A stretch of 62,145 nt of DNA from Chloroflexota bacterium. Its GTDB lineage: Bacteria > Chloroflexota > Dehalococcoidia > Lucifugimonadales > UBA3495. Position 1 is the first letter of the stretch. Every line of letters begins with the position of its first letter. The notes under the pieces are model-generated. The model did no database searches, was not told the origin of the DNA, and was given only the letters and a program-made list of their open reading frames with translations. This document shows, one piece after another, positions 1 through 62,145 of this stretch. A program made the position numbers and the translations under genes. Where the stretch lies: the NCBI GenBank assembly GCA_028875055.1, contig JAPPGG010000036.1, positions 1-62,145 of the forward strand. Direction: 5' to 3'.

Positions 1-428
1 AGCTCCATTCAACACTTAATAGGCCTGTCTTTACCAGTTTGACCGACTACTAGCCTCTTGAGCAGGTGCTGAGGTATCTCCCGTAATTTTAACCCCTGCG
101 CAGCGCCGCTCCAACAGGGAAGTGTCAGTCGGCAGGGCAATCGGGCCCAGACCAGCCGTCAATCTCAGCGAAGCCGAAGAGTTCGGAAACCAACATACAA
201 GCGTGCTATCGGACCCGAATAGGGGCTAACGACCAGGCTTTCAGGCCCTTCGCAAGGCTCAAAGCGACACGGCCAACGTTTAAAGTCTCATCCTCTATTT
301 GAGACGCGTATGCCCTGTAACAAATGCCATTTCCGTTGCCCAAAGCAGGTTATGGCGTTACACTGGTACCGCATCTCTCGATATTGACCCGCAGATTTTA
401 TCAACAAACTCGTGGTAACCTGCCTGCG
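1..428. other. Left-end intergenic stretch, no gene recognised
   Basis: No open reading frame with family resemblance is visible on either strand, and I recognise no tRNA, tmRNA, RNase P or 6S RNA core motif. The stretch ends in a clear rho-independent terminator, so something upstream is probably transcribed rightwards. This could be the untranslated tail of a gene beyond the left edge or an unrecognised small RNA. Confidence 0.4.
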
Positions 429-456
429 GCCTGCCTGTTGAGGCAGGTCTTTTTTT
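429..456 (+). terminator. Rho-independent terminator
   Basis: A 7-bp stem, CCTGCCT (430-436) with AGGCAGG (441-447), and a GTTG loop are followed directly by TCTTTTTTT. It faces right and ends about 35 bases before the first MFS gene, so it insulates that gene from whatever is transcribed in the unassigned stretch before it. Confidence 0.8.
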
Positions 457-491
457 GGCAGCGAGCGGCCCGATAGCAGGTATTTCTCTCT

Positions 492-1796
492 TTGCAGCGA
501 GTACGTGAAGAAACCGAGCGCCCGAAGATTTTCTATGGGTGGTGGATGGTGGCCATCACCTCCTGGATGGCCTTCTTTGCCAGCGGCATTTTCTTCCGAG
601 GCTTTACCGTTTTTGTTCCGGCGCTGCGGGACTCCCTTGGAATCAGCCAGGCCCGGACCAACCTGATCTTCTCCCTGGCCCGCGCGGAAGGTGGGTTGGA
701 AGGGCCCTTCGCGGGCTGGCTGATTGACAAGTTTGGAAACCGCAACCTCCTGATTCCCACCGTGCTGCTGGCGGCGGCAGGCTACTTTGCCCTCTCCCAG
801 TTTGTCAGCGGGTTCTGGAGCTTTGCCATCGTTTACCTGTTAATGGTGTCGCTGGGCAACAGTATCGCCTTTCAGCATGCCATGTTCGCCGGCATTAACC
901 AGTGGTTCCGGCGAAGGCGTTCCCTGGCCATTTCCATTCTCGCCGCCGTTTCGTCCCTGGGCGGATTGTTCATTGTCCCTTCGATGAACGGTGTCATTGA
1001 CCGGTGGGGCTGGGAGATGGGGTCGCTGTTGTCCGGAGTGGCCTACCTGGTCTTTCTCTTTCCCCTTTGCTTCCTGTTCAGGAACAAGCCTGAGGACATG
1101 GGTCTGCTGCCTGATGGGGACACCAGTCCACCAACGGCCGCCGGTCGGGGAGCGGCCGCCCGCCGCCGGCTGCTGCGGGACTATACCGTCCGAGAGGCGC
1201 TGCACACCCAGGCTTACTGGCTGCTGATGCTGGGCGCGGGCCTGCGGATGATTGCCACCCTGGGAATTCTGGTCAGCATTATTCCCATCCTGGAGGACAA
1301 AGGCGTCAGCCGGCAGATGGCGGCGAACCTGACGGGGGCCATGTTCGGCATCAACTTCCTTTCCCGCCTGGTCCTGGGGTACGTGGGAGACCAGTGGCCC
1401 AAGTCGCTGATTCTGGCCGGGACCCTTGCCGCGGAGGCGCTGGCGATCTCGCTGCTGTATTTCGGCCAGTGGGATGCCGGGGCCGTGGGCATATTCCTCA
1501 TCGTAGCCTTTGTCGTGCTGGAGGGGTTCGGTGACGGCGCCGGTGTAATCGTGTGGGCGGCTCTGGGAGACTATTACGGACGTCACCGCTTTGCAACCCT
1601 GAGGGGTTATATCACCTTCTCGCACAGCTGGGCGCTGGTGGCGTCACCGGTTTACGTGGGTTGGGTTTTCGACCACTATGGCAGTTACGACTGGGCAATC
1701 ATCCCTGCCGCCGCCTGTGCTGGGGTTGCCAGCATCTGCTTCCTGCTGGTACGGAGGCCGCCGCAGCTCACCGCCGAAGAGACCCCACAGGGCTGA
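492..1796 (+). CDS. MFS transporter, monocarboxylate/oxalate-formate antiporter type
   Basis: A 434-residue inner-membrane protein with about 12 hydrophobic segments. The N-terminal FYGWWMVAITSW segment and the fold pattern resemble the monocarboxylate / oxalate:formate antiporter branch of the major facilitator superfamily, which moves small organic acids. A charged, low-hydrophobicity loop near residues 205-235 separates the two six-helix halves. The start used is TTG at 492; the ribosome site there is weak and the next in-frame ATG lies inside the first helix, so TTG is the better choice. The substrate cannot be read from sequence. The catabolic genes that follow on the same strand suggest an organic acid. 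Confidence 0.85.
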   Translation: MQRVREETERPKIFYGWWMVAITSWMAFFASGIFFRGFTVFVPALRDSLGISQARTNLIFSLARAEGGLEGPFAGWLIDKFGNRNLLIPTVLLAAAGYFALSQFVSGFWSFAIVYLLMVSLGNSIAFQHAMFAGINQWFRRRRSLAISILAAVSSLGGLFIVPSMNGVIDRWGWEMGSLLSGVAYLVFLFPLCFLFRNKPEDMGLLPDGDTSPPTAAGRGAAARRRLLRDYTVREALHTQAYWLLMLGAGLRMIATLGILVSIIPILEDKGVSRQMAANLTGAMFGINFLSRLVLGYVGDQWPKSLILAGTLAAEALAISLLYFGQWDAGAVGIFLIVAFVVLEGFGDGAGVIVWAALGDYYGRHRFATLRGYITFSHSWALVASPVYVGWVFDHYGSYDWAIIPAAACAGVASICFLLVRRPPQLTAEETPQG

Positions 1797-1900
1797 GCAG
1801 GTCCCTCCGCGGGCGCCTGCCGGCGGGGCACGGGCGTCATGATCTGTCGCCGGGAGCCCTCCCGCCATTTGACCGCATACCAGGACGCAATAGTCCTGTA

Positions 1901-2093
1901 CCCTGGCCGTAACAGTTCAGAGTTGAAGGAATTGCCTGCCCATAAACCCGTCATACCTCCGACTTCGTAGGGGCGCATGGCCATGCGCCCCTACCCAACC
2001 CACGACTTGCACAGGTTCCAGGCTCCCGCCTGCGCGGGAACGACCGGTTTTTCAGCCGTGTAACACACCAATTCTGAACTGTTACCCCTGGCC
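1901..2093. repeat. 8-bp target-site duplication flanking the MITE-like element (copy 1)
   Basis: CCCTGGCC occurs at 1901-1908 and again at 2086-2093, immediately outside the two ends of the 1909-2085 element. A perfect 8-bp direct repeat at this position is the expected footprint of transposition. Confidence 0.8.
1909..2085. mobile_element. Non-autonomous MITE-like element, copy 1 (IS66-type ends)
   Basis: This 177-bp element has terminal inverted repeats. The left end reads GTAACAGTTCAGAGTTG and the inverse of the right end reads GTAACAGTTCAGAATTG, 16 of 17 identical. It is bounded by perfect 8-bp direct repeats and encodes no protein. The centre holds a perfect 28-bp palindrome at 1967-1994, and a smaller inverted repeat (TCCCGC...GCGGGA) lies near 2024-2040. 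Ends starting with GTAA and 8-bp duplications are known hallmarks of the IS66 family, so an IS66 transposase elsewhere in the genome probably mobilised it. A related copy is at 17382-17550. Confidence 0.8.
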
Positions 2094-2166
2094 GGGCTTC
2101 ATAGCCTTAGTTACGTTGATGGTATATCATAGGGTCAACGTCGTTCCCTGAGATCTAGGAGGGTCT

Positions 2167-3501
2167 ATGGCTACTATCCTGGAAGAATATATTGAGAAAC
2201 ACCCCGGTTCAGCGCAAAGGTACGCCGAGGCAACCCGGATTTTCCCTGGCGGCGTCACCCACGACAATCGTTACGCCCAGCCCTTTCCTCTTTACATTAC
2301 TCACGGCACCGGCCCTTACAAATGGGACGTGGATGGCAACGAGTATATTGATTACGTATCGGGCCACGGCGCGCTGATATTGGGTCATTCTCATCCTGCG
2401 ATAGCTGCCTCAGTGTCGGAGCAGATCAACCGGGGCACCCACCTTGGGGCCTGCACCGATGAAGAGCTGCGGTGGGCCAAGGCCATCATGGCCCTGATGC
2501 CAGCGGTGGAAAAAGTACGCTTCCATAGCTCTGGAACCGAGGCTACGCTGATGGCGATGCGGCTGGCCCGCGCCTACACCGGCAAGAGCAAGGTAATCAA
2601 GCTCCAGGACCACTTCCATGGCTGGCACGACTATGCCATGGCCGGGTCGGACCGTCCCGCGCCCGGCATACCGCAGGAGAGTTGGGGCAGCATGGTTATC
2701 GTGCCCTCGGGGGACCTGCAGGCGGTGGAGGATGCCCTGAACCGGGACGACGACATCGCGGGCCTGATCCTGGAACCCACCGGCGCGCACTACGGCCAGC
2801 TACCCTTCGATGTGCCCAATTACCTGAGGGGCCTGCGCGAGCTGACCAGTCAGCACGGCGTGGTGCTGATCTTCGACGAGGTGGTCACGGGCTTTCGCGC
2901 TTCGCCGGGCGGCGCCCAGGTCCTTTACGACGTGGCTCCCGACCTGACCACCATGGCCAAGATTGTTGCCGGCGCCCTGCCGGGCGGGGCGGTGGGCGGC
3001 AAGGCCGACATTGTGGACATGATTGCCCATCGGGGCGACCCGGAGTGGGACAACCAGCGGCGCGTCTATCACCCCGGAACCTTTAACGGCAACCCCCTGT
3101 CGGCGGTGGCCGGCGCCGTATGCCTGGAGACTATCGCCAGTCAGCCCGTAAACCAGCAGGCCGACGCCATGGCCCAAAGGCTGATGCTTGGACTGAATGA
3201 CGTGCTGGGCAAGATGGAAGTGGCCGGTTTCGCCCATGGAGTGGCTTCGATGATTCACCTGGTGCTGGCCGACTGCGACTTTGACAAGGGAGTTCTCGGC
3301 ATGACTCACCGCGAGATTAAGGAGGCCATTGGCTCACCGGCTGTTACCGCTCTGAAGCGCAGCATGCAGAACCACGGCGTTGACATTATGGGACGGGACT
3401 CCTTCCTGGTTTCTTCCACCCACACGGAAACGGAGATTGACAAGACCCTGGCTGCCGTTGAGAGGTCCCTGGCCGAGGTTCGAGCCGAGGGGTTGCTGTA
3501 A
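2167..3501 (+). CDS. Class III aminotransferase, glutamate-1-semialdehyde aminomutase-like
   Basis: A 444-residue PLP enzyme of fold type I. Visible elements are the phosphate-binding SSGTEA at 121-126, the pyridine-contacting FDEV (Asp237-Glu238) and the Schiff-base lysine Lys265 in TTMAKIVAGALPGG. Overall layout matches GSAM/HemL-like proteins, which transfer amino groups within or between small carbonyl compounds. The ATG at 2167 has a good ribosome site (GGAGG, about 5 bases before). It sits with an MFS carrier and a dienelactone hydrolase rather than with haem genes, so a catabolic transaminase or mutase role is more likely than tetrapyrrole synthesis. The true hemL should be elsewhere. 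Confidence 0.85.
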   Translation: MATILEEYIEKHPGSAQRYAEATRIFPGGVTHDNRYAQPFPLYITHGTGPYKWDVDGNEYIDYVSGHGALILGHSHPAIAASVSEQINRGTHLGACTDEELRWAKAIMALMPAVEKVRFHSSGTEATLMAMRLARAYTGKSKVIKLQDHFHGWHDYAMAGSDRPAPGIPQESWGSMVIVPSGDLQAVEDALNRDDDIAGLILEPTGAHYGQLPFDVPNYLRGLRELTSQHGVVLIFDEVVTGFRASPGGAQVLYDVAPDLTTMAKIVAGALPGGAVGGKADIVDMIAHRGDPEWDNQRRVYHPGTFNGNPLSAVAGAVCLETIASQPVNQQADAMAQRLMLGLNDVLGKMEVAGFAHGVASMIHLVLADCDFDKGVLGMTHREIKEAIGSPAVTALKRSMQNHGVDIMGRDSFLVSSTHTETEIDKTLAAVERSLAEVRAEGLL

Positions 3502-3583
3502 AGGGCCTTTGCCACGGCCGGCAATAGCCGCCGGAAGCCATCCCGTTGTTGATTGAACAGTTAAGAATCGATGAGGTGTTGAG

Positions 3584-4300
3584 ATGCCATCATTCTGGGA
3601 AAACATCCAGGTCAATGGACAGGACATGGACTTGTACGCCAGCGTACCGTCGGGCTCCGGTCCCTTCAGCGCCATTGTGGTGAGCCAGCATGGCGGCGGC
3701 GTGGACAAGTTTATCCAGACAATTTGCGACCGCTTCGCCGAGGCCGGATACGCCGCGGTGGCGCCCAATCTGTACCACCGGGTTCCGGACGAGGTCTTGA
3801 ATGGTGACCCCCGGCCCCGCCCCTGGGACGTGCTCAGCGACCCAGACATCGTGGCCGACGTGAATGCAACCGTGGATTTTCTGCGCAACCATCCGGCCAT
3901 AGACGGGGAGCGTCTGGGCATTACCGGTTTCTGCATGGGAGGCCGGGTCGCCTGGCTGGGCGCAGCCACCAACCCGCACTTCAAGGCGCTGGCCCCATAC
4001 TACGGCGGCAACCTGATGGTTACCTGGGGCGCTGGCGAGACACCACCCTACGAGCTGGCGGAGAGCATCAACTGCCCGATCCTGTTCCATTTCGGAGAGG
4101 TGGACGAGAACCCATCGCAGGACGACATGAGGAAGTTCGATACTGAACTGACCCGGCTGGGCAAGGCCCACCAGTTCTACACCTATCCCGGCGCCGATCA
4201 CGCCTTTATGGATTTCACCGCAGGCCGGTACCACCGGGAGGCTTCAGATGCCTCTTGGCCCCGGACCCTGGAGTTCTTCGCTGCCCACCTGGGCGGGTAG
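3584..4300 (+). CDS. Dienelactone hydrolase family protein
   Basis: A 238-residue alpha/beta hydrolase. The nucleophile elbow GFCMGG has Cys117, the diagnostic cysteine of dienelactone hydrolases. Asp174 (EVDENP) and His206 (GADHAF) complete the Cys-Asp-His triad. Known members open cyclic enol-lactones in aromatic breakdown, but many act on other esters. It starts at ATG 3584 behind GAGGTGTTGAG and lies 82 bases after the aminotransferase on the same strand, so the two may be co-transcribed. The length is normal for the family and no signal peptide is seen, so it is cytoplasmic. Confidence 0.88.
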   Translation: MPSFWENIQVNGQDMDLYASVPSGSGPFSAIVVSQHGGGVDKFIQTICDRFAEAGYAAVAPNLYHRVPDEVLNGDPRPRPWDVLSDPDIVADVNATVDFLRNHPAIDGERLGITGFCMGGRVAWLGAATNPHFKALAPYYGGNLMVTWGAGETPPYELAESINCPILFHFGEVDENPSQDDMRKFDTELTRLGKAHQFYTYPGADHAFMDFTAGRYHREASDASWPRTLEFFAAHLGG

Positions 4301-4390
4301 GGCTGCACCGACGGGGCAGGCAGGCTCCGGCCACTGACCTGTCAGTGCAAAACCACCATCAATACGAGCAAAAAACTGGAGGAACCGAAT

Positions 4391-4912
4391 ATGGCCAGAG
4401 TTTCCCTCGACCTTGACGACAAAGCCGACCTGCAACTGCTGAGCGCTTCCGGCTGGAGGCGCAGCATGGGCATGGTGCCCGGAGAACCCAACCAGGGCCT
4501 CGTAGCGGAGATGCGCGGCGTTGCCGCTCGTATGCCGGACTATGACGACTCGGGCTGGGAGCAGCCTGATACCATCCAGGAGCGGCTATCGGTGGGCTTT
4601 ACCTTTGCCTGGTATCGCCTGGCATTCACCATGCCCGAGACGGTAAAGGGACAAATTGTGGGCGGCAACCGGGTCTTTTTCGAGTGCAACGTGGACAACT
4701 ACGGCGAGGTTTACATCGACGGCGCCATTGACCGGAACATCGGCGTGATTACGGGCAACAACACGCCCAAGAGAGTGTCGCTGGCTGATTCCGCCGAGCC
4801 GGGGAAGCAGCACGTGATAGCCGTGCTGGTGGCCAACGCTCCCCTGGGCGACCCGGTGGGCGCCATATTCTTCCGCCACGCCACCCTCGCCTTTGAAGAG
4901 GCCCCACGCTAG
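4391..4912 (+). CDS. Beta-sandwich (galactose-binding-like) protein of unknown function
   Basis: A 173-residue protein without signal peptide. The middle part (YDDSGWEQP, then a [11 protein letters not shown] strand and a VYIDG strand) resembles the sugar-binding jelly-roll domain found in family 2 glycoside hydrolases and galactose-binding domains, but no catalytic domain is attached. It has a strong ribosome site (GGAGG, 6 bases before ATG). It lies 90 bases after the hydrolase gene and 52 bases before the selenoprotein start, in the same direction. The fold assignment is pattern-based. The ligand is unknown. Confidence 0.7.
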
Positions 4913-4964
4913 GGTTCGGCCGGGCAGCCGGCGTTCCGGTTTCGGCGACATTGGAGAAGCAGCA

Positions 4965-6452
4965 ATGACGAGCAGGTCTTACGCCGGCAAGGTCAACGCG
5001 CCGGAATTTCCTCCAGGGCTGGAGTGGGTCAACTCCGACCGCCCCCTGAAGATGGAGGAGTTGCGGGGGAAGATAGTCCTCCTGGACTTCTGGACCTACT
5101 GTTGAATTAACTGCATGCACATTTTTCCGCAGTTGCGGAAACTGGAACGCAAATACGCCAGCGAGCTTATGGTGGTCGGGGTCCACTCGGCCAAGTTCCC
5201 CAACGAGAAGGAAAAGGAGAACCTGTACAAGGCTGTCAAGAGGTGCGAGCTGGAACACCCGGTGGTGAATGACGCCGAGTTCCAGATTTGGCAGCAATAC
5301 GCCTGCCGGGCGTGGCCCACAATGATGTTCATTGACCCCGAAGGCAAGGTCATTGGCAAGCACGAGGGGGAAATTACCTTCGAAGACCTGGACCACCTTC
5401 TGGGCGAGATGGTGGCCGAATTCGATGCCTCGGGACTACTGAATCGGCAGCAGGTCGCGGTCTCCGTTGGCACGGAACCGGACTATCCCCTGTCGTTTCC
5501 CGGAAAGGTCCTGGCTGATGAAGCGGGCGGCCGCCTGTTTATAGCCGACACCAACCACAACCGCATTGTAGTGGCCAGCCTCGAAGGGCAGGTATGCTGC
5601 GTCATCGGGTCGGGGGAAGAGGGCTTGAGTGACGGGGGCTTCCAGTTGGCCAGCTTCAACCATCCCCAAGGTATGGCATTGGACGGTGAACGTCTATACG
5701 TAGCGGATACCGAAAATCATGCCATACGCCGGGTAGATCTGGCCGCAGGGATTGTGGCCACCATCGCCGGCAACGGACGGCAGGGCAATCGCAGGTCGGG
5801 CCAGGGCCCTGGCTCGGAGTCGGAGCTGAACTCACCGTGGGACCTGGCATTCCACGACGGCAAGCTTTACATTGCCATGGCCGGGTGTCACCAGCTCTGG
5901 TTTATGGACCTGGAGTCCGGTCTGGCGGGGCCCTATGCCGGGACCGGTGCGGAGTCCATCAAGGACGGAGCTCTGTTGGAGGCCACGCTGGCCCAGCCCA
6001 GCGGTATCACCACCGATGGCGACCGGCTTTACTTCGCCGACAGCGAGACCAGTTCCATTCGCTCCGCTGAACTTCAGCCCGGCGGCCGGGTGCGCACCAT
6101 TGTAGGGTTGGGGCTCTTTGAGTTTGGTGACCGGGACGGTGAGGGACACCTGGTGAGGCTCCAGCACCCGCTGGGAATCGCTATGAAGGACGGGATTCTC
6201 TACATTACCGACAGCTACAATCACAAAATCAAGGAGATTGTGCCGGTGCCCCGCCGCTCAACAACGATGGCCGGTACCGGATCGGCGGGTTGCAAGGATG
6301 GCATTGCCGGCGAGGCCGCTTTTTCCGAACCGGGAGGATTGAGCATAGCCGGTGAATGGATGTACATCGCGGATACGAACAACCACGCCATTCGGGTGGC
6401 CAATATGGAAACCTGGGAGGTCAAGACCCTGCAACTGGAGTGGCCGTGCTAG
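4965..6452 (+). CDS. Thioredoxin-NHL repeat protein with in-frame TGA, probable selenoprotein
   Basis: Read through the TGA at 5103-5105, one frame gives 495 residues: a thioredoxin domain (about 1-150) followed by NHL beta-propeller repeats (about 155-495, with several ADTxNHxI units). The active site reads W-T-Y-Cys46-Sec47-Ile-Asn-Cys50. Homologues have YCCINC, so TGA replaces the N-terminal cysteine of the CxxC pair, giving UxxC. The cis-proline loop is Trp117-Pro118-Thr119. Both sides of the TGA keep the same frame and full domain similarity. Start is ATG 4965 with GGAG at about 4952; an upstream in-frame ATG (4893) overlaps the previous gene and is less likely. A hairpin at 5124-5141 fits a bacterial SECIS. 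A standard gene caller would split this into two pieces (stop at 5105; restart at 5115). The alternative is a point mutation and pseudogene, which the hairpin argues against. The role is probably a thiol-disulfide redox protein. Confidence 0.85.
5103..5105 (+). other. In-frame TGA, putative selenocysteine codon
   Basis: TGT (Cys46) is followed by TGA, then ATT AAC TGC (Ile-Asn-Cys50). The frame is continuous from ATG 4965 to the stop at 6450-6452. The position is the catalytic cysteine of the thioredoxin CxxC motif, the most common place for selenocysteine in redox proteins. Confidence 0.82.
5106..5141 (+). promoter_or_regulatory. Putative bacterial SECIS element
   Basis: Directly after the TGA is a perfect 7-bp stem, TTTCCGC (5124-5130) with GCGGAAA (5135-5141), and a 4-base loop AGTT (5131-5134). 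The loop starts 25 bases after the TGA and has G as its second base. Known bacterial SECIS hairpins sit roughly 16-37 bases after the codon and carry a G within the first two loop bases, to bind SelB. The element is also coding (Phe-Pro-Gln-Leu-Arg-Lys). Confidence 0.75.
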
Positions 6453-6627
6453 GTGACCAGCTTCCTTGAACCGGCAGGTGGCAGGGGTGTATTGCCGTCC
6501 CGGGCAGAAGCGGGGATGAGAATTCCCTCGAGGTTCCCGACCGAAGGGGAACGACGGGCAAGTCCCAATCCATCATTGCATTTGCGTTGAATTCCTGGAA
6601 GTCCTGGGGAAAGGGGCGATTACAGCG

Positions 6628-6661
6628 GTCGGGGCGGGTACTCACCCGCCCCGATATTTTT
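6628..6661 (+). terminator. Rho-independent terminator after the selenoprotein gene
   Basis: CGGGGCGGGT (6630-6639) pairs with ACCCGCCCCG (6644-6653) around an ACTC loop, followed by ATATTTTTG. It closes the rightward transcript about 180 bases after the NHL protein stop and faces the convergent prmC gene. Confidence 0.8.
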
Positions 6662-6685
6662 GTGGCGTTGAAAAGGGGGATTGCC

Positions 6686-7552
6686 TCAGCAGTACTCCAT
6701 TCCCCGGTTAATCACAAATATGCGGTCCCGCTGCGCCAGGTCTTTTTCCACGGAAAGCTCGGCGCCGGGGAAGGCTTCCCGGGCCAGAGCCTCGACCGCT
6801 GGTACCTGTTCCGGGTCCAGTTCGAGAAGGACCACCCCATGGTCCTTGAGCTTGCCCGGCGCCTGTTCAAGCAGCCGGCGTATGTGGTCCAGGCCATCGG
6901 GGCCCCCGTCCAGGGCCAGTTGCGGCTCCCATCGCACCTCGGGCTGCAAATTGGGCAGACGGTCTCCAGGGATGTACGGGAGGTTGGCCAGAATCAGGTC
7001 CACCGGTTCGGGGACGGGCTCCAGCAGGTCGCCCTTGCCCAGGGACACCCGGTCGGCGACGTTGTGGGCCCGGATATTGTAGGCAGCCACGTCCAGCACG
7101 TCATCGGAGCAGTCCACGGCAAAGATGCGGGCTGCGGGAAGGTGGAGGGCCAGATTGACCGCGATGGCCCCGGTGCCGGTTCCCACGTCGGCGACTACCA
7201 GCTGGGGAGTTTCCATTCCCATCAGGGCCATGAACAGCGCATGTTCCACCATGCATTCCGTTTCCGGCCTGGGGATCAGCACGTTGGGGTTCACCAGCAG
7301 GTTAACGCCGTAGAACTCCTTGTACTGGAGGATATACGCCAGGGGCTCGCGCTTCAGGCGCCGTTCCATTATCTGGGCCAGCGCCTGTTCCTGCTGGGGC
7401 GTCACCTCGGTTTCCTGCTGGGAGAAGAGGTCGTGACGCTGCATGCGCATCACGTTCATCAGCATTACCTCGGCTTCGAGGCGCGCGTCAGGAATGTGGC
7501 TGGCTTCCAGGGAGCGGTGGGTTTGCTGAACGGCTTCGCGGAGGAGCGGCAT
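6686..7552 (-). CDS. prmC: Peptide chain release factor N5-glutamine methyltransferase
   Basis: A 288-residue cytoplasmic enzyme that methylates the glutamine of the GGQ loop in release factors. It has an N-terminal helical domain, the SAM-binding DVGTGTGAI (112-120), and the catalytic loop as Asn180-Leu-Pro-Tyr183, a variant of the usual NPPY. It follows prfA after a 16-base gap on the same strand, the widespread prfA-prmC arrangement, so enzyme and substrate are co-expressed. ATG at 7552 is the natural start. Confidence 0.93.
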   Translation of the reverse strand: MPLLREAVQQTHRSLEASHIPDARLEAEVMLMNVMRMQRHDLFSQQETEVTPQQEQALAQIMERRLKREPLAYILQYKEFYGVNLLVNPNVLIPRPETECMVEHALFMALMGMETPQLVVADVGTGTGAIAVNLALHLPAARIFAVDCSDDVLDVAAYNIRAHNVADRVSLGKGDLLEPVPEPVDLILANLPYIPGDRLPNLQPEVRWEPQLALDGGPDGLDHIRRLLEQAPGKLKDHGVVLLELDPEQVPAVEALAREAFPGAELSVEKDLAQRDRIFVINRGMEYC

Positions 7553-7568
7553 AGATTTAACGGCGGCC

Positions 7569-8651
7569 TTAGGCCGTCACCTCTTCCAGGAGCATTCCCT
7601 GTTCCCATGCGACCAGGGCGCTGATAATCTCGCCCAGACCCTGTCCGTCCATAATGTTGGGGATGCCGTGGAAGCTGGTGGATATCCGGTGGTCGGTAAT
7701 CCGGTCCTGGGGATAGTTGTAGGTCCGTATCTTCTCGGACCGTTCGGCAGTTCCGACCTGCGAGCGGCGGTTTTCGGAGATTTCCGCGTCGTGGCGTTCC
7801 TGTTCGGCCTCAAACAGGCGCGCGCGCAGCATGGCCATGGCCTTCTGCTTGTTCTTGTGCTGTGAACGCTCGTCCTGGCAGACCACCACCAGCCCGGTGG
7901 GTTCGTGAACAATGCGGACCGCAGTGGCTACCTTGTTGACGTTTTGGCCGCCATGTCCGCCGGCGTGAAAGATGTCGATTCGGAGCTCGTCCTGATTTAC
8001 CTTGACCTCAACCTCGTCGGCCTGGGGAAGGACGGCGACGGTGGCGGTTGAAGTGTGAATCCGACCCTGGGCCTCGGTTTCGGGCACACGCTGGACTCGA
8101 TGAACGCCCCGCTCGTATTTCATTCGGCTGAATGCGCCCTTGCCCTGGATTTCCAGGACAACCTTGTTGTAGCCTCCCAGGTCGGAGGGGCTGGAGTCCA
8201 TGACTTCGACCTTCCAGTGCTGCAGCTGGGCGTAACGGGTATAAAGCCTCGCCAGGTCGCCGGCAAAGAGACCTGCTTCCTGCCCTCCGGCGCCCGCGCG
8301 AATCTCCACAATTACGTCCCGCTCGTCATTGGGGTCGCGAGGCAGGAGAGCTACCTTGAGTTCCTGCGTCAGGACTTCCAGGCTGGACTCAACGGTTTCC
8401 AGTTCCTCGCGGGCCATCTGGACAATCTCGGGATCTCCCCCTTCAGACACCAGCGCCTTCAGGTCGGCCTCTTCAGTGAGCAAGCCCTGGTGCCGGCGCG
8501 CGATTTCCACAAGATCTTCGAGGCCGGCCCTCTCCTTGGCCAGCTTCTGAATCTGTTCGAAATTGGCAGCCACTTCCGGCTTGCCCATTTCGGACTCTAT
8601 TTCCTGATTTCTCTTGACTATGGAGTCAAGCTTCTCAAATATGGTACTCAT
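7569..8651 (-). CDS. prfA: Peptide chain release factor 1
   Basis: A 360-residue class I release factor that reads UAA and UAG. The codon-reading tripeptide is Pro190-Glu-Thr192 (RF1 type, not the SPF of RF2). The peptidyl-hydrolysis motif GGQ is at 234-236 in GGHGGQNVNK. The domain order and length are typical. It starts at ATG 8651 and is the first gene of a two-gene unit with prmC. RF1 does not read UGA, so it would not compete at the putative Sec codon; RF2 would. Confidence 0.96.
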   Translation of the reverse strand: MSTIFEKLDSIVKRNQEIESEMGKPEVAANFEQIQKLAKERAGLEDLVEIARRHQGLLTEEADLKALVSEGGDPEIVQMAREELETVESSLEVLTQELKVALLPRDPNDERDVIVEIRAGAGGQEAGLFAGDLARLYTRYAQLQHWKVEVMDSSPSDLGGYNKVVLEIQGKGAFSRMKYERGVHRVQRVPETEAQGRIHTSTATVAVLPQADEVEVKVNQDELRIDIFHAGGHGGQNVNKVATAVRIVHEPTGLVVVCQDERSQHKNKQKAMAMLRARLFEAEQERHDAEISENRRSQVGTAERSEKIRTYNYPQDRITDHRISTSFHGIPNIMDGQGLGEIISALVAWEQGMLLEEVTA

Positions 8652-8835
8652 CGCAATTCCCGATGAAGTTTGGAGATAGAATTGTGGATACTAATAACAG
8701 GCTCCGACACCAGTCTATACCATCGTATATCTGCCAGCAAGCCGATTATACACAAATGACCGCATTTGCGTCGAATGCCGGGTCAACGTGAGCGGAAACC
8801 GCAGTAGGACTTCACCCTCCAGCGTACAAAGCCGG

Positions 8836-9558
8836 TCAAAAGGGTGGCTTGGTTCCGTAATGGATGGCTACCGTCCCAAATCCCAGCTTACGGTACCCTA
8901 CATTTTCCAGTCCGACCTGCGAGAAAAGGCCGGCAAGCCTGTCCGCCTGCAGGAAGTAGTCCACCGACTGGGGCAGGTATGTGTATGCCGTCCGATCTCC
9001 CGCGACAAGCTGCCCAATTAGCGGCACAATGCCGTGAAAATAGGGGCGGAAAAGGCGGGCCCAGGGCCCGGGGGCCATCGGCGTGAGTTCCAGGGTGGCG
9101 ACTCTTCCGCCAGGCCGTACCACTCGAGCCATTTCGGAGATGGCCTGGGGCAGGTCCGGCATGTTTCGGAGACTGAATCCCGCGGTGACGCAGGCAAACG
9201 CTCCGTCGGGAAAGGGAAGGGCCAGTGCGTCTCCGACGAGAAATGCGACCCGACCCGAGTCCGCTTTTCCTGCCCTCTTGCCGTTGGCCAGGACAATCAT
9301 TTCCGGGAGAAGATCGACACCTACTGAATGCGTGATCCCCCGCGTTCGTGACAAGGCGTAGGCCAGGTCCCCGGTGCCGGTGGCTATGTCCAGGGCAGGT
9401 CCGGTAAGGCCGTCGGCTGCCAGGCGGGCGGCAACCCGCTTCCACCAATGGTGCATGCCTCCGGTCATCAGGGTATTCATCAGGTCATATCGACCTGCGA
9501 TGCGGGCAAAGAGGTCGGCTACATAGGTCTGCTTGGCGTCGCCGCTCAGGTTGGCCAT
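8836..9558 (-). CDS. menG: Demethylmenaquinone methyltransferase
   Basis: A 240-residue SAM methyltransferase of the UbiE/MenG family, catalysing the last step of menaquinone synthesis. The SAM motif ALDIATGTGDLAYAL lies near residue 55, and the family signature GFSLRNMPDLPQAISEMARVVRPGG follows near 140. It is the last gene of a leftward cluster ubiD-ubiA-ubiX-menG, 35 bases after ubiX. The cluster points to menaquinone rather than ubiquinone, but a UbiE role cannot be excluded by sequence alone. Confidence 0.9.
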   Translation of the reverse strand: MANLSGDAKQTYVADLFARIAGRYDLMNTLMTGGMHHWWKRVAARLAADGLTGPALDIATGTGDLAYALSRTRGITHSVGVDLLPEMIVLANGKRAGKADSGRVAFLVGDALALPFPDGAFACVTAGFSLRNMPDLPQAISEMARVVRPGGRVATLELTPMAPGPWARLFRPYFHGIVPLIGQLVAGDRTAYTYLPQSVDYFLQADRLAGLFSQVGLENVGYRKLGFGTVAIHYGTKPPF

Positions 9559-9593
9559 GGGTCAGCTCTGAGGAACTCCGCACCAGAACCGGT

Positions 9594-10229
9594 TCATTCT
9601 TCCCATTCCCTCTCCAGATACTGGAACTCTTCGGGCAATTCCGGAGCCACATTGAGGGCTACCAGCACCCGCTGGGCCACAAAGCGCGCTATGTCCTCCA
9701 CCCCACCAGGCTTCAGATAAAAGGCGGGTTCCGGAGGGAGGATAGTGGCGCCGTTGCGGGTGAGGGAGAGCATGTTTTCCAGGTGTGTGGCGTGCAACGG
9801 CGTTTCCCTCGGGACCAGAACCAGTTTCCGCCGTTCCTTGAGGCAAACGTCGGCGGCGCGCAACAGCAGGTTGTTGGACAGTCCGTGGGCAATGGCGGCT
9901 ATGCTGTTCATGCTGCAGGGAACAATGGCCATGCCGGCGGTGGCAAAGGTCCCGCTGGCAATGGAAGCCCTCATGTCTCCCAGGGGATAGTGGGTAAACC
10001 GGGGGTGTTCCTGCCACTCCGAAAGGGTTTCGCTGAAGGGGGCATCCATCTCCTCCTGCCACACCAGGCGAGCGGCATTGGTGCAAACCAGGATCGTCGG
10101 GATGTCCTGCGCCAGCAGGGCATCCACAGTGGCACGGGCCAGGACCGAACCGCTGGCTCCGGATATGCCAATAACGACCGGCTTTTGGCCGGCGGCTGGG
10201 GAGCCGCCAGGCACGGCAGAAAGGGACAT
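9594..10229 (-). CDS. ubiX: Flavin prenyltransferase UbiX
   Basis: A 211-residue flavoprotein that makes prenylated FMN, the cofactor of UbiD decarboxylases. Family features are the N-terminal GISGASGSVLA flavin loop, VPCSMNSIAAIAHGLSNNLLLRAADVCLKE and the C-terminal PAFYLKP segment. Its ATG lies one base after the ubiA stop, so translation is probably coupled. Its partner ubiD is two genes upstream in the same unit. Confidence 0.93.
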   Translation of the reverse strand: MSLSAVPGGSPAAGQKPVVIGISGASGSVLARATVDALLAQDIPTILVCTNAARLVWQEEMDAPFSETLSEWQEHPRFTHYPLGDMRASIASGTFATAGMAIVPCSMNSIAAIAHGLSNNLLLRAADVCLKERRKLVLVPRETPLHATHLENMLSLTRNGATILPPEPAFYLKPGGVEDIARFVAQRVLVALNVAPELPEEFQYLEREWEE

Positions 10230-10230
10230 G

Positions 10231-11142
10231 CTATATCACCAGAGCCAGGATGGTAAAACCCATAAGCTGAACCGACACATAGCCGTTAATTCTGAAGAAG
10301 ACTGCGCCAATTCTGGAGAGATCGCCAGGGCGGACCTGCGCATTCTCGTAGATTAACAGCAGCGCCGCAATTACCCAACCTATGTAGTAGGGCCAGGCCA
10401 GCTCCAGCAACAAACCCAGGGCCAGCAGCGCGCTGATGGAAAAGAAGTGCATGGTCCTGGCCAGCCACAGGGTTTCGGCAATGCCGATGCGGCTGGGTAC
10501 GGATTTGACACCAAATTCCCGGTCAAATTGAAAGTCGGGGCAGGCATAAATGAGGTCGAAGCCGCCGGCCCACATGGCCACCGCCAGGCTGATCAGCAGG
10601 GGTTCGTAAGACAGCTGGCCCGTCACCCCGATCCAGGCCGCAGTCGGTGCTATGGCCAACGCCCAGCCCAGGCAAAAATTGCAAAGCCAGGTGAAATACT
10701 TGGCGTAGGAATAAAAGACGACGTAAGCGGCGGCAATGGGAGAAAGCAACAGGGCCAGCACATTCAGCTGTGAGGCGCCCACCAGGAGAATTGCCAGTCC
10801 CAGCCCCGCCATTACGGCCACTTCCCAGGATTTGAGCAGGCCGCTGGGAAGGTGCCGGTCCCTGGTGCGGGGGTTGGCCGCGTCTTCCCGGGCATGCACC
10901 AGCCTGTTGGCAGACATTCCCAGGGTACGCGCGCCGAACATTGCCACGTTTATCCAGATAAATATGGACCACCCGGGCCAGGGCTGGCCATTGACGGTCT
11001 GCGACGCCAGGGCCATCCCGATGAAGGCGAAGGGCAGGGCAAAGAGGGACTCCCAGATGCGGATGGAATTGAGGTAAAGGGAGATTCTGCCTAGAACGGT
11101 AATCGGGGCGCTGCGGTTGATTCCGGCGTTTTGCATGGTCAA
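10231..11142 (-). CDS. ubiA: UbiA-family polyprenyltransferase (MqnP-like)
   Basis: A 303-residue membrane protein with about eight helices that attaches a polyprenyl chain to an aromatic ring. The first Asp-rich region is present as NRLVHAREDAANPRTRDRHLPSG and the second as DLIYACPDFQFDREFGVKS. The context of ubiD, ubiX and menG suggests the futalosine-route enzyme MqnP, which prenylates 5,8-dihydroxy-2-naphthoate, rather than 4-hydroxybenzoate prenyltransferase. That choice is inference from neighbours. Confidence 0.9.
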   Translation of the reverse strand: MTMQNAGINRSAPITVLGRISLYLNSIRIWESLFALPFAFIGMALASQTVNGQPWPGWSIFIWINVAMFGARTLGMSANRLVHAREDAANPRTRDRHLPSGLLKSWEVAVMAGLGLAILLVGASQLNVLALLLSPIAAAYVVFYSYAKYFTWLCNFCLGWALAIAPTAAWIGVTGQLSYEPLLISLAVAMWAGGFDLIYACPDFQFDREFGVKSVPSRIGIAETLWLARTMHFFSISALLALGLLLELAWPYYIGWVIAALLLIYENAQVRPGDLSRIGAVFFRINGYVSVQLMGFTILALVI

Positions 11143-11199
11143 CCCATGGCGCCGCGGGCGAGGTCGCAGTCCGGCACGAGCGCCGAACCGGATTTCACA

Positions 11200-12657
11200 C
11201 TATTTGAAACCATATTCAGCCCACTTGCCGTCAACCAGGGTCCGTATTTCGGGGGACATTTCGATGTCCGGGGGCCAGCCCCGGGTATATCCTTCCTGCG
11301 GGCCCTTCCTGGTGGCGTCAATGCCCACTTTGCCGCCAAACCTGGGTGTCGGAGAGCCTACTTCCAGGTCGTCAAGGGGGCCCTCGACAATCACGATGTC
11401 CTGGCTGGGGTTGATGTTGTTGGCGACCCGCCAAGCAACTTCCGAAGGATTCTGGACATCCACGAAGTCGTCCACAACGACGATGGCCTTGGTCAGGTTC
11501 ATCAGGCCTAGTCCCCACAGTCCGTACATTACCTTCCTGGCCTGCCCGGGGTATTCCTTCTTGATAGAGACCAGTACCAGGTTATGAAAAATGCCCTCGG
11601 CGGGCATGTTCATGTCAACGATTTCCGGCATGATCATCTTGATGACCGGCATGAAAATGCGCTCGGTCACTTTGCCCATCCAGAAGTCTTCCATAGGGGG
11701 GCGCCCCACCACGGTGGCGGCGTAAATGGGGTTGCGGCGGTGGGTTATGGTGTTGACGTGGAAGACCGGGTACTCCTCAGGCATTGAATAGTAACCGGTA
11801 TGATCGCCAAAGGGCCCTTCCATGCGCTGCTCGTCGGTTAGAACGTAGCCTTCCAGGACTATCTCAGCCTGGGCCGGAACCAGCAGGTCCACGGTCCGTG
11901 CCCTGACCAGGTCCACGCCCTCTTCCCTTATGAATCCCGCCACGGCCATCTCGTCCATGTCGGGTGGAAGGGGGGCCGACCCGGTCCACATGGTGGCGGG
12001 GTCCGCTCCGATGGCCACGGCCACTTCCAGCCGGTTGTCTTGCTGTTCCTGCGCCACACGGTAGTGGTGCGCTCCTACCTTGTGGGTTTGCCAGTGCATA
12101 CCGGTAGTACAGGAGTCGTACACCTGCATCCGATAGGTACCATAGTTTTGAGTGCCGGTGACCGGATCCCTCGTTATCACCAGGGGCAGGGTTATGTAGC
12201 GGCCCCCATCCATTGGCCAGCACTTGAGGACTGGAAACTTGAAGAGGTCCACCTCATCTCCCTGCAGGACTACCTCCTGGCAGGGAGCGCGGTTGACGCG
12301 CTTTGGCTGATACCGGCCCACCTGGATTATTTGCCCCAGCGTCCGGATCTTGTTCACCAGGCCCTCCGGGGCCCCCTGCGCCAGCTGCAGCATACCCTCC
12401 AGCCTTGCTACCAGGTCGTCAACCTTCTCCACCCCCAGGGCCCAGGCCATGCGCTGGTCGGAACAGAAGACGTTCATCAGCACGGGCATGTCGTAACCCG
12501 TAACGTTTTCGAAGAGCAGGGCGGGTCCGCCGCTCTTGACCATCCGGTCCGCGATTTCCGTCATCTCCAGTTCGCAGCTGACGGGAGTTTTGACGCGATG
12601 CAACTGACCGCCGCGTTCCAGGAAGCTGACAAACTCCCGGAGGTCCTTGTAGTTCAT
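11200..12657 (-). CDS. ubiD: UbiD-family decarboxylase (menaquinone route)
   Basis: A 485-residue prenyl-FMN-dependent decarboxylase. Recognisable stretches are GGRYITLPLVITRDP near 150, the EGPFGDHTGYYS loop that holds the active-site acidic and arginine residues, and the C-terminal GIDATRKGP. It starts at ATG 12657 behind GGGG sequence and heads the ubiD-ubiA-ubiX-menG unit. In menaquinone makers using futalosine, such proteins (MqnL/M-like) remove the ring carboxylate. Substrate is inferred from context. Confidence 0.92.
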   Translation of the reverse strand: MNYKDLREFVSFLERGGQLHRVKTPVSCELEMTEIADRMVKSGGPALLFENVTGYDMPVLMNVFCSDQRMAWALGVEKVDDLVARLEGMLQLAQGAPEGLVNKIRTLGQIIQVGRYQPKRVNRAPCQEVVLQGDEVDLFKFPVLKCWPMDGGRYITLPLVITRDPVTGTQNYGTYRMQVYDSCTTGMHWQTHKVGAHHYRVAQEQQDNRLEVAVAIGADPATMWTGSAPLPPDMDEMAVAGFIREEGVDLVRARTVDLLVPAQAEIVLEGYVLTDEQRMEGPFGDHTGYYSMPEEYPVFHVNTITHRRNPIYAATVVGRPPMEDFWMGKVTERIFMPVIKMIMPEIVDMNMPAEGIFHNLVLVSIKKEYPGQARKVMYGLWGLGLMNLTKAIVVVDDFVDVQNPSEVAWRVANNINPSQDIVIVEGPLDDLEVGSPTPRFGGKVGIDATRKGPQEGYTRGWPPDIEMSPEIRTLVDGKWAEYGFK

Positions 12658-13129
12658 TGGGGTCCCCTGGAGCCGATTGGCGATTTCTTGAGGCGAGCGC
12701 GCCCGGGGACTGCAAGCATTTGTCTCGTCCCCAGTTCAATTCTATAGAGGCCAGGGAAGGGCCGCAACTGCGCCTGGTTGAGGCAAGAGGCTGCAGGCCC
12801 CTTTGGTTGCAAAGGGCAAGGCATGAGCAGGCGCGCTCCCCCAATGGCTGTAGTTAGGGTTGTTGAGTGACGGCCTGAACTGCCGGTGAGATATGGGGAG
12901 TTGTGAGGGAAATGGGTCCGAGCCGAACTTGGGTCGGCGCCGAACCTGCTGCAGTGAAGAACTCGAGGGCTGCCGTGGAGCAGTTCCTTCGAGACCTGGC
13001 CCAGTTACCCGCTGGGCATCCGCCTGTAGAGCACCAGCGGCGCCTGAATGAAGGTTATGAGCGACCAGAGCGGGAGATGGAGAGCGAAAGTAGCGTAACC
13101 TTCGCTCTCGGCAAGCCAGTCTTCGCCCC
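12658..13129. other. Intergenic region upstream of ubiD
   Basis: About 470 bases without a supportable gene. A 76-codon frame on the plus strand (12903-13133) has no family resemblance and I do not accept it. A hairpin of 9 bp (13080-13088 with 13101-13109) lies just beyond the stop of the zinc ribbon gene. It lacks a T-run on either strand, so a terminator role is doubtful. Confidence 0.5.
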
Positions 13130-13435
13130 TTAGTACTGGGTCATAGTGTTGCGATTTCTGCTGAAGCAATCGCTGCAATAGACCGGGCGATCGCCCCTGG
13201 GCCGGAAGGGGACTGTAGCTTCAGCGCCACACTCGGCGCATTCAATCTGGAACATCTCCCTTGGGCCGGAGGAGAAACCGCCCCGCTGCTCGGCCCGCCT
13301 TGACGACCGGCAGGTCTGACATCGCTTGGGGTCGTTCACAAACCCACGGGAGTTAAAGAATTCCTGCTCACCAACGGTGAAGATAAACTCACCGCCGCAA
13401 TCTACGCATACCAGCGTCTTGTCCGAAAGTGCCAC
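13130..13435 (-). CDS. Small zinc ribbon protein
   Basis: A 101-residue protein with two zinc ribbons. The first pairs Cys10/Cys13 with Cys39/Cys42 (VCVDCGGEFIFTVGEQEF, then CQTCR) and the second pairs Cys66/Cys69 with Cys87/Cys90 (CAECGAEATVPFRP, then VYCSDCF). Proteins of this build are common as uncharacterised zinc-ribbon proteins in Chloroflexota and other phyla, possibly contacting nucleic acid. It stands alone on the minus strand. The function is unknown. Confidence 0.82.
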   Translation of the reverse strand: MALSDKTLVCVDCGGEFIFTVGEQEFFNSRGFVNDPKRCQTCRSSRRAEQRGGFSSGPREMFQIECAECGAEATVPFRPRGDRPVYCSDCFSRNRNTMTQY

Positions 13436-13869
13436 CGGTTGGCCTCCTCAGGGTATGGGATCGTATGTGGTCATTAGGTCAACCTGGGCCGATTCAGCGG
13501 CCAGCGAGTCTTGCATAGGGACCTGCCTTGGAAAACCTAACTCCTACCGTACGGCAACAATATATACCTCTCCTTCAATAAAATGCAACCAAATCGGGAT
13601 AAATTCGCAGAAATGCTTGTAAAGATTCGCTAATACAGTTAACCATTACGAAAAGCGTATATTGGCTGTCAAGGATATGAAGACTGGACTTGTCAGCTAA
13701 CTTCGCAGGTGACTGGAAATACGGAACTTCAGGTTTCGATGCCGCCTGGCGCCGCCAAAGACTGAGGAGTTGGCTTGGCAAATACCGGGCTTTAACCGGG
13801 GCTTTCAGTTATGATAAGTCCTCTCGTGGATTTTGCTGACTGTGGACGTGTTGAGGAGGCGGAAGAGGT
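13436..13869. other. Divergent intergenic region, no gene
   Basis: A 434-base stretch, visibly richer in A+T than its surroundings around 13550-13680, between the leftward zinc ribbon gene and the rightward MFS gene. It should hold both promoters. I see no convincing coding frame, repeat or structured RNA. Confidence 0.5.
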
Positions 13870-15174
13870 TTGAGGCTTGGTCCCAGACGAGATGCCCCGG
13901 TTTTCTCGGTTATGAAGGACCGGGATTTTCGGGCCATCTGGTACGTTGGCTCCCTGAGAGAACTCTCCCGGCGCATGGAGCTCCTGGTTCTAAGCTGGCT
14001 GATCCTTCAGGCCACCCAGTCCCCCTTCCAGTTGGGCCTCGTCCTGGTCTTCAATAATCTCCCCAGGCCCGCCCTGTCCCTGTTTACCGGTTTCATTGCC
14101 GACCGCTTCGACCGGTGGCGAATCCTGATGGCCTCCCAAATTATCAATACCCTCGTCGCCGCCGCCCTGCTGGCGCTGATAGTCGCGGACGCCATAGAGG
14201 CCTGGCACGTATTCTCGGCCGTATTTCTGCAGGGCGCCACCAAGGCCCTGGAAGACCCGTCCCGGCGTACCGGAATCCTCGACATAGTTGGCGAGCGGCG
14301 ACTGGTAAATGCCCTTTCCCTGGACAACATCAGCAATACTGCCGGCAAAATGGCCGGGCCGCTGCTGGGCGGAATTATGATTGATACCTCCGGCCCGTTG
14401 ATTTCAGGTATGTTGGGGGGCATTTCGGTGGAGACGGGCGGGTTTGTCGGCGGGGCCGGTCTCATCCTCCTGGTCCACCTGGCAGACCTGGCGGTAATGA
14501 CCCGGGTCCGGATTCCCCGCAAGGAGCGTGCCGCCACCCTGGAGCCGGTGTGGCAAAGCCTGGGAAACGGGGTCCGTTACGCCCTGGCCACGCCTCTCCT
14601 GTGGGGAATGCTGTATGTCACCATAATAATGAACGCCCTTGCCTTCCCGCTGCAGCAGTTCATTCCTGACATTGGGGCCAATAACCTGGGTGTAGGGGCT
14701 GCGCTGGTGGGCCTCCTGGTGGCCGGCGAAGGATTGGGCCAGCTGATCGGCGCCGGCGGCATGGCCCTGACCAGAAACCTGGAACGTCACGGGCTCGTCT
14801 TTGTCCTGGGGTCCACCGCGGTCCTCGTCATGGGCATCCTGTTTGTGTGGTCGCCGTGGTATATGCTGGCCTTCATGGTGCTTATACTGGGGGGAATCGG
14901 GCAGTCGGGCTTTGGCACCATGCAGAGCACGATCACAATGCTGGCGGCGCCCCCGGAAATGCGGGGCCGGATGGTCGGCCTGATGAGCGTGTGCATCGGC
15001 ATTGGGACGCCACTGGGAGGCCTGGCCCTGGGGATTCTCGCGGAAAACTTTGGTACCTCTCAGGGGGTCACGATCAATGCGCTGGCCGGCCTGGCGCTGC
15101 TGGTTCCTTCCCTGGTGCTGACGCCGCTGGCCTGGAGACCTACGCGCCAGGTCGGCCAGCTCCAGCCCGACTAA
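13870..15174 (+). CDS. MFS transporter, EntS/multidrug exporter-like (MFS_3)
   Basis: A 434-residue protein with 10-12 hydrophobic helices. The opening (FSVMKDRDFRAIWY) and the FIADRFDRWRILM loop between helices 2 and 3 match the MFS_3 branch, which exports drugs or siderophores. A segment near residues 175-195 rich in Gly and Ser may be a membrane loop. The start is TTG 13870 or the internal ATG at 13912. I keep the longer form because family members usually have residues before the FxxLxxRDFR motif. No partner genes indicate a substrate. Confidence 0.85.
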   Translation: MRLGPRRDAPVFSVMKDRDFRAIWYVGSLRELSRRMELLVLSWLILQATQSPFQLGLVLVFNNLPRPALSLFTGFIADRFDRWRILMASQIINTLVAAALLALIVADAIEAWHVFSAVFLQGATKALEDPSRRTGILDIVGERRLVNALSLDNISNTAGKMAGPLLGGIMIDTSGPLISGMLGGISVETGGFVGGAGLILLVHLADLAVMTRVRIPRKERAATLEPVWQSLGNGVRYALATPLLWGMLYVTIIMNALAFPLQQFIPDIGANNLGVGAALVGLLVAGEGLGQLIGAGGMALTRNLERHGLVFVLGSTAVLVMGILFVWSPWYMLAFMVLILGGIGQSGFGTMQSTITMLAAPPEMRGRMVGLMSVCIGIGTPLGGLALGILAENFGTSQGVTINALAGLALLVPSLVLTPLAWRPTRQVGQLQPD

Positions 15175-15461
15175 ACCTACGTCCCTGCCTCCTGGGTCAA
15201 ACCCTACCGGCCAGGCTTGCGGCAGAGTTCCGATTCAAGGCTGCTGCTCCGGTTTGCAGTCCTGAGAAGCCGCAGCAACGAGATAGAAGCCCTTCCCGGC
15301 GAATGTCAGCCGCCGGAAGAGGAAAGACGGCCGGCTTCCGGTCGTCCTTGCCCCGGTTTGAGCCTTAGCGTATATTCGGTAGGCCGGCGGGGACTTCCCC
15401 ATTCCCGGGAGGTCCGAAATAACGCCGTGCACTGCGAAGAAAGAAAAAAGAGGAGATTGAA

Positions 15462-15893
15462 ATGGGCAAGATTCTGGTAATCCAGGGTGCGGGAATGAAC
15501 ATGCGGGGGAAGGTTCAGGTAGAAATCTTCGGGCCGATGACCCTGGAACAAATCAATGAGCAGGTGCAGGGTTACGCGGACAATCTGGAGCTGGATGTTG
15601 AGTTTGTGCACTCCAACGTGGAAGGCGAGGTGGCTAACGCCCTCTACGCGGGTCACGACGGCGATGTTGATGCCGCCGTAATAAATCCGGCCGGCTACAC
15701 CAGCCTGAACGGGGTCCTGAGGGCGGCCATCGCACAGGTCCGCTTCCCTGTGATAGAGGTCCACGCCTCCAATCCCACCTCCCGGGGAGCCGTTTCTGCG
15801 GTGCAACCGGTGTGCAAGGGCTCAGTGTATGGCTTCGGGGTGTATGGCTATTACCTGGCGCTGGAAGGACTGAAGCAACAGCTGGAGGGTTAG
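15462..15893 (+). CDS. Type II 3-dehydroquinate dehydratase-like protein, catalytic residues altered
   Basis: A 143-residue flavodoxin-like protein with the type II dehydroquinase layout: ILVIQGAGMN start, INPAGYTS near 75, EVHASN with His101, and the GxGxxGYYLAL end. However, the catalytic Tyr of the consensus REPxIYG is Phe23, and the Arg region is Lys17-Val18. The GPNLN asparagine is lost, and the substrate-contacting His after YT is Ser81. The fold is clear, but shikimate-pathway activity is doubtful. It has a good ribosome site (GAGGAGATTGAA before ATG) and is a single gene. It is probably a repurposed paralogue, with a true aroQ or aroD elsewhere. Confidence 0.85.
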   Translation: MGKILVIQGAGMNMRGKVQVEIFGPMTLEQINEQVQGYADNLELDVEFVHSNVEGEVANALYAGHDGDVDAAVINPAGYTSLNGVLRAAIAQVRFPVIEVHASNPTSRGAVSAVQPVCKGSVYGFGVYGYYLALEGLKQQLEG

Positions 15894-16178
15894 GGAAGTC
15901 TTTTCTCTTGTCAGTACCCGGCGGGCGCTCCATGGCTGGAACTGGACGATGCCCCGCAGCCCAGGACGAAAAACTGGCAATGCGGCTTGCTGGCCCGCCA
16001 CCCCTTCCTGGTTGCCGGTTTGGTACTAAGCGGACTCTTCCTATCTGCCACGTTTTCCCCACATTGCGGCCGGAGTTTTGCAAGACACCGTGAAATGACG
16101 CCAGACAAACCTCTGGCTAAGCAAATAGGACAACAGGCGGTAAGAGAGCCAGGGAGAAGTAAGGAGACCAGGGGTAAG

Positions 16179-16254
16179 TGGTGGAGCTGGCGGGACTCGA
16201 ACCCGCTACCTCTTCAATGCCATTGAAGCGCTCTCCCTGATGAGCTACAGCCCC
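16179..16254 (-). tRNA. tRNA-Ala (anticodon GGC)
   Basis: A 76-base cloverleaf on the minus strand. The acceptor stem pairs GGGGCTG with CAGCTCC (one G-U). The anticodon stem CTTCA/TGAAG encloses the loop ATGGCAT, giving anticodon GGC for GCC codons. The T arm is GCGGG-TTCGAGT-CCCGC. The discriminator is A73, and the CCA end is encoded at 16179-16181. Confidence 0.95.
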
Positions 16255-16288
16255 ACGAAAAAGAGGGCGTCCGAAGACGCCCATACAG

Positions 16289-16330
16289 AATAGCAAAACC
16301 CGGCTGCCGCCGCAACCGGGTTTTGCTATT
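16289..16330 (-). terminator. Strong inverted repeat, probable terminator of the propeller-protein gene
   Basis: A perfect 15-bp stem (16289-16303 with 16316-16330) has a 12-base loop and A/T-rich outer arms. It lies 36 bases after the leftward gene ending at 16366 and 35 bases before the tRNA. It is symmetric, so it could act in both directions. Confidence 0.65.
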
Positions 16331-16365
16331 TTCCACTTGTGAAAACCTGTGATGACCTCCCGGCC

Positions 16366-17283
16366 CTAGCCCTGCCGGACGAACTTGACCACTGTGCGGC
16401 CGTTGCTGCCCTCGTAGGGTTCTACCACGTACAGGTCCTTTTTGGAGTCCACCCAGATTCCGTGGCAAGACCGGTGGGTCATTGAACCCCACTGGGTAAG
16501 CATCTCCCCTTCCAGATTCAGGATGCTGACCAGCCCGCCATTGTGCTCGGCCACATATACCGTGTCCTCATCGTCCACGTACATCACGGCGGGGCCAATG
16601 AGCTTCACCGGGAAGTCAGTCAGGTGCTCCCCTTCCTGGTCGAACACCTGGATGCGATCGTTTTCCCGGTCTGCAATCAGCAGCCGGCCGCGGCGGTCAA
16701 TCCAGGCGCCGTGGGGCAGGTTGAACTGGCCTGGACCAGAACCGGGCCCGCCCCAGGACTTGATCAGTTCTCCCTCGGAGGTGAACTTGTGCACCCGGGC
16801 GTTGGCGTAACCGTCGGCTATGAAGATCTCACCGGCGTCGTTTACGGCAATGCCGGCGGGAAGATTGAAGGGCTCGGCGCCGCGCACCACGTCCGGCCAC
16901 GCGTTGGAACTGAAGACCGTGTTGTCCACGCCTGTATCGGAGCGGTAGCCCTTGGTGCCAATGGTCATCAGCAGTTCGCCGCCGGAGGTGAACTTCATAA
17001 TCTGTCCGTCGTTTCGCTCAACCAGCCACACATTGTCCTGGGCATCAATGAAAATGGCGTGGGGGAAAAGAAACAGGCCGGCTCCCCAGGAGTTCAGGTA
17101 GTTTCCCTCCCGGTCGAAAATCATCACTGGATGTTGCGGGTCGCGATTGAAGCAATAGACCCTGTCCTGCGAGTCCCCGTAAACGGCGGCGGCCGGCATG
17201 GACCAGCCTTCGGGCACTTTGGCCCAATCGGTGTGCATTTCGTAGGTGTGCTTACCGCTGCCAACTATCTCTCTGGTTGTCAC
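16366..17283 (-). CDS. NHL beta-propeller protein, peptidyl-alpha-hydroxyglycine lyase-like
   Basis: A 305-residue six-bladed propeller. Repeats such as FNLPAGIAVNDAGEIFIADGY and FNLPHGAWIDRRGRLLIADREN are typical of the peptidyl-amidoglycolate lyase-like / NHL family in bacteria. No signal peptide is visible, so it is probably cytoplasmic. The start is GTG 17283 behind a strong GGAGGGAG site. Bacterial members are largely uncharacterised; lyase or lactonase activity is possible but unproven. Confidence 0.8.
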   Translation of the reverse strand: MTTREIVGSGKHTYEMHTDWAKVPEGWSMPAAAVYGDSQDRVYCFNRDPQHPVMIFDREGNYLNSWGAGLFLFPHAIFIDAQDNVWLVERNDGQIMKFTSGGELLMTIGTKGYRSDTGVDNTVFSSNAWPDVVRGAEPFNLPAGIAVNDAGEIFIADGYANARVHKFTSEGELIKSWGGPGSGPGQFNLPHGAWIDRRGRLLIADRENDRIQVFDQEGEHLTDFPVKLIGPAVMYVDDEDTVYVAEHNGGLVSILNLEGEMLTQWGSMTHRSCHGIWVDSKKDLYVVEPYEGSNGRTVVKFVRQG

Positions 17284-17373
17284 GGTCTCCCTCCTGGAGC
17301 ATCACGCTCAAATACGATTTCGGGCTAATCTGGCCTGATTATGACAAGGTTAAATAAGCAGGTCAAATAGCGT

Positions 17374-17558
17374 CAGTCAGCGTAACAGTTCAGAAATTTA
17401 GGAGAATAACCTGCCTCTACGGCCGACATCGTAGGGGCGCATGGCCATGCGCCCCTACCCAACCCAGGACTGGCCCAGGTTCGATGTCCCCGCCTGCGCG
17501 CTGACGAAGGGTTTTCACCTAAACAGCGCCCTCCAACTCTGAACAGTTACCAGTCAGC
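17374..17558. repeat. 8-bp target-site duplication flanking the MITE-like element (copy 2)
   Basis: CAGTCAGC is found at 17374-17381 and again at 17551-17558, exactly abutting the ends of the 17382-17550 element. The sequence differs from the duplication around copy 1, which is expected for independent insertions. Confidence 0.8.
17382..17550. mobile_element. Non-autonomous MITE-like element, copy 2 (IS66-type ends)
   Basis: A 169-bp element related to the one at 1909-2085. The left end is GTAACAGTTCAGAAATTTAGG, and the inverse of the right end is GTAACTGTTCAGAGTTGGAGG. The 28-bp central palindrome (17431-17458) is identical in both copies, and the flanking internal sequence is clearly similar but diverged. 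Perfect 8-bp direct repeats border it. No transposase is encoded. Confidence 0.8.
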
Positions 17559-18140
17559 CTGTTCCCCACGTCTTACGTTCTCTGCCCATGAGGCACGGCG
17601 GTCCATTGTCCTTGATTCGAGCTACGGCCTCGCATCCATGACCATGACTATCGCATATCAAACTTGGGGATCCCCGTTGTTCCCGCGCAGGCGGGAACCT
17701 CGACCCGGAGTCGTCACCCCTAACCCTTGGATCAAGGGTAGGTAATTTCAATGCGATAGCCTTGCATGCATGACACTATCCTCTTCCCCGACTGCTTGCC
17801 TCCTGACTACAATGGCGACAATCAACCTCAACGAAAAAGGGGTGAAGAGTTCCTTCAAGGGGAAGCGATTTCCCGTCGTCTGGGCCAGATTCCTGAATAT
17901 CTGTAGGGGTGTCTGTCCGCAGGAATGTTCAAGACCGGTCTCACCCCGGCCGCTTTCCACATACAAAATGAGGACAGATGAGACCAGATCACAGGGAAAA
18001 AGCATTTTTCCGAACCCTGACCCTGCGAGCAGAGTTCGGACGAGGCCGAATGTCCGGTTCGGAAGTGTCTATTGGAGACTCTTTGGGTTAAACTGAATCC
18101 AATCGAGGATGCACCCTGCCCTCAATCAGCGGAGAGTCCC
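17559..18140. other. Long intergenic region with an inverted repeat
   Basis: About 580 bases between the MITE and the AtzG-like gene. It contains the hairpin GTTCCCGC-GCAG-GCGGGAAC (17679-17698), which shares its GC-rich core in inverse orientation with part of MITE copy 1 (2024-2040). Short frames here, such as 17554-17751 on the minus strand, read through repeat sequence and are not credible genes. Confidence 0.5.
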
Positions 18141-18329
18141 ATGCCTGAAAATACACCCGACATTTCTTTGGATGAGACCCTGGAAACCCTGCGTCGCCAG
18201 GCCGAAGCCCGTTGGGGCGCCGAGTATGTTGACGAGCATTTGGACTTGCTCGAACTGGCGGCCAGTTATGTTGTCAGTGTCGGCAACAATCTGCCCGAGG
18301 TGGAAACGGAACCCGGCTTCTACCAGTAG
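18141..18329 (+). CDS. AtzG/GatC-like small amidase partner (DUF4089-like)
   Basis: A 62-residue acidic helical protein with the C-terminal pattern LDLLELAASYVV...LPEVETEPGFYQ. This resembles AtzG-type proteins, which have a GatC-like fold and hold an amidase partner. It starts at ATG 18141 behind GGAGAG; a longer frame from 18072 lacks a ribosome site. It ends 50 bases before an amidase gene of the AtzE/GatA type, the same gene order as known atzG-atzE pairs. Assignment rests on the C-terminal pattern and context. Confidence 0.7.
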   Translation: MPENTPDISLDETLETLRRQAEARWGAEYVDEHLDLLELAASYVVSVGNNLPEVETEPGFYQ

Positions 18330-18379
18330 CCGGCCCCGCCGGAAGTCCGGCATAACTGCAAAAATCAGTGGAGGATGGA

Positions 18380-19741
18380 ATGGCACAACCTCACACTTTA
18401 AGTGTAAGCCAGGCCGCAGGGCAAATGCGCAGTGGCCAGTTGCTGCCCACAGACTACGCCGGCGCCCTGCTGGAGCGCATAGATGCTCATGAACCGGACC
18501 TGCAGGCCTGGGTGACCATAGACCGGGAAGCGGTGATCAGCGACGCCCGCCAGCGGGAACAGGAACTGGCTGCCGGAGGGGAATCCCGAATCATGACCGG
18601 GGTGCCGGTCGGCCTGAAGGATATTTTCTACACCGCGGGAATGAAGACCACCGCCTGCTCCCGCATTTACGCCGACTTCGTGCCCGAGTACGATGCCACC
18701 TGCGTCACCAAATTGAAGGAAGCCGGCGCCATCGTGATGGGCAAGGCGGTCACCACCGAATTCGCCACGTCCGATCCCTCTCCTTCGCGCAACCCCTGGA
18801 ACCGGGATCACACCCCGGGCGGCTCCAGCAGCGGGTCTTCCGTGGCCGTGGCCGCCGGCATGTGTCCCGCGGCTCTTGGTTCGCAGACCGGAGGCTCCAC
18901 CTGCCGGCCCGCCGCCTACAACGGCATTGTGGGACTGAAACCTACCTACGGCCGCATCAGCAGGTACGGTGTTGTGCCGGTAAGCTGGTCCCTCGACACC
19001 GTCGGCATCCTGGTCCGCACCGTCACCGATGCCGCCGTCCTGCTCCAGGCCATGGCCGGCTACGACGAGAACGACCCCGGTTCCGCCGAGGAGCCTGTGC
19101 CTGACTTCCTCCAGGAGATGGACCGCCACAGTGGCCCGCCCAGGCTGGGTCTGCTGAGGAACGGCTACTTCTTTGACCGCTCCACCCCCGAGGTGCGGCA
19201 GCATACCGAGGCCGTGGCCGCGCAACTCAGCCAGGCCGGTGCGACCCTGGTTGACGTGGACCTGCCGGACTCCTTCGCTACCGCGCCCGACGTGCAGCGC
19301 ATCATCATGAACGTGGAGTGCGCCGCCTTTCACGAGCCTTATTTTCGTCACCGCGCTGATGAGTACGGCCCCAGGCTTCGGGCCAACATTGAAATGGGCA
19401 TGCTGATCCCCAGCGTGACCTACCTCCAGGCGCAGCGCCTCCGCCGCGAGTTCCGCCGGGACCTGACCGCGGTGGCCCGGCAAGTGGACGCCCTCCTGAT
19501 GCCCGCCACCCCCGCCCCTGCTCCCAGGGACCTGAACACCACCGGAGACGCAGCCTTCCAGGCTCCCTGGACCTCGGCAGGGTTGCCGACCGTGGTGGTG
19601 CCGTCCGGAATCAGCGAGTCCGGTATGCCCCTGGGGGTCCAGTTCGCCGCTGCTCCCTTCGATGAGGTAAGACTTCTGGGTGCGGCCCGCTGGTGCGAAC
19701 AGGCGCTGGCCCTGGACCTCCGCCCGCCAGACTACAGCTGA
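18380..19741 (+). CDS. Amidase (AtzE/GatA-like)
   Basis: A 453-residue amidase-signature enzyme. The Ser-cisSer-Lys triad is Lys80 in GVPVGLKD, the cis-Ser in GGSSSGSS (about 149) and nucleophile Ser173 in GSQTGGS. ATG 18380 has GGAGG five bases upstream; the GTG at 18368 overlaps that site and is rejected. With the preceding AtzG-like protein it probably forms a two-subunit amide hydrolase acting on a small amide such as a biuret or 1-carboxybiuret-like compound. No gatB is nearby, so a tRNA amidotransferase role is unlikely. Confidence 0.88.
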   Translation: MAQPHTLSVSQAAGQMRSGQLLPTDYAGALLERIDAHEPDLQAWVTIDREAVISDARQREQELAAGGESRIMTGVPVGLKDIFYTAGMKTTACSRIYADFVPEYDATCVTKLKEAGAIVMGKAVTTEFATSDPSPSRNPWNRDHTPGGSSSGSSVAVAAGMCPAALGSQTGGSTCRPAAYNGIVGLKPTYGRISRYGVVPVSWSLDTVGILVRTVTDAAVLLQAMAGYDENDPGSAEEPVPDFLQEMDRHSGPPRLGLLRNGYFFDRSTPEVRQHTEAVAAQLSQAGATLVDVDLPDSFATAPDVQRIIMNVECAAFHEPYFRHRADEYGPRLRANIEMGMLIPSVTYLQAQRLRREFRRDLTAVARQVDALLMPATPAPAPRDLNTTGDAAFQAPWTSAGLPTVVVPSGISESGMPLGVQFAAAPFDEVRLLGAARWCEQALALDLRPPDYS

Positions 19742-19750
19742 CAGTTTCCC

Positions 19751-21184
19751 ATGGCTTCCGGAAGTCCCGGGCGCTACAGCTATGACTTTGTGGTCATTGG
19801 GGGCGGTTCGGCGGGCCTGACTGCGGCCCGATTTGCGGCCCGCCTCGGCAAGAGGGTGGCCATCGTGGAAGGTGGCCGGCTGGGAGGCGACTGTACCTGG
19901 ACGGGCTGCGTTCCCAGCAAGGCGCTGCTGCGTGCCGCCCGCGCCGCCCACGATGTCCGGACCGCCCACCTGTTCGGCATTGAAGCCGGCGATCCCCGTA
20001 CCCAGTGGCCGGCGGTAATGTCTCGGGTCCGGTCGGTCATCAACCAGCTATATGCGTCGGAGTCCCCCTCGGCCCTCGAAGCCGAGGGAATTGATACTTA
20101 TTGGGGCCTCGCAAGCTTCATTGACCCACACCGGATCACCGCTGGCGACGCCGTTATCGAGGGGAAGCGCTTCCTGCTTGCTACCGGCGCCCGTCCTTCA
20201 GTCCCTCCCATCCCTGGTCTGGACCGGACTAACTACGTTACCTACGAGTCCATCTGGGATCTCGAAGCCCTCCCCGGCGAACTCCTCATCGTTGGCGGTG
20301 GCCCCATCGGCTGCGAGCTGGCGCAGGCTTTCCGGCGCCTGGGTTCCCGGGTAACTGTCCTGGAATCGGCTGGCCGGATCCTCGGGAATGCGGAGCCGGA
20401 AGTCTCCGATCTTCTCACCAGGGTACTCGTCGCCGAAGGCGTGGAAGTCAAACTGGGCGTATCAATAGATGCCGTATCCTCTACGGAAGGACGGCCCGCG
20501 GTTCGGGTCCCCGGGCAGGAGTGGACTGCCGACACCCTTCTAATGGCCACCGGGCGGGCGCCCAGCATTGCGACGCTGGGCCTGGATAACGCCGGTGTGG
20601 AGTGGACTGCTCGAGGAATCGAGGTGGATGGGGCCCTCCGCACGTCGCAGAAGCACATCTATGCGGCGGGAGACTGTACCGGCGGGGCCCAATTCACCCA
20701 CTACGCGGGCTGGCAGGGGTTCATGGCCGCGCGCAATGCCCTGTTGCCGGGCCGGGCCCGGGGCCTCTTGCACACCGTACCCTGGGGCTTATTTACCGAA
20801 CCGGAAGTCGCCCAGTCGGGTCTCACCGAAGCCGAGGCTCGTACCCGACACGGCGACTCAGTCCGCGTTACCCTTTGGCCGCTGGAGACCAGCGACCGAC
20901 CGGTTATCGACTCAGGCGAAGCGGGATTCATAAAGCTCGTCGCCACGAAACGGGGGCGGCTGCTAGGCGTAACCATAGTCGGGGCAAGAGCGGGCGAAAT
21001 GGTCCAGGAGTGGGCCATGGCCATCCGGAACAGGGCCAGACTGTCCGATCTGGCCCTCTCCCCGCACATATATCCAACCTACTCCATGTCCACCCAGCAG
21101 TTGGCGGCGGACGCTGCAGTTACGGGTCTCCTGTCCGGCCTCAGTGGCAGGGTGATTCTGGCCCTGTCCCGACTCAAGGGCTAG
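19751..21184 (+). CDS. Class I pyridine nucleotide-disulfide oxidoreductase (MerA/Lpd-like)
   Basis: A 477-residue flavoprotein. It has the FAD-binding VVIGGGSAGL start, the redox disulfide Cys48-Cys53 in GGDCTWTGCVPSK, an NAD(P)H motif LLIVGGGPIGCELAQAF near 185, and the AAGDC second FAD loop. In the C-terminal interface, where lipoamide dehydrogenase has HxHPTxxE, this protein has His439-Ile-Tyr441-Pro-Thr and Met446, so the usual catalytic His-Glu pair is missing. It is therefore not a standard Lpd; a disulfide or metal reductase is possible. It lies 9 bases after the amidase, so they may be co-transcribed. Confidence 0.85.
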   Translation: MASGSPGRYSYDFVVIGGGSAGLTAARFAARLGKRVAIVEGGRLGGDCTWTGCVPSKALLRAARAAHDVRTAHLFGIEAGDPRTQWPAVMSRVRSVINQLYASESPSALEAEGIDTYWGLASFIDPHRITAGDAVIEGKRFLLATGARPSVPPIPGLDRTNYVTYESIWDLEALPGELLIVGGGPIGCELAQAFRRLGSRVTVLESAGRILGNAEPEVSDLLTRVLVAEGVEVKLGVSIDAVSSTEGRPAVRVPGQEWTADTLLMATGRAPSIATLGLDNAGVEWTARGIEVDGALRTSQKHIYAAGDCTGGAQFTHYAGWQGFMAARNALLPGRARGLLHTVPWGLFTEPEVAQSGLTEAEARTRHGDSVRVTLWPLETSDRPVIDSGEAGFIKLVATKRGRLLGVTIVGARAGEMVQEWAMAIRNRARLSDLALSPHIYPTYSMSTQQLAADAAVTGLLSGLSGRVILALSRLKG

Positions 21185-21230
21185 CGCCACAACCTCGCTG
21201 CCGCCTGGCCAATGGTCCACTTTACGGCCT

Positions 21231-22178
21231 CTAGAACACGGCGATGGGGTTCACCGGGGACCCGGTGGTGTTATGCAGGCGCAGCGGCCCGATGGACACC
21301 ATGAACTCCCACCGGTTCCGCTCCTTGCACGCCTCCGCTACGTCATCAAGATTGGCGTTGTCCAGGATCCACAGACCCATGGCCGTGATTCCTACCTGGT
21401 GGATGGGCTGCAAAACTCGCGAATACTGGGCGGGACTGACGTCGTTGCCGGTATCGGACCCCAGCACCGCAATGCCTCGCTCGTGGAACAGGGGAAGGCA
21501 GGCGGCCTGGCAGGCCGTGGAGCCGGCGGACCTCTCAACGGGTCCTTCAACGTTCCGCCGGTGAAGCTGTCCGGTTCGCACCAGGAGGATGTCTCCCTCC
21601 TCGACCTTGAAGCCGCACCTCTCCTCGGCGGCCAGGATATCTTCGGGCATCACTCCCTCGCCCCTTTCCAGCCAGTCAATGCCCCGCACCAGGGGTACAT
21701 CAACCAGCACGCCCCGTGTCAAGAACCCGTTCCTGGCCGCCTCCACCGAGCAGACAGTGGCGCCCATGCTGGTGGAGACCAAGTGCGCCGGCTTGCCGTT
21801 ATAGGTCTTGCCCTCCCAGAAGAAATGGGCGAGGCTGTCCACGTGGGTAACGGTGTACCCGTGGAAAATCATCCCGAAGTAGTCAATGGCGGCAGCGTTG
21901 GGACGGCTGCTGACCTTGTCGCCGCTGGCCCATCCCTCGCCGCTTTCTACCATGAAGTGAACTGGCGGAGCCGGCGCGTCCAGGCTGGGTTCAAACATGA
22001 CGGTGCGCGCCAGGGACACCGTCGTGCCCTCCTGCACTGTGGCAAGCGCTCGCTTCGTCTTGTCCGGAGTTATGAGGTTGGGCGTACCCAGTTCATCATC
22101 GTCCCCCCAGCGACCCCAGTTGGAGAACTTCTGAAAGTAGGACAGTACCTCTTCTTCAGTAGGAATCTGTGCGGCCAT
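21231..22178 (-). CDS. Cyclase family protein (kynurenine formamidase-like hydrolase)
   Basis: A 315-residue metal-dependent hydrolase of the cyclase family (PF04199). The metal-binding motif is HVDSLAHFF. The C-terminal GSDTGND and HQVGITAMGLWILDN segments fit. The start chosen is ATG 22178 because it has GGAGG seven bases upstream; a longer frame to 22352 lacks one. Family members hydrolyse formyl-kynurenine or open small cyclic amides and imides. The substrate here is unknown, though the nearby amidase genes suggest amide chemistry. Confidence 0.85.
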   Translation of the reverse strand: MAAQIPTEEEVLSYFQKFSNWGRWGDDDELGTPNLITPDKTKRALATVQEGTTVSLARTVMFEPSLDAPAPPVHFMVESGEGWASGDKVSSRPNAAAIDYFGMIFHGYTVTHVDSLAHFFWEGKTYNGKPAHLVSTSMGATVCSVEAARNGFLTRGVLVDVPLVRGIDWLERGEGVMPEDILAAEERCGFKVEEGDILLVRTGQLHRRNVEGPVERSAGSTACQAACLPLFHERGIAVLGSDTGNDVSPAQYSRVLQPIHQVGITAMGLWILDNANLDDVAEACKERNRWEFMVSIGPLRLHNTTGSPVNPIAVF

Positions 22179-22396
22179 TTCGTTCCTCCAGGATAGCTTC
22201 ATGTCGGCAAACTTGTGGATGCGGCGCATTATGCCGGAACCGAAGGCCAGCGGGCAACAAACGGGTCTCGCGGAAGTGTGGACTGCCAACCTGCCCCAGG
22301 CGCAAGTAAGCCGGTCAAGCCGGACCAAAACCGGGTTGTTTGGCCTCTTCAAGTATGGTAATCTGGTTGCTACCCCTAAAGGATGACATTTCGTTT

Positions 22397-22603
22397 ATGC
22401 AGTGCCAGCTTTGCAAGAAGTCCGGTATGTCCGGCAACAACATAAGCCATTCCAACCGCCACACCAAGACGCGGTTCAAGGCTAACGTCCACAAGCAGAC
22501 CATCTCTTTGAACGGCAAGGTCCAGCGGGTCAAGATTTGCAGCCGGTGCCTCCGCACCCTTCACAAGCCGCCACGGCAAAAGGGAAAGGCCGCGATTCTC
22601 TAA
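22397..22603 (+). CDS. rpmB: Ribosomal protein L28
   Basis: A 68-residue large-subunit protein. The zinc-binding version is present, with Cys3/Cys6 (MQCQLC) and Cys48/Cys51 (KICSRC), and the HSNRHTKTRFKANV segment is characteristic. An upstream extension of the frame to 22340 is not part of the protein. It is a single gene facing the convergent rpe gene across a hairpin. Confidence 0.95.
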   Translation: MQCQLCKKSGMSGNNISHSNRHTKTRFKANVHKQTISLNGKVQRVKICSRCLRTLHKPPRQKGKAAIL

Positions 22604-22640
22604 CCCAACCCGGCCAGCACACCTGAAAACCTGGAGACCG

Positions 22641-22675
22641 GAAAAATTGAGAGCCCAGAAATGTTCTGGGCTCTC
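22641..22675 (-). terminator. Terminator between rpmB and rpe
   Basis: A 12-bp perfect stem (22649-22660 with 22664-22675) has a 3-base ATG loop (22661-22663). Read leftwards it is followed by AATTTTTCC, so it terminates rpe. It lies between convergent genes and can also weaken rightward rpmB transcripts. Confidence 0.8.
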
Positions 22676-22711
22676 TGTCGTTGAAGTCCTTTCGCCGCTG
22701 GCCTGGACCCT

Positions 22712-23404
22712 TCACTTACCCGGCCTCAGGCCGCAAAGGCAACCGCGCATCCGCCCCATCGCCGCTGAAACCGTCTCATCCCGATTGAAGATAGCGGTCC
22801 CTGCCACCAGAATATTGGCCCCGGCCTTTACCGAGTCCCGCGCCGTATCGTCGGCCTTGATGCCCCCGTCAACCTCAATCTGGGCGCTGTAGCCCTTTTC
22901 CTCAATCAGGTCGCGCAACCGCCGCATCTTGTCCACCGTTTCCGGAATGAAGCTCTGACCTCCAAATCCGGGATTGACCGTCATGACCAGTACAATATCC
23001 AGAAATGGCAGGACTTCCTCAACAGCGGCAATTGGAGTGCCAGGATTGATCGCCACACCGACTTCGGCGCCCTGTTCCTTCACCTGGAACACCGTCCGGT
23101 GCAGGTGGGTGCAAGCCTCGGCATGGACAATAACCTGATCGCTGGCAGCTTTCAGGAACGATGGCATCAGGTCGCCGGGTTCCTCAACCATGAGGTGAAT
23201 GTTCAAGGGCAAATCGGTGTGGCGGCGGACCGCGTCGATTACCACCTCCCCAAAGGAAATGTTGGGGACGAATTTGCCGTCCATTACGTCCACGTGGATC
23301 AGGTCCGCCCCGGCCGCAGTTGCCTCCTCCACCTGTTTACCCAGGCTGGCAAAGTCCGCGGCCAGTATCGACGGCGCAATCAGAATGCGGGATTCAGAAG
23401 TCAT
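22712..23404 (-). CDS. rpe: Ribulose-phosphate 3-epimerase
   Basis: A 230-residue TIM-barrel enzyme interconverting ribulose-5-phosphate and xylulose-5-phosphate. Family features are APSILAADF, HVDVMDGKFVPN with metal-binding His37/Asp39, HLMV with His70, the VNPGFGGQ phosphate loop and EVDGGI. The start is ATG 23404; the open frame continues upstream to 23662 only because it runs antiparallel through argH coding. The first 11 bases overlap the end of argH, so the two are translationally linked. Confidence 0.95.
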   Translation of the reverse strand: MTSESRILIAPSILAADFASLGKQVEEATAAGADLIHVDVMDGKFVPNISFGEVVIDAVRRHTDLPLNIHLMVEEPGDLMPSFLKAASDQVIVHAEACTHLHRTVFQVKEQGAEVGVAINPGTPIAAVEEVLPFLDIVLVMTVNPGFGGQSFIPETVDKMRRLRDLIEEKGYSAQIEVDGGIKADDTARDSVKAGANILVAGTAIFNRDETVSAAMGRMRGCLCGLRPGK

Positions 23405-24791
23405 TGGCAGCCGCCTCCAGGGCTTCCCGGGCCCGCTGCAGTCCCTCGGCAACCCGGTTTGGGGCCGTGCCACCCGGATTGTCCCGAGCCGCCACCGATG
23501 CCAGCGCCGTAATCTCGTAAACTCCTTCGTCAAACTGGTCCGAGAACTGTTGGTACTCGGCCAGGGACAGCTCCTGCAGGTCCCTGCCCTCCTCTTCGCA
23601 GTGGGCGCACAAACGCCGCAACACTCCGTGCGCGTCCCTGAAGGGCACCCCCTTGCCCACAAGGTAGTCGGCCAGGTCGGTGGCCAGCATGTAGCTTTCT
23701 CCGGCCAGCCGCGTTACCTGTTCCTGGTTTACCCGGACCCCGGAAAGCATCCCTTGGAAAACCTGGAGAGTAGTCAGCAGCGTGTCCACGCTGTCGAAGA
23801 ACCCTTCCTTGTCCTCCTGCAAGTCCCGGTTGTAAGTCAGGGGCAGCCCCTTCATCAGGGTCAACAACGCCATCAGGTGCCCGTACACCCTTCCCGTCTT
23901 GCCACGGGCCAGTTCGGCAAAGTCGGGATTGCGTTTCTGGGGCATTATGCTGCTGCCCGTGGTAAATTCGTCCGAAAGCCTTATAAAATCGAACTCCCGG
24001 CTGGACCAGATAACGATCTCCTCAGAAAATCGGGACAGATGCATCATGCACACGGATGCCGCTGCCTGGTACTCCAGGAGAAAGTCCCGGTCCGACACGG
24101 CATCCATACTGTTGGCGGATATGCTCCCGAATCCCAATTCACGGGCCACAAACTCCCGGTCCGTGGGATAGGGAACGCCGGCCAGGGCCCCGCTGCCCAG
24201 GGGCAGCACATCAGTCCGCCGGTAGCAGTCCCTGAAGCGCCCCGCGTCCCGCTGCAACATTTCAAAATAGGCCAGCATATGGTGAGCAAAAAGCACGGGC
24301 TGGGCGCGCTGCAGGTGGGTGTACCCTGGCATCAGGATGCCCTGGTGCTTCTCGGCAAGTCCCATCAGAACCCGTTGCAGGCCCCTGATGCCGTTAACCG
24401 TGTCGCGAATCGCTTCCCTGGTGTATAGCCGCATATCCAGGGCTATCTGGTCGTTGCGGGAGCGTCCGGTGTGGAGGCGCCCGCCCACGGGCCCCACCAG
24501 GTCGGTCAGGCGCCGCTCGATGTTCATGTGCAGGTCTTCCAGGGCTGGCTCCCAGGGAAAATCCCCTGCTTCTATTTCCTGCTCCACCGACTTCAGGCCG
24601 GAAACTATGGTCTCGGCGTCCTCGGCCGGTATGATGCCCTGCCGGGCCAGCATCCTGGCATGGGCAATGGACCCGGCGATATCCTGGCGGTAAAGCCGCC
24701 GGTCGTAGTGGATGGAAACTGTATAGCTGCTGAAGTCGTTCACGGGTCGCCTTGTTTCCTCCAATCCGGAACCAGAAATGGAGCCCGCCAA
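23394..24791 (-). CDS. argH: Argininosuccinate lyase
   Basis: The last enzyme of arginine synthesis, splitting argininosuccinate to arginine and fumarate. The family signature GSSIMPQKRNPD holds the catalytic serine, and SRNDQIALD and TGRSRNDQ are also present. The open frame starts at TTG 24791 (465 residues), but a GTG at 24743 with AAGG in front gives MNDFSSYTVSIHYDRRLY, which fits the usual N-terminus better. A hairpin at 24780-24803 also favours the shorter form. It overlaps rpe by 11 bases. Confidence 0.93.
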   Translation of the reverse strand: MAGSISGSGLEETRRPVNDFSSYTVSIHYDRRLYRQDIAGSIAHARMLARQGIIPAEDAETIVSGLKSVEQEIEAGDFPWEPALEDLHMNIERRLTDLVGPVGGRLHTGRSRNDQIALDMRLYTREAIRDTVNGIRGLQRVLMGLAEKHQGILMPGYTHLQRAQPVLFAHHMLAYFEMLQRDAGRFRDCYRRTDVLPLGSGALAGVPYPTDREFVARELGFGSISANSMDAVSDRDFLLEYQAAASVCMMHLSRFSEEIVIWSSREFDFIRLSDEFTTGSSIMPQKRNPDFAELARGKTGRVYGHLMALLTLMKGLPLTYNRDLQEDKEGFFDSVDTLLTTLQVFQGMLSGVRVNQEQVTRLAGESYMLATDLADYLVGKGVPFRDAHGVLRRLCAHCEEEGRDLQELSLAEYQQFSDQFDEGVYEITALASVAARDNPGGTAPNRVAEGLQRAREALEAAANDF

Positions 24792-24803
24792 AGGGCGGAC
24801 TCC
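24780..24803 (-). terminator. Hairpin between the sugar isomerase-like gene and argH
   Basis: On the minus strand, GGAGTCCGCC pairs with GGCGGGCTCC (one G-T pair) around CTTT, followed by ATTTC. It sits 30-53 bases after the upstream gene's stop. A TATACT box on the minus strand (24804-24809) just before it could be the -10 of the argH promoter. Confidence 0.45.
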
Positions 24804-24832
24804 AGTATAGCATGGGGAGTTTTCGTAAGGTT

Positions 24833-25660
24833 TTACCGGCTGGACGCCGCTGCCAGGAACTCGTAGCTGGCAGCAAGGTTATCAAATACATCGGGATGGG
24901 GTGGAATCTCCATGATGGCCGGACCCTGGTAGCCCTTTGCCTCCAGCAATCGGAGCATTTCGCCACAGTCCAGGTCTCCAGTATCCACCGAGGGATAAGG
25001 GTCTCCGCCCCGGGCCTGCTTGAAGTGGACAATCTTCAGCATATCCAGCGACAGGGCGTCCAGGTCTCCCAGGGGGTCACTGTCGGGAAAGCGGCGCAGC
25101 TGGTTGGCGGGATCAGGGCAAAGGCCCAGGAAGTCGGCTTCCTCTCCGGTCAACTGTTTGCGGCACTCCTCCACCAGGATGGCCATGCCGCCGATGGTCT
25201 GGCCCGAGTTTTCCAGGGAGAGGACTACTCCCTGGCTTGCGGCTTCGCGGGCCAGATTGGCCAGCTTCAACGCCTGGGCCGGAATGTCTTCCGGCGACTC
25301 CCACCGGTTTTCAGAAGGGCTGGGGTCAACCAGGCGAAGGTGTGGGTTTCCCCGGCCCACGATCCTGGCCCCACCAAGGGCCATCTGGAACTGCTCACCC
25401 TTCGGATCCACATCCTGGCTGAGGCAGGGCAACGCCATGGCGAGGTCGAAATTCAAGCCCGCAAAGCGGTCAACAATGGCCTGCAAGCCCTCAAGGTTGG
25501 GGCGCCAATCCTCACCCTGACCGTTCTCGCAGTTGCCCAGGCAGGTCTGCCTGAGTTCGATGTGCCGGGAGCCCCGCGCTTCGGCTTCCGAGATCAGTTC
25601 TGCCAGGTCCTGTTCCATCAACTGGTTGCGCCACGAATTGGTTATTGCGCCAAACAGCAT
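24833..25660 (-). CDS. Sugar phosphate isomerase/epimerase-like TIM-barrel protein
   Basis: A 275-residue protein resembling the xylose-isomerase-like AP endonuclease 2 family: an (ALF)GAITNSWRNQL start, HIELRQ, an acidic metal-binding set including Glu in LSLENSG, HFKQA and a terminal AIMEIPPHPD. Members act on keto sugars or inositol derivatives. The start is ATG 25660 with GGAGGAG nearby; the frame to 25738 is not needed. The substrate is unknown. Confidence 0.8.
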   Translation of the reverse strand: MLFGAITNSWRNQLMEQDLAELISEAEARGSRHIELRQTCLGNCENGQGEDWRPNLEGLQAIVDRFAGLNFDLAMALPCLSQDVDPKGEQFQMALGGARIVGRGNPHLRLVDPSPSENRWESPEDIPAQALKLANLAREAASQGVVLSLENSGQTIGGMAILVEECRKQLTGEEADFLGLCPDPANQLRRFPDSDPLGDLDALSLDMLKIVHFKQARGGDPYPSVDTGDLDCGEMLRLLEAKGYQGPAIMEIPPHPDVFDNLAASYEFLAAASSR

Positions 25661-25916
25661 AGTTTCTCTCCTCCATTCCTGGATCGCGCCGTGGTCTATG
25701 GGATGACTATACTCCTGTCCCCGGTTCTTCCTCAACAAGGAGAGGCGTCGGAGCTTGGGTCAAGCCCGTACCAGCAAGAGGAGGCGAAGGGCGCTGGAAC
25801 CCCGCAACTCCGCTGGCAGGGAGGGTCTGGCAGATGCCGCTGCTGTGCTAAAATTACGTTTCTGGGCAGTTGTGCCCGGAATGAAAGGCTAGCTGCCAAA
25901 TTCGCCGGAGGCCAGT

Positions 25917-26270
25917 ATGTCTGAACTTTATCAAGAAAAATGCGTCGCCTGCCGCAGAGATTCCCCCTCGGTTACTGACGCAGAGGTGAAGGAGTTGCAG
26001 CCAACGGTGGCTGACTGGGAGCTGCTGGACGACTCGGGAATACCTAAACTTGACCGGGTCTTCAAGTTTTCTAATTTCCAGCAAGCCCTGGACTTCACCA
26101 ACTCCGTAGGCAACTTGGCGGAGTCGGAGGGTCATCATCCCAAAATCGTTACCGAGTGGGGCCGGGTTGGAGTGACCTGGTGGACCCACAAGATTCGCAA
26201 CCTGCACCGTAACGATTTCATAATGGCAGCCAAGACGGACAGGCTTTACCAGGAGCTTGCCGCAGAGTAA
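25917..26270 (+). CDS. Pterin-4a-carbinolamine dehydratase family protein
   Basis: A 117-residue protein with the family motif EGHHPKI (His73, His74) and WWTHKIRNLHRND (His91). These are the residues that dehydrate 4a-hydroxytetrahydrobiopterin. The N-terminal CVACRRDSPSVT segment has a CxxC seen in many bacterial members. It starts at ATG 25917 behind GGAGGCC. No aromatic amino acid hydroxylase is nearby, so its role may lie in other pterin or molybdopterin chemistry. Confidence 0.9.
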   Translation: MSELYQEKCVACRRDSPSVTDAEVKELQPTVADWELLDDSGIPKLDRVFKFSNFQQALDFTNSVGNLAESEGHHPKIVTEWGRVGVTWWTHKIRNLHRNDFIMAAKTDRLYQELAAE

Positions 26271-26303
26271 TGGGGCGCGGCGGCCATCGGCCGAGCGGGG
26301 TAC

Positions 26304-27329
26304 GTGATGCGGGTAATCTACCACCTTAATACCAGGGACGTCCGGGCTGTACCGGCGGAGGCGGCGTGGGCCGAGTCCATGGGCTATGACGGCGTATCCG
26401 CCAACGAGACCGCTCACGACCCCTTTCTGGCCCTGACCCTGGCCGCCACGGCTACCTCGCGGGTGACCCTGGAAACCCACGTCGCCATCGCCTTTCCCCG
26501 CTCACCCATGGTTGTGGCCTACACTGCCCGGGATTTGCAGGACCTGTCCGGCGGACGCTTCCGGCTGGGCCTGGGCACCCAGGTAAAGGGGCACATTGAG
26601 CGCCGTTTCTCCACCGAGTGGAGGCCACCGGGGCCCAGGCTTCGAGAGTACATCCGGTCGTTGCGCCAGATTTGGGACTCCTGGGACAGTGGGAACCGCC
26701 TCAATTTCTCCGGTGATCATTACAACTTTTCGCTGATGACCTCCTTCTTCAGCCCGGGACCGGGTACCCACCCGCATCCGCCCATATTCAATGCGGCGGT
26801 TAACGCCTACAACTGCAGGGTGGCCGGAGAAGTAAGTGACGGCCTCGTCCTCCACACCTTCACCTCGGCGGATTACGTGCGGCAGGTGATCCGGCCCAAC
26901 ATCGCCGCCGGCGCAATGAAGGCGGGGCGCAGTCCGGCCGACGTGACCATAAGCGGAGGCGGGTTCATTGTCACGGGCCCCAACCGGCAGGCCATCAATG
27001 AAGCAAAACTGGATGCCCGTCGCCGCATTGCCTTCTATGCCTCTACCCGGACCTACCTGCCGGTCCTGGAATGCCACGGTTTCCAGGAAATCTGTCCCAG
27101 GCTGCACCAGATGTCCCTTGAGGGCAGGTGGGATGAAATGGGAGACTTGATCACGGACGATATTCTGGGCGCCTTTGCCGTGGTTGGAGAATATGACGAG
27201 ATTGCCCCGGCAATTCTTGAACGTTACCGTGGGCTGGTGGATGAAATCGGTCTTACGGTGGCCGCCAGGGGCAATGCGGAGCAGGGGCAGCTAAAGAGCA
27301 TCATCCAGGCAATCCAGGACAGCAACTAA
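26304..27329 (+). CDS. F420-dependent LLM-class oxidoreductase
   Basis: A 341-residue luciferase-like TIM-barrel protein resembling the TIGR03617 group. Characteristic elements are the YDGVSANETAHDPFLALTLAA start, the FPRSPMVVAYTARDLQDLSGGRFRLGLGTQVKGHIERRF stretch near 70-110 and WRPPGPRLREYI. Members use the deazaflavin F420 or FMN to oxidise or reduce small substrates. The start is GTG 26304 or ATG 26307. It lies 33 bases after the dehydratase, so they may share a transcript. Confidence 0.87.
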   Translation: MMRVIYHLNTRDVRAVPAEAAWAESMGYDGVSANETAHDPFLALTLAATATSRVTLETHVAIAFPRSPMVVAYTARDLQDLSGGRFRLGLGTQVKGHIERRFSTEWRPPGPRLREYIRSLRQIWDSWDSGNRLNFSGDHYNFSLMTSFFSPGPGTHPHPPIFNAAVNAYNCRVAGEVSDGLVLHTFTSADYVRQVIRPNIAAGAMKAGRSPADVTISGGGFIVTGPNRQAINEAKLDARRRIAFYASTRTYLPVLECHGFQEICPRLHQMSLEGRWDEMGDLITDDILGAFAVVGEYDEIAPAILERYRGLVDEIGLTVAARGNAEQGQLKSIIQAIQDSN

Positions 27330-27403
27330 GGGCCGCAAGAACCACACAGTGCAGCGGGCCCCAAGCGGAGAAAGCAGGTTCCCCAGGTACCGGTGAGGGG
27401 TGG

Positions 27404-28189
27404 ATGAGGGTGGCAGCAGAGGACGTGAGGAGACGGACCAGGGAGCCCCAGCCTAACGGCCTGGCATTCAAGAGGGGCAACGAGAGCAGACTGACATATT
27501 CCCTGAAGTGGGCGGCCTGGGAGTGGCTCTACACCTTCGCCGGCTGTCGCTGCATCGGTTTCGAGGTAAAGCTGGAGGGTCCCGGCGGCCGGGTAGTGGA
27601 CCTGGCGGCCGTGGGCCCGGGAAATACCATCTACATTGTCGAGGTCAAGGCCAGCCGCGCCGACTTCGCCCGCGACAACCATACCCATTCCGACCTGGCG
27701 GCCCTCAAGGACCTGAACGAACCGCTGCTGCGAAGGGGCAGGCTGGCGCGTCGCACCCTGACCCAGGCTACCAGGTATGCCCAGGAAGCCCGGGCGGACA
27801 ACTGGGAGCTGGAACCGTCTTATCAGCTTGCCCTGGCCGACTACCAGCGGCTGCGCAAGGAAGAGCAGACCTACCAGGACCGGGTCGCCACCTTCAGCGT
27901 CAAATTCCACGACTCCAGATTCCTGGCCATTGCCGACTATCACTACATCATGGCGCCGCGAAAACTGCTGCCCGCGAAGTCGCTGCCCCCGCAGTGGGGC
28001 CTGCTGGATGAAATTCCTGACGTTGTGGTTCCGGCCCCGAAAAAGGATGTGCGAAAGAACACCGGCATTGTTTCGAACATCCTGCGAGCCATAGCCCGCA
28101 GCAACTCAACGTCAATAATGCGGGCGCAGGGAGTCCTCTTCACCGAGGATGGCGCGGTCTTTCCGGGCGAGCTGGACGAGGAATATTGA
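27404..28189 (+). CDS. MmcB-like putative PD-(D/E)XK nuclease
   Basis: A 261-residue protein. The core VVDLAAVG...IYIVEVKASRADFARD places Asp66, Glu80 and Lys82 in the D...ExK arrangement of PD-(D/E)XK nucleases and resembles MmcB-family (DUF1052) proteins. A later FLAIADYHYIMAPRKLLPA strand and GWxLLDE-like turn also match. Between these lies a charged, probably helical insert of about 70 residues (about 96-168). MmcB is linked to DNA repair in Caulobacter. Nuclease activity here is inferred. The start ATG 27404 follows GAGGGG. Confidence 0.65.
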   Translation: MRVAAEDVRRRTREPQPNGLAFKRGNESRLTYSLKWAAWEWLYTFAGCRCIGFEVKLEGPGGRVVDLAAVGPGNTIYIVEVKASRADFARDNHTHSDLAALKDLNEPLLRRGRLARRTLTQATRYAQEARADNWELEPSYQLALADYQRLRKEEQTYQDRVATFSVKFHDSRFLAIADYHYIMAPRKLLPAKSLPPQWGLLDEIPDVVVPAPKKDVRKNTGIVSNILRAIARSNSTSIMRAQGVLFTEDGAVFPGELDEEY

Positions 28190-28190
28190 A

Positions 28191-28224
28191 GCAAAACAGG
28201 CTGCCGGTGATTCGGCAGCCTGTT
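28191..28224 (-). terminator. Bidirectional terminator between the nuclease-like and cupin genes
   Basis: A perfect 12-bp stem, AACAGGCTGCCG (28195-28206) with CGGCAGCCTGTT (28213-28224), and a 6-base loop. Read leftwards it ends in TTTTGC, so it terminates the cupin gene. It also directly follows the rightward gene's stop. Confidence 0.8.
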
Positions 28225-28257
28225 CAAAAGTCCTTGCCCCGGCAGGTACGAGGGATT

Positions 28258-28596
28258 CTAGCCCTCCAGTCTTACCGTGGCCGTTATCCGGGGAACATCG
28301 CTGGACACCCGGGTTGTATGGCCCTCCCCGGTTACGTCCTCTACGAGGCTGACGTGCCCCGGGCCGAACTTGTGCAGTGAGCCGTCGGCCAAGCCGATTT
28401 CGCCCTCCCCTGAAAGGGTTATTAGAAACTGGCGGCGAGGCGCGGTATGCCAGTCGCTGAAGTGGCCAGGCTGGGCGATGCTGAACGAAATTCCCGTGGC
28501 CGCCAGCAGCTCCTGCAATGTGGGATGGGTTTCCGGGTCCATTTCTTCGATATAGGACTTACCGTCGCTGCCGGTGTAAAGCCTTGTAAATGGCAT
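28258..28596 (-). CDS. Cupin domain protein
   Basis: A 112-residue single-domain cupin. The first motif contains DWHTAPRRQFLITLSGEGEI and the second FGPGHVSLVEDVTGEGHTT, giving a possible metal site with the two histidines. It has an excellent ribosome site (AGGAGG) at ATG 28596. It precedes no obvious pathway gene. Metal and substrate are unknown. Confidence 0.85.
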   Translation of the reverse strand: MPFTRLYTGSDGKSYIEEMDPETHPTLQELLAATGISFSIAQPGHFSDWHTAPRRQFLITLSGEGEIGLADGSLHKFGPGHVSLVEDVTGEGHTTRVSSDVPRITATVRLEG

Positions 28597-28657
28597 TGTC
28601 CCCTCCTTTCCTTCTGGTTACTCTTCAGATTCCTGCCAGTGAGTGTACTACTGACTC

Positions 28658-29410
28658 CTAAGCATTGAGGAGGCGCCAGTCCAGGGTGCCCAGGTCGAAC
28701 CTCACGCGACGGAACCCTTCGGCATAAGCCAGGCCCGCCGCTTCTCCCTGCCGGGCGCAGCCACGTTCGATACGCTCCAGCCGGTCCGCCGGCGTGCGCT
28801 GGCGCATCTGGCTGACGTGAAGGCTCAAGGACGTTGACTTCGCTTCCAGGTAACCCTCAACGTCAACGTAAACGTCGGCGGCCTCAGTTCCCCAGAGAAA
28901 GGCTTCACTGACCTGGTGGGGTTCGAGGCCCTCATCTGTAATCTGCTCTGGGAAATATAGGGGACCCCGGGCGTAGGTATAGGCCGCGTCCAGCGCCACC
29001 TGCCCGCTCATGCGATGGTCACGGTGGGTGTGGCTGGCCACCCGGAAGGGGTCTATGCAGAACACCAGCTCCGGCTTGAACTTGCGAATTTGCCGGACGA
29101 CCTCACCCCGGAACTGCTGGTCGTCGTTCAATGTGCCGTCGGGATGGGCGAGGAACACCACATCCTTGACACCCAGGTATGCCGAGGCGTCACGCTGTTC
29201 CTTCTCACGAATTTTGGCCAGGCGCTTGGGAGCCATTTCCCGGTCGCTGGTACCCTTGTCTCCATTGGTGCACATCACCACCACCACTTCCGTGCCCGCC
29301 TCCGCAATCCACTTGGCCATGGTGCCGCCGCAGCCACCCTCGGCGTCGTCGGGATGGGGCGTCACCACCATGGCGCTCCGGGGCGGATTGTCAATTATTT
29401 CTATCCCCAA
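28658..29410 (-). CDS. PIG-L family deacetylase
   Basis: A 250-residue LmbE/PIG-L-like zinc hydrolase. The zinc motif PHPDDAEGGCGGT and the downstream SHTHRDHR supply His and Asp ligands. Relatives remove acetyl groups from GlcNAc-linked compounds (bacillithiol and mycothiol synthesis, sugar metabolism). The frame starts at a TTG (29410) with AAGG four bases before; no closer ATG precedes the conserved region. It is co-directional with the aldehyde dehydrogenase upstream and the cupin downstream. Confidence 0.87.
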   Translation of the reverse strand: MGIEIIDNPPRSAMVVTPHPDDAEGGCGGTMAKWIAEAGTEVVVVMCTNGDKGTSDREMAPKRLAKIREKEQRDASAYLGVKDVVFLAHPDGTLNDDQQFRGEVVRQIRKFKPELVFCIDPFRVASHTHRDHRMSGQVALDAAYTYARGPLYFPEQITDEGLEPHQVSEAFLWGTEAADVYVDVEGYLEAKSTSLSLHVSQMRQRTPADRLERIERGCARQGEAAGLAYAEGFRRVRFDLGTLDWRLLNA

Positions 29411-29494
29411 TAGTCCTTGACCTTCCTGTCAGATTTGGCGTCCCCGCGCCGTTGCCTTGCCTGTACGCTGGACGTTCCAGAGCAGCCCCCGCTG

Positions 29495-30907
29495 CTAGAG
29501 GTGGAAAACCACCATTTTTAATTCGGTCATTTCTTCGATGGCATATCCCGGACCCTCTTTCCCCATGCCGCTGTCTTTCAGCCCGCCGTAGGGCATCAGG
29601 TCGGCGCGCCATTGGGGGTGGGAGTTGATGTGCAGGTTACCGGACTGTACCTCCCTGGCAAAGCGCATGGCCCAGTCCACGTTCTGGGTGAAAATACCCG
29701 CAGACAGGCCGAATCGGGAGTCGTTAGCCATGGAAATGGCTTCGTCAATGTCCTCGAAGGCGCTGACCGCAACGGCAGGTCCAAATAGCTCTTCGCGCGA
29801 AATTCTCATGTCCGGCTGGACGTCGGCCACTACGGTAGGGGCGTGGATCGTGCCTTCCTGGTCGCCACCGGCAACAACTCTGGCTCCCTGGTCCACCGCT
29901 TCGTTTATCCAGCGGCTTACCCGAGTGGCATCCGATTCTCGAATCATGGGGCCCATCTTGATTGCTTCATCCAACGGATCGCCGGTGGCGAAGGCTTCCG
30001 TGGGGACCTTTATGGCATCCAGGAAGTCGGCATAAATCCGGCGGTCGGCCAGCACCCGCTGGGTCGAGATGCAGACCTGGCCGGCATTGGCGAAACCGCT
30101 GGCAACGGTGGCCGCCGCAACCTTCTCAATGTCCGCGTCAGACATGATTATCAGCGGGCTGTTGGAACCCAGTTCCATGGTTACTTTCTTTATGCCGGCG
30201 TTGCGGCAAATGCGGTCTCCCACTTCCATGCTGCCCGTGAAGGTGATCTTGCGGACTCGCGGGTCGCCCGTAAGGGCATCTCCAATTTCGCCGCCTGAGC
30301 CTGTCACGCACTGAATGGCCTCTGCCGGCAACCCGGCTTCCAGCAGGATTTCCACCAGCTTGAGGCCGGACAGGGGGGTATCACCGGCAGGCTTCAGAAC
30401 TACGGCATTTCCCGCAGCCAGGGCGGGACCCACCTTGTGGCAGACCAGGTTCAGCGGAAAGTTGAAGGGGGCTATGGCTGCCACCACGCCCACGGGAACG
30501 CGAATAGTGAACCCAAACTGCGAGGTCGCTCCGGGGGCGGCGTCCAGGGGCACCGTTTCCCCGTGCAGTCGCTTGCCCTCTTCCGCGGAGCCGGTGATGG
30601 TCTGGATGGCCCTGAGAACCTCGCCGCGGCCTTCGGCAATAACCTTGCCTTCCTCCATCGTAATGGTCCGGCCCAGGTCTTCAACCCGTTCCGCCATGAT
30701 GTCCGCGGTGCGCCGCAGAATGGAGTAACGCTCGAAAGCGGGGAGCTTTGCCATTACCTCAGCGCCCCGGACCGCGCTGGAAATGGCGGCGTCCACATCG
30801 GCAGCCGTTGCCCTGGGAACGGTGTCGATTACGGACTGGTCGAAGGGGTTATAGACGGGCATAGTTTCGGCCCGGTCCACCCAGCTGCCGTTAATGTACA
30901 TTTTCAT
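29495..30907 (-). CDS. Aldehyde dehydrogenase family protein
   Basis: A 470-residue NAD(P)+-dependent enzyme. Catalytic residues are Cys279 in GQVCISTQR, Glu245 in MELGSNSP and Asn149 in APFNFP. The length and the C-terminal PYGGLKDSGMGKEGPGYAI segment fit lactaldehyde/glyceraldehyde-3-phosphate dehydrogenase-type members. It starts at ATG 30907. The substrate is not evident; nearby genes suggest organic acid catabolism. Confidence 0.9.
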   Translation of the reverse strand: MKMYINGSWVDRAETMPVYNPFDQSVIDTVPRATAADVDAAISSAVRGAEVMAKLPAFERYSILRRTADIMAERVEDLGRTITMEEGKVIAEGRGEVLRAIQTITGSAEEGKRLHGETVPLDAAPGATSQFGFTIRVPVGVVAAIAPFNFPLNLVCHKVGPALAAGNAVVLKPAGDTPLSGLKLVEILLEAGLPAEAIQCVTGSGGEIGDALTGDPRVRKITFTGSMEVGDRICRNAGIKKVTMELGSNSPLIIMSDADIEKVAAATVASGFANAGQVCISTQRVLADRRIYADFLDAIKVPTEAFATGDPLDEAIKMGPMIRESDATRVSRWINEAVDQGARVVAGGDQEGTIHAPTVVADVQPDMRISREELFGPAVAVSAFEDIDEAISMANDSRFGLSAGIFTQNVDWAMRFAREVQSGNLHINSHPQWRADLMPYGGLKDSGMGKEGPGYAIEEMTELKMVVFHL

Positions 30908-31304
30908 GGCCGGTTTCTCCTTGAGCTAAGTTCGACTGCACAGAACTGGGGCAGCTTCAACAAAACTGCCGCAATTGCGCCCTATATTAGCATATTTCAG
31001 GTATGGAACATTCCGGGAAGCACAGGCAGTAACAGCTCAGTGTTGACGAGTCACGGTGGACTGGAAGGCGCTTTTCTGCCCTGCGCCGGATTCCAGGAAG
31101 GCCGACGGTGGTCCATACAGGTGAAGCGTAACTGGGATCCCTCGATACCGGCTTTCGCTGGTATGACGGAGATGACTGGCACGAAAATCCCAACAGTTCT
31201 GGACTGTTGCCGCAGGGAGGTGGGCAGCCGGCCCAACCGCGGCATCGCGGCTCATGCTAATGGAGGGGAGGGGCAGGGGTAGGGAGGAAGCCGGCAGGCC
31301 CGGC
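30908..31304. other. Intergenic region with a decayed repeat
   Basis: About 400 bases without a credible gene. It contains a possible degenerate third copy of the MITE (31029-31210) and, near the ALDH start, a TAATAT box on the minus strand that might be part of its promoter. Confidence 0.45.
31029..31210. mobile_element. Possible decayed MITE copy 3
   Basis: The left end reads GTAACAGCTCAGTGTTG, and the inverse of the right end reads GCAACAGTCCAG, which is 9 of 12 alike. The flanks CACAGGCA and CGCAGGGA match at 6 of 8 positions, as expected for an old duplication. The size of 182 bp is close to the intact copies, but the central 28-bp palindrome is absent, so this identification is tentative. 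Confidence 0.35.
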
Positions 31305-32123
31305 CTACCGTCCCAGGGCGGTAGCGCGGCCGAGGTCGGTAACGGTGTAGTGGCCCGCCCGCCCGGGGACGCGTTCCAGCCATCCAAACTTGCTGCGGGC
31401 AGCGTTTCTAAGAGTCTGCACAAAGTTGTGGGCCCTGGGCCAGCCAACAATATCGAAGAGACGTCCCAGCGCGTCAGCGTCCACCCCCTCAATGGCCAGG
31501 TAACGGCTGGCGCCCTCTGCGGCCACCACAACCCGCCGCATGTCGCCCAGGGGATTGGCGGCGCGACAGAAGTCCACGAATGCCTGCTCAGATACCGCCG
31601 GAACCAGGTTCGCCATCCCCAGGTGATTGCCGGCGGCCGGAGGAGACCCGTTACTGGCCTGCTCGCCATTGCCCAGTCCCTCCAGTTGGGGCCAGGGTTC
31701 AGGGGGAGGCTCCTCCAATGAGGCATCCCAGTCGCTCAACAGGGGGGCAGTGGCCAGCTCCGGGGATTGCGGGGCATTGGGTTCCACGGCCGCTCCCGTG
31801 TTGGTTGCTGGGCCAGTTTGCTCGGCAGCGGCCGAAGCGGCGGTGTTGTCACTTGCTGATACCGCCCCGGCAGACGCGGGCCCTTCCACCGGTTGGGTGG
31901 CCTCAACCGTCACCGAGGGCGGCACAGGAGCGGGGTCAACTGCAGCCGGCCTCTCTGCGGATAGTCGCCTGTCAGCGCCTGTTGGGACAGTGGAGAATCC
32001 GGCCAGGATGGCCTGGCTGACGTCGGTCAGGACTATCCCCAGAATCCGGTCAATGACCACGTCATCTTCGGTTTCCAGGTTTATCTGGGCGTTATTGGGC
32101 AGGGTGATCGAAAGCTTTAACAT
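31305..32123 (-). CDS. Unknown protein with a disordered linker, downstream of uvrC
   Basis: About 272 residues from ATG 32123; a TTG at 32150 is an alternative start. The N-terminal 45 residues (MLKLSITLPNNAQINLETEDD, then VIDRILGIVLTDVSQ) look folded. Residues about 50-150 are rich in Ala, Pro, Ser and Glu and probably disordered. The C-terminal about 110 residues (AFVDFCRAANPLGDMRRVVVAAEG to YTVTDLGRATALGR) resemble a compact helical or winged-helix domain. No family name is recognised. It lies 160 bases after uvrC on the same strand. Confidence 0.6.
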   Translation of the reverse strand: MLKLSITLPNNAQINLETEDDVVIDRILGIVLTDVSQAILAGFSTVPTGADRRLSAERPAAVDPAPVPPSVTVEATQPVEGPASAGAVSASDNTAASAAAEQTGPATNTGAAVEPNAPQSPELATAPLLSDWDASLEEPPPEPWPQLEGLGNGEQASNGSPPAAGNHLGMANLVPAVSEQAFVDFCRAANPLGDMRRVVVAAEGASRYLAIEGVDADALGRLFDIVGWPRAHNFVQTLRNAARSKFGWLERVPGRAGHYTVTDLGRATALGR

Positions 32124-32280
32124 CGGCTTATGGGTCGGTGCCGGCAACAACTTCAGCCTTTATGTTAGCGGGGAGTTTCCCTCTAATCAAGTTTGCCATC
32201 CCGGCAGCAACGGCGGCGGAGAATGGAGAGAGCAACCTCAGTTATGGGCAGGGAAACCCGTTAGGTCGTTGAGAACCCGC

Positions 32281-34155
32281 CTACAGGGTCTGCTTCAGCC
32301 GGATGGCAAGGGAGCGGGTAAGCCCGGGGACTGCGGCAATATCATCCACCGGAGCGTCTTTGATACCCTGGATGGACCCGAACCGGCGCAGCAGCATTCG
32401 CTTGCGCTTGGGTCCAATTCCGGTAACCATGTCTATGGAAGACTTGAGGCTGGACTTGCTGCGGAGATTGCGGTGGTAGGTAATCGCAAAGCGGTGGGCT
32501 TCGTCCCTTATCCGCTGCACCAGGTAAAGTCCCTGGGAGTTGCGGGGGAGCTCTATCGGTTCCGAGGTATGGGGCACGAACAACAGTTCATTTTCCTTGG
32601 CCAGGGAAGAAAGGGGTATGTCGTCCAGTCCCAGTTCCAGCAGTACTTCCAGGGCCGCGGACAGGTGCCCCTTGCCGCCGTCAATTATCACCAGGTCAGG
32701 CTCGATATCCCACGCGGAAAAGTCCTTATGTTCTTCTCCATCTGATGCGGCTATATCCTGCTTCTGGGCCCGCGCGTCGGCCAGGCGCTTGAACCGGCGC
32801 CGCAGCATCTCCTGCATACTGGCATAGTCGTCCACGCCTTCCACTGACTTGATCTGGAACCGCCGGTAGTGCGAGGTCTTGGGCCTTCCGTCCTGGAAGA
32901 CCACCATACTGCCCACCAGATTGCTGCCCTGAACGTGGGAAACGTCGTAGCACTCCATCCTCAGGGGCAAGGCAGGCAGGCTCAGCTCCTCTTCCAGTTC
33001 TGACATGGCCTGCTGCAGGACATCGGAGTTGTTCAGCCACTTGATGCGGTGCTGGGCCAGTCCCTGTACCGCATTTTCCACGACCACATCCATCAGCTTC
33101 TTTTGCTGACCCCTCTGCGGACAAATCAGTCGTACTGCGCCGCCGCGCCTCTCCCGCAGCCATCCCCGAACCAGTTCCTGGTCTTCAATGGGGTGCTGGA
33201 TATAGACTACCGACGGAATGACCAGCGCCGTCTGGTAGAACTGCCTCACAAACTGGCCCAATACCACGTCGGGTGAGTCGTCCTGGGTACCCTCCATGAA
33301 GAAGTGGTCCCGGCCAATGAGCTTGCCCCGCCGGATGAAGAATATTTCGACCCAGGTCTCGTTGGCGCCCTGGCACAGGCCGATGAAGTCCATATCGCCA
33401 CCAGGGTTCGACTCCACCTTGACCTGCTGCTCTTCGGCCACCTGGTCTATGCCCTTAATCTGGTCTCGAAGCACAGCGGCCCGCTCAAATTCTAGCTCTT
33501 CGGCGGCTTCCTCCATCTTCTTCTTCAGTTCACGGGTGACGGCCTCGGTATTGCCCTCCATAAACATAATGACCTGCTGAATTACCCGGGCGTATTCATC
33601 CTGCGTTGCCAGCCCGGAACACGGGGCGACGCAACGGTGAATGTAATACTCCAGGCAGGGACGGGGGTCTCGGCCGGTGATGGTCTTGGTGCAGGACCGG
33701 TAGGGGAACAGTTTCTTGATCAGGTCCATGGTCTTGCGGACGCTGCTGGCCGTGGCAAAGGGGCCGAAGTACCTGGCTCCGTCATTTCCCACCTGGCGCG
33801 TTATATAGACGCGGGGGAACTCTTCGGTCAGGTCTATTTTCAGGTAGGGGTAGGTCTTGTCGTCCTTCAGCCGGGCGTTGAAATGGGGCTTGTAGCGCTT
33901 GATCAGGGTGTTCTCCAGGATGAGCGCTTCCGCCTCCGTATCAGTCACGATGAACTCAAAGTCGGTCATTCGCGACATCATTCGGCGTATCTTGGGCGGC
34001 TGGCCGCTGGGAGAACCGAAGTAGGAGCGGAGACGGTTGCGAAGCACGCTGGCTTTGCCCACATACAGCACTTCGTTGCGGGCGTCTTTCATAAGATAAA
34101 CGCCGGGCTTTTCCGGTGTGACTCGCAACCGATGTTCAAACTGGGCTAGTGGCAT
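32281..34155 (-). CDS. uvrC: UvrABC system protein C
   Basis: Excision nuclease subunit of nucleotide excision repair, about 624 residues from ATG 34155. The domains in order are an N-terminal GIY-YIG nuclease (GVYLMKDARNEVLYVGKA), a UVR motif with acidic helices, the RNase H-like C-terminal nuclease (ECYDVSHVQGSNLVGSMVVFQDG, LVIIDGGKGHLSAA) and a terminal helix-hairpin-helix (GIGPKRKRMLLRRFGS). The longer frame to 34206 is rejected because the family normally begins just before the GIY-YIG domain. Next to xerD, both act in DNA maintenance. Confidence 0.96.
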   Translation of the reverse strand: MPLAQFEHRLRVTPEKPGVYLMKDARNEVLYVGKASVLRNRLRSYFGSPSGQPPKIRRMMSRMTDFEFIVTDTEAEALILENTLIKRYKPHFNARLKDDKTYPYLKIDLTEEFPRVYITRQVGNDGARYFGPFATASSVRKTMDLIKKLFPYRSCTKTITGRDPRPCLEYYIHRCVAPCSGLATQDEYARVIQQVIMFMEGNTEAVTRELKKKMEEAAEELEFERAAVLRDQIKGIDQVAEEQQVKVESNPGGDMDFIGLCQGANETWVEIFFIRRGKLIGRDHFFMEGTQDDSPDVVLGQFVRQFYQTALVIPSVVYIQHPIEDQELVRGWLRERRGGAVRLICPQRGQQKKLMDVVVENAVQGLAQHRIKWLNNSDVLQQAMSELEEELSLPALPLRMECYDVSHVQGSNLVGSMVVFQDGRPKTSHYRRFQIKSVEGVDDYASMQEMLRRRFKRLADARAQKQDIAASDGEEHKDFSAWDIEPDLVIIDGGKGHLSAALEVLLELGLDDIPLSSLAKENELLFVPHTSEPIELPRNSQGLYLVQRIRDEAHRFAITYHRNLRSKSSLKSSIDMVTGIGPKRKRMLLRRFGSIQGIKDAPVDDIAAVPGLTRSLAIRLKQTL

Positions 34156-34231
34156 GTGTGGCAACCGGCGCGCCGGAGGCCGGCAACTGTTCGGTTCTCG
34201 GCCCACGGCAACACGGGGAATGTGTGGACGT

Positions 34232-34594
34232 CTAAATCAGGAAGGAAATGACAAACAGGACAACCAGCAGGATTCCTGCCAGTATCAGGATGCGGCGCAG
34301 TTCCCGCCCCAGGTGGTTGTAGGCCAGGGACTGGATGCCACGCCCTGCGGCCGCTGGACGCTCCGACGCAGCCGGGGCGGCGGTCGCTGCCTGCGGAGAG
34401 GCAATGGTAGAGGCGTTACCCTCCCGGTCGCCAGCGGCGACTGCGCGCGCGGGCGCTGCAACGCTGGTTGTAGCGGGAGCGCCGCCCCTTTCGACAGCTT
34501 CTTCCGCACTATCGGCTCCCACCCTGCCCTGCCGCCGTCTCCGGCGGTTTAACTGGGCCTGGCGGGACGCCACTCTCTTACCCTTGGCTGGCAT
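34232..34594 (-). CDS. Small tail-anchored membrane protein of unknown function
   Basis: A 120-residue protein. The N-terminus is strongly basic (residues 1-25), followed by an Ala/Pro/Glu-rich low-complexity middle. The last about 20 residues form a single hydrophobic helix (ILILAGILLVVLFVISFLI). The AGGAGG ribosome site nine bases before ATG 34594 supports it as a real gene. It lies between xerD and uvrC on the same strand. No known family. The topology suggests a tail-anchored membrane protein. Confidence 0.7.
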   Translation of the reverse strand: MPAKGKRVASRQAQLNRRRRRQGRVGADSAEEAVERGGAPATTSVAAPARAVAAGDREGNASTIASPQAATAAPAASERPAAAGRGIQSLAYNHLGRELRRILILAGILLVVLFVISFLI

Positions 34595-34753
34595 GGCGAC
34601 CTACCTCCTGATTCACGGCAAGATTGAACTCGGCCCTTCGGCTGTATTCCGTAATAGCGACGGGTTCAATTATCTGGGTTTTGAATTTGTGCGGGAAGTC
34701 TCATTCTTTCCCGCATATGTCATTATCGCCCAGCCAGTACGCCAAACGCAAAT

Positions 34754-34785
34754 GGAGCGCCGGTTCAGTAAAGGACCGGCGCTCC
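34754..34785 (-). terminator. Hairpin after xerD
   Basis: GGAGCGCCGGT (34754-34764) pairs with ACCGGCGCTCC (34775-34785) as a perfect 11-bp stem with a 10-base loop. It lies 27 bases after the xerD stop. The T-rich stretch after it on the minus strand is interrupted (ATTTGCGTTT), so termination may be partial. Confidence 0.6.
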
Positions 34786-34811
34786 AACTGAAACCAGGAA
34801 AAAATAGATAA

Positions 34812-35729
34812 TTACACTGCCCTGGGATGGCTCTTTTCGTACTCGTCTCGCAGGTGCTCCGATGTCAGGTGGGTATAGACCTGGGTGGTGGATATGCTGG
34901 AATGGCCCAACAGTTCCTGAACGTGGCGCAGGGACGCGCCCTTCTGCAGCAGGTGCGTAGCAAAGCTGTGACGCAAGGTGTGGGGCGTAATCTTCTGATC
35001 AATGCCGGCCCGCTTGCTGTAGGTCTTGAGTATATTCCAGACCCACTGACGGGTCAGGCGCTCACCCCGGTGATTCACAAACAGGGCAGCTTCCTCCTTG
35101 TTCTGCCCTAACAGCGACATTCGGCTGGTGGAGAGGTAGTCTTGAAGTCCGTTCAACGCTTTGTCATGAGCGTAAACTATGCGCTCCTTGGACCCTTTGC
35201 CCCAGCACCGTATGTAAGACTCCTCAAAATCAACGTCCTGAACATTCAGGGACACCAGCTCGCTGACCCGGAGGCCGGTGGCGTAAAGCAGTTCGAGAAT
35301 GTTCGCGTCCCGCTGGGCCTCCGCAGTGCCCGCCTTGTCGGCTTCCCTCAGGAGCCGCTCAACTTCGTCCTCTGTCAGGTATTTGGGAAGGGCCCGTCCC
35401 ACCCGCGGCGACCCCAGTGATTCGGTGGGTGGTTCCTCGATGACTCCGTTCTGCGCCAGAAACGTAAAGAAGGACTTTATGGCAGCAACTTTGCGGGCTG
35501 TGGTGGTATCCCGGTAGCCCTTTCTGCCTCGCAAGTCCGCGATGTAGTCGTTCAGCAGGTCCAGGTCCACCCTTTCCCACACGTCGCTGCGTTCGCTGGC
35601 CCCGTTCATCTTCTCCTTCAAAAAGTCGGCAAACTGGCCCAGGTCGTTCCGGTACGCATCCAGCGTGTGCTGGGAAAACCCCCTTTCCACCACCAGGTGT
35701 TGCAGAAAATCCTCGATGGCCTTTTGCAT
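34812..35729 (-). CDS. xerD: Tyrosine recombinase XerC/XerD
   Basis: A 305-residue site-specific recombinase that resolves chromosome dimers at a dif site. It has the N-terminal SAM-like core-binding domain and the catalytic domain with Arg (TGLRVSEL), His-x-x-Arg (HTLRHSFATHLL), His (LLGHSSISTTQ) and nucleophile Tyr (VYTHLT). The start is ATG 35729 with GGAGG about ten bases upstream; the longer frame to 35765 lacks a site. It could be XerC or XerD. No second recombinase is in the window. Confidence 0.92.
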   Translation of the reverse strand: MQKAIEDFLQHLVVERGFSQHTLDAYRNDLGQFADFLKEKMNGASERSDVWERVDLDLLNDYIADLRGRKGYRDTTTARKVAAIKSFFTFLAQNGVIEEPPTESLGSPRVGRALPKYLTEDEVERLLREADKAGTAEAQRDANILELLYATGLRVSELVSLNVQDVDFEESYIRCWGKGSKERIVYAHDKALNGLQDYLSTSRMSLLGQNKEEAALFVNHRGERLTRQWVWNILKTYSKRAGIDQKITPHTLRHSFATHLLQKGASLRHVQELLGHSSISTTQVYTHLTSEHLRDEYEKSHPRAV

Positions 35730-35765
35730 CCGCTTCGTCCTCCCTGTATCGATAACGCCCGCCAA

Positions 35766-36081
35766 AACGGCGAGGTTAGAATGATGTCCCCGTTCATCTG
35801 GGGATACCGGGAGTCTAGCAATATTACATAAACTTCCTCCTTTCGAGGTTTGTGCGGATTATCGTGATTTCGTCCATCCAACAGCTATCACATCCCCTTC
35901 CCCTGGTCCGATTTTGTCGCCCGATTCGGTCCCGTGGTAATGTAGTTCCAGACAAACCTGGCAAGCGCCAGCCACTTTCCAATACGTCAATACGATGAGA
36001 ATGTTTCCCAGCGCGAGAAAGAGTACGAAATCCAGGCGTCCGGCAGGACTCGCTGGGTCCTGTGCTGGCGCCAGGTCTTTC
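35766..36081. other. Divergent intergenic region, no gene
   Basis: 316 bases between the leftward xerD gene and the rightward membrane protein. The frames seen on the minus strand here are shadows. No repeat or structured RNA is recognised. Promoters for both neighbours should lie here. Confidence 0.45.
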
Positions 36082-36438
36082 ATGCCGGAGGCCTTGCCCT
36101 GGCTCCCGCTGGTTGTAGTCCTCTTCGCGGCCGGTGCGCTCCTGCTGCACCCGACGAGCGCAGCGGAAGCGGGGGCCTACAACCCAGGCCCACTGGACCT
36201 CCACGCTCAAATTAATCCGGATGAGTCTCGTTCCCCGCAGGCGCAGCAGGAACCGCAGCCGCCCAGCCCCCTGCTTTACCTGGACATCTGGCTGTTCGGC
36301 GGACTGATCCTGCTGGTAATGGTGGTGGTTGGGGTCAAGTTCCTTTGGAAGGCTCTGCAGCCCGACAACAGGGACCCTGCCGAGGGCCTGCAGCCGTGGG
36401 AGGATCCGGACTACGACCATCCTGAGGATGATCGATGA
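36082..36438 (+). CDS. Putative small membrane protein
   Basis: About 118 residues from ATG 36082. A first hydrophobic segment (WLPLVVVLFAAGALLL) could be a signal anchor. A Pro/Glu-rich loop follows, then a second helix (LLYLDIWLFGGLILLVMVVVG), and an acidic tail ends in EDDR. The hydrophobic pattern is convincing but the ribosome site is weak, and an upstream extension to 35995 remains possible. No family is recognised. Confidence 0.45.
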   Translation: MPEALPWLPLVVVLFAAGALLLHPTSAAEAGAYNPGPLDLHAQINPDESRSPQAQQEPQPPSPLLYLDIWLFGGLILLVMVVVGVKFLWKALQPDNRDPAEGLQPWEDPDYDHPEDDR

Positions 36439-36762
36439 GCTCCGGTTGGCGCCGGAGCCGGGAGGCTTCAGCAGCCAGAATCTGCGCCCCGTAATTTGGC
36501 CAGACAGAGTTTGCCGGCCTGGTCCGCCGAAGTTTCCGGAATCAAGCCTGTCGGGAGGCCGCAGCAGTTATTCTTGCCTCTATGCCCCGCAAGGGTTAGA
36601 GTATGGGCGGCAAAAAATCCGACCGCGCGCCATCCGGCAATGCAGCGACGCAGCCACCGGGCAGGTAATTTCAGGCGGCATCCGAAGCAAGGAATGCGGA
36701 TTGCACGGTTGTAAGGGTTCTTGAATTTCACAATACAGGCAACAATTTCAGGAGGTTCGCAC
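36439..36762. other. Intergenic leader before the RraA-like gene
   Basis: About 325 bases without an acceptable gene. The plus-strand frame that continues to 36724 has no family resemblance. The last bases include the strong ribosome site GGAGG used by the next gene. No repeat or structured RNA is recognised. Confidence 0.4.
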
Positions 36763-37449
36763 GTGTACCAGACCATCAGCAAGGAAACTATGGAAGCCCT
36801 GGGCAAAATTGATACTCCCAGCATCTGCAACGCCATTGAGGGCTTCAACGTTCGGGGCAAGGAAGAAGGCTTCATGCTGCCGGAAATCAAGGGTGTCTTC
36901 CGAACCCTGCCTCCGGCCGTTGGCTATGCGGTTACCGGAGTTATCAGCGCGGTCCAACCCGAGGGCCGCAACGTGTCCCGGGAAGACTGGTGGGACCTGA
37001 TAGTGTCTGTTCCCGAGCCCAGGTTCATTGTCCTGCATGACATTGACAATCCCCCGCTCGGCGCCTATTGGGGAGAGGTCCAGGGCAACATTCACAAAGC
37101 CCTGGGAGCCGTGGGCGTCGCTACCGACGGCACGGTTCGCGACATTGACGAAGTTGAGTCCCTGGGCTTCCAGTTCTTTGCCAAGGAGATTTCCGCTTCC
37201 CACGCCTACGTTCACCTGGTGGAAATTGGCATCCCCGTCACCATTGGCGGCTTGACCGTAAAGACCGGCGACCTCCTGCACGGGGACAAGCACGGCGTCA
37301 CCAGCATTCCCTTCGAAATCGCGGAACAGATTCCTGACATGGTCCAGACCATCGCCGAATACGAGGAAAAGACCATCAGCCTTTGCCAGTCTCCTGACTT
37401 TACGCTGGAAAAGTTGAAGGAGGTGGCGAAGATCACCCGCCCTTACTAG
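36763..37449 (+). CDS. RraA-like family protein (dimethylmenaquinone methyltransferase-like fold)
   Basis: A 228-residue protein from GTG 36763, chosen because GGAGG lies seven bases upstream. The pattern GAVGVATDGTVRDIDE and HGDKHGV matches RraA-like / HMG aldolase-fold proteins; the Arg-Asp in TVRD is part of the metal and substrate site of the aldolases. Such proteins include 4-hydroxy-4-methyl-2-oxoglutarate aldolases and RNase E regulators. No RNase E context is here, so an aldolase-like catabolic role is more likely, though unproven. Confidence 0.8.
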   Translation: MYQTISKETMEALGKIDTPSICNAIEGFNVRGKEEGFMLPEIKGVFRTLPPAVGYAVTGVISAVQPEGRNVSREDWWDLIVSVPEPRFIVLHDIDNPPLGAYWGEVQGNIHKALGAVGVATDGTVRDIDEVESLGFQFFAKEISASHAYVHLVEIGIPVTIGGLTVKTGDLLHGDKHGVTSIPFEIAEQIPDMVQTIAEYEEKTISLCQSPDFTLEKLKEVAKITRPY

Positions 37450-37602
37450 GCATGGCCGGCGGCCCGGCGTTGCCGGCAAAAATGCGGCTTACGCCGGGCC
37501 ACTTAAACCGCCATGACTCTGAGCGCCAGAGTGGGAGCGATTTAACCCGGTTGCGGGATTGATTCTCGGTTCATCCGAATGGTCGGGAGCTCTTTGAAGC
37601 AG

Positions 37603-38310
37603 ATGAAAGCACTAATAACTTTGGGACTTATCGCCCTCATCCTGGCAGTGACCGCTTGTGAACTGCCCCAGGAAGAGGCCAGCCCTACTCCGATTCCGGA
37701 CGTGATTCCCACCCCCCGCATCGCGGATACGCCTACGCCTCCCGTCATTGGCACCCCGACACCGGTTACGATGGCCCTGCCCAGTGGCGGCACCTTTCCC
37801 CAGTACGCGCGGGCGCCCCTCATGGAGATTGATCCTGAAGGAGACTACTCAGCCGACATCCAGACCAATCAGGGCACCATATCGGTTGAACTCTACGCCG
37901 AAGACGCGCCCATCACAGTGAACAACTTTGTCTTCCTTGCCAGGCAGGGCTTTTACGACGGCGTGCTTTTCCACCGGGTCATCCCCAACTTCATGATTCA
38001 GGGAGGCGATCCTACGGGAACCGGAACGGCAGGCCCGGGTTATACTTTCCAGGATGAAATCGTACCTTCCCTGGCCTTCGACAGCGCGGGAATCCTCGCC
38101 ATGGCCAACTCCGGCCCCAGTACCAACGGGAGCCAGTTCTTTATCACCGTGGCTCCCACTCCCCATTTGACCACCAGGCATACTATCTTTGGCCGCGTCA
38201 TTTCCGGCCAGGAAGTCGCCGACGCCATTTCCCTCGCCCGCTCGGACCGGAACAACCGCCCCTTGGAAGAGGTCGTGATTCAGCACATCGAAATCAAGGA
38301 AGACAACTAG
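37603..38310 (+). CDS. Cyclophilin-type peptidyl-prolyl isomerase lipoprotein
   Basis: A 235-residue lipoprotein from ATG 37603. The signal peptide ends in the lipobox LAVTAC with lipidated Cys19. A Pro/Thr-rich spacer (TPTPPVIGTPTPVT) links it to a complete cyclophilin domain: FHRVIPNFMIQGGD with the catalytic arginine, MANSGPSTNGSQFFIT and FGRVISG. It probably assists folding of exported proteins at the outer face of the membrane. The neighbours are unrelated. Confidence 0.92.
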   Translation: MKALITLGLIALILAVTACELPQEEASPTPIPDVIPTPRIADTPTPPVIGTPTPVTMALPSGGTFPQYARAPLMEIDPEGDYSADIQTNQGTISVELYAEDAPITVNNFVFLARQGFYDGVLFHRVIPNFMIQGGDPTGTGTAGPGYTFQDEIVPSLAFDSAGILAMANSGPSTNGSQFFITVAPTPHLTTRHTIFGRVISGQEVADAISLARSDRNNRPLEEVVIQHIEIKEDN

Positions 38311-38337
38311 GGGCATCGGCCCCGGCGGAGATCCGCA

Positions 38338-39162
38338 GTGACCTTTCAGAACCTCATATATGAAAAGAGGGGCGCCATTGGCTACCTGACCCTGAACCGC
38401 CCCGACCGCCTGAATGCCCTGAATGCGGCACTGCTGGCCGAATTTCGGGAAGCGCTGGACGCAGTCGAGGACGACCCTGATATTCGGGTCTTGATTCTGA
38501 CGGGAGCCGGTAGGGCCTTTTCCGCCGGCTTCGACATATCCCGGGAACCCGGTGATTCCGACCCTCAGGACATGCAGCCCGACCAGTGGCGGGCGCACCT
38601 CAAGAGCCACATCGACACCTTCATGAAAGTGTGGCACCTGAGCAAGCCCGTAATTGCCGCCGTCAACGGCTATGCCCTGGCCGGGGCCTGCGAACTCGTG
38701 CAAGTCTGCGACATCAAGATCGCTTCTGACCGGGCGATAATGGGCGAACCCGAAATCCGTGCTGGTGTCGGACCGCCCCTCCTGATCACGCCCTTCAGCG
38801 TGAACCTGGCCACCGCCAAGGAATTGCTCCTGACCGGAGACACAATTGACGCCCACGAGGCGGCCCGGATTGGACTGGTAAGTCGGGTTGTACCCCACGA
38901 CGACTTGATGGCCGAGTGCGAAAAGATCGCGGGGAAAATCTGTCTGATCTCAGAAGTAGGCGTGAAGATGACCAAGATCGCGGTGAACCGCGCACTGGAA
39001 GGGACGGGATTCCTTTCGGCAATCCAGCACAACCTGGAACTGATGACCCACTTCGACACCAGTGTCACGCCGGAACAGGAAGAGTTCAACGCCATCCGGC
39101 TGGAAAGCGGGCTGCGCGCCGCCCTGGACTGGCGGGACGCCCGGTTCAGGGCATTGGGTTAG
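38338..39162 (+). CDS. Enoyl-CoA hydratase/isomerase family protein
   Basis: A 274-residue crotonase-fold enzyme from GTG 38338. The oxyanion-hole region AVNGYALAGACEL is present, and both catalytic glutamates seem present (ACEL and MGEPEIRAGVGPP), favouring hydratase activity in beta-oxidation or a related acyl-CoA pathway. It starts 28 bases after the isomerase stop. No other beta-oxidation genes are adjacent. Confidence 0.88.
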   Translation: MTFQNLIYEKRGAIGYLTLNRPDRLNALNAALLAEFREALDAVEDDPDIRVLILTGAGRAFSAGFDISREPGDSDPQDMQPDQWRAHLKSHIDTFMKVWHLSKPVIAAVNGYALAGACELVQVCDIKIASDRAIMGEPEIRAGVGPPLLITPFSVNLATAKELLLTGDTIDAHEAARIGLVSRVVPHDDLMAECEKIAGKICLISEVGVKMTKIAVNRALEGTGFLSAIQHNLELMTHFDTSVTPEQEEFNAIRLESGLRAALDWRDARFRALG

Positions 39163-39194
39163 CACACTCTCTGATTGGCCAAAGACCTCTGCCC

Positions 39195-40343
39195 TCAGCC
39201 CAGTATCGAAATAAACACTCCTGCCACCACCGCCGACCCGATCACCCCCGCCACGTTGGGCCCCATGGCGTGGGGAAGCAGGTAATTGCTCGGATTGGCC
39301 TGCTGTCCCAGGTTGTGGGCCGTCCGCGCCGCCATAGGCACCGCCGAAACCCCTGCGGACCCGATAAGCGGGTTAACTTTCTCCTTAACGAACAGGTTCA
39401 TCAGCTTGGCGAACAGCAGGCCTCCCACGGTTCCGCAGGAGAAGGCCACAATCCCCAGTCCCAGAATGGCCAGAGTCTTTAGGTCAAAGACCCTCTCCGC
39501 CGTCAGCTCTGCGCCTATGGTGATCATCAGGAATATGGTGGCGATGTTGAGGACCTCGTTGGACGCGGCGTTGCTCAGGCGCGGCACAACCCCGCTCTCC
39601 CTGAAGATGTTCCCAATCATGAACATAGCTATCAGGGGAGCGGACTCGGGGACGAACAGGATTATGATCAGCATCGCGCCGGCGGGGAAGATCAGCTTTT
39701 CAGTGCGGGAGACCGCCCTGGGCGTCTTCATCTCTATTTGCCGCTCGCGCTGGGTGGTCAGCAGCCGCATCAACGGTGGCTGCACGAACACAACGCTGGC
39801 CATATACGAATAGGCCACCACCGCCGTAATGCCCAGTAGTTCCGGCGCCAGCTTGGCGGAAGCAAATATCGTAGTGGGCCCGTCGGCGCCTCCAATGATT
39901 CCTATGGCCCCGGCCTCCTCCAGCGTGAACAGGTCAGGAGAAGTCAGGAACCCCAGGCCCAGCGCCGACCAGAATGCAACGAATATTCCCAGTTGGGCCG
40001 CCGCGCCCAGAAGCAGTGTCTTGGGGTTGGCAATTATGGGACCAAAGTCTGTCAACGCTCCCAATCCGAGGAATATCAGGGGAGGCAGAATGTTCCATGA
40101 GGACAGGGTAAAGTGGAAGATCAGCCCGAATAGTCCGGAAGACTGCAACTCTCCCGACGGGTCAAAGTCTGCCAGCCCCGTTTCCGGCAGGTTTCCCAGA
40201 ATGATTCCCAGGCCAATGGGCAGGAGTACGTAGGGTTCCATGCCCTTTATGATGGCCAACAGCATAAACGCTCCCCCCACCAAGAAAAGGAGAGCGTTAC
40301 CCCAACTAAGGTTGGCAAAACCGGATTCTAGAAGAAACTCCAT
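39195..40343 (-). CDS. oadB: Sodium-pumping decarboxylase beta subunit
   Basis: A 382-residue multi-helix membrane protein of the oxaloacetate/methylmalonyl-CoA/glutaconyl-CoA decarboxylase beta family. It releases CO2 from carboxybiotin and exports Na+. The conserved IIGGADGPTTIFASAKLAPELLG segment with the key aspartate is present near residue 150-170, and PLIGSAGVSAVPMAART near 325. It follows oadG on the same strand. The alpha and biotin subunits are not in the window, so the substrate (oxaloacetate, methylmalonyl-CoA or glutaconyl-CoA) is undetermined. Confidence 0.93.
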   Translation of the reverse strand: MEFLLESGFANLSWGNALLFLVGGAFMLLAIIKGMEPYVLLPIGLGIILGNLPETGLADFDPSGELQSSGLFGLIFHFTLSSWNILPPLIFLGLGALTDFGPIIANPKTLLLGAAAQLGIFVAFWSALGLGFLTSPDLFTLEEAGAIGIIGGADGPTTIFASAKLAPELLGITAVVAYSYMASVVFVQPPLMRLLTTQRERQIEMKTPRAVSRTEKLIFPAGAMLIIILFVPESAPLIAMFMIGNIFRESGVVPRLSNAASNEVLNIATIFLMITIGAELTAERVFDLKTLAILGLGIVAFSCGTVGGLLFAKLMNLFVKEKVNPLIGSAGVSAVPMAARTAHNLGQQANPSNYLLPHAMGPNVAGVIGSAVVAGVFISILG

Positions 40344-40404
40344 CCTAACCTTAACTGGTCCAGCTTACCGGACCGGGTGTCCTTGAAGGGAGCCGGCAGT
40401 GGGG

Positions 40405-40806
40405 CTACCGGTCCCGCTCCCGCAGGCGGCGGGAGTCGAAAGCGACCATCCGGCCCTGTTCCCGCCAACCTCCACCATCTGGACGAACGACGTCCGGCTG
40501 AGAGTCACCCTGGGCTGCCTGGTCCCGGCTGTACTCTTCTACCGCCAGCGCTACAGCTGTGCCGATGGCCGCGGCCAGCTGGGAATCCACCGCTTCAGTT
40601 GCAGTTTCGCCGACAACAGAAGCGGACTCCTGTACCTGGACGGGTGCCGCCTGCTCTTCCCGCGCCTGGGCCCTTCGCAGCCGCCAGTTGCCCCAGAAAC
40701 CAATCAGGCCGGTAAACACCACCAGCGACCCCAGGACGAGGAAGGCTGCCCCTACCCCCACATAGGTAAGCAGCAGCGCACGGCTCAGATCAAAATCAAT
40801 TCCCAA
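40405..40806 (-). CDS. oadG: Sodium-pumping decarboxylase gamma subunit (OadG-like)
   Basis: A small protein of about 133 residues with one N-terminal membrane helix (ALLLTYVGVGAAFLVLGSLVV), a charged linker, and an Ala-rich LAAAIGTAVALAVEEY segment. This is the build of OadG/MmdD gamma chains, which hold alpha and beta together. The start is probably the TTG at 40806, six bases after GAGG, although an ATG lies at 40827. It stands 61 bases before oadB. Recognition rests on topology and context. Confidence 0.75.
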   Translation of the reverse strand: MGIDFDLSRALLLTYVGVGAAFLVLGSLVVFTGLIGFWGNWRLRRAQAREEQAAPVQVQESASVVGETATEAVDSQLAAAIGTAVALAVEEYSRDQAAQGDSQPDVVRPDGGGWREQGRMVAFDSRRLRERDR

Positions 40807-41093
40807 TAAATTCCTCGGGCAGTGCACGGTTCGGCTTCCATGTGCCTAGGAACGGGCCTCCTCGAAATCCTGGTGGATTATACCATCACCTTGAAGCGCA
40901 GACTGGCCCCTGGCCAAAATTCCGAGACAGTTCCCGCCGGTCAACGTTTAAAGCGTCAAAGCCTGGACCTTCAAGGCCTGGCGCACAGAGGTAGCCGTCC
41001 ACGTCTCCAATACCGTCTATGCGGCCGCGAAGATTTACCTTCGAGACAATCGGGGCTATATTGGGGACAGTTCAACCCGAGCGAGGTTACGTG

Positions 41094-41567
41094 ATGCCCA
41101 CTATTGAGCAACGCCTGGAACAACTTGGCTTTCGCCTGCCGGCGCCGCCGGAGCCGGCCGGCAATTACCTGCCGGCCAGCCGCAGCGGAAATCAGCTCTG
41201 GCTGGCGGGAGTAGGTTCCCGCCAGGACGATGGGTCGAGAATAACCGGGAAGCTGGGCTCGGACCTTTCTCTTGAGGAAGGCTACGAGGCGGCCCGCTGG
41301 TGCGCCCTCAATCTTCTGTCCCGAATGAAAGCGGAACTTGGCGACCTGGACCGGGTCGACAGAGTGGTGAAAGTTGTGGGGTTCATCAACAGCGCACCAC
41401 ACTTTGAAGGACAGGCACAGGTCCTTGACGGAGCTTCGGACTTGTTTGTGGAGTTATTTGGCGATAATGGCCGCCACGCCCGTTCCGCCCCGGGAATGGC
41501 CGCTCTGCCCGGCAATATCGCCGTCATCGTGGAGTGCGTGGTGGAGGTAAAGGGACCGGTCCAATAG
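41094..41567 (+). CDS. RidA/YjgF family protein
   Basis: A 157-residue protein of the Rid family; the active fold is a trimer that hydrolyses reactive enamine/imine intermediates in RidA. Segments such as GVGSRQDDG, LLSRMKAELGDLDRVDRVVKVVGFINSAPHF, ARSAPGMAALPGNIAVIVECVVE fit. The start is ATG 41094 with GAGG nearby; a frame to 41019 is a non-family extension. It may belong to a branch other than true RidA. Confidence 0.85.
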   Translation: MPTIEQRLEQLGFRLPAPPEPAGNYLPASRSGNQLWLAGVGSRQDDGSRITGKLGSDLSLEEGYEAARWCALNLLSRMKAELGDLDRVDRVVKVVGFINSAPHFEGQAQVLDGASDLFVELFGDNGRHARSAPGMAALPGNIAVIVECVVEVKGPVQ

Positions 41568-41744
41568 CGCCGGCTGCCTGCCTCATCAGGAAAATCCCTA
41601 ATGAGCTTTGCTCGACAGGCGACCCCCTTCCGTTCCGCTGGGTCTTAAGGGTTGGTTGACCCGCCCCGCCCCGAACGAAAACAGGAGCGGCGTCAGAACT
41701 GCCAGGGGGAACCTTTCGTATCGACCTTATAGGATTACCTGGAA

Positions 41745-41768
41745 GGGGCAGGCCCGGAAGCCTGCCCC
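41745..41768. other. GC-rich hairpin between convergent genes
   Basis: GGGGCAGGC (41745-41753) pairs with GCCTGCCCC (41760-41768) around CCGGAA. It lies between the rightward RidA-like gene and the leftward dehydrogenase gene, 45 bases after the latter's stop. It lacks a good T-run in either direction, so its terminator role is uncertain. Confidence 0.4.
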
Positions 41769-41813
41769 GTCCGTCGGCAACTTCAACCGCAATGGCGCCC
41801 TGCCGCTGCCGCC

Positions 41814-42710
41814 CTAACCGCCCTTCTGAACTTCTATGCCAGACAGTTTCTCCACGAAGTGAACAATGGCCGAGTGGTCCAGTTCCTGGTCTCCGTCGTT
41901 AACCAGGGTTCCCAGCATCTGCTGAACCAGGGCAGTTGCCGGCAGGGGTACATTAAGCTCGTCCGCCGCCTGCAGCACGTTTCGCAAGTCCTTTTGGTGA
42001 AGCCTTATGCGGAAGCCGGCCCGAAAATTGCGGTCCAGCATCATTGGGGCCTTGGCTTCCATCACCGCGCTGCCGGCCAGCCCGCCGCGGATGGCCTGGA
42101 AGACTCGCTCCGGGTCCACCCCTGCCTTTTGGGCCAGAACCATTGCCTCGCTCAGGGCTTCAATGTTGAGCGCCACGATAATCTGGTTTGCCAGTTTGGT
42201 GGTATTGCCTGCGCCGATATCGCCGGTCAGGTTTACGGTCCCACCGAGGATGTCGAAGATTTCGTAGCACTGGTCGTAGATTTCCTGCTTGCCTCCCACC
42301 ATGATTGCCAGGGTGCCGTTTACGGCCCCGGGTTCACCACCGCTCACCGGCGCGTCCAGCATCTCCACTCCCTTCAGGGCGCACTGGGCAGCAATTTTCT
42401 GGGACATGATCGGCGAGATGGAGCTCATATCCATGATGATAGAACCCGGTTCAGCGCCCTCCAATACGCCGCCTGGACCCAGGATTGCCCGCTCCGAGTC
42501 TGCCGAGTCGGGAAGCATCGTGATGATTTTTCGGGTCGCCGCCGCAACTTCAAGGCTTGAAGAGGCAGGGTGGGCGCCTTCCGTTGCCAGTTCTTCCACC
42601 GGCTCGCCTACAATGTCGTAAACGGTGAGTTCATAGCCGGCCTTCATAAGGTTGCGGGCCATGGGCTTGCCCATGATTCCCAAACCAATAAATCCAATAT
42701 GTTCAGCCAT
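41814..42710 (-). CDS. NAD(P)-dependent 3-hydroxyacid dehydrogenase (tartronate semialdehyde reductase-like)
   Basis: A 298-residue beta-hydroxyacid dehydrogenase. It has the Rossmann motif GFIGLGIMGKPMARNL, the substrate motif DAPVSGGEPGA, and the catalytic lysine in GNTTKLANQ. Close relatives reduce tartronate semialdehyde or 3-hydroxyisobutyrate. The start is ATG 42710 with GGGAG; a longer frame to 42818 is rejected. The long intergenic region before it should hold its promoter. Confidence 0.9.
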   Translation of the reverse strand: MAEHIGFIGLGIMGKPMARNLMKAGYELTVYDIVGEPVEELATEGAHPASSSLEVAAATRKIITMLPDSADSERAILGPGGVLEGAEPGSIIMDMSSISPIMSQKIAAQCALKGVEMLDAPVSGGEPGAVNGTLAIMVGGKQEIYDQCYEIFDILGGTVNLTGDIGAGNTTKLANQIIVALNIEALSEAMVLAQKAGVDPERVFQAIRGGLAGSAVMEAKAPMMLDRNFRAGFRIRLHQKDLRNVLQAADELNVPLPATALVQQMLGTLVNDGDQELDHSAIVHFVEKLSGIEVQKGG

Positions 42711-43306
42711 AATATTCTCCCAAATGCGGCCTCTGATTCCGTGGAGAGGCTCTCGAAAGTCCGTTGAAACTCTACCACATTGGCTTGCACCCGTACCACA
42801 GAGGAAATTTCCCGCCATTGGGAACGCCCTTCAACCCTGAGCGATAGCCGCCCGACTTTCTTGACTCCAGGTGAAGGACGCTGCCCTCTTTCCTTGCCCT
42901 ATTCCCCCTGCCCGCCGAGGAATAAACGCGCTGGGCTGGAAAGACTCTGGCCGTTGCCCTCAGTGTGAATCTCGTGGTCGAAAAAAACCCCTGACCCGGC
43001 TTCAGTACGACTCCCCGTATGAGTTCCTTTCAGTCTGGGAAAGTAAACGCCCCAAATACAAGAAGTGGTCAAATGAGACGAGAAAGCGGGGAAAGCGTTT
43101 CTCTCCCCGTGCATGGCTGACATCCATACGAAGCGATGAACCTGTCTCCCGTTCTGAAGGCATTCTGAAATTGCCTGAAAAGCAAATCCTTTGAGCTATA
43201 ATTTTAAGAAAGGGGAGTTCGTTCGCCGTCAAGCTGAAAGTTGCCCGTTGTGTCCCGCAGGGGCAAGGCGTATTATATCTGCCGAAGTGAGTACAGTGAG
43301 GAGCGC
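42711..43306. other. Divergent intergenic region, about 600 bases
   Basis: I find no credible gene between the leftward dehydrogenase and the rightward epimerase. Frames such as 42871-43194 lack family resemblance. The right end holds a TATAAT box (43197-43202). No repeat or structured RNA is recognised, so this is one of the larger unexplained gaps. Confidence 0.45.
43171..43202 (+). promoter_or_regulatory. Possible sigma70-type promoter of the epimerase gene
   Basis: A perfect TATAAT at 43197-43202 lies about 105 bases before the ATG of the epimerase gene. The closest -35-like hexamer, TTGCCT at 43171-43176, is 20 bases away, longer than the usual 17, so the -35 is weak or placed differently. 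Confidence 0.4.
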
Positions 43307-44260
43307 ATGGTCGAATCTCGCAAGGCCCTGGTAACCGGCGGGGCGGGTTTCATCGGTTCGCACCTGGTTGACCGGCTGCTGTCCGAGGGCTTCCACGTGG
43401 CAATCATTGATGATCTGACCTCCGGCAAGCTACAGAATCTCAATACCGCCGCCACTTTCTACCATACTGATATCGCCCATTCGTCGGTGGAGGAGATTTT
43501 CAGCCGTGAACAACCCGACATTGTCTTTCATCTAGCCGCCAGGGTAAGCGTAACCCACTCGGCCCAGAATCCGGTGGACAACGCCGAAGTCAACGTTATC
43601 GGTACGTTGAAATTGCTGGAAGCGTGCCGGCGCATCGGCGTGGAAAAGTTCATTTTTTCATCCACCGGGGGAGCCATCTACGGCAACCCCGAGGTGAACC
43701 CCTGCACCGAACTGACACCCGTGGACCCGATATCGCCCTATGGCCTGTCCAAGTACGTGGCGGAAAACTACATCAAGCTGTACCACCGGCTGTACCGGTT
43801 GAATTACGCCAACCTTCGCTATGGCAACGTGTACGGCCCTCGGCAGGACCCATATGGCGAAGCCGGCGTGATCGCCATCTTCATACAGGCTATGCGGGAC
43901 GGCCACCGTCCTCGCATTTTCGGCGACGGCACCCAGGAAAGGGACTTCGTTTTCGTTGACGACATAGTCGAGGCCAACATCAGGGCGATCGACGGCGGTC
44001 ACAACCGGACCCTGAATATAGGCTCCGGGGAAGGAACCAGCGTCAACCGGCTTTTTGAGCTGTTGAAGCCTGACCTGCATTTCCACCAGGAAGCTGACCA
44101 CCGCCCGCGACGCCCGGGCGAAGTTCACCAGATCTCCCTTGACTGCTCCGCGGCGCTGCAACATCTCGATTGGGCTCCCCGGGTGTCGCTGGAGGAAGGG
44201 TTGCTGAAGACTGTAGAATACTACGGCACTGAAATTACTCCGAGCCGGCGCCTGGCTTAA
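43307..44260 (+). CDS. NAD-dependent epimerase/dehydratase, UDP-glucose 4-epimerase-like
   Basis: A 317-residue extended short-chain dehydrogenase. It has the Rossmann loop VTGGAGFIGSHLV (about 9-21), the FHLAARVSVTHS segment, the catalytic Ser in FSSTGGAIYG and the YGLSK motif (Tyr-x-x-x-Lys). It is shaped like GalE-type enzymes, which modify UDP-sugars for polysaccharide or lipid synthesis. The start is ATG 43307 behind GAGGAG; the frame to 43241 is rejected. No other glycan genes are adjacent. Confidence 0.88.
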   Translation: MVESRKALVTGGAGFIGSHLVDRLLSEGFHVAIIDDLTSGKLQNLNTAATFYHTDIAHSSVEEIFSREQPDIVFHLAARVSVTHSAQNPVDNAEVNVIGTLKLLEACRRIGVEKFIFSSTGGAIYGNPEVNPCTELTPVDPISPYGLSKYVAENYIKLYHRLYRLNYANLRYGNVYGPRQDPYGEAGVIAIFIQAMRDGHRPRIFGDGTQERDFVFVDDIVEANIRAIDGGHNRTLNIGSGEGTSVNRLFELLKPDLHFHQEADHRPRRPGEVHQISLDCSAALQHLDWAPRVSLEEGLLKTVEYYGTEITPSRRLA

Positions 44261-44327
44261 AGAAAACCCTCGGGGTCGGGCGTGTCTCGGAGGAAACGGG
44301 ACTAAAATTTGGAGGATCGAGAAATAG

Positions 44328-45248
44328 ATGGAAGCTGAATACGATGCCATAATCCTGGGAGCGGGAGCGGCAGGGCTCGCCGCCGGCCTCTACACCACGC
44401 GCGCCATGATGAAGACCCTCATACTGGAGTCCCTGGGCCCGGGCGGACAGCTGTTGATTACCGACGAAATTGAGAACTACCCGGGTTTCCCCCAGGGCGT
44501 CAAGGGTCAGGAGCTGGCCATGATGATGGAGGAACAGACCACGCGGTTTGGCGCCACCATCGAGTACGCCGAGGTGGAGGCCGTGGAGGACCTGGACCAG
44601 CCGCTCAAGCTCGTCAAGACCTACGACAGGGAGTACACCGCCAAGAGCATCATCATCGCGACGGGCGGCGCCCACAACAAGCTGGGCGTTACCGGTGAGG
44701 ACGAATTTGCCGGCAGGGGCGTCTCATACTGCGCAGTATGCGACGGCAACTTCTTCCGTGACCAGGACGTGGTAGTGGTTGGTGGCGGCGATGCCGCCAT
44801 GGACGAGAGCTTCTATCTCAGCGGCATAGTCAATTCCGTTACCATCATTCACCGCCGCGACGAACTGCGGGCCACCCGCGTTCTCCAGGAGAGAGCCTTC
44901 AACAGCCCCAAATACAAGTGGCTCTGGAGCCATGTGGTAGAGGAATTCACGGGCAACGAGGCCCTGGAGCATGCCCGGGTCAAGGACTTGAAGACCGGCG
45001 AAATCTACGAGTACCCCACTGCGGCGGCATTCATCTATGTGGGTTTCCATCCCAACACCGAATACCTTAAGGGCCTGCTGGACATGGACGCCCTGGGCCA
45101 CGTTTACACGGACATCCACATGCGGACCAAGGCGCCAGGCGTATATGCCTGCGGCGACGCCAGGGCCGACTCAACCCGACAGCTGGGCGCAGCCGTTGGC
45201 GACGGCATAACTGCCGCCCTGGCCGCCTATCACGACCTGAGCGCCTGA
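44328..45248 (+). CDS. trxB: Thioredoxin reductase
   Basis: A 306-residue NADPH-dependent flavoenzyme. It has the FAD-binding GAGAAGLAAGLYT loop near residue 11, the redox Cys135-Ala-Val-Cys138 pair in SYCAVCDGNFF, the NADPH motif VVGGGDAAMDES and the AGDxR-like second FAD loop (CGDARADSTRQLGAAVGDG). It reduces thioredoxin. It lies 67 bases after the epimerase gene. The putative selenothioredoxin at 4965-6452 is a possible partner in the same genome, but no direct link is visible. Confidence 0.95.
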   Translation: MEAEYDAIILGAGAAGLAAGLYTTRAMMKTLILESLGPGGQLLITDEIENYPGFPQGVKGQELAMMMEEQTTRFGATIEYAEVEAVEDLDQPLKLVKTYDREYTAKSIIIATGGAHNKLGVTGEDEFAGRGVSYCAVCDGNFFRDQDVVVVGGGDAAMDESFYLSGIVNSVTIIHRRDELRATRVLQERAFNSPKYKWLWSHVVEEFTGNEALEHARVKDLKTGEIYEYPTAAAFIYVGFHPNTEYLKGLLDMDALGHVYTDIHMRTKAPGVYACGDARADSTRQLGAAVGDGITAALAAYHDLSA

Positions 45249-45353
45249 ACCGGCCGGCGAATAATTGACTCTGGTGAACAACGCAACCAGCCTCTCGAAG
45301 GCGCCACGGAAGGCTTGAATAAATCTCTTCCCGGAGATCAAGAGTGGGGAATT

Positions 45354-45392
45354 ATACAGGGGCAGTCACCAGGACTGCCCCTGTATCTTTGG
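45354..45392 (+). terminator. Terminator after trxB
   Basis: A perfect 13-bp stem, ATACAGGGGCAGT (45354-45366) with ACTGCCCCTGTAT (45374-45386), and a 7-base loop are followed by CTTTGG. It lies between the convergent trxB and TauE/SafE genes and may stop transcription from both sides. Confidence 0.75.
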
Positions 45393-45458
45393 CCGGAGAA
45401 CAACCCTGGCAGGGCGCGGCTTCAAGCCATTAAGTATAGGGGGTCGGTTCCCGGCTCC

Positions 45459-46208
45459 CTAACCCGCCAGAACCCTTGTTACCTCCTGGCCCAGAAGCAC
45501 CAGGCTGCCCGTAATTATCACCCCTATTGCCACGTAGCGAAAAACCGCCGTATTCATCCGGCGCGCCAGCGCCGCCCCAATCCCGAAGCCCGCGGCCAGC
45601 GACGGCGTCATCAACCCAATGTTAATCATGGTATCTCGGTCCACCAGCCCTGTAGCATAGTACAGGGCAAAACCCACCACATACGTACAGATGAAGTAGA
45701 AAGCCAGGGCCGACCGCATCTGCTCCCTGTCCCAGTTCTGGGCTACAACGTAGGCGGCGGCCAGCGGCCCTCCAATGCTCAGGGTAGTAATGGAAAGAGA
45801 GGTAAGGAACCCGATCAGGAGACCCGAACCGCGCCGGTTGGCCATTGGCAGCTGGATATTCAGCAGGTTCAATACGCCCAGGCAAAGAATCGCGGCGCCT
45901 ATGGTGATCCTCAGAAAGGTTGGGTTGGCGGACTCCAGCACCAGCACACCCAAGGGAACCGCCAGAATGCCCCCCAGCGCCATTCCCTTTAGGCGTCCAA
46001 GCTGCAGGTGACGCCAGGTCGTCAGGAGAACAAAGGTAAGCAGAATGGGAATTATGGCATTGACGGTTACTATGGCATCCTTGGGGTCCAGGAACAGCAG
46101 GAGCACCGGCGCCACCACCAGCCCCATGCCGAAGCTGACCGTGCCCATGATGGTCGCCCCTGCCAGCACCGCCAACAGGGCAATGAGAAGCTCGACCCCC
46201 GTCAGCAA
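45459..46208 (-). CDS. TauE/SafE family membrane protein
   Basis: A 249-residue protein with about eight membrane helices and the pair of related halves typical of TauE/SafE exporters (GTVSFGMGLVVAPVLLLFLDPKDAIVTVNAI and the second half GGPLAAAYVVAQNW). Members export sulfite, sulfoacetate and other organosulfonates or related anions. No sulfonate catabolic gene is adjacent. The direction of transport and substrate are unknown. Confidence 0.85.
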   Translation of the reverse strand: MLTGVELLIALLAVLAGATIMGTVSFGMGLVVAPVLLLFLDPKDAIVTVNAIIPILLTFVLLTTWRHLQLGRLKGMALGGILAVPLGVLVLESANPTFLRITIGAAILCLGVLNLLNIQLPMANRRGSGLLIGFLTSLSITTLSIGGPLAAAYVVAQNWDREQMRSALAFYFICTYVVGFALYYATGLVDRDTMINIGLMTPSLAAGFGIGAALARRMNTAVFRYVAIGVIITGSLVLLGQEVTRVLAG

Positions 46209-46281
46209 GGGTCCCTCAACGGGCGGGAGGAATACCTGGGCTCAAACTTGGCAAGAGCAGACCCGAAGTAGTGGAACCGCG

Positions 46282-47166
46282 CTAGGGCTTCCAGAAGTCC
46301 AGCAAGTACTCGAAAGTAGTACCCATGGTGATGTAGTTGGAGGGCCAACCGAAGATACCAACCCGATTAACTATATTGGTGCGGTCCCAGATTATCGTGT
46401 TGCGCAACTCGTACCCAACTGACCGGAGCGCTTCAACTACGGCAGTATGGATAGTGATGCGCCGATTGTCCAGCCACATATCGGGCACGTCAATTACACA
46501 GTGTCCCCGTTCCTTCAGCAACGGAAACAGCCCGCCGTATATGTCTGCCATGGCTTCCTGGTAGGCTTCCAGGTCGAGAATGCCCAGGTCCCGGGCATCC
46601 TGGCTGTACTGTTCTGTTTTGAGGTACTGGTCGTTCTTCCGTTCGGACCCTCTGCGGCTCTTGTTCAGTCGCGGCCGGTTCAGCAGATTCGCATAGGGGG
46701 GAGAGGTCAAGACCAGGCTTACAGACTCAGGCTCCAAGTACTCTTCAATTGACCGCGCGTCGCCACAGATTGCCATCTGCATGGAACCCGCCGGCTCGTC
46801 CATGCCCTCCAGGCGGTCATGGCACAGGTCAATGTAGTCGTCCTTGAGGTCAAACCCTATGGCGTTGCGGTTAAGGTCCCTCGCGGCAACCAGCGTGGTC
46901 CCGCTGCCAACGAAGGGGTCCAGCACCAATTCCCCTTCGTGGGTGAACAGGGAAATGCAGCGGGATGCCAGAGCAATGGGATACGTGGCGGGATGCGCGT
47001 TCTTGTCCCGGATATCCCTGGACTCGTAATGGAACTGCCACACCCCCAGTTGGGATTTGATCCACTCCTTGGCGGTCATGCAGTTAATGTGCTTTGGCGG
47101 GCATTCGCAGAGTCTTTCGGTTCCCAGGTTGAGTGCAACTCCGCTCCGTTCAGCTAACATTGCCAT
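46282..47166 (-). CDS. Orphan DNA methyltransferase (N4-cytosine/N6-adenine type)
   Basis: A 294-residue enzyme with SAM motif I LDPFVGSGTT near 85 preceded by motif X-like HPATYPIAL, and the catalytic motif IV TSPPY about 70 residues later. This order (X-I-IV) is the permuted arrangement, and SPPY favours cytosine-N4 methylation, although adenine methylation cannot be excluded. The start ATG 47166 is preferred over GTG 47187. No restriction endonuclease gene is adjacent, so it may be a regulatory or solitary methylase. Confidence 0.83.
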   Translation of the reverse strand: MAMLAERSGVALNLGTERLCECPPKHINCMTAKEWIKSQLGVWQFHYESRDIRDKNAHPATYPIALASRCISLFTHEGELVLDPFVGSGTTLVAARDLNRNAIGFDLKDDYIDLCHDRLEGMDEPAGSMQMAICGDARSIEEYLEPESVSLVLTSPPYANLLNRPRLNKSRRGSERKNDQYLKTEQYSQDARDLGILDLEAYQEAMADIYGGLFPLLKERGHCVIDVPDMWLDNRRITIHTAVVEALRSVGYELRNTIIWDRTNIVNRVGIFGWPSNYITMGTTFEYLLDFWKP

Positions 47167-47218
47167 AGATTCTTCACCACCCCTCACTAATCCTCAAGAC
47201 ATTGCCGCTTGCGTTCTA

Positions 47219-48250
47219 TCAGTTCCTGAACAGCCCAAGTTCGGACGCTACCTGCAGCGCTCTTTCCACCTGGACCACCGGGGGCCCATTCCTCTGGACT
47301 GAAATCTCCACCCTCTGGGCCGGGGTTACGGTGAAAGCCCGCTCCCCGTCCAGGGCCACCGAACTGAAACGTGGTTCCAGTTCGACCCGATTACCCTCGG
47401 TCAGTCTTTCCCACCGGGATATGCTTACTTCAGTTACCATGCCCGGAGCAATCGGCGCCGATACGGTAACCTCTTCCGCATTGCCGTTGCCCCGTTCCCC
47501 AGCCGTTCCAGGCCGGGGACCCCCCGGGTCGGCCAACACGTAGCGCAGCCCACCGGAATCGTTCATCGAAACCCTCTGAAGCCTGGCGCCTACGGAAGAA
47601 AGACCGATGGACGCGGGCTCGGCTCGGGTCAGAAACACTTCAAACAGGGTCGCCAAATCCCAGATTGCCCGGGTTGCGACGTAGCGCTCTCTGGACAAGG
47701 CGACATCTACAAGGGCCAGGTCCCTGAATTCGTCATCAACATAGACCGCCAGAGTCTTGCTGACTACCGAGACCCATTCCTGCTGCAGTCTTCCGTCCGC
47801 AACCAGGCCGGCGACCAGGCCCGCCAGCGTACCCTCAACCATTTGGGGAAAAACGTTGTTGGTACCCGTGGAAATGGGGACCACCGGAATGGTCGTGCAT
47901 CCGCAGGCCATTGCCCGATTGGTGCCGTCGCCGCCCAGGGTTACCAGGCAGGAAACACCCAGTTGGCCCATCAGTTCTGCTGCCCTTACCGTATCCCCTT
48001 CGGTGTAGTAGTAAGGCATTTCCAGGAGAGAAACGTCGAGCGACAAGTGAGAGTCGTCTCGAGCCCGCTGGCAAAGGTGTGAACTGTCGGGCATGGCTAT
48101 GACTTGCTCGATACCCGTTGACTGCAGTCCCACCAGGACACGCCGGACGATGTTCACCTTTTCCCAGTCGGGTATTACTCTTCCCTGGGCTACCAGGCGG
48201 CGGATGTCCTTGCTTGCCGCCGGATTAGCGATGATGCCGACCCTGGTCAA
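47219..48250 (-). CDS. ATP-NAD kinase family protein, AcoX-like
   Basis: A 343-residue protein with the NAD-kinase-like GGDGTNRA motif near 110 and the following ISTGTNNVFP loop, the arrangement of AcoX-type proteins. AcoX is encoded with acetoin catabolism genes in some bacteria, with an unclear role. The C-terminal half (about 200-343) is less conserved. No aco dehydrogenase genes are in the window. Start TTG 48250 is used. It is a distant relative rather than a true housekeeping NAD kinase. Confidence 0.75.
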   Translation of the reverse strand: MTRVGIIANPAASKDIRRLVAQGRVIPDWEKVNIVRRVLVGLQSTGIEQVIAMPDSSHLCQRARDDSHLSLDVSLLEMPYYYTEGDTVRAAELMGQLGVSCLVTLGGDGTNRAMACGCTTIPVVPISTGTNNVFPQMVEGTLAGLVAGLVADGRLQQEWVSVVSKTLAVYVDDEFRDLALVDVALSRERYVATRAIWDLATLFEVFLTRAEPASIGLSSVGARLQRVSMNDSGGLRYVLADPGGPRPGTAGERGNGNAEEVTVSAPIAPGMVTEVSISRWERLTEGNRVELEPRFSSVALDGERAFTVTPAQRVEISVQRNGPPVVQVERALQVASELGLFRN

Positions 48251-48418
48251 AGAGGTTGTCCTTCCCGCCGGCTAACAGGGTCATCGCGTACTTCCGGCGC
48301 CGCTTTGCTATAATCACTGGAATTGTAGATAGTATTGAAATTTGGCGTCAATTTAAAATTTGTTCGAGAATTGACCAAAATTTGAAGCTGTCCCAACTTT
48401 CCAGGAGGTGACCCAGGC

Positions 48419-49846
48419 ATGAACAGGGAACTGGCGTTCAAGTCGGCAATAGAACTGCGTCAACTGATTGATTCCCGTCAAGTCTCTTGTGTTGAACTTA
48501 CGGAAGGGTTCTTCAGCAGAATTGAGAGCTTGAATCCCCAGCTCAACGCTTACCTGGCGCTGTGCCAGGACGCGGCAATGGAGGAGGCCAGAAAGGCCCA
48601 GGACGAGGTTCAGCGGGGCGCCTCCCGGGGTCCGCTCCACGGCATTCCAGTTTCCATCAAGGACCTGGAAATGACCAGGGATGTTCCCACCACCCTGGGC
48701 TCCGCCATTTTTCGCGACCGGACCCCCGAAATCGACTCGGTGGTGGTGGAGCGGGTAAAGGAGGCGGGCGCAATCATCCTGGGGAAGACCAACACTCCAG
48801 AGTTTGGCCTGTCGGGAACGACGGAAAACAAGCTGGGTGAACCCTGCCGGAATCCTTGGGATCCCGAAAGGACTCCTGGCGGTTCCAGCGGCGGCGCGGC
48901 TGCCGCGCTCGCGGCGGGGCTATGCACGCTGGCTACCGGCAGCGACGGAGGGGGTTCCATACGCATACCCGCCAGCTTCAGCGGGTTGTTTGGCATCAAG
49001 CCAACTCAGGGCCGGGTACCCAGATATGGAGGCTACGGATTTCCGGCGGCCAACCACTTTTCCCAGTCCGGTCCCATGTCCCGCACCGTCGCCGATACAT
49101 CTCTGCTCTTGCAGGTCCTGTCGGGCCCGGATTCCCGTGACCCCGTTTCCATGCGCGAAGCGCCACCGGACTTTTCCGAAGGGCTGGAGAGGGGGGTGGA
49201 CGGCTGGCGAATCGCCTGGAGCGCAGACTTCGGTTATGCGGGAGTTGACCCTGAGGTTGTGCGAATCTGCGAGTCGGCGGCAAGAGTATTCGAAGAAATG
49301 GGTGCAATAGTCGAAACGCCCAACCTGGAGATTGAAGACCCCTTTGAGGCCTTTTGGGACGTCTTTTCCACCGCTTCCTATACTTCCTACGGTCATCTGC
49401 TCGACGAGCGCCGGGACGACTTTACCTATTATGGGTTGAGAGCCTTCGACAACGGCGGCGGGGTCACCGGGGCGGATCTCTCCCGGGCGCTTCTGCGAGT
49501 TGACCAGCTGCGGCGACAGATGGAGTTATTCTTCGACAACTACGACCTGCTTCTGTCTCCCACCATGGCGGTCCCCGCATTCCCAATAGAGCAACGCCCG
49601 GAGGTCATTGGCGGCAAGCAGGTTGACCCGTTCTGGGGTTACCTGCCCTTTACCTTCCCGATTAACATGACAGGGCAAACTGCGGCCAGCATTCCCTGCG
49701 GCTTCTCCCAGGAACCGGCAAACGCTGGCATGCCCATTGGCCTGCACCTCGTAGGTCCCCGGGGATCCGAGGCCAGGGTATTGCAGGCCTCCGCCGCTTT
49801 TGAGCGCGCCAGGCCGTGGACAGACAAATTGCCCCCGGTCTCATAA
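48419..49846 (+). CDS. Amidase (amidase signature family)
   Basis: A 475-residue hydrolase with Lys81 in GIPVSIKDLE, the cis-Ser in GGSSGG (about 156) and nucleophile Ser180 in GSDGGGSIRIP. This is the Ser-cisSer-Lys triad of amidases. The ribosome site AGGAGG lies 12 bases before ATG 48419. It is unrelated in position to the other amidase at 18380-19741 and lacks an AtzG-like partner. Substrate unknown; a bulky or aryl amide is possible. A terminator follows. Confidence 0.88.
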   Translation: MNRELAFKSAIELRQLIDSRQVSCVELTEGFFSRIESLNPQLNAYLALCQDAAMEEARKAQDEVQRGASRGPLHGIPVSIKDLEMTRDVPTTLGSAIFRDRTPEIDSVVVERVKEAGAIILGKTNTPEFGLSGTTENKLGEPCRNPWDPERTPGGSSGGAAAALAAGLCTLATGSDGGGSIRIPASFSGLFGIKPTQGRVPRYGGYGFPAANHFSQSGPMSRTVADTSLLLQVLSGPDSRDPVSMREAPPDFSEGLERGVDGWRIAWSADFGYAGVDPEVVRICESAARVFEEMGAIVETPNLEIEDPFEAFWDVFSTASYTSYGHLLDERRDDFTYYGLRAFDNGGGVTGADLSRALLRVDQLRRQMELFFDNYDLLLSPTMAVPAFPIEQRPEVIGGKQVDPFWGYLPFTFPINMTGQTAASIPCGFSQEPANAGMPIGLHLVGPRGSEARVLQASAAFERARPWTDKLPPVS

Positions 49847-49874
49847 CTTCCACACCGTGTCTCCATTTCCGTAA

Positions 49875-49913
49875 GGCGCCTCGGGAACATATCCCCGGGG
49901 CGCTTCCCTTTTT
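49875..49913 (+). terminator. Terminator after the amidase gene
   Basis: GCGCC-T-CGGG (49876-49885) pairs with CCCG-G-GGCGC (49894-49903), a 10-bp stem with one T-G pair, followed by TTCCCTTTTT. It lies about 30 bases after the amidase stop. Confidence 0.7.
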
Positions 49914-50013
49914 GCACTGCTGAGACAACCGCCTCGCGCCGCCAAAGATAAGAACCGGATAGAGCCAACCTCGAAACGCAAAGTTGACCGCGCGAGAGGG
50001 ATGTGCTAAAAAG

Positions 50014-51033
50014 ATGCACTTCTCACAAAGGTATTGTGCATTGCGTTACAAAGTATTTAGAGAGGCGATACATCGACACATAGAGGTCAGGGTCTCGTCG
50101 TTCCCGCTGGCCCTTCTCGTGGGGGTTCTGCTTTTGCAGCTTGCGGTTGGTCAACCTTCCGTTGAAGCGGTTTCCGGGGAGGCGGTATCGAATTCCCTGA
50201 TATCCCAGCTCAGTCATGCAGAGCGGCCGGAAATGCAAGGTACCGAGCTGGCATTTCCTTCCGATGCCGCGGGTATTTCAGCCTATTACCGCCGTGAGAA
50301 GGACGGCTCAAACAGCCTGGACAAAGACACCGTGGATGATCACATTTTCGGACCCCTCGAGTCCGGTGTGAACACCGCCCTTGCATCTCCCGCGAAGTTG
50401 GTTGACGTGGGCAACAACTTTACGGTTGCCTCGCTTTCGCTCAAGAATATCGATTCCCTGACATCTTCGGTCAATCTCTACTATGACGACGAGGGGTGGA
50501 TAGTAGCATATCTGCCTATGGATGAACCTGCTTCCCAAATCTGGCAGGCCAAGGACATTGATTGGGAGACCCCGCTAATCACGGACATAAACGACAATAC
50601 CCTGCTGGACGCGATAAACGTTGTAATCGATGAGGCGCTGGACGAGACGGCCATTGACCACGACGATGCTGGTCTGGGGTACTACCACTGGCAACATTCG
50701 GAGGCCGATAACTTCCTGATGTTGGCCGTCTCTAGGGAAGAGCGCGGCGAATACCCCGTTCAACTGGCGGTACCGGACTCCATTACCGTCAACGAGGTGT
50801 CATCCACTATGTGGATTTCCCAGGGCACCTATGCCCAGGCTCCCTGCGCCAGTGTTAGGGTGGATGACACCGACGTTATCGCGGAAACCTGCACAAAGGG
50901 AATCTATAGCGCTACCACCAGCCTCACCGAAGCCGAAGGAACGTCAACCTACTCCTGGAAACTGATTCAAACCGAAAGAGATGGCGGGGCATCCGGAGCG
51001 CTTCTGATGATTCTCTACTCGAGCAGCGGCTGA
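50014..51033 (+). CDS. Secreted protein of unknown function
   Basis: About 339 residues from ATG 50014. Following a basic start is a signal peptide core (SSFPLALLVGVLLLQLAVG), suggesting export. The mature part is acidic and contains alternating folded-looking strands such as LTSSVNLYYDDEGWIVAYLP and DHDDAGLGYYHWQHSEAD, and only a few cysteines. No known family is recognised. Its stop overlaps the next gene's ATG (TGATG), so the two proteins are translationally coupled and likely act together. Confidence 0.65.
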   Translation: MHFSQRYCALRYKVFREAIHRHIEVRVSSFPLALLVGVLLLQLAVGQPSVEAVSGEAVSNSLISQLSHAERPEMQGTELAFPSDAAGISAYYRREKDGSNSLDKDTVDDHIFGPLESGVNTALASPAKLVDVGNNFTVASLSLKNIDSLTSSVNLYYDDEGWIVAYLPMDEPASQIWQAKDIDWETPLITDINDNTLLDAINVVIDEALDETAIDHDDAGLGYYHWQHSEADNFLMLAVSREERGEYPVQLAVPDSITVNEVSSTMWISQGTYAQAPCASVRVDDTDVIAETCTKGIYSATTSLTEAEGTSTYSWKLIQTERDGGASGALLMILYSSSG

Positions 51034-52826
51034 TGCGCCGGGACTGGAATGCCAGTGCGAGGCGAGCCGCAAGGGTTCTGGTTGCCACAGCGACTGCATT
51101 GGTCCTCCTGGGAATGTTCGTCTCACTTGTACCAGCCGCCGCATATATGCTGGAACCGGCAACGGGGTCCTTCCTCGCACTGCAGGAAAGCTCTTCAGAC
51201 GTGGCCGTAACTTCCATAGTGCAGCTGGGACCTCCCTTTGCCAATGAGGGGGATGTCGTAGTCATTCAGGTGGGTGTCGCCAACAACGGCAACGAGATTG
51301 AAACCTTCCAGGTGAAGCTGGTGGACGATACGGCCGGCGAAACTGTCTCGACTCAAGAGGTCACACTGGATGGAACGACCTCATCAACGCTCAACATGCA
51401 GTGGAACACAGAGGGTGCGTCGGGAGGCCCCCCGCCGCCCGGCCCTCCGACTCCAGGTACTGTTCATGCTCTTACAGCAAGGGTAATCCTGGAAGGGGAC
51501 AGTAACTCCAGCAACGATTCCATGAGCCTGCTGCCCGGAATCTGGATAATTGCGGCGCCGGAGGCCGAAGGAATCACGTTTCCGGAGTCGGGCAAATCTC
51601 CCGAAGCGATTCATGGAGAAGGCATTGAGCTGGAAGAACCCGCCGTAACGACCGTCCCCGGGGTCTTGGCTGAACTTCTGGTTGTTTCGGAAGCTGTGAG
51701 CGTAAGCGCATCGCTTGTCGATGGGGAACCGGCTACTTCACCCGAGTCCCTGAGTGGCTTCTTCAGCAGCACAACGCGCGCAAACCGGGGACTTGGCCTT
51801 TCTGCTCCGGGGGTCTCCACCGCCCAACGGGGGCTGGAAACCATTCTCGCATCCACGGATCGTCAACCGACTTCCGGGGCCCTGGCCAAGCCTGCCATTT
51901 CAACTGTAGCGGCTCCACACATTCCAGTAGAGTTTTCCGATGCCAACCCTCATTCCCACCTGGCCCTCTCCGGGCCTCGAATAGCCACCAGCGCGGAGCC
52001 CCTGGAGCACCTGCATTTCAGGCAGTCCATCCCCAGTCACGACAGCGACGTCTCTCCACCGAGTCTGGAGGCTGTTTCGGAATCCCTGGGTAAACCCTTC
52101 GGGAGTGGAGCTGAAGCCAGGCAGGAAGACGGGCTCGCTGATCCCCGAATTGGCACTGACGCTGGTGAGGGCGGCCGACTCCTGACTCTATATGAAGAGG
52201 CCAGAATCTATTCGGCAACCCTGGCTCCCGAGGTAAGGACGCGGAAAGAACCTCTGCTGTCCATTTTTCATATCCCGTTGGCCTCTGACTCATCCCAGCC
52301 GCTGTCCCTTGAGTCAATTTCGACGCCAAGGATTCCCTCCACCCGGATCAACGCCTGGACGGCACAATCCCGGTACAAGGAGCCAGTAACGGCGCCGGAC
52401 GCCGCCGTCAGCAAGGAGGAACTGGTGGGCATCTTCTGGGGTGGCAAGGTCGCAACCTATCAGCCCTCAAAGACTTTGCAGGAACCATTCACGGAAGGCA
52501 GTGTAAGAGGAACGGTATTGCTCCAGGGAAGTGAAAACAGCCTGGGCGCGTATGTGGAGATAGAGGGGGCGGTCGCATTTGCCGACCGGAATGGCAACTA
52601 CGTAGCGCCCGTCCCGGATGGTGTATTCGACCTTTACGTCAGGGCGCCTGGCCACCTTTCCGCCATAGTACCGGGCATTCGCGTGGAGTCCGGACAGACG
52701 CTGCAAATACCCACGGTCACTTTGCCATTTGGAGATGCAAACGGAGACGAGGTGGTGGACCTATACGACCTCACCGTGGCCGCCCAAAATTACGGCCAGA
52801 GCGCCATCGTCGTATCAGTCCCTTGA
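51033..52826 (+). CDS. Large secreted protein with repeats and a C-terminal dockerin-like motif
   Basis: 597 residues. An N-terminal membrane/signal segment (15-37) is followed by a CARDB-like adhesion-type domain (about 57-170). Residues 255-440 contain five or six degenerate copies of a pattern like L-x-x-P-x-I-x-T-x-x-x-P-L (starting near 255, 283, 310, 367, 396 and 428). Residues about 491-565 form a carboxypeptidase-regulatory-like beta-domain (GTVLLQG...VRAPGH). The end, Gly567 to Ser590 (GDANGDEVVDLYDLTVAAQN), matches one calcium-binding dockerin repeat. It is coupled to the preceding secreted protein. A role in the cell surface or an extracellular complex is inferred. Confidence 0.7.
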   Translation: MRRDWNASARRAARVLVATATALVLLGMFVSLVPAAAYMLEPATGSFLALQESSSDVAVTSIVQLGPPFANEGDVVVIQVGVANNGNEIETFQVKLVDDTAGETVSTQEVTLDGTTSSTLNMQWNTEGASGGPPPPGPPTPGTVHALTARVILEGDSNSSNDSMSLLPGIWIIAAPEAEGITFPESGKSPEAIHGEGIELEEPAVTTVPGVLAELLVVSEAVSVSASLVDGEPATSPESLSGFFSSTTRANRGLGLSAPGVSTAQRGLETILASTDRQPTSGALAKPAISTVAAPHIPVEFSDANPHSHLALSGPRIATSAEPLEHLHFRQSIPSHDSDVSPPSLEAVSESLGKPFGSGAEARQEDGLADPRIGTDAGEGGRLLTLYEEARIYSATLAPEVRTRKEPLLSIFHIPLASDSSQPLSLESISTPRIPSTRINAWTAQSRYKEPVTAPDAAVSKEELVGIFWGGKVATYQPSKTLQEPFTEGSVRGTVLLQGSENSLGAYVEIEGAVAFADRNGNYVAPVPDGVFDLYVRAPGHLSAIVPGIRVESGQTLQIPTVTLPFGDANGDEVVDLYDLTVAAQNYGQSAIVVSVP

Positions 52827-52841
52827 CTCCTCGCCGTCTCC

Positions 52842-55751
52842 TCAGGCGATGGCATCCCTTAGCACCTCTACCAGGTGCCTGGCCGGACGTCCCGTTCCAT
52901 GCTCCACCTGCTGGCGGCATGAAACGCCCATAACGGCCACTTCCCATTCGGTTCCCCGTTCCCGTATGGTGGGGAATAGCGCCTGCTCGCCGATGGACAT
53001 GGAAATGTCGTAGTGCTCCTTTTCGAATCCAAAGGAGCCGGCCATTCCGCAGCAGCCCGAGTTGATCAACTCCACCTCGTAACCTGGTGGAAGGTTCAGT
53101 GCGGCCATCGAAGGGGAGGTTCCCACCAGCGACTTCTCATGGCAGTGGCCATGGAACAGTACCTTTTTCCGCAGTTCCGTAAATTCCAGGTCCAGTTCGC
53201 CTCGCTCGTGCAACATTGCCAGGAACTCGTCGATCAGGTAACTGTGTTCCGCCACCTTCGCCGCCCTGGCGTCGCGGCAAAACTCCGGATATTCGTCGCG
53301 GAACGTCAGGAGGCAGCTGGGTTCGCAGCCAATAATGGGCACTCCCTGGTCGGCAAAGGCGAACAGGCGGTCCACGTTGTATCTGGCGAAGGACGCCGCG
53401 TCTTCCAGCATACCCTTGGATATCATGGTGCGGCCGCAGCATTCGGCCTCGGCCAGTTGCACCCGGTAGCCCGCCGCCTCCAGCAGCTCTACGGCCGCGA
53501 TGCCGATTTCCGGATAGTTGTAATTCATAAACGTATCGTTGAACAGGGCGACCGACCCTTTGGGTGTACCCCGCACTCGGGAGGTATGGCGATAATTGAA
53601 CCACTGGGAAAATGTGGTGGTGGCCAGTTTGGGCAACTGGCGGTTGGGATGTACGCCCAGAATGACGCTGGAGAAAAACTTTCCCACCGGAGTGGAGGCG
53701 CCCAGATTTGCCAGGGGGGCAAACTTGCTGCCCATACGGCTGTAGCGGGCGATCTGAGCGAAGAACTTGTTGCGGAACGGCCGCTTGTTGGTCTTGTAAT
53801 AGTTGTCAAGGAACTCGTACTTCAGCTTGGCCATATCCACGCCCGACTCGCACTCGGACTTGCAGGCCTTGCACTCTAGGCACAGGTCCATGGCCTGGTA
53901 CAGACGCTGGTCGGTAATGGTCCCCTCGGGTAGTTTTCCGGACAAAGCCGCCCGCAGCAGATTGGCCCGCCCCCGGGTGGAATGCTCTTCATCCCGGGTA
54001 GCCATGAAGGAGGGGCACATGGTGCCCGTCAATTTCCGGCAGGCGCCCATGCCGTTGCACATCTCAACTGCTCCGGCATAGTCGGTATCCATGGAAAAGT
54101 CCAGTGTAGGAATCAGGGAGTCGGCCCGGTACTCGGACCCGTAACGCAGGTTTTCCCGCATGGGGGGACAGTCAATAATCTTGCCGGGATTCATGATTCC
54201 CTGCGGATCAAAGGTGCTCTTCAGGTCACGGAATGCCTGGTAGATTTCTGGGCCAAACATCTTCTCCGTCCACACCCCGCGCACGATGCCGTCGCCGTGC
54301 TCCCCGCTCATGGAGCCGCCGAATTCCTTCACCAGGTCGCTGATCTCCTCACCGATGGAGATCATCTTCTCCACGCCCTCGGCGCTCTTGAGGCTGATTA
54401 GCGGGCGAATGTGCAGGCATCCTACGCTGGCATGGCCGTAGTATCCCGCCGTGGTGTTGTGATTTCGCACCACTTCGTCAAACCGGCGCACAAAGTCTCC
54501 CATCTTCTCCGGGTCCACCGCCGGGTCCTCGACGAAGGGTATGGGCTTGGCATCGCCATGAATGCTCATCAGAAGCCCCAGCCCGCCCTTGCGCACATTC
54601 CACACCATGTCCTGGTCGGCCCGGGAGAGCATGTTGACGCAGGCGTAGGCCAGTCGCCGGCCCTCCATATCGTCCTTCAGTTTCTCCATTTTGGAGGTCA
54701 ATTCGGCTTCCGACTCGCCGTAGAACTCCACCAGCAGCATGGCGCCCGGGTCTCCCTGGACGAAGGCCAGGTTTCGAGACTGTCCCATGGACTCCCGCGA
54801 ACGGTCCAGGACCATCTTATCGAGCACTTCGACGGAGGAGGGCTCATGTTTCAGGACTTCTACCGTTGCTTCGCTGGCCTCGAAAATATCCCTGAAATGC
54901 AGCACCGACAGGCAGGTCATAGTCGGCCTGGGCACCAGGTTGACCTTGGCCTCCGTTACAACGCACAGGGTACCCTCTGAACCTACAACCATCTTGGCCA
55001 GGTTCACCGGCTCTTCGCCCAGGAAAGAGTCAAGATTGTAGCCGCTGACCCGCCGCATGATTTTGGGATAGCGGGTTTCGATTTCCGTCAGATTCTCCCG
55101 GGCTATATGCAGGACGCCACGGTATATGTCAGACTCCAGCCCCTCTCCTCTCAACCGAGTCTCGAGTTCGTGTGGCTCAAGAGTTTGGAAGTGGGCCCTG
55201 GTTGCGTCGGATAACACCACATTTACTTCCTTGATGTGGTCCAGGGTCTTTCCATAGATCACCGAGTGGGCGCCACAGGTGTTGTTGCCGATGCCGCCAC
55301 CCACGCAGGCGCGGTTTGAAGTGGTGGGGTCGGGGGCGTACTGCAGGCCGTGAGCTGCCAGATACCGGTTCAGCTGGTCCAGCACTATGCCAGGCTGGAC
55401 CTTTACCCAGCTTTCCTCCCGGTTAAGCTCCACCACCTGATTCAGGTACTTGCTGAAATCCATCACGATGGCGTGATTCACGGACTGCCCCGCCAGTCCG
55501 GTACCGCCGGCCCTGGGAAGCACCGGCACTCGGTTGTCGCGCGCTATCTCCACCACCGCCTGGACATCCTCTTCGTTGCGAGGGATCACCACCCCGACCG
55601 GCTCCATCTGATAGATGCTTGCATCGGTGCTGTACAGCACCCGGGAAAAGGGGTCGAACCGGACCTCGCCTGAAACTCTCTTCCTGAGTTCTTCAGCCAA
55701 CTCCGCCCGTTCGCTTCCCTGGATGCGACGCGCAGCTTCAGTGGTAGCCAT
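52842..55751 (-). CDS. FAD-linked oxidase and Fe-S oxidoreductase fusion (GlcD/D-lactate dehydrogenase-like)
   Basis: A 969-residue fusion. Residues about 45-265 bind FAD (PRAGGTGLAGQSVN), and residues about 270-525 form the FAD-oxidase C domain. About 555-650 carry Fe-S cysteines (CNGMGACRK...MCPSF and CLECKACKSEC). The C-terminal about 300 residues contain two cysteine-rich CCG motifs (ECCGRTM and NSGCCGMAG), as in GlpC/HdrD-type subunits. Such proteins oxidise 2-hydroxy acids such as D-lactate or glycolate and pass electrons to quinone, probably via the menaquinone made by the ubi/men genes here. Substrate uncertain. Confidence 0.88.
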   Translation of the reverse strand: MATTEAARRIQGSERAELAEELRKRVSGEVRFDPFSRVLYSTDASIYQMEPVGVVIPRNEEDVQAVVEIARDNRVPVLPRAGGTGLAGQSVNHAIVMDFSKYLNQVVELNREESWVKVQPGIVLDQLNRYLAAHGLQYAPDPTTSNRACVGGGIGNNTCGAHSVIYGKTLDHIKEVNVVLSDATRAHFQTLEPHELETRLRGEGLESDIYRGVLHIARENLTEIETRYPKIMRRVSGYNLDSFLGEEPVNLAKMVVGSEGTLCVVTEAKVNLVPRPTMTCLSVLHFRDIFEASEATVEVLKHEPSSVEVLDKMVLDRSRESMGQSRNLAFVQGDPGAMLLVEFYGESEAELTSKMEKLKDDMEGRRLAYACVNMLSRADQDMVWNVRKGGLGLLMSIHGDAKPIPFVEDPAVDPEKMGDFVRRFDEVVRNHNTTAGYYGHASVGCLHIRPLISLKSAEGVEKMISIGEEISDLVKEFGGSMSGEHGDGIVRGVWTEKMFGPEIYQAFRDLKSTFDPQGIMNPGKIIDCPPMRENLRYGSEYRADSLIPTLDFSMDTDYAGAVEMCNGMGACRKLTGTMCPSFMATRDEEHSTRGRANLLRAALSGKLPEGTITDQRLYQAMDLCLECKACKSECESGVDMAKLKYEFLDNYYKTNKRPFRNKFFAQIARYSRMGSKFAPLANLGASTPVGKFFSSVILGVHPNRQLPKLATTTFSQWFNYRHTSRVRGTPKGSVALFNDTFMNYNYPEIGIAAVELLEAAGYRVQLAEAECCGRTMISKGMLEDAASFARYNVDRLFAFADQGVPIIGCEPSCLLTFRDEYPEFCRDARAAKVAEHSYLIDEFLAMLHERGELDLEFTELRKKVLFHGHCHEKSLVGTSPSMAALNLPPGYEVELINSGCCGMAGSFGFEKEHYDISMSIGEQALFPTIRERGTEWEVAVMGVSCRQQVEHGTGRPARHLVEVLRDAIA

Positions 55752-55956
55752 AGCCGTTCCTCGCTGATTTGATATATCTGAGCATAGAATGTCTTGCCGG
55801 TAAGTTTATCACAGCAAGGCCTGGACCAAAGCGGAGGAAGGCTGCCTTGCCCGCCTCCCAATGCCAGGTCGTGTTTGTAGTTGCTTTGCCTCAATGCTAA
55901 ACTGACCGGGTTCCCATTTCAGCTCATAATTGAAGCGATTTCATCCGGAGGTTCGT

Positions 55957-57333
55957 ATGGCTGCCAACAGCGACTCGGAAGTTAAGGATCTGCAAAGGAC
56001 CGCACTGGAAAACCTCTGGGTGTACCTGAGGGAACCCAGCGACATGGCCGAAAAAGGTGAACCCCAGATCTTCGTGGAGGGAAAGGGGTGCCAGGTTACC
56101 GACGCCGTTGGCAACACCTATATCGACGCCATGTCCGGGCTCTGGCTCAAGAACGTGGGCTACGGTCAGAAGGAAATTGCCGACGCCGCCTACGAGCAGA
56201 TGCTCAAAATCACCTACATGCCGATGGGGACTACGACGGAACCCACGGTAATGCTGTCCGAGAAGATTGCTTCAATGATGCCCGGAGACCTGTCCCGCTG
56301 CTTCTTCACCAGTGGCGGTTCGGAGTCGGTGGAAACTGCCCTGAAACTGTCCCGAGCTTATTTCAAGCGAATCGGAGAGCCACAGCGGACCAAGTTCATC
56401 AGCCGCAAAGACTCTTACCACGGGGCCACCATGGGCGCCCTGGCGCTGGGCGGCAATTTCCTCTACCCCAAGGATGACTACGAACCGTTGATGCCCAATT
56501 CCTTCCATGCTCCCCAGCCCAACTTTTACCGTTGCGAGTTCAATAGCAGCACTCCCGAAGAGTGCGGACAGCGGTGCGTGGACGCCATCGAGAACATCAT
56601 CAGGTTCCAGGGGCCCGAGACTATTGCTGCCGTGGTTGCCGAACCCGTTTCCAGCCCCCTGGGCGCGGTTGTGCCGCCGGACAATTACTGGCCACTGCTG
56701 CGGGAAGTGTGCGACAAGTATGGCTGCCTGCTGATTGCCGATGAAGTCATCACCGGATTTGGGCGCACGGGTAAATGGTTTGGCTGCGACCACTGGGGGG
56801 TTACCCCCGACATGATGACGGTGGCCAAGGGCATTACCAGCGGGTACATCCCCATGGGCGGAACAATTCTCCGCAAGCCCATTGCCGACGCCTTCGTGGG
56901 AAGCCCCAAGGCTGCCTTCCGGCACGTAATCACTTTTGGCGGGCACCCGGTGGCGGCAGCCGCCTCTCTCAAGAACCTGGAAATCATGGAACGGGAAGGT
57001 ATGGTGGAGAATTCCGCCACCATGGGCAGGTACCTGCTGGATGGTATGGAAGAGCTGAAGGAGAAGCACTCCATTATCGGCATGGTCAGGGGTTTGGGCC
57101 TGATGTGCGGCATGGAGTTGGTCAAGGACCGGGAGACCAAGGAGCACTTCCCGGCCGACGCCAACCTGGGCCCGCGCTTGACCCAGGGCTTTGCGGACCG
57201 GGGCCTGTTTCTCCGGGGCGGCGATGTCATGAACATTATGCCTCCTCTGTGTGTAACTTCAGGCGAGGTGGAGGAAATAATCTCAGCCATGGACGAAGTT
57301 ATTGGCCAGGTGGCTTCCGAATTGGGCGCCTAG
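55957..57333 (+). CDS. Class III aminotransferase (omega-transaminase-like)
   Basis: A 458-residue PLP enzyme. Visible features are FFTSGGSESVETALKLSR, the IADEVITGFGRTGKWFG segment with the Asp-Glu pair, and the lysine in VAKGITSGYIPMGG. The start is ATG 55957 with GGAGG seven bases upstream; a longer frame to 55930 is not used. It resembles beta-alanine/putrescine or aspartate-type omega-aminotransferases. The following class IV enzyme also transaminates, suggesting an amine-catabolism or amino acid unit. Confidence 0.88.
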   Translation: MAANSDSEVKDLQRTALENLWVYLREPSDMAEKGEPQIFVEGKGCQVTDAVGNTYIDAMSGLWLKNVGYGQKEIADAAYEQMLKITYMPMGTTTEPTVMLSEKIASMMPGDLSRCFFTSGGSESVETALKLSRAYFKRIGEPQRTKFISRKDSYHGATMGALALGGNFLYPKDDYEPLMPNSFHAPQPNFYRCEFNSSTPEECGQRCVDAIENIIRFQGPETIAAVVAEPVSSPLGAVVPPDNYWPLLREVCDKYGCLLIADEVITGFGRTGKWFGCDHWGVTPDMMTVAKGITSGYIPMGGTILRKPIADAFVGSPKAAFRHVITFGGHPVAAAASLKNLEIMEREGMVENSATMGRYLLDGMEELKEKHSIIGMVRGLGLMCGMELVKDRETKEHFPADANLGPRLTQGFADRGLFLRGGDVMNIMPPLCVTSGEVEEIISAMDEVIGQVASELGA

Positions 57334-57445
57334 AAATATCGCGCTGGATATGGACCTTGTTGTAGAAGTCTTACTTCCCGGCTCATAGGGGCTTCTCGCA
57401 AGGATTGTTCCTGGCCATGGCATACGGTGGCCCTCAGGAGACCAA

Positions 57446-58375
57446 ATGACGACCAGCTCATTAAACGGCGAGAGCATCGTTTTTTTCAACGGGGAACTGG
57501 TGGCGGAAAGAGACGCAGGCATTCCCATTCGAGACCGGGGGTTCATCTATGGGGATGCCGTATTCGACGCCACCCGCACATTCAACGGAAAGACCTTTCG
57601 GCTGCGGGAGCACATCAACCGGCTTTACAACTCCCTCCGGTACTTGCGCATAGACCCCGGCATGACTCCGGACGAGATGGAACGATGGTCTTTGGCCGTC
57701 GTCAACCACAACTATCCGCTCCTGCCCGCGGGCCAGGATATGTGGGTCATGCAGCGAATCAGCCGGGGAGTAGAAACGACGGAACCGGGCTCGGTAATGC
57801 GTCCTACCGTACTTATCGAAAGCCATGCCATCCCCTTCGCCCGCCGAGCCTCCCTGTACCGAGAAGGTGTCAGCGTGGTAACACCCTCGGTGCCGCGCAT
57901 TCCGCCCCGGTTCGTCAGCCCCCGGGCCAAAACCCACAACTATCTGAACCTGGTCATGGGAGACCTGGAAGTTCAGGACACCGACCCAAACGCCTGGGCG
58001 GTGCTGCTGGACGAATCGGGCAACCTCACTGAAGGCAGGGGCAGCAACATCTTCCTGGTTAAGAATGGGAAAGTGGCAACACCCCAGGGGCGTTTCGTGC
58101 TGGAGGGAATCACGCGGGGGGTGGTGATGGAGTTGGCAGCCGGCCTTGACCTCCCCATGGAAGAAACCGACCTGGACCTCTTTGATGCCTACACCGCCGA
58201 CGAGGCCTTTCTTACCTCTACCAGCTTGTGCATTTGTCCCATCAGCCAGGTCAATGGAGCACGGGTCGGTGATGGCAGTGTGCCCGGGCCTATTACCCGG
58301 CAGTTAATGGCCGCGTTCAGCGACCTGGCAGGCATGGACTACGTGGGCCAATACCTGGCCCACTTGCCGGAATAA
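57446..58375 (+). CDS. Class IV aminotransferase, branched-chain amino acid aminotransferase-like
   Basis: A 309-residue fold-type IV PLP enzyme. The PLP lysine lies in RAKTHNYLNLVMGDLE, and EGRGSNIFLVKNGKV and the D/E in ESHAIPFARR region fit the IlvE/D-amino-acid transaminase/aminodeoxychorismate lyase superfamily. It starts at ATG 57446 with AGGAGA, 112 bases after the previous transaminase. IlvE-type activity is the default reading, but a D-amino acid or (R)-amine transaminase cannot be excluded. Confidence 0.83.
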   Translation: MTTSSLNGESIVFFNGELVAERDAGIPIRDRGFIYGDAVFDATRTFNGKTFRLREHINRLYNSLRYLRIDPGMTPDEMERWSLAVVNHNYPLLPAGQDMWVMQRISRGVETTEPGSVMRPTVLIESHAIPFARRASLYREGVSVVTPSVPRIPPRFVSPRAKTHNYLNLVMGDLEVQDTDPNAWAVLLDESGNLTEGRGSNIFLVKNGKVATPQGRFVLEGITRGVVMELAAGLDLPMEETDLDLFDAYTADEAFLTSTSLCICPISQVNGARVGDGSVPGPITRQLMAAFSDLAGMDYVGQYLAHLPE

Positions 58376-58416
58376 TATCGGACCCGATCCTTACTCCAAA
58401 CGGCCGGGAGGTCACA

Positions 58417-59286
58417 ATGGCTGATGAACTGGAACGGATTGTTGAATCCTCTGAAGCGGAATGCCTGGCTTCCGGGTTTGTTTTCACGGAGGGTCCCTTG
58501 TGGCACCCGGACGGTTACTGGCTGTTCGTAGATGTGCGCCGGGAGCCGGGGGCCATTTTCAAGTTGATTCCCGGTGGCGAGCCGGAAATCTACCGTGAGC
58601 CCAGCAACGGTTCCAACGGTCTTACTTTCGACTTGCAACACCGGCTGATCATGTGCGAGGGAGATGGACGGCGCATGAGCCGCCGGGAGCACGACGGGAC
58701 CATCACTGAGCTGGCCGAGCAGTGGGACGGAAAGCGCCTTAACCGGCCCAATGACGTGGTATGCCATTCCGACGGCAGCATCTACTTTACCAACCCCGGG
58801 GGACGGGTGCCCCCCGATGAGCGGGAGATAGACTTCAGCGGCGTTCACCGCATAGCTCCGGACGGGACCGTAACCGCAGTGGTAACCGACACCGAATACC
58901 CCAACGGCCTGGCATTTTCCCCGGATGAAAGTACTCTCTACGTCACCAACACCAGGGAGCGCATGTATATCGCGGCGTACGATATGCAGCCTGACGGGGG
59001 CGCAATCGACGGGCGGGTGTTCGCAGACATGTCCTCGGATGAACCCGACGGCGTGCCGGACGGTATGAAGGTGGATTCGGAAGGCAACGTTTACAGTACG
59101 GGACCGGGCGGTTGCTGGGTATTTGGCCCGGACAGCGCATTACTGGGCATTATTCGGCTGCCTGAAATCCCGGCCAACTGCGCCTGGGGCGGGCCCGACA
59201 ACCGGACCATGTTCTTCACCGCGCGTACGTCGGTTTACACCCTGCGCATGCGAATACCGGGGATTTCGCCATGGCGGGGAAGTTAG
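58417..59286 (+). CDS. SMP-30/gluconolactonase/LRE family protein
   Basis: A 289-residue six-bladed propeller of the calcium-dependent lactonase family: FTEGPLWHPDGYWLFVD, GSNGLTFD, RPNDVVCHSDGSIYFT with the metal-binding Asn-Asp, and PDGMKVDSEGNVYST. These bind divalent metal and hydrolyse sugar or aldono-lactones. The start at ATG 58417 has GGGAGG. No adjacent sugar-catabolic genes are seen. It is 41 bases after the preceding aminotransferase and may be co-transcribed. Confidence 0.88.
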   Translation: MADELERIVESSEAECLASGFVFTEGPLWHPDGYWLFVDVRREPGAIFKLIPGGEPEIYREPSNGSNGLTFDLQHRLIMCEGDGRRMSRREHDGTITELAEQWDGKRLNRPNDVVCHSDGSIYFTNPGGRVPPDEREIDFSGVHRIAPDGTVTAVVTDTEYPNGLAFSPDESTLYVTNTRERMYIAAYDMQPDGGAIDGRVFADMSSDEPDGVPDGMKVDSEGNVYSTGPGGCWVFGPDSALLGIIRLPEIPANCAWGGPDNRTMFFTARTSVYTLRMRIPGISPWRGS

Positions 59287-59413
59287 AGCTTCTTTATCAC
59301 CGCGGGCGGCGCTGCTCGACAACGGAGGAACCCAAGCTTGCCTCGCGTGGACAGGGTGACGGCGCCGCTTCCAACGCCTGCAAGTCCCTGGTCGGCGCTC
59401 TCGGGTGGCATGC

Positions 59414-59788
59414 ATGATTTACCTTCTAGTAGCGGTTGGCGGCGCCGCCGGTTCTGTAATGCGGCTGGCCGTGGGCCGGGCCGTCATCGGCCTGCTGGGA
59501 CCCGGCACCATCTGGGGAACTCTCTTCGTAAATGTAACCGGGTCATTCGCGCTGGGATTTTTCCTTGCCTGGACCCTTCAGCGCGGAGAAGTCTCCGCCG
59601 ACCTTCGCGCCATGATCGCCATTGGACTGCTTGGGGGCTACACCACGTTTTCAACCCTCAGCTATGACACGGTCAGGCTGCTGGAAAGTGGTGAAATTGC
59701 CCGGGCCGGGCTCAACATTGCGGCCAGCCTGATCGTGGGGCTGGCAGCGGCATATGCCGGAGTTCTGGCCGGCCGCGCCCTGACGTGA
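59414..59788 (+). CDS. crcB: Fluoride ion channel CrcB/FluC
   Basis: A 124-residue four-helix membrane protein. It has the motifs GGAAGSVMRL near residue 9, GTLFVNVTGSFALGF (conserved Asn) and LLGGYTTFSTLSYD (the Phe-box). Members are dimeric F- exporters. The start is ATG 59414; GTG 59405 is a less likely alternative. The region upstream does not show the conserved fluoride riboswitch core, so it is apparently not riboswitch controlled, or the switch is too diverged to see. Confidence 0.9.
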   Translation: MIYLLVAVGGAAGSVMRLAVGRAVIGLLGPGTIWGTLFVNVTGSFALGFFLAWTLQRGEVSADLRAMIAIGLLGGYTTFSTLSYDTVRLLESGEIARAGLNIAASLIVGLAAAYAGVLAGRALT

Positions 59789-59805
59789 ACGCCAGGGCCA
59801 AGTCC

Positions 59806-59834
59806 TTGTTACCGTCAACCTCCGATGTTACACT
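59806..59834 (+). promoter_or_regulatory. Possible promoter of the PAC2-family gene
   Basis: TTGTTA (59806-59811) and TACACT (59829-59834) are separated by exactly 17 bases. Each hexamer matches the sigma70 consensus at 4 of 6 positions. It lies about 105 bases before the ATG at 59940. Confidence 0.4.
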
Positions 59835-59939
59835 GGGTTGTGAAATGCTTCACCAACCTGTCACTCCTGTCCACTGACCCTTCGCAACCCTCCAGCGACC
59901 AGACCCGCACCGACGGGAATTTTCCACAGGGGCCGGGCT

Positions 59940-60839
59940 ATGAGCAACCTGATTATTCACCGGAAGCCTGAAACCAAGTTCGATCACCTCATAGTTGCCT
60001 TCGCCGGCTGGCCCGATGCCGGCGAAAGCGCCACTTCCACCATCAAGTACATGATCCGTCAGCTGGATGCGGTCAAGTTCGCCGAGATCGACCCCGAGGA
60101 GTTCTACGACTTTTCCCAGGAACGTCCCCGCTCCTATCGCACCCGCGACGGGCGGCGTCGGGTGCGGTGGCCGGCTAACGAGTTTTACAGCTGGCAGGCG
60201 CCCCGACCCCTTGCGGAAGGCTCGTCCAAGGGGGCACTGTTCTTCATCGGTGTTGAGCCAAACCTGAAGTGGCGGACCTTTTCGGAAACTATTGCCAACC
60301 TGGCCCTTGACCTGGGCGTAAAAACTGTAGTTCACCTTGGGGCGTTGCTGGATGCCGTACCCCATACTCGGCAGGTGAAGCTTACCGGTTCGTCCACTCA
60401 ACCGCTGTTCCAGGAAGCGCTTCAGTCTTCCAACATCGGCAGTTCAAATTACCAGGGGCCCACTGGCATCAGCACGGCGGTTATGGAGACCTGCACCAAA
60501 AAGGGAATGAGCTATGCCTCCCTCTGGGGCCATACCTCTCACTATCTACAGGCAGCCCCCAACTACCGGGTCTGCCACACACTGGCAGAGCACATTTCCA
60601 GGATGCTCAAACTGCCCGTGGACTTGAAGGAACTGAGGTCTGCCGCGGAGAACTTCGACATGGAAGTGGTGCAGGCCATTGACAAGGACGAGCAGCTGGC
60701 GAACTACGTGCGCAAGCTGGAGGACCGCTACGACGAAAGCCAGATTGAAACCCCTATGCCTGAACCTGCGGACGTAGTAATGGAACTGGAACAGTTCCTA
60801 AGGTCCGAGCAGCGCCGCAATATGGGCGGCGCCGGTTAG
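59940..60839 (+). CDS. PAC2 family protein
   Basis: A 299-residue protein of the PAC2 (proteasome assembly chaperone 2-like) superfamily, often found as unknown ATP-grasp-associated or chaperone-like proteins in bacteria. The opening AFAGWPDAGESATSTIKYM and the middle LGALLDAVPHTRQVKLTGSS fit. The family is known mainly from structure. The role in bacteria is unknown. The ribosome site before ATG 59940 is weak. It lies 90 bases before nth. Confidence 0.8.
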   Translation: MSNLIIHRKPETKFDHLIVAFAGWPDAGESATSTIKYMIRQLDAVKFAEIDPEEFYDFSQERPRSYRTRDGRRRVRWPANEFYSWQAPRPLAEGSSKGALFFIGVEPNLKWRTFSETIANLALDLGVKTVVHLGALLDAVPHTRQVKLTGSSTQPLFQEALQSSNIGSSNYQGPTGISTAVMETCTKKGMSYASLWGHTSHYLQAAPNYRVCHTLAEHISRMLKLPVDLKELRSAAENFDMEVVQAIDKDEQLANYVRKLEDRYDESQIETPMPEPADVVMELEQFLRSEQRRNMGGAG

Positions 60840-60929
60840 GGGCGCCGGCCTGGCACACGTGGGCCGGGCCCGGTTTCCCGCCCTGCGGCCGGCAGCCAGC
60901 AAGAATCAGCAATGTGGCGGAGTTGACGG

Positions 60930-61799
60930 GTGACCACAACTTCCGAAAAGGCCAGCAAGCCTGAAACGGCGAAAAGGACTACAAGGCAGACTTCCGGCAG
61001 CCGAAAACCCAGAAGGGTAAAGCCGCGAATGCCGGTGGAGGAAGCCATACGGCTGATGACCGAGGCGTATGGGCCCTTTCCGGAAGAGCCGCGCCTGGAC
61101 CCCATTCACGAGCTTACCTTCACAATCCTCTCCCAGCACACTTCGGACATCAATTCGGAGCGGGCCTTTCGCAGCCTGATGCAGCGATTTGGTTCGCTGG
61201 ATGCCGTGGTGGACGCCGATATTGCCGAAATCGAAGACGCTATCAGCGGCGGAGGGCTGGCAAAGATCAAGGCTCCGCGAATCAAGGAAGTCCTCTCCAG
61301 GATCGTAGAACTGAATGGCTCTCTTGACCTCTCCTTCCTGAGGGAAATGCCCCTGCCGGAGGCCAAGGCATGGCTCAGGCAACTGCCGGGCATAGGCCCC
61401 AAGTCTGCGGGCATCATTCTCAGTTTCTCGCTGGGGATGCCGGCCATGGCCATAGACACCCACATTTACCGGGTTTCCCAGCGGCTGGCCTTCATTGGGC
61501 CCAAGGTCAGTGCCGACAAGGCCCACGATCTGCTGGAAGAGGCAGTTGAGCCGGAACAGGTGTATCCCTTCCACCAGGCTTTCATCAATCACGGTCGCCA
61601 GGTCTGCCGCGCCCAGCGGCCACGCTGCGAAGAGTGTGTTGTGGGGCACGGCTGCCCGTCCCGCAAGGGGTTCCTCCGGGCCGCGGAAAAGGAAGCCAAA
61701 TCCGCAGAAAGAGCCAAGGCAAAATCATCCAGAAAGAGCAGTACTCCGCCAAAGCGAAAGGCGCCGTCCACCGCTCCCCATGCCTACCCCGAGGCGTAA
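60930..61799 (+). CDS. nth: Endonuclease III-like DNA glycosylase
   Basis: A 289-residue base-excision repair enzyme of the HhH-GPD family. The hairpin LPGIGPKSA contains catalytic Lys158, and AIDTHIYR contains Asp176. The 4Fe-4S cluster is Cys226, Cys233, Cys236 and Cys242 (spacing C-x6-C-x2-C-x5-C). It differs from classical Nth by a basic N-terminal tail of about 35 residues and a Lys/Ala-rich C-terminal tail (about 252-289). The start is GTG 60930. The strong match supports a glycosylase/AP-lyase role. Confidence 0.92.
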   Translation: MTTTSEKASKPETAKRTTRQTSGSRKPRRVKPRMPVEEAIRLMTEAYGPFPEEPRLDPIHELTFTILSQHTSDINSERAFRSLMQRFGSLDAVVDADIAEIEDAISGGGLAKIKAPRIKEVLSRIVELNGSLDLSFLREMPLPEAKAWLRQLPGIGPKSAGIILSFSLGMPAMAIDTHIYRVSQRLAFIGPKVSADKAHDLLEEAVEPEQVYPFHQAFINHGRQVCRAQRPRCEECVVGHGCPSRKGFLRAAEKEAKSAERAKAKSSRKSSTPPKRKAPSTAPHAYPEA

Positions 61800-62145
61800 C
61801 AGCTTGCCCCTTTCACTTACATCATCCACCCGACCCGTGCGCCAACCCCGCCTGAAGCTGCCCGGAAGTCTTGGGTGACGCCCCTTTCTCCCATTCGTTC
61901 CTCGTGCTTCATCCCCGCGACTGACCAGGCAACGGGTCGAGCGAGGCCTGGTCAGTGCAGCCATGGGAAAAACAGTATTTTTCGGCGTCTGACCTAATTT
62001 CGAACTGGCTCCTCTTTTGAAATTCTGGCTTTCGCCGGAAATATGGCCCACATCCAGCCCTGCGCCCGGATGCTTAACCACTGCCGCGGCCCAGGGCTAT
62101 CGCATGAATAGTGGTGGGAAACTAGAATAGGAAAACCGAAGAAGG
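61800..62145. other. Right-end intergenic region
   Basis: About 345 bases with no accepted gene. It contains a perfect 11-bp stem, ACTGACCAGGC (61920-61930) with GCCTGGTCAGT (61946-61956), and a 15-base loop; no T-run follows closely, so function is unclear. The 118-codon minus-strand frame overlapping nth is a shadow. Confidence 0.45.

What the first reader, a model, noticed from the sequence alone, without database searches (positions are those of the whole stretch)
1901..2093. MITE-like element, copy 1, with perfect 8-bp target duplication
A 177-bp non-coding element has near-perfect inverted ends beginning GTAACAGTTCAGA and is flanked by CCCTGGCC on both sides. GTAA ends with 8-bp duplications are a known IS66-family signature, and the clean duplication suggests relatively recent movement.
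Basis: partly seen in the sequence, partly recalled or inferred. Interest (0 to 1): 0.65.

Follow-up and report, generated by a model that had tools for sequence, protein, structure and literature searches.

The report
IS66-type MITE family in SAR202-like Chloroflexota

Summary
Confirmed: a 177-bp element (window 1909-2085) with 13-bp perfect (16/17) inverted ends GTAACAGTTCAGA, flanked by an exact 8-bp duplication CCCTGGCC. The own genome holds 71 sites with this end (control 2). They resolve into 44 paired elements in three interior subfamilies (A 15, B 22, C 7) plus 14 single-ended copies. Flank matching is sharp at exactly 8 bp (18 of 44 pairs match at 7-8 bases; shuffled 0.5). IS66 assignment supported: six genomes of the same family carry 1.43-1.48-kb elements with the same ends, several with 8-bp duplications, filled by one IS66-type transposase gene (ISBst12-like layout). 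One of them (G026) also carries a subfamily-A MITE with a perfect duplication. Not supported: 'relatively recent movement'. The same insertion lies at the orthologous site in sister species G003 (about 90% identity), with decayed end and duplication, and is absent in G002. The own genome has no detectable IS66 transposase, and no end checked leads into an IS66 body, so the family is probably orphaned here. Ordinary in kind; mildly interesting as a well-resolved IS66-derived MITE family with similar short elements in other Dehalococcoidia and in Armatimonadota bins.

The parts
1901..1908 (.). left target duplication CCCTGGCC
   Evidence: read directly; family-wide signal at exactly 8 bp
1909..2085 (+). 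MITE, subfamily A, copy 1 (177 bp)
   Evidence: 95.5% identical to the subfamily-A consensus
1909..1925 (+). left terminal inverted repeat GTAACAGTTCAGAGTTG (IRR-like)
2069..2085 (-). right terminal inverted repeat GTAACAGTTCAGAATTG (read on the - strand; IRL-like)
1967..1994 (.). 28-bp palindrome GTAGGGGCGCATGGCCATGCGCCCCTAC, also found alone elsewhere in the genome
2014..2050 (.). second REP-like hairpin (CTCCCGCCTGCGCGGGAACG region), also found alone elsewhere
2086..2093 (.). right target duplication CCCTGGCC
17382..17550 (+). MITE copy 2 (169 bp, variant of subfamily A), duplication CAGTCAGC at 17374-17381 and 17551-17558
31029..31210 (.). decayed MITE copy 3, interior like subfamily B by eye; flanks match 6 of 8
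2100..2131 (+). conserved block CATAGCCTTA...GGTATATCATA just downstream of the insertion, probable promoter of the gene at 2167-3501
   Evidence: seen in G001, G002, G003, G004 and G007

Best explanation
The element is a non-autonomous MITE mobilised in trans by an IS66-family transposase of the ISBst12 (single-ORF) type. It keeps only the terminal 17-25 bp of the IS around an unrelated interior with REP-like hairpins. The transposase recognised these ends and inserted the element at an 8-bp staggered target, leaving CCCTGGCC on both sides. Shown: ends, duplications, copy number, matching complete IS66 elements in relatives. Inferred: mobilisation in trans and the strand-transfer chemistry. 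In this genus the transposase seems to have been lost, so copies are probably immobile and vertically inherited; the window copy inserted before this species split from its sister G003.
For: 71 end sites against a control of 2; 44 paired elements in three subfamilies, duplication signal only at 8 bp. Complete 1.43-1.48-kb elements with the same ends in six genomes of the same family, with 8/8 or 7/8 duplications in G034, G014 and G020; the G026 transposase matches PF03050 at 1.7e-39 and PF13005. G026 holds both the IS and a subfamily-A MITE with perfect duplication ATTTAGAA. Subfamily A keeps the asymmetry of the two IS ends. Published ISBst12-group element ISDge4 has ends GTGACTACTCAGCA / GTAACTGCTCAGCA and an 8-bp duplication (PMC12898284). 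Orthologous insertion in G003, absent in G002. 35-aa transposase relic in G003.
Against: No transposase in the own genome, so donor and recipient are matched across genera only. The interiors do not visibly derive from IS66, so a simple internal deletion is not shown. The G026 IS copy itself has no matching 8-bp duplication (2/8). End assignment to IRL/IRR is modest, and for subfamilies B and C partly tied.
Confidence: 0.93

Rival explanations
1. The family is still active: an IS66 copy exists in the organism but is missing from the 75-contig assembly, and the window copy moved recently.
For: Perfect ends and duplication in the window copy; assemblies of this kind lose repeated IS copies; several contigs end inside MITEs.
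Against: No PF03050 or protein match in G000; the broken MITEs at contig ends lead into another repeat, not into IS66; none of the 5 genomes of the genus has an IS66 transposase beyond a 35-aa relic and one weak 31% match; the window insertion and copy 2 are shared with G003.
Confidence: 0.07
2. The dispersed palindromic repeats are REP/REPIN elements moved by the genome's Y1 (RAYT-like) transposase, and the shared ends are incidental.
For: Interiors contain REP-like palindromes that also occur alone; the genome has one Y1_Tnp ORF of 185 aa.
Against: Defined inverted ends with exact 8-bp duplications are a DDE-transposase signature, and Y1/HUH enzymes make none (own knowledge); interiors differ between subfamilies while the ends are shared.
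Confidence: 0.01

Closest known systems
IS66 family, ISBst12 group (e.g. ISDge4 of Deinococcus geothermalis, PMC12898284)
   Same: GTAAC-type imperfect ends (GTAACTGCTCAGCA in ISDge4), 8-bp duplication; the relatives' complete elements have one transposase ORF of about 470-480 aa
   Different: the window element has no ORF of the transposase, is 177 bp, and shares only the terminal 17-25 bp
Bacterial MITEs such as MITEPsy1 (Pseudomonas syringae, PMC3189936)
   Same: short, non-coding, multi-copy, inverted ends shared with an IS, target duplication
   Different: MITEPsy1 is 100 bp with 4-nt duplications and is linked to an IS5-type IS; here 8 bp and IS66; MITEPsy1 was seen to move, this one was not tested
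REP / REPIN elements
   Same: REP-like hairpins lie inside all three subfamilies and also occur alone
   Different: REPs lack terminal inverted repeats of this kind and 8-bp duplications

Membership tests
MITE | short, non-coding, terminal inverted repeats | tested here: met
   177 bp, 13/13 and 16/17 inverted ends, no transposase ORF
MITE | multiple dispersed copies with target duplications | tested here: met
   44 paired plus 14 single-ended copies; 18 of 44 with 7-8 of 8 matching flanks, shuffled mean 0.5
MITE | moved in trans by the transposase of a parental IS | not testable with these tools
   only inferred from shared ends; IS and MITE coexist in G026
IS66 family (as source of the ends) | ends beginning GTAA and 8-bp duplication | tested here: met
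   complete IS66-type elements in relatives share both
IS66 family (as source of the ends) | associated IS66 (PF03050) transposase with the same ends | tested here: met
   met in relatives; not found in the own genome
ISBst12 group | single transposase ORF without the accessory ORFs of classical IS66 | tested here: met
   one ORF frame of 472-482 aa fills the 1.43-1.48-kb elements of G026, G020 and G014; no transposase phylogeny was made
REP/REPIN moved by RAYT | no target duplication, mobile unit is the palindrome itself | tested here: not met
   exact 8-bp duplications at the outer ends

The most novel reading that the evidence does not exclude
IS66/ISBst12-type ends have been recruited repeatedly around unrelated, hairpin-rich interiors, giving a broad radiation of MITEs in Dehalococcoidia and apparently Armatimonadota; the terminal 17-20 bp alone would then suffice for IS66-type transposition, with REP-like palindromes carried as passengers.
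Probability: 0.4. Interest if true: 0.4.

Novelty: new member of a known kind. Interest (0 to 1): 0.25.

Why it matters
It links a high-copy repeat family of uncultured SAR202-like Chloroflexota to a named IS family, shows which terminal bases are kept, and gives at least 58 insertions that can be annotated in a poorly described clade. It also cautions that a perfect duplication does not by itself show recent movement. The open-access library searched gave no MITE family assigned to IS66, though most subscription papers and ISfinder are not held there.

Tried and rejected
IS66 Pfam search of the own genome: none. Plasmid collection: no match. Longer end-to-end intervals in G000: for the two whose ORFs I listed (L090, L100) the ORFs do not look like transposases by eye; I did not list the others, several of which combine ends of neighbouring MITEs. 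Literature: a four-term search returned nothing; the only paper with 'IS66 family' plus MITEs is about IS6/IS26; the prokaryotic MITE review does not mention IS66. RAYT origin rejected. The 35-aa transposase relic in G003 has no recognisable end beside it, so it is not an intermediate between IS and MITE.

Full report
Observation. The window holds, exactly as described, a 177-bp element at 1909-2085 with inverted ends GTAACAGTTCAGA (13/13; 16/17 when extended) flanked by CCCTGGCC at 1901-1908 and 2086-2093. Two further copies lie in the window: 17382-17550, with perfect duplication CAGTCAGC, and a decayed one at 31029-31210. The end motif occurs 71 times in the genome at up to one mismatch, against 2 for the reversed control.

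Family structure. Pairing those ends gives 44 elements of 146-214 bp in three groups that share ends but not interiors: A (15, mostly 177 bp; the window copy), B (22, about 178 bp) and C (7, about 212 bp). Fourteen of 17 unpaired ends also match one of these families, several of them cut at contig ends, so there are at least 58 copies; ends with two or more mismatches were not counted, so this is a lower bound. Flanks match only at a duplication length of 8: 70% of bases, against 25-30% at 6, 7, 9 or 10, and no signal when the register is shifted. Eighteen of 44 pairs match at 7 or more of 8 bases, against 0.5 in shuffles, maximum 4. Mean pairwise identity is 88% (A, 11 copies aligned), 76% (B) and 92% (C).

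Interior. All three interiors contain REP-like hairpins. The 28-bp palindrome of A (1967-1994) occurs at about 18 places outside the elements; a hairpin of B has 26 matches, about half of them outside my list of elements, though some of these could be decayed copies. The window copy folds far better than shuffles (z -5.4), as expected from its inverted ends and hairpins. In the part of the comparison with the IS66 elements that I printed, matches were confined to the ends apart from stray 11-12-bp hits.

Source of the ends. The own genome has no detectable IS66 transposase. Among 250 genomes of the order, nine have a strong homologue of the G026 protein. In six of them, all of the same family, both ends of the element could be read. 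G026 has a 1457-bp element with a 473-aa ORF matching PF03050 (1.7e-39) and PF13005. G034, G020, G014, G024 and G011 have 1.43-1.48-kb elements with GTAACWGTTCAG-like ends at both termini. The duplications are 8/8 in G014 and two G034 copies, 7/8 in G020 and a third G034 copy, 6/8 in G024, and absent (2/8) in G026 and G011. The layout, one ORF over nearly the whole element, is that of the ISBst12 group. The published ISBst12-group element ISDge4, seen to transpose, has ends GTGACTACTCAGCA / GTAACTGCTCAGCA and an 8-bp duplication (PMC12898284). The two IS ends differ after about base 17, and subfamily A keeps this asymmetry: its left end is nearer IRR in 7 of 8 IS copies, its right end nearer IRL in 7 of 8 with one tie. 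G026 also carries an A-type MITE with perfect duplication ATTTAGAA, so IS and MITE coexist there.

Age. The sister species G003 has the window copy at the orthologous site, in one alignment of 1487 bp at 90% identity that spans both flanking genes, with its right end and duplication decayed; G002 lacks it there. Copy 2 is shared with G003 too, although G003's contigs break inside it. Both insertions therefore predate that split, unless the same site was hit twice. The clean duplication of the window copy reflects retention, not recency. A 35-aa relic of the transposase C-terminus in G003 (60% identity, E 1e-5, one stop) suggests that the IS was once in the genus.

Context. The element lies between an MFS-like transporter gene (492-1796) and an aminotransferase-like gene (2167-3501), both named by reading and not by profile. 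Seven bases after the duplication begins a block, CATAGCCTTA...GGTATATCATA (2100-2131), that is conserved in G001, G002, G003, G004 and G007 and looks like the promoter of the second gene. An effect on expression is possible but untested.

Wider spread. Among the fetched loci many pairs of ends 111-326 bp apart have 7-8 of 8 duplications, including Armatimonadota elements of 133-135 and 301 bp; misbinning is not excluded. Contig lengths identify G001, G002 and G003 with bins SB0662_bin_28, SAR202 bin22 and RHO2_bin_36, so the window most likely comes from a SAR202-like Dehalococcoidia species.

Verdict. Mobilisation in trans and the strand-transfer chemistry are inferred from the family, not shown.

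Noticed in passing
G000 contig ends L061, L062, L063, L066, L069, L071; L278 1501-1655: Several contigs end inside B-type MITEs at a repeat beginning GGTGTTGCACTT, always next to a REP-like hairpin; in L278 it runs into an ORF start GKHYRQLTIEERCEMARLQ that resembles an IS30-type transposase N-terminus (by eye), as if an IS targets these hairpins.
   Followed up: partly
L288 around 1390-1511 (G002, orthologous to window 17382): At exactly the site of MITE copy 2, G002 has a different short stretch (about 105 bp) also bounded by GTAACTGTTC and GAACAGTTGC, with no matching 8-bp duplication. Unexplained: independent insertion at the same base, or a replaced interior.
   Followed up: no
L138, L149, L151-L153 (G034, complete genome): Several G034 copies of the IS66 transposase are broken by stops or a frame change near residue 242, repeatedly at the same place; decay, sequencing error or frameshifting were not told apart.
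   Followed up: no
L166 1438-1995 (G000 C70): A 185-aa Y1_Tnp (RAYT-like) ORF in the own genome, a candidate mover of the stand-alone REP-like palindromes.
   Followed up: partly
L168, L202, L207, L216 (Armatimonadota bins): Short elements of 133-135 and 301 bp with the same ends and 7-8 of 8 duplications in bins of another phylum; misbinning not excluded.
   Followed up: partly
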